Part shown: in pieces, positions 1-20,960 of the stretch
Numbering within the stretch: the stretch's first letter is position 1
Layout: each line of letters opens with the position of its first letter
Position numbers and translations under genes: made by a program
Virus record (IMG/VR): IMGVR_UViG_3300035698_033040
Span: 1 to 20,960 of that record
Direction: 5' to 3' (one strand)
DNA length: 20,960 nt
From: a virus
The notes under the pieces: generated by a model
Seen by the model: only the letters and a program-made list of their open reading frames with translations
The model's database searches: none
What the model was told of the DNA's origin: nothing

Positions 1-188
1 CGGGCGACGGCACGGTGCTCGCGGGCGACGGCACCGCGGACATGATCATCGAAACGGACGTTGCCACCGGCACGTTCGACCTCGAGGTCACGTTCGTCGG
101 CGTCGACACCATCACCGTGGTGGGCGGCGCGACCCAGGGGTCGGGACTCCTGGGCTGCCGGGAGTTGGTGGACTTGGTGTTCGCATAG
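1..188 (+). CDS. C-terminus of a phage head-region structural protein (partial)
   Basis: The frame that starts at base 3 is open from the window edge to a TAG at 186-188, giving about 61 residues. The visible tail is Gly/Thr/Val-rich and reads as beta structure (TFDLEVTFVGVDTITVV), ending in a short helix-like ELVDLVFA. Lying directly before the small head protein and head-tail adaptor, it is most likely the end of a capsid, decoration or cement protein; the visible part is too short to choose. The codons are strongly G/C-ending like the rest of the phage block. A 61-codon open frame in another register (61-252) overlaps it but has Arg/Ser/Pro-rich shadow composition. Partial at the 5' end. 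Confidence 0.6.
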   Translation, partial: GDGTVLAGDGTADMIIETDVATGTFDLEVTFVGVDTITVVGGATQGSGLLGCRELVDLVFA

Positions 189-213
189 GTCCCTGACCGG
201 TGAACCCGCGACC

Positions 214-250
214 ACCGGGGGCGGGCCTGCGGCAGTGGCCCGCCCCTGGT
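214..250 (+). promoter_or_regulatory. Strong intergenic RNA hairpin ending one base before an RBS
   Basis: Bases 214-227 pair with 237-250 over 14 positions, with one G-U wobble, around a 9-nt loop (228-236). The right arm ends directly before the AGGGAGG Shine-Dalgarno at 251-257 of the next gene. No U-tract follows, so it is not a canonical intrinsic terminator. It may be a 3' stabiliser for the highly expressed upstream structural message, a partial attenuator, or a translation-tuning element. The pairing is seen in the sequence; the role is inferred. Confidence 0.6.
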
Positions 251-263
251 AGGGAGGAGAGCG

Positions 264-518
264 ATGCTCACGATTGAAAACAGACTGAAGACACATCTGG
301 TCATCCCCGATGGAGTGGAGGCAGGCGTGGCCTTGAAACTGGGCCCAGAGGGAAAGGCCAAGGTCACGAAGGCCACCGCGGCGGTAATTGACGCGGAGAA
401 GAACAACCTGGTGGCCATCCACCATCCGGCAGGAGCTGTGGAGGGAAAGAAACCCGCGCGCAGGAAGAAGCGCCGCCGGCGAAAGAAGAAGAAGACCGGT
501 ACGAAGAAGGAGGGGTAG
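264..518 (+). CDS. Small phage head-region protein with a very basic C-terminal tail
   Basis: 84 residues, ATG start with a strong Shine-Dalgarno (GGGAGGAG) 6-7 bases upstream. Residues 1-55 look like a small beta domain (starting MLTIENRLKTHLVIPDG), the layout of short phage proteins often found next to capsid genes. From about residue 62 the chain is almost entirely Lys/Arg, with Gly/Thr at the very end. Such a tail would bind nucleic acid or an acidic surface; DNA contact inside the head is a guess. The GTG start of the adaptor gene lies 3 bases after its stop. Function not recognised. Confidence 0.75.
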   Translation: MLTIENRLKTHLVIPDGVEAGVALKLGPEGKAKVTKATAAVIDAEKNNLVAIHHPAGAVEGKKPARRKKRRRRKKKKTGTKKEG

Positions 519-521
519 CCC

Positions 522-971
522 GTGTTGAACGAACTTGTCACTGACATCATGGCCGACTTCACCGATGAGGATGGTGAAGCCCTCGTGCCGAGCGAGTACG
601 TGGAGCGTGCGGCGGAGCGTGTGTTGCCTCTGGTCTCTGCTGACCTGGACGTGGACTACGAGCTGTCCGAAGGCGAAGTCTCGCCCGTAATGCCTGGCGA
701 CCACCGGGAGCTGTGGCTACTGCGCAGCAAGATCCAGGTGTGCCGGCACCTGCGGGCCCAGGCCGCGAGCCGGGTCAGTTTCTCATCGGGCGACAAGAAG
801 ATGGACCGCAGTCGTGAGGCTGCCAACTGGGCAGCCCTCGAGAAGGATATGGGCAGTGAGTACGCGTCGCGGGTGAAGCGAATCAACCCCGCGACGGACG
901 ACACGGTTTTGAAAACGGACGTGGTGCCTCTGGTCTATTCCCGGGGCTCCCAAACACCTGGAATGGAGTGA
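522..971 (+). CDS. Head-tail adaptor (gp6-like connector) protein
   Basis: 149 residues. A GTG start at 522 is preferred because AAGGAGG sits at 507-513; no ATG alternative has such a site. Helical protein with the usual adaptor plan: an N-terminal helix pair, a central long helix (LWLLRSKIQVCRHLRAQAAS), then a serine/glycine turn and a second long helix carrying SGDKKMDRSREAANWAALEK. The S-x-GDKxxDRS turn before the last helix is typical of gp6/gp15-type adaptors that sit under the portal and receive the head-closure ring. The position, before closure, gp10-like and terminator genes, agrees. Assigned from pattern and synteny, not from a database match. Confidence 0.7.
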   Translation: MLNELVTDIMADFTDEDGEALVPSEYVERAAERVLPLVSADLDVDYELSEGEVSPVMPGDHRELWLLRSKIQVCRHLRAQAASRVSFSSGDKKMDRSREAANWAALEKDMGSEYASRVKRINPATDDTVLKTDVVPLVYSRGSQTPGME

Positions 972-974
972 GCC

Positions 975-1550
975 ATGAAGAAGACAGTCAAACTTGATCC
1001 CTTCAATTACGACGCATGGAACCTGACAACCACCGTGGTGCAACTCGCCACCGCCATCATCGGCCTGTTGCTCGCCTTGAACGGCAACGAGGCCGGCCTG
1101 CTGGGCCTCGGGGCATTGGCCGGGGGAACCAAGGGCAACCTCATCCTCGATTTCCTGCGCTGGTACCGGACCAACGGGCCCAAGCCCCCGGTGATGCCCA
1201 GCATCATGCCGGCGCTTCTGTTGGCAACTGGTCTCTTCCTGGTCGGGTGCGGCACCACCGTGAGCAAGCAGTTCCTGGTGGATTCATACGCCGCGGTGGA
1301 AGCGACCGCAGGCGACTACCTGGACGGCTGCCAGACGGTGACCATCGCACCGGCCTTCACCGTGGACTGGAACCAGAACGTCACGTATGGCGGCGGGCTC
1401 TTCGCCGGCTGCGACGCCAAGGGCCACCTGGTGGAGTTCCGGTGTGTGGGCATGCAGGACGAGGAGACAGGCAAGGTGCGGCCGGTGCGACCGGTGCGGG
1501 TGCAGTGCCAGCCCCTGTCGCTGTGGCAGCTTACGGAGGAGAGACCGTGA
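975..1550 (+). CDS. Membrane protein with an internal lipobox (holin-like N-terminus joined to a lipoprotein-like C-terminus)
   Basis: 191 residues, ATG start, GGAATGGAG upstream. Residues 20-36 form a hydrophobic helix (TVVQLATAIIGLLLAL) and 39-51 a second, weaker Gly/Leu-rich one. Residues 74-92 then read as a complete lipoprotein signal: MPSIMPALLLATGLF followed by the lipobox L89-V-G-C92. After C92 comes a soluble domain with cysteines at about 119, 145, 156 and 173. In-frame GTG and ATG codons lie just before this segment (1191 and 1194) but have no clear Shine-Dalgarno. It could be one fused protein or two products from one frame; a lysis role (holin plus outer-membrane lipoprotein) is possible but unproven. 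It is unexpected between adaptor and closure genes. The stop overlaps the next GTG. Confidence 0.7.
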   Translation: MKKTVKLDPFNYDAWNLTTTVVQLATAIIGLLLALNGNEAGLLGLGALAGGTKGNLILDFLRWYRTNGPKPPVMPSIMPALLLATGLFLVGCGTTVSKQFLVDSYAAVEATAGDYLDGCQTVTIAPAFTVDWNQNVTYGGGLFAGCDAKGHLVEFRCVGMQDEETGKVRPVRPVRVQCQPLSLWQLTEERP

Positions 1551-1912
1551 AACAGCGGTATCCCAACCAGGCCCAGAAGGAGATCCGCTGGCTCATCGAG
1601 CAATCGGGAGTCACCGGCAAGGTGACCCGCTCACAGGCCGGCGGAGAGGGCACGTTCTTTGGCCCCAACGAGACGGCCGAGGAAGAGGTCGGGACCGTGC
1701 CCATCGAGATGCAGGATCTGCCGCCCAAAGACCTGACTGAGATTGGAGCGGATGCGGTCGCGTGCGTGCTCCCCGATGCCGGCGTGCAAGAACAAGACTT
1801 CCTCGCCATCGGCGAGACGAGATACCGGGTGACCTCGGTGAAGCCCCACAACTTCTTCGGGAAGGTGACGCACCTGGATCTGCACCTGGAGCGGGAGAGA
1901 CGAGATGGGTAG
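1547..1912 (+). CDS. Head-closure (stopper) protein candidate
   Basis: 121 residues. The GTG at 1547 overlaps the preceding stop as GTGA and has ACGGAGGAG just upstream; the frame is open far upstream to 1016, but that part is an antisense-like Arg/Pro/Gly-rich shadow. The C-terminal half is a small beta barrel: DFLAIGETRYRVTSV followed by a strand that ends HLDLHLERE, the usual finish of gp16/SPP1-type head-closure proteins (IxGxxYxV then a strand reading L-x-L-x-R). The position between adaptor and gp10-like genes is the standard place for the stopper. The N-terminal 45 residues are variable. Confidence 0.6.
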   Translation: MKQRYPNQAQKEIRWLIEQSGVTGKVTRSQAGGEGTFFGPNETAEEEVGTVPIEMQDLPPKDLTEIGADAVACVLPDAGVQEQDFLAIGETRYRVTSVKPHNFFGKVTHLDLHLERERRDG

Positions 1913-2300
1913 GCACGGAAAACTCGCCATGATCGACATCGATTTTCGCAAGATCGAGCGCTTGCAGACCGCGATGAAGCAGATGCCGGGACTCATCACC
2001 GAAGAACTCGGCAACGCGGTGCGCGACCTGGTGCTGCTGGTTGAGGCCGAGGCCAAGAAGCTATGTCCGGTGGACACCGGGAAGCTGAGGGCCTCCATCA
2101 CCCCGGTCATCGAATCCTGGGCTGCGGGCTACATCGGCACCAACACGGAATATGCGCCGTACGTGGAGTTCGGGACCAGGAAGATGGCGGCGCAGCCATT
2201 CCTGGAGCCCGCGTTTATTGAGGGCAAGAAGCAGGCCGGGAAAGTGTTCGGCCAGGCAATTTCCCGGGCCATTGCCCGATTCGAGAGGAGTGTGAAGTGA
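1905..2300 (+). CDS. HK97 gp10-like tail completion/neck protein
   Basis: 131 residues, ATG at 1905 inside the end of the closure gene. It carries the family signature clearly: an N-terminal amphipathic helix region, LCPVDTGKLRASI at about residues 53-65, then a strand pair, YAPYVEFGTRKMAAQPFLEPA, and a C-terminal helix. HK97 gp10-family proteins join or stabilise the head-tail interface or the top of the tail. The neighbouring closure and terminator genes are consistent with this. A second ATG eight codons in (1929) lacks a better ribosome site, so the overlapping start was kept. The stop overlaps the next GTG (GTGA). Confidence 0.88.
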   Translation: MGRHGKLAMIDIDFRKIERLQTAMKQMPGLITEELGNAVRDLVLLVEAEAKKLCPVDTGKLRASITPVIESWAAGYIGTNTEYAPYVEFGTRKMAAQPFLEPAFIEGKKQAGKVFGQAISRAIARFERSVK

Positions 2301-2860
2301 GCGGATCCATCAAACGAGCCTTCGGGCTATGGGTGGCATCGCAGGTGCCGGGCTTGCACGTCCATGCGGACGAGCTAGCCAATGCGAAGCACTCCTACCC
2401 GGCCTGCACCGTGACCGAGCTTTCCTATTCGCTCTCGAAGATAGGGTGCGGCAGGCGGGATTTTACCACCCGAGACGAGGAAACCGGGCACGTCGTCTCG
2501 TCGGGCAAGATGGTCCGGGCCGAGACCGCGTACCGGCTGATCGTGAAAGCCCCGTCCAGTCCCCAGGGCAATGGCCAGAAAGTGGTGGACGTCATCCTGG
2601 AGCAGCTCGGCCGAGTTGTAATGGAGGCCGGTATGTCGTGGGAGCCGCTCCATCTTGAGGACAGCGAGTCCGACCCGCCCGCGGTGTTCACCGTGGACCG
2701 CATCTCGGCGGAGGGCCGGCAGTCGGTGCCCCCGGACGTCACCGGAGAGCCGTTCCTGTTTCGAGGTGCACTGACCGTCAAACTGGCCCGCACCATTCCC
2801 CTGGAGAAGCCGGTGGAGGGTGTGATGGAGAAGATCCACGTGCAGGTACTTGGAGGATAG
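2297..2860 (+). CDS. Tail terminator candidate
   Basis: 187 residues, GTG start coupled to the previous stop; GAGAGGAG lies just upstream. The layout is alpha/beta: an N-terminal helix (SIKRAFGLWVASQVPG), then long strands with a charged hairpin (RRDFTTRDEETGHVVSSGK), a helix NGQKVVDVILEQLGRVV, and a C-terminal strand FRGALTVKLART. A single-domain protein with a helix between beta strands, encoded just before the sheath, fits tail-terminator proteins (gpU/Z type), which cap the growing tube and stop tail extension. Sequence evidence for the family is weak; synteny carries the call. Confidence 0.55.
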   Translation: MSGSIKRAFGLWVASQVPGLHVHADELANAKHSYPACTVTELSYSLSKIGCGRRDFTTRDEETGHVVSSGKMVRAETAYRLIVKAPSSPQGNGQKVVDVILEQLGRVVMEAGMSWEPLHLEDSESDPPAVFTVDRISAEGRQSVPPDVTGEPFLFRGALTVKLARTIPLEKPVEGVMEKIHVQVLGG

Positions 2861-2863
2861 ATC

Positions 2864-3193
2864 ATGGCTGAGAAGAACAAGAAGAAGGACGAGAAGAAGG
2901 CCCCAGTAGCGGAGGCGAAGCCTGAGATCAAGACAGAGGAAAGGGCCGCACCGGTACCGGTCGCTCCCGTGACCCCTGCCCCACCGCCGCGGCGTGGGAC
3001 CCTCGGGCGGGCGAAACCCCGGCCGGTGTTGCTCTCCGCCCTGGCCTCGGCAACGGAGACCTCCCCCATCGTGCTGGCCGCTCTCAAGGCCGCATACGGG
3101 TGGACGGACAGGACTCGGCTGATCAGGCGGGAGTTCCTGCGGAAACGTGACGAGTGGCTGGCTCGGCCGGCAAGTGAGGTGTCACCATGGTGA
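2864..3193 (+). CDS. Small Lys/Pro-rich protein of unknown function before the sheath
   Basis: 109 residues, ATG with TTGGAGGAT upstream. Residues 1-50 are low complexity: a Lys/Glu-rich start (MAEKNKKKDEKK) and then an Ala/Pro/Val stretch. Residues 58-103 form a compact helical segment including VLAALKAAYGWTDRTRLIRR. The pattern is of a disordered arm plus a small helical bundle. The stop overlaps the sheath start by 7 bases, so the two are probably translationally coupled. No family recognised; it could be a minor tail or assembly factor. Confidence 0.7.
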   Translation: MAEKNKKKDEKKAPVAEAKPEIKTEERAAPVPVAPVTPAPPPRRGTLGRAKPRPVLLSALASATETSPIVLAALKAAYGWTDRTRLIRREFLRKRDEWLARPASEVSPW

Positions 3194-5472
3194 TCAAACG
3201 AATCATCCCCGACGCCTACACGGAATACGAGGACGGACACCTGGGCGTGGTGCCTGCGTCCCTCGCCAACGTCGAAGCCAAGGTCGGCGGGGCCCAGGGC
3301 GGAATACCCGGCAAGGTCTACACGCTAGCCGGACCGGATGCCAAGAAGATGGCAAAAACCATCTTCAAAAGCGGCCCCTTGCTCCAGGCCCTCGAGGAAG
3401 CCTTCGACGCGGGCTCGACCCGCATCCACGCGGTGCTCATCGGCAGCCCCAAGCAGGCGACTGTCAAGCTCAAGGACGTGACGGGGACGGAGATCCTCAA
3501 GCTCAAGGGCGACTACGGCACCTCGGGCAACAAACACCACGTCAACGTGATGCACGCGTTCAACGACATCGAGTCGGGCTTCGCTGCGGTGCACGAAGGG
3601 CCTCCCCACAAGGTGGCCTTTTACGATGACGGATTCGAGGTGGTCCGGGAAGTCGAGTTGGATGCGGCCATCACCTCGGCCGTCGGTGTGGGCGTGCAGC
3701 AGTTTCCTCTGGGGACCGAAGGAAAGAGCGGTTTCTGGATACTCGGAAGCGGTGTCGGCGGGCCAACGCTGTGGCACTACGACGAAAACGAAGAACTGGT
3801 GGTGGCCGACACCATCGACCTCACGCCCAGCATCCCACCGGGTGACACCATTACGGGCATCGTCCAGGCCCCGTTCAAGCCGGGCGACGGCATCTACATC
3901 ACCACCGACAAGCACCTACTCTACTTCCTCCTGCCCGAACCGGGCGTGGCCGTGCTGGTGGAGGGGATAGAGTACTCCGGTTTCGAGGGCAATCCACAGG
4001 ACGTGTCCTCTGCCGTGCTGTCGTTCGATATCAGTGCGGTCTTCCAGGGAGAGGAGCCGCCGCCAATACTGCTCCTGCTGGAGCGCACTCAGAACAAGAT
4101 CTACGGGGTTTCGCTGCCCCAGGGCGAGCCGGCTGCGCTGGTGGGCTCGGTGGACATCAGCTCGTGGGTGAACGACGACACGGCTGAGGGCATCGGCATC
4201 GACCTGGAGACCAGGGAAGTGCTGATTGCCATCTACTCGCCGATCGACCCGGTAGACCGGGTGACCCGTCTCAAGCTCAACTGGGACGCGGACCCGAATC
4301 CCACCGCCGCCCTGGTGGATTCCTGGACCACTGACAAGAGCCTGAAGGGGCTCGGGGAACACATCGCCACCCTGGAGTGCACCACCACGGTCAAGATCCA
4401 GGACCGCAACATGACGCCCTACCTCGAGCGCACCTACTCGGCCACCGGTACCTTCGAGACAGTGACAGAGTTGGTCATCGCGGCCATCGCTGCTGGCGGC
4501 GTGTACGGGAGCGAACTGCTGGAAGATGACCACCAGCTCCTCGCCCCGTCCAGCGAGGAGGAAGGCGGGCTGCCCGACCCGACCTGGTTCGACGCGTTCA
4601 CCGGGGGCGAAGACGGCGCGGCACTGACCAACGGCGACTACCTGGCCGGCCTCGAGGCTACCGTCTCGAAGACCGACACCAACTGGCTTCACGCCGTCGG
4701 CGCGGTCAGCAATGCGCTGTGGACCGCGATCCTGCTCCACTGCGCCGAGATGCTGGAGGACCACCACGCCGAGCGCTTCGCCATCCTGGAGACGCTGGCC
4801 TTCAGCTCGGACAACGAGGAGGGCACCGCCGCGTACCTGGCCGACCTCCAGACCTATGTCGAGAACATCGTGACCATGGCCGACAAGGTCGGTGACCGCA
4901 ACTCAGTCATCTTCGCGGGCGGCGCGCAGTTCATGGCCTCGGACGGGACCACCTACAACCGGTCCATCACCGCGGCCTGCGGAGGGACCATGGCCGGTCT
5001 CGAGGTCCAGAAGTCGCTCATCAACAAGCCGGTCCGCAACGTGCTGAAGCTCGCACCTGAATTCACGGTGGGGCACATCCAGACCCTCATCCAGGCCAGG
5101 GTCAACTGCATCCGGTTCAAGCCAGGCCGGGGCTTCATCATCGCGCACTCCATGACCGCCGCGGCCAAGGGCTCGGACTACTCCCGGGCCAACGACCTGC
5201 GCGCGGTCTACTACGGAGCGAAGGCTGCCAGAGAGGCGGCGCAGCCCTACGTGGGCGAAGAGAACGACTCGGCCGGCGAGGGCCTGCGACGGCTGGAGTC
5301 GGCCATGTCCCGGCCCCTGGAAGTTATGCGGGACGGAGGGCAGGTGGACGATTTCGAACTGACCGCGGTATCCACGGCCAACGACCGGCTGCTCGGCGAC
5401 GTGTACGTGTCGCTCGGCATCCAGCCCAGGCGGGCCATGGAGATGATCTACACCACGGTGTACCTGAAATAG
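3187..5472 (+). CDS. Contractile tail sheath protein with a large beta-rich insertion
   Basis: 761 residues; typical sheaths have roughly 350-660. The ATG is coupled to the preceding stop. Residues 1-165 resemble a sheath N-terminal region with a Rossmann-like segment (DAGSTRIHAVLIGSP). Residues 390-640 form the central sheath domain, including a helix rich in His/Glu (HCAEMLEDHHAERFAI). Residues 640-761 form the sheath C-terminal domain, with VNCIRFKPGRGFIIAHSMTA, a segment SDYSRANDLRAVYYGAK and a final strand. Between about 170 and 385 (3694-4341) lies an extra beta-rich block of about four WxxG/hydrophobic-strand repeats, including SGFWILGSG, GDGIYITTDKHLLYFLLP, NKIYGVSLPQG and TREVLIAIYSP. 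It looks like propeller blades added to the outer surface. The tube gene follows 11 bases later, the classic sheath-tube pair. Confidence 0.88.
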   Translation: MVIKRIIPDAYTEYEDGHLGVVPASLANVEAKVGGAQGGIPGKVYTLAGPDAKKMAKTIFKSGPLLQALEEAFDAGSTRIHAVLIGSPKQATVKLKDVTGTEILKLKGDYGTSGNKHHVNVMHAFNDIESGFAAVHEGPPHKVAFYDDGFEVVREVELDAAITSAVGVGVQQFPLGTEGKSGFWILGSGVGGPTLWHYDENEELVVADTIDLTPSIPPGDTITGIVQAPFKPGDGIYITTDKHLLYFLLPEPGVAVLVEGIEYSGFEGNPQDVSSAVLSFDISAVFQGEEPPPILLLLERTQNKIYGVSLPQGEPAALVGSVDISSWVNDDTAEGIGIDLETREVLIAIYSPIDPVDRVTRLKLNWDADPNPTAALVDSWTTDKSLKGLGEHIATLECTTTVKIQDRNMTPYLERTYSATGTFETVTELVIAAIAAGGVYGSELLEDDHQLLAPSSEEEGGLPDPTWFDAFTGGEDGAALTNGDYLAGLEATVSKTDTNWLHAVGAVSNALWTAILLHCAEMLEDHHAERFAILETLAFSSDNEEGTAAYLADLQTYVENIVTMADKVGDRNSVIFAGGAQFMASDGTTYNRSITAACGGTMAGLEVQKSLINKPVRNVLKLAPEFTVGHIQTLIQARVNCIRFKPGRGFIIAHSMTAAAKGSDYSRANDLRAVYYGAKAAREAAQPYVGEENDSAGEGLRRLESAMSRPLEVMRDGGQVDDFELTAVSTANDRLLGDVYVSLGIQPRRAMEMIYTTVYLK

Positions 5473-5483
5473 CGAGGTGAGTC

Positions 5484-5960
5484 ATGGCAGAAGAAGGATA
5501 CATCCAGGGAACCTCGGGCGAGGAGATCTCGCTGTTGGTGGACGGCATCAAGATCATGGCCCTCCAGAACCTTTCGTGGAAGGCGAGCCAGGCGAAGTCG
5601 GTCATCCGCGGCGCGGGCTACTCGAAGCCGCACGCGATGGGCCGGGGCCCGAAAGAGTATGAAGTGGACTTTGAGGTGAAGGAGCTGAACAAGGCCGTCA
5701 TTGAGGAGGCCATCAACTCGCCCCGGTCCAGCGAGGTGCAGCTCAAGACCTTCAAGGTCGGGGAGCAGGAGTTCTCCGACCTCTTGGACCTACGCAACGC
5801 GACGGTGCTCATCATGTACCCCGCGAAGAACAACGCGCAGCGCATCATCCGCTTCCTCGGCTTCGAATTCACGGACGTCGAGGGCGGCTTCTCGGTGGAC
5901 GATGAGTCGGTCGGCCGCAAGATGTCCGGCATCGCCATGGATGCCGAAGGACTCGTATAG
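5484..5960 (+). CDS. Tail tube protein
   Basis: 158 residues, ATG with GCGAGGTGAG upstream. Structure as expected for the inner tube of a contractile tail: an N-terminal strand region (GEEISLLVDGIKIMALQNLSW), a Gly-rich loop ending GRGPKEYEVDFEVKEL, a helix (NKAVIEEAINS), then strands including ATVLIMYPA and RIIRFLGFEFTDVEGGFSVD. The final stretch, where a strand is followed by a Met-rich acidic tail, matches tube proteins of the XkdM/P2 FII type. Placement directly after the sheath and before chaperones and tape measure fixes the identity. High copy number expected, in line with the good ribosome site. Confidence 0.87.
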   Translation: MAEEGYIQGTSGEEISLLVDGIKIMALQNLSWKASQAKSVIRGAGYSKPHAMGRGPKEYEVDFEVKELNKAVIEEAINSPRSSEVQLKTFKVGEQEFSDLLDLRNATVLIMYPAKNNAQRIIRFLGFEFTDVEGGFSVDDESVGRKMSGIAMDAEGLV

Positions 5961-5969
5961 GAGGACGCT

Positions 5970-6191
5970 ATGTCTTCGGATGAAGTGAGACTACTGGGTG
6001 AGAAGATCGATGGCCTTGCCACCCGGGTTGGCGCGCTGGAGAAGGCGGTCACCGCGCTCATGGCCCGGACCCTACGGCACGAGAAGGTGTTGCGCTGGGT
6101 GAAGACTGTAGGCCTGGTGTTGCTCGGCGTCGCCGTGGGCTCCGGCCTGGTGCAGATAAACGACGTGGTGGCCCTTGTGGGGACACCCTGA
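5970..6191 (+). CDS. Small coiled-coil protein with one C-terminal membrane helix (XhlA-like layout)
   Basis: 73 residues, ATG with AGGAGG at 5959-5964. Residues 5-35 give a heptad coiled coil (VRLLGEKIDGLATRVGALEK). Residues 44-60 form one transmembrane helix, TVGLVLLGVAVGSGLV, after a basic stretch (RHEKVLRWVK), so the N-terminus is probably cytoplasmic. This is the plan of XhlA-type lysis helpers and of other small phage membrane proteins, but the similarity is of layout only. Its place between tube and assembly chaperone is unusual. It could be a lysis or membrane-access factor or a moron. Confidence 0.7.
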   Translation: MSSDEVRLLGEKIDGLATRVGALEKAVTALMARTLRHEKVLRWVKTVGLVLLGVAVGSGLVQINDVVALVGTP

Positions 6192-6203
6192 CAGGAGGAC
6201 TCA

Positions 6204-6551
6204 ATGCAGAACGAACACACCAAGACGGTTGATGAACAGGCTCAAGAGATTGTCGAGAAGCTGCGGGAGGACAAACCGAAGCTCCGGATCTTCCAGATCC
6301 TCGTGCCTGACCGGGAGGACGAGGTGTTCCTCGCCAGGAAGGCTTCGTGGGCGGAGTACAAACGGCTCATCGGCTCCGTGAAGAACGAGGCGGACGCTAA
6401 CGAGATCCTGGTGCAGAAGTTCCTGGTGCATCCCAAGCCGGACTACGAGGAGATCCAGACCGAGTGGGATCCCGGTCTGGTCGTCACCCTGGCCCAGCAG
6501 ATCCAGAAGGGGCTCGGGTTCTCGCAGGGGGCATCTGTAAAAAACTGGTAG
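6204..6551 (+). CDS. Tail-assembly chaperone, short form (gpG-like)
   Basis: 115 residues, ATG with ACAGGAGG upstream. An acidic N-terminal helix (HTKTVDEQAQEIVEKLRE), a core KLRIFQILVPDREDEVFLAR that resembles the start of other G-type chaperones, and a helix-rich C-terminus. Such proteins coat the tape measure protein and recruit tube subunits; they are absent from the finished virion. The end of the frame contains an A AAA AAC slippery heptamer, so a minority of ribosomes should continue in the -1 frame to make the long GT form. The position immediately before the tape measure is diagnostic for this pair. Confidence 0.85.
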   Translation: MQNEHTKTVDEQAQEIVEKLREDKPKLRIFQILVPDREDEVFLARKASWAEYKRLIGSVKNEADANEILVQKFLVHPKPDYEEIQTEWDPGLVVTLAQQIQKGLGFSQGASVKNW

Positions 6552-6578
6552 AGGCCGAGCGGTCAGCGTGCCGCTCGG
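6539..6578 (+). promoter_or_regulatory. -1 programmed ribosomal frameshift signal (A AAA AAC plus hairpin)
   Basis: The heptamer A-AAA-AAC occupies 6539-6545, with AAA and AAC in the zero frame of the upstream gene, exactly the X-XXY-YYZ layout. After a 9-nt spacer a perfect 8-bp stem forms between 6555-6562 (CCGAGCGG) and 6571-6578 (CCGCTCGG) around an 8-nt loop. The zero-frame stop TAG lies within the spacer at 6549-6551, and the -1 frame is open to 6754. Slippery site, spacing and stem are all seen directly. Frameshifting in G/GT tail chaperones is established for lambda and many other tailed phages; use here is inferred. Confidence 0.92.
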
Positions 6579-6754
6579 ATGGACACCGACAGATGCGAGC
6601 CCTCGTCTGCAGCACCTTTGGGGCATACGACTTCGAGAGGGTCGATGCCCTGTGCGCGGACGAATTCGCGGAGGTTGCCGGTGCTGCCCTGTGGCTGAAA
6701 GACCAGGAGGCCAAAGCGGTGAAGCAGGCAGGAAGGAAAAGGAAGAGGCGGTGA
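6545..6754 (+). CDS. T domain of the tail-assembly chaperone, expressed as a -1 frameshift fusion (gpGT-like)
   Basis: Reading 6204-6545 and then re-reading from 6545 in the -1 frame gives a 183-residue fusion: 114 residues shared with the short form and 69 from this frame. The extension begins LVEAERSACR, contains GAYDFERVDALCADEFAEVA, and ends in a basic KQAGRKRKRR tail. The same frame is open back to 6464, but an independent start there has no ribosome site and the upstream part has shadow composition. In lambda the T domain binds the tube protein while G contacts the tape measure. The stop lies 3 bases before the tape measure GTG. Confidence 0.85.
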   Translation: MVEAERSACRSDGHRQMRALVCSTFGAYDFERVDALCADEFAEVAGAALWLKDQEAKAVKQAGRKRKRR

Positions 6755-6757
6755 CAA

Positions 6758-9310
6758 GTGGCTGGAGGGATGTCACATACTATCGGCGTGCTGGTCAAGG
6801 GGCACAACGCCCTCTCCGGCGCTCTGGTGAAGGCCGAGCACTCTCTCACCAGCTTCCGCAAAACCGCTGAGGCCACGGCCCTCTCCGTCAACTCGAAGCT
6901 CTCCGCACCAGATATCGACACCAAGGCCATCGACCAGGCCTCGTCCCGCCTCACCGGCATGGGCACCACCGCGATGATCGCGGGCGGCGTGGTAGCAGCA
7001 GGCCTCGGCGTGGCCGTCCACTCCGCGACCAAGTTCAACACATCCATGGCCGAGGTCTCCACCCTGGTCGACACCTCCACCACCGACATGGATGCACTGG
7101 CCGGCAATGTCCGTTCGCTGTCGAAAGAGTTCGGGCAGATGCCCGTGGATACAGCCAAGGCGTTGTACACCACCATCTCGGCAGGATTCGGCGACGCGCA
7201 GGACGCCACCGTCATGCTGGAAGGGGCTATGAAGCTGGCCCGCGGCGGGATCACCGACACCGAGACCGCCATCGACGGTCTTACCTCCATCATGAACTCC
7301 TACGGCATGAACGCGGGTTCCGTGACCACGGTCTCCGACCAGATGTTCGTAGCGATGAAGGCGGGCAAAACGACCATCGGGGAGTTGTCCTCCAGCATGG
7401 GGAAGGTGACGCCCCTGGCTGCTTCTGCGGGTGTTTCTCTGGATCAGCTCCTGGCCGCAACGTCGGCATTGACGCTCGGGGGCCTCAAGACCAAGGAAGC
7501 GACCACGTCGTTGCGGCAAATCCTGGCCGCGGTCGTGAAGCCGACTGCCGAGGCGTCAAAAACCGCAAAGGAACTCGGCATCGACTTCTCCGGTGCAGCC
7601 GTCAAGAGTATGGGGCTGGCCAACTGGTTGGCTCACGTGAAAGAGAAGACCGGCGGCAGCCAGGAGACCATGGCCACGCTCTTTGGGTCTGTTGAGGCCC
7701 TGAGTGGGGTCCTCGCCCTGACCGGGAACCAAGCCGGTTCGTTCGCGAACATCCTGGGCCAGATGCAGACGTCCGCCGGGGCTACCGAGGAGGCGTTCGG
7801 AAAGATGGATGCCACGGCCGGCGCGGCCTTTGGCCGAGCCAAAGCCAACGCTGCAGTGTTGCTGGAGACCGTTGGAAACGCGTTGCTTCCCGTCATCTCC
7901 GGACTGGCGGACGCGTTCGCCTGGGTGGCTGACAAAATCAGTACGTTTGCCGAAGCCCACCCGTTCCTGACCAAGCTGGTGGTTGTGATGACTGCAGCGT
8001 CTGCGGCGGTGCTGCTCATCGGTGGGGCCTCGATGATCATGGGCGGCAAGGTCATGGCCGCGATGGCAATGGTCAACCTCTCCACCGGTGGCGTCCTCCT
8101 CATTGTCGGGGCCCTGGTCGCCGGCATCACCGGGCTCGTGATGTACTTCACCTCCGGTACCGACGAAATGGCGGATTCCACTTCGACCTTTGGCCGAGTA
8201 CTCGGGGGCCTGAAGGCCGCGTTCTACGCGGTCGCCACCCCCATCGCCTACGGCGTGGGTTTTCTCGTGGGGATGTTCTCGGACGGCTGGGAGGGGATCC
8301 GCCGCGTCAACCGGGAGCTGTGGCTTGACCTCAAGCTGATTGCGGTCGGCACCTGGAACGCGGTCCAGAACGCGCTGGTCGCAGGCATCGAGGCAGTGGT
8401 CGGCTTCTTCAAGTGGGCCTGGGACGGTATCTGCATGGCCACGAGTGCGGCCTGGGCGGTCATCACGCACATATTCAGTGCCTCGTGGACCGGGATCACC
8501 ATGGCCGTCTCCGCAGGCTGGGAAGCGATAAAGGCCACCTTCAACTCGGCACTGGCTCTGGTGACCGCGGCATGGAACACCGCATGGGAAGCGATCAAGA
8601 CGACCTTCACCAACATCTGGGAAGGCATGAAGACCACCCTGACCGGGTGGATGGGCTGGCTGACCGACCTCGGCGATGTCTTTCTCGAAGCCGGCAAGGG
8701 GCTGATCGATGCCCTGTGGGAAGGGATCAAGGCGGCATGGAGCGGCCTTGTCGACAACGTCACCGGCCTCATGGGGGATCTTCGGGATCTCCTGCCCTTC
8801 TCCGATGCCAAGGCCGGCCCCCTGTCGCAGCTCACCGCCTCCGGCTCCGCTCTGGTGACCACATTCTCCGAGGGGATCGGGGCCGTCGCTGATGTACCCA
8901 TCAAGGCGCTGTCCGGGCTTCTCGAGGGCGTGCGCGACCTGCTGCCCTTCTCAGACGCAAAGCGAGGGCCTCTCTCCGAGCTGACCACGTCCGGCGCCTC
9001 GGTGATGCCGACGTTCGCCCTTGGGATCGAGAAGACGGCAGACCTGCCGGCCCGGGCCGTTTCCAACGCGCTGTCCAACATCTCCCTGGAAGCTCCTCGG
9101 ATTCCCCCTGTGCAGATGGAGGCAACCGGACCGGGCGCCGCGCTGGCCCCGGCGACCGAAACCGGCTCCGCCGCGAAAGCAGGCGTCCTCTTCGAGCGGG
9201 GAGCCTTCCAGATCACGGTCAACGGTACGGATGGACTGGATGACCTCGAGGGACAACTCACGGAGATTTTCTCGCGGGCAGCCCTGCGGCTGGGGGTGAG
9301 CCATGGCTGA
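6758..9310 (+). CDS. Tail tape measure protein (TP901 type)
   Basis: 850 residues. The GTG at 6758 is chosen with GAGG about 9 bases upstream; an in-frame ATG at 6770 has GGAGGG directly abutting it, too close to serve. Residues about 90-330 are a typical TP901 tape-measure core (SLSKEFGQMPVDTAKALYTT, GLTSIMNSYGMNAGSV, TLGGLKTKEATTSLRQILAA). Hydrophobic segments at about 407-425 and 443-463 can serve membrane insertion during DNA entry. Residues about 550-635 carry spaced Trp repeats, and 676-769 hold two 50-residue DLLPFSDAK repeats. At roughly 1.5 angstrom per residue, the usual tape-measure relation, the tail would be near 125-130 nm. It overlaps the next gene by 8 bases. Confidence 0.93.
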   Translation: MAGGMSHTIGVLVKGHNALSGALVKAEHSLTSFRKTAEATALSVNSKLSAPDIDTKAIDQASSRLTGMGTTAMIAGGVVAAGLGVAVHSATKFNTSMAEVSTLVDTSTTDMDALAGNVRSLSKEFGQMPVDTAKALYTTISAGFGDAQDATVMLEGAMKLARGGITDTETAIDGLTSIMNSYGMNAGSVTTVSDQMFVAMKAGKTTIGELSSSMGKVTPLAASAGVSLDQLLAATSALTLGGLKTKEATTSLRQILAAVVKPTAEASKTAKELGIDFSGAAVKSMGLANWLAHVKEKTGGSQETMATLFGSVEALSGVLALTGNQAGSFANILGQMQTSAGATEEAFGKMDATAGAAFGRAKANAAVLLETVGNALLPVISGLADAFAWVADKISTFAEAHPFLTKLVVVMTAASAAVLLIGGASMIMGGKVMAAMAMVNLSTGGVLLIVGALVAGITGLVMYFTSGTDEMADSTSTFGRVLGGLKAAFYAVATPIAYGVGFLVGMFSDGWEGIRRVNRELWLDLKLIAVGTWNAVQNALVAGIEAVVGFFKWAWDGICMATSAAWAVITHIFSASWTGITMAVSAGWEAIKATFNSALALVTAAWNTAWEAIKTTFTNIWEGMKTTLTGWMGWLTDLGDVFLEAGKGLIDALWEGIKAAWSGLVDNVTGLMGDLRDLLPFSDAKAGPLSQLTASGSALVTTFSEGIGAVADVPIKALSGLLEGVRDLLPFSDAKRGPLSELTTSGASVMPTFALGIEKTADLPARAVSNALSNISLEAPRIPPVQMEATGPGAALAPATETGSAAKAGVLFERGAFQITVNGTDGLDDLEGQLTEIFSRAALRLGVSHG
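8783..9064 (+). repeat. Two-copy 50-residue repeat within the tape measure gene
   Basis: The encoded blocks starting at 8783 and 8933, 150 bp apart, share RDLLPFSDAK, GPLS, LT and SG, then TF and GI at the same spacing. The motif LPFSDAK-GPLS is familiar from tape measures of Mu/P2-like phages. The codons differ between copies, so this is an old, selected duplication rather than a recent slip. Confidence 0.85.
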
Positions 9311-9998
9311 GCTCAAGAACGACGGCTTCCAGGTGGTGACCCTGGGTGCAGTGAAGGAAGGAGGAGAGCCTGACATCGCCAATGTCCTCTTCCGGTTCCC
9401 GGTGCCGCATCAGCAGATGTCCGTCCGGCAGGCAGTCAAAGTGGATGAGGTGGACGTGCCCGGGCGCTCCGGCAAGGTCAAGCAGGCAGTGGGCTACGAG
9501 GACACCGACATCAGCATCAGCCTCACCCTGGTGGACGAGGAGGACAGGGCCGGAGAGGTAGTCAAATCTGCACTCGACCAGTTCAAGGAGTTGCAGGACG
9601 CATTCAGGGATCGCTCGGACCCGGTCGGCGAATCCGGCTCCAACGCGTCCAGCGTCTCATACGCGGTGCCCACCATCTTCTCGATCCAGTCCCGCCTGAC
9701 CAACGCGTGCGGCATCAAGACCGTGCTGTTCAAAGGGCTCGAGGTGGGGGATGTCGCCGGCGAATCCACCCTGTACGCGCAGATCAACCTGGCCGAGTTC
9801 GAGCCTATCGCCAGGCAGGTCGAGCGGCGCAAACGCGAAGCGGCGGAGAAGAAGAAGGCCAAGGCGGCTGCCGGTGCCGCAGCCGGATACGACGCGAAGG
9901 CATCGAAGGCACACGACGAGGAGGTGGGCGAGGAGAGTCCCCTGGCCAAGGCGTACAGGTCCGGGAAGGCCGATGCCATGGGAGGGTTGCCGGGATGA
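9303..9998 (+). CDS. Tail/baseplate protein following the tape measure (initiator or hub adaptor candidate)
   Basis: 231 residues, ATG overlapping the tape measure stop. Residues about 30-80 form a beta domain with the segment DVPGRSGKVKQAVGYEDTD followed by ISISLTLVDEED, a pattern common in proteins placed just after tape measures of contractile tails, where they connect tube and baseplate hub. A middle helix (DQFKELQDAFRDR) and a second beta stretch follow. From about residue 175 the chain becomes an Arg/Lys/Glu/Ala helix rich in charge (RKREAAEKKKAKAAAGAAAG), then an acidic tail. No LysM domain is visible. The exact role is inferred from position. The stop overlaps the next ATG (ATGA). Confidence 0.65.
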   Translation: MAELKNDGFQVVTLGAVKEGGEPDIANVLFRFPVPHQQMSVRQAVKVDEVDVPGRSGKVKQAVGYEDTDISISLTLVDEEDRAGEVVKSALDQFKELQDAFRDRSDPVGESGSNASSVSYAVPTIFSIQSRLTNACGIKTVLFKGLEVGDVAGESTLYAQINLAEFEPIARQVERRKREAAEKKKAKAAAGAAAGYDAKASKAHDEEVGEESPLAKAYRSGKADAMGGLPG

Positions 9999-10771
9999 GT
10001 TGGCTGGCCCCCGAAATCGAAGTGACCATCGGCGAGGAGACCCGGTTGGCATCGGTCCAGCGGATGGAAGTGGCCGCGGCCCGCAGCCAGCCCGTGGCCT
10101 CCGTGTACCTCGAGTTGTCCAACGTGCGGTTCGAGTGGGAGGGAGGAGCAAAGGACAGCGACCCGCTGGTGCTGCGCTGGGGCTACCGCGGTCAGGACCT
10201 CCATCCCCTGTTCGATGGCACTGTGCTCCGGGCACATCTGCGGGAGACCTTCAAGGTGTGGGGGCTGTGCCGCGCTCGGGCCCTGGCCGACACCCGGCTC
10301 ACACGCACCTACCAGGACGAGGCAGCGGACGCGGTGGTGAACCACCTGGTGGCCGGCTTGGGCTTCTCGTCCCTGGATGTTGCGTCCTGCGACTTGGTCA
10401 TCGACAAACTGCCCCTCCGCGACAGCACCGTGGCGCAGGCCATCCAGTTCCTCAATCGCCGCCTCGAATTGGACCGGGCGTTCTACGCGGACCCCGAGGG
10501 CGGATTCCACTGGGGCGAACGGGACACGTCCCAGGATCCTGTCTTCACCTTCACCCATGGCGAGGACATCCTCGACCTCCGGTCCCTGCCTGGGCATCGG
10601 CATCTTCTCACCGTCATGGGCGTCCCAGTGTGGCACTCCCAGGTCGTCGCGCTGGTGGATGCGGCAGGCGACGAAACCCGGCACTTCGTTGAGCAGGTGG
10701 GGCACACGGCAGGTGCCGGGGGATCTGGACTACGCAGCCATCTCTGGCTCGAGGCGGTGGCCGATGCGTAG
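9995..10771 (+). CDS. Baseplate hub protein (gpD / Mu gp44-like)
   Basis: 258 residues, starting at the ATGA junction with the previous gene; the frame is open upstream but only as shadow. The first domain (1-85) is beta-rich (APEIEVTIGEETRLASVQRM, then VYLELSNVRFEW), a tube-like fold typical of hub proteins. The middle part has VNHLVAGLGFSSLDV and STVAQAIQFLNRRLELDRAF, matching the domain of late-control-D hubs that wraps under the tail tube, then DPEGGFHWGERD. It sits directly before the spike, as in Mu (44-45) and P2 (D-V). The C-terminus runs past the start of the spike gene by 8 bases. Confidence 0.78.
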   Translation: MSWLAPEIEVTIGEETRLASVQRMEVAAARSQPVASVYLELSNVRFEWEGGAKDSDPLVLRWGYRGQDLHPLFDGTVLRAHLRETFKVWGLCRARALADTRLTRTYQDEAADAVVNHLVAGLGFSSLDVASCDLVIDKLPLRDSTVAQAIQFLNRRLELDRAFYADPEGGFHWGERDTSQDPVFTFTHGEDILDLRSLPGHRHLLTVMGVPVWHSQVVALVDAAGDETRHFVEQVGHTAGAGGSGLRSHLWLEAVADA

Positions 10772-11909
10772 CCGGGGCGACCTCGCAACCGAACTGAAAC
10801 GCCTGGTGGAAGGCCTGCACCCCGACCTGCGGCCGTTCTTCCGGCCCTCGCTGCTCGGGAAAGTGGTCGCGGTGGACGACGACAATTACCGGGTGGACGT
10901 CGTGGTGGGTGGAGACGAAGAGTCCGGGGAGGCGGGGCTGGCCCTGCCCGAGGTCCCCGTGGCATCCCTCTTCGCCCAGGACGGCTATGGCATCTGGGCC
11001 CTGCCCGAGGTGGACGCAGAGGTGACCGTCTCCTTCCACGATGGCGATGTGACCAAGCCCTACGTCGAGGCCCCCATCTTCTACGGCAACAAAGCCCCTC
11101 CCGGCTTCACCACCGGCACCATCGCCATCCGAGGAAAACAGGGCCAGAAGATCGAGATGAAGCCCGGCACCAGCGAAATCGTGGTGTCGGCTGGCTCGCT
11201 GAAACTCATCACCACGGACAAGCGTCAGGAGCACACCGCGGGTGATACCTCCCATATCATTAAAGGATCACGCGAGGACGAAGTTGCCGGTGCGGAGAAG
11301 CTGCAGGCAGATACCTGGACCGTCATCGTCAACCGGGCCGCTCGCATCGAGGCCGGCTCCCTCTTAGAGACGACCAAGGGCGACCTGGTGCAGAAGGTGG
11401 GCGGCTCCCTCCGGCAGAACGTCGCGGGCAGCATTTCTCAGCAGGTGGCGGGTGGGGCCTCGCACTCCATCACATTCTCGAAACGGGAAGTGATCGGCGG
11501 GGCATACGAAATCCTGGTCGCTGCCACCCCTGGCATCGCACCTATGCCTCCGCAGCCAGCCTATTCGGTCCTGGTGAACCTGGGCAATCTGGCCCTGGAT
11601 TCCATGGGCGGACAGATTGATATCGGGGCCAACATCCTGACCCCGCCGCTGTTCATCAACATCGGCTCCACTGCCTCCGGCCCCGTGCAACTCGGCGGAC
11701 TGGGGGCAACGGGGCAGCCCGCTGCCTGCGGGCTCCCACTACAGATCATCCTGAACACCATCCTGACCGTACTCAAGACCGTGCCCCTGGGCATCGGCAA
11801 CCTCGGAGCGCCTATCGCTCCGAATCCGGCTGTCGCAGGTGCGCTGGCCGCAGCAGACGCAGCGATGGCCCAGCTCCTGAGCGGGAAGGTGTTCATTGCA
11901 CAGGTATGA
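10764..11909 (+). CDS. Baseplate central spike protein (gpV / Mu gp45-like)
   Basis: 381 residues from the ATG at 10764, coupled to the hub gene; the open frame extends upstream to 10377 only as a low-complexity shadow. Residues 28-110 form an OB-fold with the family pattern LLGKVVAVDDDNYRVDVVV, IWALPEVDAEVTVSF and PYVEAPIFYGN. Residues 120-250 are short beta repeats (QKIEMKPGTSEIVVSAGS, then an array about 8 residues in period including LVQKVGGSLRQNVAGSISQQ), consistent with a trimeric beta-prism. The last 120 residues are Gly/Ala/Leu-rich, an addition absent from minimal spikes, and no terminal His-x-His iron site is evident. It punctures the outer membrane. Confidence 0.88.
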   Translation: MRSRGDLATELKRLVEGLHPDLRPFFRPSLLGKVVAVDDDNYRVDVVVGGDEESGEAGLALPEVPVASLFAQDGYGIWALPEVDAEVTVSFHDGDVTKPYVEAPIFYGNKAPPGFTTGTIAIRGKQGQKIEMKPGTSEIVVSAGSLKLITTDKRQEHTAGDTSHIIKGSREDEVAGAEKLQADTWTVIVNRAARIEAGSLLETTKGDLVQKVGGSLRQNVAGSISQQVAGGASHSITFSKREVIGGAYEILVAATPGIAPMPPQPAYSVLVNLGNLALDSMGGQIDIGANILTPPLFINIGSTASGPVQLGGLGATGQPAACGLPLQIILNTILTVLKTVPLGIGNLGAPIAPNPAVAGALAAADAAMAQLLSGKVFIAQV

Positions 11910-11918
11910 GGTGACGAA

Positions 11919-12194
11919 ATGGCGCTGAGCGAAAACCAGGAGACTACCAGGGCCGCGATGGCCGAAGCCTTCAGAGTCCAGATGGAATCCCTCTTCCCGC
12001 TCCCTGAGGAGATGAGCGAGGAGGAGAAGGACAAGATCAAAGCCAACTGGGTCAAGCTCGGCCAGGCCGTGGCCTCTGTGCTACCGGCAACCCTGGCGCA
12101 CGTCGTGAACAACGCCGAAATCGGCACCGTGACCTCGGATGTCGTTGGGGTCGAGGCTACTCAGAACAATTCAGGCCCGGGGCTGATCCAATGA
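11919..12194 (+). CDS. Small helical protein of unknown function, baseplate operon
   Basis: 91 residues, ATG with GAGGTGA upstream. Mostly helical and acidic in its first half, with PEEMSEEEKDKIKANWVKL in the middle and a hydrophobic segment QAVASVLPATLAHVVNN, then a polar tail. The composition and gene density support coding, and the codons match the phage block. It sits between the spike and the wedge proteins, where phages often encode small baseplate or assembly accessories. No family recognised. The stop overlaps the next ATG. Confidence 0.65.
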   Translation: MALSENQETTRAAMAEAFRVQMESLFPLPEEMSEEEKDKIKANWVKLGQAVASVLPATLAHVVNNAEIGTVTSDVVGVEATQNNSGPGLIQ

Positions 12195-12397
12195 AAACGA
12201 ACTGGAAGCAACCGCAGGGATTGAGGCTGGCCGAGCGCCTGAGAGATGTGGTTGCTGGGCTGCGAGAGGCCGCACCACTCCTGGTGGAAGCTCAGGTGAG
12301 AGCCTTTGAAGGCATGGCAGCCACCGCCCGATTGGCCTCCCAACCTCGCAGGCTCTCATCCTCCCCGCCCGACGACAGGAGGGATACCCATGAGTAG
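12191..12397 (+). CDS. Small protein of unknown function
   Basis: 68 residues starting at the ATGA overlap with the previous gene. Residues 10-50 form one amphipathic helix (LRLAERLRDVVAGLREAAPL), followed by a polar Ser/Pro/Arg tail. The last 8 bases overlap the following gene. Translational coupling on both sides is the main support for its reality; the overlap geometry is too regular to be accidental. Function unknown. Confidence 0.5.
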   Translation: MKTNWKQPQGLRLAERLRDVVAGLREAAPLLVEAQVRAFEGMAATARLASQPRRLSSSPPDDRRDTHE

Positions 12398-13319
12398 CTG
12401 GAAGGAGTTCAACCTCCCGATGATCCCCGGCGTGCCGGAGGCAATGGACGCGGCTGGCCAGGCAGCGGGTACCCTGTCGGCATTGCTGGAAGTCCTCGCC
12501 GGGCTGCTCGATACGTTGGCTGGACTCGTGTCCATGATGTCCGACCCGGTGAGCGCGGCAATGTCCGCGCTGCTGGCGATCATCCAGGAGCTTGTTGACC
12601 AGGTCAACGGGCTGCTCAATGCGGGCGTCTACTTCTACCTGGACAAGGGACCGTACTTCGTCGGCGGGCAGCCTGATGGAATGGTCGGTTTCCTCTCCCG
12701 TTGGGAGGCCTCCTTTGAAGACCCGGGCGACTCGCATCGCCCGCAGTACGAAGAGGGCCAGCCCGTGTCGGCGATGTTGTTCGTTGTCGGGGCGACGGAG
12801 CCCTCGGAACTGGTGAACCCGCTCCGCTCCCTCGGGACGCTCTTCGGAGTGCCAGCCCTGGAACTGGATGAGGAGATAGCAGGGGCCGAGGACCTGCCGG
12901 CCGCAATCGAGCAGACCCTGCCGACTCCCCCGGACTGGTCGTCGGTCAAAGCGGGCGACGTCCTGCCCCCCATCGCCGGCCTCACCGAAATGCTGGAGCG
13001 GGTCGTGGGGATGCTCGCAGTGCCGGCGTCCTACGGTGCCATGCTGGAAAGCCTCGCCCAGGTCATTTCGGACAAGGCCGCCGCGCTCGGGACCATCGCG
13101 GACGATATCCAGGCCGTGGTGGACCAACTCGAGGCGCTGGTCGAAGCTCAGGGCCTGTACGTGCTGCACGCCGAGGGCGACGGCATGGCGGACCTCATCG
13201 AGAACGTGAAGAACGCGGGCAGCCCGCCCGACCTCGGAGACGAGGCATGGGTCGCGGGCGTGTGCCTACTGGGTGCGACGGGGGAGTTTGGACCCGTCGT
13301 CGAGTTGTTGGGAGGGTAG
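12390..13319 (+). CDS. Baseplate-operon protein of unknown function
   Basis: 309 residues from the ATG at 12390, chosen because GACAGGAGGG lies at 12374-12383; the frame is open upstream to 12306 but overlaps the previous gene. Residues 15-75 are long hydrophobic-amphipathic helices (AGQAAGTLSALLEVLAGLLD). A mixed alpha/beta part follows (VYFYLDKGPYFVGGQPDGMV, FLSRWEASFEDPGDSHRPQY, VSAMLFVVGATEPSELV). Residues about 190-275 are helical again. Its position between spike and gp25-like wedge suggests a structural baseplate or spike-associated protein, or one delivered through the tail. No signal peptide; no family recognised. Confidence 0.75.
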   Translation: MSSWKEFNLPMIPGVPEAMDAAGQAAGTLSALLEVLAGLLDTLAGLVSMMSDPVSAAMSALLAIIQELVDQVNGLLNAGVYFYLDKGPYFVGGQPDGMVGFLSRWEASFEDPGDSHRPQYEEGQPVSAMLFVVGATEPSELVNPLRSLGTLFGVPALELDEEIAGAEDLPAAIEQTLPTPPDWSSVKAGDVLPPIAGLTEMLERVVGMLAVPASYGAMLESLAQVISDKAAALGTIADDIQAVVDQLEALVEAQGLYVLHAEGDGMADLIENVKNAGSPPDLGDEAWVAGVCLLGATGEFGPVVELLGG

Positions 13320-13321
13320 CC

Positions 13322-13753
13322 ATGGGGTTGTTCGAGAATCTCGGGAAGGATCTGCTGCTGGACGCGGGCGGCGACCTGGTCGTCAGCCCCTCCGGCGACC
13401 TTGCCATCACCCAGGACGGTCGCACCTGCCTGCTCCAGGACGTGCGCAACCTGCTCGATACCCTGCCGGGGGATCTGTTCGCCCATCCAGCGTATGGCGC
13501 TGGGGTGCCCCGCCTCTTCGGCGAGGAGGACCGGCCCGACTTCGAACGCCTGGTCGTCCGGGCTATCACCGATGCCCTCACCTTCAACCGGGGCGTGGGG
13601 CCCCGCATCGAGCCCGAATCCATCGTCGTCTACCCGCTCCCCCGTGCCGGCCGGGAGGCGCAGTTCCAGGTGTCGTTCGTGCCCCTGGGCGAGGAGTGGA
13701 CCAACCGCATGAACATCGTATGGGGCAGAAATGCCGATACCGAGAGCCTGTAG
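13322..13753 (+). CDS. Baseplate wedge protein, gp25/gpW family (Mu gp46-like)
   Basis: 143 residues from the ATG at 13322, two bases after the previous stop with GGGAGGG upstream; the frame continues upstream only as shadow. It shows the family pattern: an N-terminal strand pair around DLVVSPSGDLAITQD, a helix LLQDVRNLLDTLPGDLF, the loop HPAYGAGVPRLFGE, a long helix FERLVVRAITDAL, then strands RIEPESIVVYPLP and EAQFQVSFVPLGE. gp25-type proteins form the wedge core that nucleates sheath polymerisation at the baseplate. The downstream J and I genes complete the wedge module. Confidence 0.88.
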   Translation: MGLFENLGKDLLLDAGGDLVVSPSGDLAITQDGRTCLLQDVRNLLDTLPGDLFAHPAYGAGVPRLFGEEDRPDFERLVVRAITDALTFNRGVGPRIEPESIVVYPLPRAGREAQFQVSFVPLGEEWTNRMNIVWGRNADTESL

Positions 13754-13762
13754 GAGGATGCG

Positions 13763-14899
13763 ATGTCGTTGAAAATCAAGACGTACCCGGAACTCGTCAC
13801 CGACATGCTCACTGCCATCGGCGAGAAGACCGGGCTCACCAATTTCAACGTCGGCTCCGTCGTCCAGACGACGACTGAGGTCTTCGCCGAGGTGGTGGCA
13901 GAGTTGTACGCGTTCGGGGCAGGGATGCTGAAGCAGGGTTTCCTGGACACCGCCACCGCTTTTTGGCTGGACCGGAAGGCCAAGGAGTATGGCCTGACCC
14001 GGAAGCCCGCGGTCAAGGCTGAGGGAATCGTCGTATACTCCCGCAAGACGGCGAAAGACACCAACGTCCCGATCCCCGAGGGCTCCATCGTCACCACGCC
14101 CAAGGACCAGAGCGGGACCGAATATCGCTACTTCACCACCGAAGAAGTCGTGCTCCTGGCTGGCGAGGTGTCGGTGGAGGTGTCCGTCATCGCGGAGAAC
14201 GCCGGCTCCGCATACAACGTCGGCCCGGGCTCCATCTCGAAGATGAAGACCTTCATCACCGGCATCGACACGGTCACCAACCCCGAGGACTGGCTCACCG
14301 TCGTGGGCGTGAATGAGGAGACAGATGCGGCCCTCCGGCAGCGCTGTTTCCTGGCCTGGGAGGAACTGTCCCAAGGCGGCACCGCCGCGGCGTACATCTC
14401 TTGGGCGCTGTCGGTAGCGGGCGTGAAGAGCGCGTTCGTGGACGACACCCTGCCCCGTGGCGAGGGAACCGTGGATGTCTACATCATGGGCGAGGCGGGT
14501 CCTCCTGACCCTGCGCTCATCGAAGCGGTCCAGGAGGTGGTGGACAACAACCGGCCCATTACCGCGGACGCGCTGGTGTTCTCTCCCGAGATCGTACCCA
14601 TTCCTATCACCCTGACCGTCACTCCACGGGCCGGGTACGACACCGCTGCTATGGACACGGAGATCCGCCGGCGGCTGTCCGTCTTCTTCGGCGACATCGA
14701 GGATGCCACTCTGCCCATCACGCCGTTGGGCGTCGGGAAGGACGTGGTCATCGCGCAGGTCGTCGGCGTGGTGATGGCCGTGCCCGGGGTTTACTCCGTC
14801 GAGGTCGAGGAACCGGCAGCAGACGTCGTCATCGACCCGAACCAGTTCCCGGAGCAGGGGCTGGTCACTATCAACATGGAGGCCCCGAGCAATGAGTGA
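13763..14899 (+). CDS. Baseplate J-like protein (Mu gp47-like wedge component)
   Basis: 378 residues, ATG with GTAGGAGGATG upstream. N-terminal helices (YPELVTDMLTAIGEKTGLTN, then FLDTATAFWLDRKAKEYGL) and the Baseplate_J core follow: KAEGIVVYSRKTAK, PIPEGSIVTTP, YRYFTTEEVVL, VSVIAENAGSAYNVGPGSI, then NPEDWLTVVGVNEETDAALR and a GTVDVYIMGE strand. These are the recognisable J-family landmarks in the right order, and the length is normal. J forms the arms of the wedge, bridging gp25 and protein I. The last 8 bases overlap gene I. Confidence 0.93.
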   Translation: MSLKIKTYPELVTDMLTAIGEKTGLTNFNVGSVVQTTTEVFAEVVAELYAFGAGMLKQGFLDTATAFWLDRKAKEYGLTRKPAVKAEGIVVYSRKTAKDTNVPIPEGSIVTTPKDQSGTEYRYFTTEEVVLLAGEVSVEVSVIAENAGSAYNVGPGSISKMKTFITGIDTVTNPEDWLTVVGVNEETDAALRQRCFLAWEELSQGGTAAAYISWALSVAGVKSAFVDDTLPRGEGTVDVYIMGEAGPPDPALIEAVQEVVDNNRPITADALVFSPEIVPIPITLTVTPRAGYDTAAMDTEIRRRLSVFFGDIEDATLPITPLGVGKDVVIAQVVGVVMAVPGVYSVEVEEPAADVVIDPNQFPEQGLVTINMEAPSNE

Positions 14900-15500
14900 T
14901 CGCCCGGCCGAAACCATCGAGAAGCTGGCCGACTACCTCTGGTGGCTGCTGCCGGCCTTCCTGAAGAAGAAGGAGCGGACAGACTCCCTGGTGGCCCGGT
15001 TCTGCGAGGTATGGGGCGGCATCCTGGACGTCGCTCGGACGACCCTCACCGACATCATCCCGCAGCTCCTGGCCGAGACAGCGACCGGCGAGTACCTCGA
15101 CATGCTGGCCCGGGCCAGGCAGATCTTCCGGGGCGAAGGGGAGTCGGACGATTCCCTGCGCATCCGCGTCCTGGCCGCGCACGAGATCAAGCGGAAGGGC
15201 GGCACCATCCCGGGCATGGAGAACGGCCTGGCATCCATCGGCTACACGGCCGAGGTTGAAGAGCCCAACAAGGGCACCGACAAGTGGTCCCGCTTTGTCG
15301 TGAAGGTCTTCCAGTGGGACGGCGTCGTGGCCGACCAGAAGGTCTTCTACTCGGTGGTCCGGCTCCTCAAGCCTGCCCACACCCGGGCCCTCATCGAATC
15401 GCTCTTGCAGTCTGAAATCTGGGACGATTGGCAGTTGGGGGATCCCCCGATGGAACTGGACGACGGCGGCCAGCTTGATGGCTGGCTTCCCACACCATAG
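14892..15500 (+). CDS. Tail protein I / DUF2313-type baseplate protein (Mu gp48-like)
   Basis: 202 residues, ATG overlapping the J stop. Helical N-terminus with ADYLWWLLPAFLKKKER, then TGEYLDMLARARQIFRGEGE and DDSLRIRVLAAHEIKRKGGT, the usual segment in which the protein binds J. The middle is GGTIPGMENGLASIGY followed by a beta strand pair, and a late helix VVRLLKPAHTRALIESL, a feature typical of I-type proteins. The Asp-rich C-terminus (PPMELDDGGQLDGWLP) probably reaches toward the fibre. It links the wedge to the tail fibres. Confidence 0.85.
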   Translation: MSDRPAETIEKLADYLWWLLPAFLKKKERTDSLVARFCEVWGGILDVARTTLTDIIPQLLAETATGEYLDMLARARQIFRGEGESDDSLRIRVLAAHEIKRKGGTIPGMENGLASIGYTAEVEEPNKGTDKWSRFVVKVFQWDGVVADQKVFYSVVRLLKPAHTRALIESLLQSEIWDDWQLGDPPMELDDGGQLDGWLPTP

Positions 15501-15509
15501 GAGAACGTC

Positions 15510-17096
15510 ATGGTACAGAAACGAATCCACGATTACAGGGGACCGAGGTCCTCGGAGAACCTGAACGGCCACCTGGTGAGGGTGGTCCCTCCCGGTGTCT
15601 ACGAGGGTTTTCACGTAGCGGCTGACGGCACCGTCTCCCCCGGGATGCTCATTACTCCCGAGGGGATCCGCATCGAGGAGACGGAGCCCATCTCCGTACC
15701 CCAGCCCGTGGCCGACCCGGTCAATCCACGCATCGACCTGGTCGTCTGCATCCACGAGTACGAGAAGACGGTGCCCCCACCGCCCGCACTCTTCACCACG
15801 GTCCCGGGAACCCCCGCAGCCGCCCCTGAACCGCCGAACCTGCCCGACCACGCGGTGCTCCTTGCCTCCTGTCGGATGGAGGCCGGAGCAGAAGAGTGGA
15901 CCGACATCCAGCAACTCGGCTACCCGGTCCGGGTCTACAACGCGGTCCCACAACCTGACCACACCTGGAAGAGCATCCTCGGGGCCCGGGGCGCTACGCT
16001 GGAACTCTTCGACCCGAACGCCGGAGTCGTCGCCGTATTTATCGCAGCCCCCGGCACCTACGAGGATGGTGACACCATTACCTGGGGCGCTCCCGTCCTC
16101 GAATATAACGCGGACGGCATCCTGCAGGTGCAGGGAGTGCAGGCGAATCTGGACCAGGAGATCGCAGACCGGATCGCTGCAGTCCAGGCCGTCCAGGACG
16201 CCCTGGGCGATCACATCATCGGGCCCGGCCCCGCGCACCCCGCCACCAAGCTCGTCATCTTCGACACCGGGAATCGGTATTCCGCCGAGACCGTCGAGGA
16301 CGCCCTTCAGGAGATCGCCGGTGCCAGCCGCACCACCGAGACGGTCAAAGGAAACGCGGACGATATCCAGGCCCACATCGACGACCCAGCCTCAGCCCAC
16401 ACCGCCAGCGCCATCCGCGTCCTGGACCCCGGCGGGCGCTACTCTGCAGGCGACGCAGAATCCGCCCTCCAGGAAATCGCCGGCGACGGCCGGACCACCG
16501 AGACGGTGAAAGCCAACGCAGACGACATCGCCGTGCTCGAGGCCGGCAAGCTCGACAAGGCAGGTGGCACCGTCGCTGGCCAGCTCAACCTCCAGGGCCC
16601 GATCATCTTCAACGCAGCCGAGGTCGAGAACATCAAGTTCGACGACTACGTGGAGTTCACCAGATGGATTCAGCCCTGCCAGGGCAACTCCGCCAACTGG
16701 CAGAACGCCGGCAACTCCTGGATGTCCCCAGGCGGTGGAGCGGCGCAGCTCTACCTCCCGATCTCCGGAATCGTCGGTGCCGAGCTCGTCTCAGTCGATC
16801 TCGGCTTCGCCAACATCGGTGGCAGCGATGCCACGGTCTCCATCAAATTCCAGGGCCAGAACATCGCCGGGGGCATCGTCATGCCAACCGAGTTCGGTTC
16901 AGCAGGCGGCACCGTCCCCCACGGCGGCAACGCCGTCTTCAACCTCCTGTCCGTCGATCCCGCCCCTCCCCATGATCCTGAACCCTTTGCCTTCGGGGAT
17001 CAATGGTGGCTCCAGATCGAGGTCGAGACCTCCGACCAATGGGTCTTATTCTCAGGGGCGAAGTTCGGTTGCAGGAAAATGATGGTGGCGGTATAG
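15510..17096 (+). CDS. Tail fibre protein
   Basis: 528 residues, ATG with TAGGAGAACG upstream. Residues 1-200 form the baseplate-attachment region, starting VQKRIHDYRGPRSSENLNG and containing the acid/Pro-rich stretch VPPPPALFTTVPGTP. Residues 235-342 hold a two-copy 54-residue fibre repeat (NRYSAETVEDALQEIAG, then GRYSAGDAESALQEIAG), the trimeric shaft type familiar from many tail fibres. After a linker (LEAGKLDKAGGTVAGQLNLQ) comes a beta-rich C-terminal domain (about 360-528) with AAQLYLPISGIVGAELVSVD, probably the receptor-binding tip. No fibre-assembly chaperone is visible after it. It is the last gene of the phage block. Confidence 0.85.
   Translation: MVQKRIHDYRGPRSSENLNGHLVRVVPPGVYEGFHVAADGTVSPGMLITPEGIRIEETEPISVPQPVADPVNPRIDLVVCIHEYEKTVPPPPALFTTVPGTPAAAPEPPNLPDHAVLLASCRMEAGAEEWTDIQQLGYPVRVYNAVPQPDHTWKSILGARGATLELFDPNAGVVAVFIAAPGTYEDGDTITWGAPVLEYNADGILQVQGVQANLDQEIADRIAAVQAVQDALGDHIIGPGPAHPATKLVIFDTGNRYSAETVEDALQEIAGASRTTETVKGNADDIQAHIDDPASAHTASAIRVLDPGGRYSAGDAESALQEIAGDGRTTETVKANADDIAVLEAGKLDKAGGTVAGQLNLQGPIIFNAAEVENIKFDDYVEFTRWIQPCQGNSANWQNAGNSWMSPGGGAAQLYLPISGIVGAELVSVDLGFANIGGSDATVSIKFQGQNIAGGIVMPTEFGSAGGTVPHGGNAVFNLLSVDPAPPHDPEPFAFGDQWWLQIEVETSDQWVLFSGAKFGCRKMMVAV
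16212..16535 (+). repeat. Two-copy 162-bp repeat encoding the fibre shaft
   Basis: Copies at 16212-16373 and 16374-16535 encode 54 residues each, sharing RYSA, ALQEIAG and RTTETVK-NADDI. The two copies differ at many third positions, so the duplication is diverged. The motif AH-A-x-I...ALQEIAG is common in trimeric phage fibre shafts; copy number probably varies between relatives. Confidence 0.8.
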
Positions 17097-17230
17097 GGCG
17101 GGGCATCTCTGTCCCTGAGTGTGGGTTTCGGCATAGGCGCACAGGGATCCTTGGCAATGCACTCTTGGGCTGAATGCGGTCGCAATGCTTTCGTGTCGGC
17201 GACCATCGGCCGTGGCTAGGGCACCGACGG

Positions 17231-17276
17231 CGCCTTGGCCCACGCCGGAAGCCGTGGGCCAGGCGGCCGTGCCGCC
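17231..17276 (+). other. Two overlapping GC-rich hairpins after the tail fibre gene
   Basis: Hairpin 1 pairs 17231-17244 (CGCCT, bulged T, GGCCCACG) with 17253-17265 around an 8-nt loop. Hairpin 2 pairs GGCGGC at 17262-17267 with GCCGCC at 17271-17276 around a 3-nt loop. They share bases 17262-17265, so they are mutually exclusive. No U-run follows either, so they are weak candidates for intrinsic terminators; they might still end the late operon with Rho or protect its 3' end. Confidence 0.6.
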
Positions 17277-17449
17277 CCCGTGACGCTCAACCCAAAAGTG
17301 ACGGATTCTTGGTCTGGCTTCGAGCCATTAAGGGCTCTACGCCGTTGGTCGATGGTCGCCGGAACCCAGGCAGTTCATCGCAAGCTCAATCAAGGCCACG
17401 ATCATACCAGAGTTCACGAAGAGCGGACCATGCATTGGCGAGCATCGAC

Positions 17450-17477
17450 CATCGCACATCGCACATCGCACATCGCA
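17450..17477. repeat. Four-copy 7-bp tandem repeat (CATCGCA)
   Basis: CATCGCA occurs four times in a row at 17450-17477, preceded by a one-off variant (CATCGAC, 17443-17449) and followed by AATCG. It is a microsatellite in non-coding DNA; 7 bp is not a multiple of 3, so it argues against a reading frame here. Confidence 0.9.
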
Positions 17478-17573
17478 AATCGTTGCGCAACCAGGCGTCG
17501 TCGAAGCCTCCGGACGTCCATCACCGTCGAGACTGTCGCAATGGATAGAAACCAGATTCTTGGTAGGAAGTGC

Positions 17574-17602
17574 TTGCAACCAACGATCATACATGCCAAT
17601 AT
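17574..17602 (+). promoter_or_regulatory. Possible weak sigma70-type promoter for the NTPase cluster
   Basis: TTGCAA at 17574-17579 resembles a -35 box, and CAATAT at 17597-17602 lies 17 bp downstream as a poor -10 (three of six consensus positions). It is placed suitably 26 bases before the first cluster gene. The match is marginal and could be chance. Confidence 0.2.
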
Positions 17603-17627
17603 CGGTAGAACGCACGGAGGGCTTCTC

Positions 17628-18263
17628 ATGCCTAGGTTTCTGAATGCTGTCTGCAAGGCTCTGTCGGTCGCCGCTGGACCTCTCGGATTCCCCGGCGAGT
17701 TCGCTCTTCGCTACTACGATGACCACATGGCTGAGGAGAGGGATATTAGGCTCAACGCATTGCTCTCGGAAGGGCAGGCCATCCAACGGGAAACCCTTGA
17801 GAGCATCTTGGACCTAAAGGACGACATCGTCAATATTCGTGAGCAGCTGATTGCAGGACTCATGTCTATTTCGGCGGTGCCACGTCTCCGAGCACTGGCC
17901 ACCAGCAATCCACAAGCTCTTCCCGAGGCAGTCGCCCGTGTTCGTCCGCAGATGGCCGACCGTTCCGCGACAAGCGGGTTCATCGACGACAGCCGGTTCG
18001 TTGCCGAATTGTCTGCCCTGTATGATGACAATCTCCCTCTCTTTTTGGCTACAATCAAACTGGGTGGCTTCCGAGTTGCGCAGATTCCTCAAGGCTTGGC
18101 CCCGCGGGCTGTGTTTTCTTCGTTCTTGACTCGGTTCCGCGGGCTATCTGAGGACGTTCGTGCCCGGGTCTTGCACGAACTATCAACAGAGAGTCCGGGT
18201 AGCATCGTCCTGTCAACCCTCTCTGGTGTTTGGGGCGAGGCCGCAGCATTGTCGGAGAACTAG
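17628..18263 (+). CDS. Coiled-coil protein with a candidate effector-associated adaptor domain
   Basis: 211 residues from the ATG at 17628, chosen for CGGAGG at 17615-17620, 7 bases away; the frame is open upstream through the 7-bp repeat, which is not coding. Residues 1-30 are mildly hydrophobic (AVCKALSVAAGPLGFPGEF) but not a clear membrane helix. Residues 35-77 are a strong coiled coil (ERDIRLNALLSEGQ, then ESILDLKDDIVNIREQL). Residues about 122-187 form a helical domain that can be aligned with the N-terminus of the next protein: FLATIKLGGF against FIVTLKKAEF, FSSFL against FASFI, LHEL against FHAL. No enzyme motif is visible. It is probably a partner or effector of the NTPase encoded 16 bases downstream. 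Confidence 0.8.
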   Translation: MPRFLNAVCKALSVAAGPLGFPGEFALRYYDDHMAEERDIRLNALLSEGQAIQRETLESILDLKDDIVNIREQLIAGLMSISAVPRLRALATSNPQALPEAVARVRPQMADRSATSGFIDDSRFVAELSALYDDNLPLFLATIKLGGFRVAQIPQGLAPRAVFSSFLTRFRGLSEDVRARVLHELSTESPGSIVLSTLSGVWGEAAALSEN

Positions 18264-18279
18264 GAGGAGCCGAAAACAC

Positions 18280-20070
18280 ATGGCATCGCAAGAGTCCTTT
18301 CTACAGAGAGTGGGATACCTCGTTCCCGCCATTCTTGCCGATCTCAATGTCCACTACTGCCCCTTCACCGTTGCGAACTTTATTGTGACGCTCAAGAAAG
18401 CAGAGTTCCCAGTCAATGATTTTGCTTCGCTATCTGCTCCACCCTCTGCCATATTCGCGAGTTTTATCGAAACCTGCGAGCGGGTTCCGTCGGACCAGGT
18501 TGCAAAGGCTTTCCATGCACTTCTGGGGGACAACAATGAGGCGGAGTCCTTTCAATGGGCCGCACGCTTCTTGACAGGAGGGAACGAACTACTCGTGCGC
18601 ATAGAGGAGCCAACGGAGTTCTCGTTGTTCCTGACGGGGAAGGTGACTTCTCTCTCTGCCCCCCTGCCCCTCGGTACCATTACGTATGACCCCGAGTTCG
18701 GTGCCGCTTACGTTCGACAGACCTTAGGTACTTTGGGCCTGGATGCGTTCGCTGAGCAAGTACTTCCCAATGCGGATTTTCTCGTATTCCAAGGGCCACA
18801 ACTGGCAGGCAAGTCGCTCCAAGTTGCTCGGCTGGTTGCCCATCTTGCTGCTCAGCCTGATTTTGATGTCATCGCCCACGTCAAGACTGACGTCCGGGAC
18901 ATTGTTGACGACTTGGCACATGGGGAACCACGTCACCCCATAGCCTCCCCAGAGCTGTCAAGGATCATTGCTCAGTTGGCTCAATCGGCAGTTATCAGCG
19001 TGTTGAACCATTCGAGCAGTTCTCAAATCCAACCGGCCCAGCATGCCACCGAACCCCGCGCAACGACATTTCTCCGTAAATACTGCAGGAACCTGAAGTC
19101 CGTGATAACTGACATAGCACAGAGGCGGGAGAGAGAACCGCATAAGAACATCTATGCGATACTCTCCGACTCCATTTTCAACGCTATTGCATACGCAGGG
19201 CTAGGCCGGGCGAAGTGCATCATTGTGATAGAGATCGAGGACGGAGCTTCTGATGACAACCCCCGATTGCTCGAAGGAACTTCTGGCGCAGGAGAGATCG
19301 AAGGTCACGGCCCCTTTGGAATTGTCGCTAAGTGGTTGGCCCGGCAAGGGTCTTTGGAATTGCCCCGGAGTATGCCGGCCCATGCCCACCCAGACGGCTG
19401 CGTTAAGGTAGTCCTCACTTCACGCCATCTGCACACGACCACGTCTCCGTCTATTTTTCGAAGCATTGGAAGGGGAGTTGTTCAGCTTTCCTTCTTTTCG
19501 GAGTCGGAGTGTTGTGCGTTTGTTTGCCACATGTTCGGTGAACGATGGCCCAACAGATTCGGCGACAGAACCGTGGCTTCTGTGGCCCAAATTGGGCACG
19601 CCTATACGCACGGCTATCCCTGGCTTTTCCTAAGGTGGCTTGAGGGCGTCACCTATTTCATCGAGGGCCTCGACGAGTTCGATCTTGCTGACGTCCTTGT
19701 CGCTGTGCGACGGTGGCCGCAGCTTTGGTACTATGAAACGCCACTCGTCGTTGGGGCGGGGGAGAGTGCCCAAACAGAGATGCTGTGGCCAGACGGCCAA
19801 GCCGCGAGCGCTTTTCTGACGACGGTGCACCAGACATTGTCAGACAATCGCCCTCTAGTGGAGTTCTTCGACGCAATTGTGCACGCTGATCTAAACGAGT
19901 CGGACGGCATCGCCGTGGAAATTGAGAATCTCTACGCCACCCCCCTGATACGGGCAGGACTTGTCCGCTATGAGGGAGGAATGCGCTCAACCTTCGTCCC
20001 TTCATGTCCGTTGGTACAAGAGTGGTTTTCGCCATCGGTACTCGGCGACTTTCTGGAGAACTGGCTATGA
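18280..20070 (+). CDS. STAND-like P-loop NTPase with an N-terminal adaptor domain
   Basis: 596 residues; ATG at 18280 with TAGGAGGA at 18261-18268, spacing somewhat long at about 12. Residues 15-85 form the helical domain shared with the upstream protein. The NTPase starts with VFQGPQLAGKS, Walker A G172-x4-G-K178-S179. A hydrophobic strand ending in acids, IIVIEIED at 314-321, is the Walker B candidate. VKVVLTSRH, with R382, matches the sensor strand LTSR common in STAND NTPases. Residues about 505-596 resemble a winged-helix end (LYATPLIRAGLVRYEGG, then CPLVQEWF). No C-terminal TPR, WD or LRR sensor follows. It probably acts as a nucleotide-dependent switch. ATGA overlap with the next gene. 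Less GC-rich than the phage genes. Confidence 0.8.
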   Translation: MASQESFLQRVGYLVPAILADLNVHYCPFTVANFIVTLKKAEFPVNDFASLSAPPSAIFASFIETCERVPSDQVAKAFHALLGDNNEAESFQWAARFLTGGNELLVRIEEPTEFSLFLTGKVTSLSAPLPLGTITYDPEFGAAYVRQTLGTLGLDAFAEQVLPNADFLVFQGPQLAGKSLQVARLVAHLAAQPDFDVIAHVKTDVRDIVDDLAHGEPRHPIASPELSRIIAQLAQSAVISVLNHSSSSQIQPAQHATEPRATTFLRKYCRNLKSVITDIAQRREREPHKNIYAILSDSIFNAIAYAGLGRAKCIIVIEIEDGASDDNPRLLEGTSGAGEIEGHGPFGIVAKWLARQGSLELPRSMPAHAHPDGCVKVVLTSRHLHTTTSPSIFRSIGRGVVQLSFFSESECCAFVCHMFGERWPNRFGDRTVASVAQIGHAYTHGYPWLFLRWLEGVTYFIEGLDEFDLADVLVAVRRWPQLWYYETPLVVGAGESAQTEMLWPDGQAASAFLTTVHQTLSDNRPLVEFFDAIVHADLNESDGIAVEIENLYATPLIRAGLVRYEGGMRSTFVPSCPLVQEWFSPSVLGDFLENWL

Positions 20071-20834
20071 CAAGCCGAGCAAACAGCATGGAACATAACC
20101 TGGCCGTTTCAAAGCGAATTCGCGAAGTCCTGGATAGCTTCGCTCAAAGCGCTCAACCCCTGAACGTCTTTGGCCAGGTAGGCCTGCCTCGCGACTTGAG
20201 GAGCCCTTTGCGGCTCTACCGCTTGCAGCGTCCTGTTGTCGAAGGCAGGCCTCACGCTACTGTCTTCGTTATACCTACAAAGCCGAAAGTCTCAAAGGAC
20301 GATTTCGATGCCGTTGCCACCTTTCTGGATTCCGACGATTCGGCGCAACGTGACACTCGCTTGGCGTTCGTGGATTGCTTTTCCTTGTCTCCATCCGTCA
20401 TTCCCGATGGATGGATGAACTTGCCGCCCAGGAAGCTCTGGCAGTCGCTTATGAGCTTCGAACCAACCATTGGCGACGTCTCGGAGAAAGAGGATTTGGA
20501 TGAAGTCATGGACCACTTCATTCAAAGAAAGCTCGTTGCCCTTCGGCGCATGGACAATGGTGATATGCAACTCGACACCGAGAGTCGGGAGGCCTTGGAC
20601 TTTTTAGGAGAATGGGTCAAAGAATCTCCATTCACGTCTCGAAGTCTTCTGCTTTTCGGCGAACGAGGTTCAGGCAAGACATGGCTTCTGAAGAGGTTCT
20701 GGAGTGAACAGAATCGACGGAACAATGTCGATCCCTGGCTTCATCCACCTGCCATCTATATAAATCTTGAACAATATGGCGTCTATCTCCTTCGTGTTCA
20801 AGGGATTGCAAAAACCCTTGCCTACTTCGCGTAG
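20067..20834 (+). CDS. P-loop NTPase N-terminus, apparently truncated
   Basis: 255 residues from the ATG that overlaps the previous stop, with TGGAGA at 20054-20059; the frame is open upstream to 20004 only inside the previous gene. Residues 60-130 look like an alpha/beta domain (HATVFVIPTKPKVSKDDFD, then TRLAFVDCFSLSPS). A helical linker follows, and then LLLFGERGSGKTW with Walker A G198-x4-G-K204-T205 and the next strand AIYINLEQYG. The frame stops about 50 residues after the P-loop; there is no Walker B, sensor or lid, which an NTPase module needs. So it is broken, frameshifted, or interrupted near 20.78-20.83 kb. The neighbouring frames do not give a clear continuation. Confidence 0.7.
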   Translation: MTSRANSMEHNLAVSKRIREVLDSFAQSAQPLNVFGQVGLPRDLRSPLRLYRLQRPVVEGRPHATVFVIPTKPKVSKDDFDAVATFLDSDDSAQRDTRLAFVDCFSLSPSVIPDGWMNLPPRKLWQSLMSFEPTIGDVSEKEDLDEVMDHFIQRKLVALRRMDNGDMQLDTESREALDFLGEWVKESPFTSRSLLLFGERGSGKTWLLKRFWSEQNRRNNVDPWLHPPAIYINLEQYGVYLLRVQGIAKTLAYFA

Positions 20835-20842
20835 GGCGTGAT

Positions 20843-20959
20843 TCAGCACCCGGTCCAGTGGGCATAGAATCGCGCCGATGCCCTCTTCAGGATCGACAAT
20901 AGGTTTTCAAGAAAATACAGTGGTGTCTCCTTCGCAGCCTTACCAAGCAAAAGGAAGGA
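20843..20959 (-). CDS. Possible C-terminus of a minus-strand gene (weak)
   Basis: On the minus strand one frame is open from the window edge to a stop at 20843-20845, 38 codons. It encodes a protein-like helical tail containing KETPLYFLENLLSILKRASA and ending FYAHWTGC. No plus-strand frame is open across the same stretch. It could be the end of a convergent gene or of an element inserted into the NTPase gene, but 38 codons are within chance. Not recognised. Confidence 0.2.
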   Translation of the reverse strand, partial: SFLLLGKAAKETPLYFLENLLSILKRASARFYAHWTGC

Positions 20960-20960
20960 G

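Follow-up and report, generated by a model that had tools for sequence, protein, structure and literature searches.

The tail sheath protein encoded in the analysed virus DNA very probably carries an inserted five-bladed β-propeller, as judged from a structure model of the insert. The window, i.e. the whole stretch of DNA analysed, comprised the 20,960 bases of a virus record and included a contractile-tail module (Table 1). The sheath was matched to the Pfam families DUF2586 (2e-18), Phage_sheath_1 (7e-10) and, just below the cut-off, Phage_sheath_1C (3e-5), and to the tail sheath family phrog_279 of PHROGs (5e-31). Both phrog_279 and DUF2586 covered the N- and the C-terminal part of the sheath core, and residues 17–99 matched the phage 812 sheath (5li2). 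The gene order was that of a contractile tail, with a neck/completion protein upstream, followed by the sheath, a tube-like protein, the tape measure and the baseplate; from neck to tape measure it was identical in the relatives described below.

Table 1. Features of the sheath gene, its predicted propeller and the surrounding tail module (positions in the window; residues of the sheath unless otherwise stated)
Feature	Residues	Position	Strand	Basis
Tail sheath gene, ATG start	761 aa	3187..5472	+	ORF; Pfam and PHROGs profiles
Sheath core, N-terminal part	1–117	3187..3537	+	residues 4–116 = phrog_279 positions 11–117
Insertion, predicted five-bladed β-propeller	122–398 (~277)	3550..4380	+	model, Foldseek, relatives
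Stem, first strand, continues into blade 1 strand b	119–130	3541..3576	+	DSSP strand 2–19 of model
Blade 1, strands b, c, d	131–158	3577..3660	+	DSSP strands
Blade 2	164–212	3676..3822	+	DSSP strands
Blade 3	222–262	3850..3972	+	model strands; conservation
Blade 4	273–323	4003..4155	+	model strands
Blade 5	332–382	4180..4332	+	model strands
Blade 1 strand a, C-terminal ring-closing strand	387–393	4345..4365	+	DSSP strand 270–287 of model
Stem, second strand, re-enters core (TTTVKIQDRN)	394–403	4366..4395	+	model; relatives
Sheath core, C-terminal part	405–761	4399..5469	+	Pfam, PHROGs, insert-removed profile alignments
Neck protein (neck1)		1905-2300		contractile-tail gene order
Tape measure	850 (own length)	6758-9310		contractile-tail gene order
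gpV-like OB-domain baseplate protein		10377-11909		contractile-tail gene order
Baseplate wedge		13763-14899		contractile-tail gene order

Residues 118–405 were folded with AlphaFold2 apart from the sheath, using a seven-sequence alignment; the whole sheath, folded from its single sequence, reached a pLDDT of 35 and was uninformative. The insert model was all-β with about 20 strands (mean pLDDT 88.8, pTM 0.87; five models at 83.0–88.8). Its strand list (DSSP) reads as five four-stranded blades, blade number and closure being taken from this list and not from coordinates, and the strand letters being assigned provisionally by the NHL register. Strand d of blade 2 was weak, consisting of short bridges and helical turns (model residues 87–98). 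Based on the strand order and the pTM of 0.87, the ring would be closed in a 3+1 manner, with strands b, c and d of blade 1 provided by the N-terminus and strand a by the C-terminus, and the two stem strands (residues 119–130 and 394–403) would pair. An earlier note on this DNA had suggested about four propeller-like repeats of NHL/WD type. The model agrees on the propeller, as opposed to a β-sandwich, and predicts blades of the NHL/paraoxonase type; the repeats themselves were above chance, while their number was set too low. The first blade (FAAVH/KVAFY/EVVREVEL, 131–158) and the closing strand (KGLGEHI, 387–393) had been missed.

Structural similarity to solved propellers was found with Foldseek, which gave 131 matches in the PDB at E ≤ 0.001, the 50 listed being propellers or propeller-bearing complexes. 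The best match was paraoxonase-1 (2.3e-7, TM 0.55), accompanied by NHL domains (8suc, 7nyq) and WD40; TM-scores against solved six- and seven-bladed propellers were moderate, about 0.55 at best. Among the matches listed, paraoxonase-1 (1v04) and the NHL propellers (8suc, 7nyq) were the nearest solved folds (E 2e-7 to 3e-5), with 9–14% identity over the alignment, and paraoxonase has six blades as opposed to five here. In the viral models of BFVD, many propeller-like proteins were matched, mostly unnamed, e.g. the phage or viral proteins A0A0F7L528, A0A516M8D9 and A0A0F7Q1J2. On the level of sequence profiles, NHL was matched by one of the seven members (E = 0.12), WD40 by none, and the paraoxonase/arylesterase profile had no match in the insert; nor was a credible family match obtained for the insert among Pfam, PHROGs, NCBIfam and PDB sequences.

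Internal repeats were assessed by self-aligning the seven-sequence profile off the diagonal, with 200 column shuffles for comparison and two core segments of equal length as controls. The insert scored 56.1, compared to 31.0 ± 5.1 for the shuffles (z = 4.9; 0/200 shuffles reached the score), and the core segments gave z = 0.9 and 0.5. In the best self-alignment, residues 119–364 were paired with 168–404, which corresponds to a shift of about one blade, and the ungapped offset spectrum peaked at 51 and at 100–102 residues. The period of about 51 residues lies within the range of four-stranded antiparallel blades (~40–60 residues). Its persistence through the entire insert in the alignment shifted by one unit, together with the confident propeller model and the propeller matches in Foldseek, largely refutes the reading of the stretch as another β-rich sheath domain, e.g. 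tandem Ig-like β-sandwiches. Ig-like sandwiches are the usual additional domains of sheaths (PMC9230969) and occur in most large ones, but for the insert this reading is considered very improbable.

The limits of the insertion were derived from family profiles. Of the 489 positions of phrog_279, 11–117 were matched by the first 124 residues and 194–483 by the part from residue 395 onward; the N-terminal core part stops with KGDYG-SGN-HHVNV, a strand of the hairpin split by the insert. When the insert was removed, the remaining 485 residues covered phrog_279 positions 11–483 of 489 and scored 123.1 bits compared to 108.9 for the intact protein, and the score of DUF2586 rose to 72.8 bits from 67. 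Since both profiles span both flanks and score higher once the insert is removed, the sheath is, as judged from these alignments, ordinary in size and build apart from about 277 extra residues at one site. That the stretch is instead part of a longer conserved core, as might be thought from its presence in 6/6 close relatives found and from the IMG/VR scans, which gave no close relative lacking it, is refuted by the alignment of phrog_279 and DUF2586 to both flanks without the stretch and can practically be discarded.

The earlier note had thus been right about a long, β-rich, repeat-bearing insertion at this site of the tail sheath, and all peptides that it quoted (FWILGSG, NKIYGVSLPQG, REVLIAIYSP etc.) were found in the translation. 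The limits it gave (residues 170–385, 3694–4341) fit in location, but the insertion is larger at both ends (Table 1). The insert proved to be neither sheath core nor a known sheath domain, the two outcomes named beforehand as speaking against the proposal.

HHalign did not yield a usable alignment of the sheath with the single sheaths of Moorella phage MTATph1, Vibrio phage GR11A or JSE, so that the insert position rests on the family profiles. Read by eye from motifs only, what seems to be this hairpin is present in JSE (GNSLEVEIL ... YAFIVRRDGVVVESYVLS), where the loop has about 40 residues, and in GR11A (NNAISIKI ... FRVLVYHLNVLVETWTVS), where it has about 15. The G+C content of the insert (0.631) was in line with that of the flanks (0.630 and 0.663).

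Relatives were collected from IMG/VR. The same six contigs were retrieved with five baits (sheath, sheath alignment, tube-like protein, most distant relative, and insert alone), and the baseplate wedge protein as bait gave one more contig, too short to include the sheath; as these scans require short exact matches, distant carriers may be missed. No relatives were found in GTDB genomes, and tblastn of the insert against 50,697 phage records gave no credible match. The six sheaths were 51–78% identical over the whole length, and the insert was kept in 7/7 phages at 270–281 residues. Mean pairwise identity among the seven was 38% for the insert vs 72% for the core, i.e. in these sequences the insert is diverging about twofold faster than the core, as expected of an exposed domain. 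Over the 21 pairs, identities of insert and core were correlated (r = 0.86; exact Mantel 10/5040). A freely recombining cassette was considered and rejected, as this correlation fits common descent within the group. By the same comparison, the insert is inherited with the sheath gene and has then diverged faster.

Sheaths with additional domains are well known. In type 2/3 contractile sheaths (Evseev et al. 2022, PMC9230969; T4-type gp18 domain I, phage 812 sheath domain II), the N- and C-terminal core is likewise interrupted by an extra domain located away from the tube. These extra domains are mostly Ig-like β-sandwiches, or helical as in AR9 and PBS1 (PMC9230969), whereas a five-bladed propeller is predicted here; in that survey of 112 modelled sheaths, extra domains were Ig-like or helical, and the word "propeller" is absent from the text. 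In line with the earlier note, which knew of no such case, no sheath with a propeller or bladed domain was found described in the open-access literature, subscription papers and preprints lying outside the scope of the search. The propeller-bearing sheath is accordingly termed "not found described" rather than "first": the extra outer domain as such is known, and its predicted fold would be new.

The closest phage counterpart is Gp45 of Staphylococcus phage phi11 (PMC4901313), in which a five-bladed propeller serves as a receptor-binding platform. It is alike in being a phage tail protein with five four-stranded blades, a stem and a 3+1 closure, the latter proposed for the insert from its strand order. 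It differs in forming a receptor-binding trimer of the baseplate instead of a part of the sheath, and in its closure, where the N-terminal strand and three C-terminal strands form the last blade, whereas here the C-terminal strand would complete the first. No sequence similarity of the insert to Gp45 was found in the PDB sequence search. The seven-bladed propeller of PhiKZ gp131C and PRD1 P2, as cited in PMC4901313, are further virion-surface propellers with a proposed role in adsorption; as described there, they are located at the baseplate periphery or in a spike, differ in blade number or are distorted, and do not belong to a sheath. A different inserted domain was observed in the 769-aa sheath of Moorella phage MTATph1 (L026 1692-4001), in which residues 149–197 matched DUF2460 (6e-8); a smaller second sheath-annotated gene lies just upstream of it.

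Extra sheath domains are common and nearly all described ones Ig-like, and the predicted propeller would indicate that the sheath periphery takes up a large unrelated fold with the core left intact, a point of relevance to the acquisition of domains by sheaths. It would also be a clean test case for the old idea that sheath decorations aid adsorption, being a compact domain whose ends adjoin on a stem and whose length is kept in seven phages, and which could be expressed alone or removed whole. With its small stem, it could moreover serve as a natural model for the display of folded domains on polysheath tubes.

Regarding its placement, the propeller would be inserted in a β-hairpin loop in the peripheral part of the sheath subunit and be carried on a two-stranded stem. 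Additional sheath domains in known structures sit away from the tube (PMC9230969), and by analogy with these other sheaths the propeller is expected to be exposed outward. With a chain starting at strand b and ending at strand a of the same blade, the stem would exit from the bottom face (a–b and c–d loops); given this strand order, the top face (d–a and b–c loops) would point away from the tail. Propellers usually bind ligands at the top face. For an estimate of copy number, a tail length of about 1.5 Å per tape-measure residue was used, by which the 850-residue tape measure would correspond to about 128 nm. At a ring rise of 39 Å, as measured in phage phiCD508 (PMC11948020), this would give about 33 rings and, at six subunits per ring, on the order of 200 propellers per virion.

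The reading favoured for the function of the propeller is binding to the host surface, for which the chances are put at about even. It is drawn by analogy, both to the aid in adsorption suggested for the Ig-like domains of sheaths (PMC9230969) and to the propeller of phi11 Gp45. An accessory layer of low affinity and many copies would, ahead of baseplate engagement, tether the phage to glycans or other polymers on the host surface. The full proposal, in which about 200 outward propellers form a multivalent, fast-evolving host-binding layer, the sheath joins the fibres and baseplate in adsorption and the layer is rearranged on contraction, is tentative and on the doubtful side. A conserved ligand face was sought by loop conservation in the seven sequences and none was found: top loops scored 0.378 vs 0.334 for bottom loops, a difference that is not significant (p = 0.24). 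The best-conserved top loops, PPGDT (within 213–221) and DKH (241–243), flank blade 3, and neither a binding nor a catalytic motif was recognised in the insert.

Conservation within the insert was concentrated in the hydrophobic strands (a and b) rather than on one face, which leaves no evident ligand site and fits a purely structural propeller, cementing adjacent sheath subunits or rings or spacing them in contraction, with no host binding. In the sheath of phage 812, such cementing has been suggested as the task of the extra domain, as quoted in PMC9230969. Conservation would, however, be expected of an interface present on every subunit, whereas divergence is about twice as fast in the insert as in the core, and a structural role is considered rather unlikely, albeit worth keeping in view.

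The propeller could also be an enzyme, e.g. a domain degrading surface polysaccharides. Glycosidases include five-bladed propellers, and the best fold match of the insert, paraoxonase, is a hydrolase. Propellers are moreover a main fold of phage depolymerases, the DepoScope training set having 96 n-bladed propeller depolymerases (PMC11326577). Fold likeness alone is no sign of activity, however: no sequence match was obtained in Pfam, NCBIfam, PHROG or PDB, a set of acidic residues invariant on one face was not established, and the tail shaft would be an odd site for an enzyme. Enzymatic function is accordingly regarded as improbable.

Further observations were made on the remaining genes of the window. 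A 158-aa protein (5484-5960) adjoins the sheath on its 3' side, in the position of the tail tube, and is 75–94% identical in the relatives. Its sole match was phrog_9206, "major head protein" (8e-7), a label that is perhaps erroneous: in the Moorella phage, too, the sheath is followed by two genes annotated "major head protein". Upstream of the tape measure, the frames 6204-6551 and 6464-6754 overlap, and a slippery heptamer, AAAAAAC, lies in frame at 6539, 12 bases ahead of the end of the first frame's stop codon; this distance was equal in L003, L004, L005, L006 and L007. A -1 shift at the heptamer would join the two frames, comparable to tail assembly chaperones. Amid the head-tail joining genes, a 191-aa ORF (975-1550) was found to be conserved in the relatives; it has hydrophobic segments as well as a lipobox-like LVGCG and might encode a lysis or membrane protein, for which this location would be unusual. 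A putative fibre protein (15510-17096, no Pfam match) contains two near-copies of a D-G-RYSA-ALQEIAG segment. Past the tail genes, at 17000-20960, the G+C content drops from about 0.65 to 0.55. No clear defence family was found among the three ORFs of unknown function in this region, which might represent flanking host DNA or cargo; the last of them has a P-loop AAA match (AAA_22, 1.3e-5).
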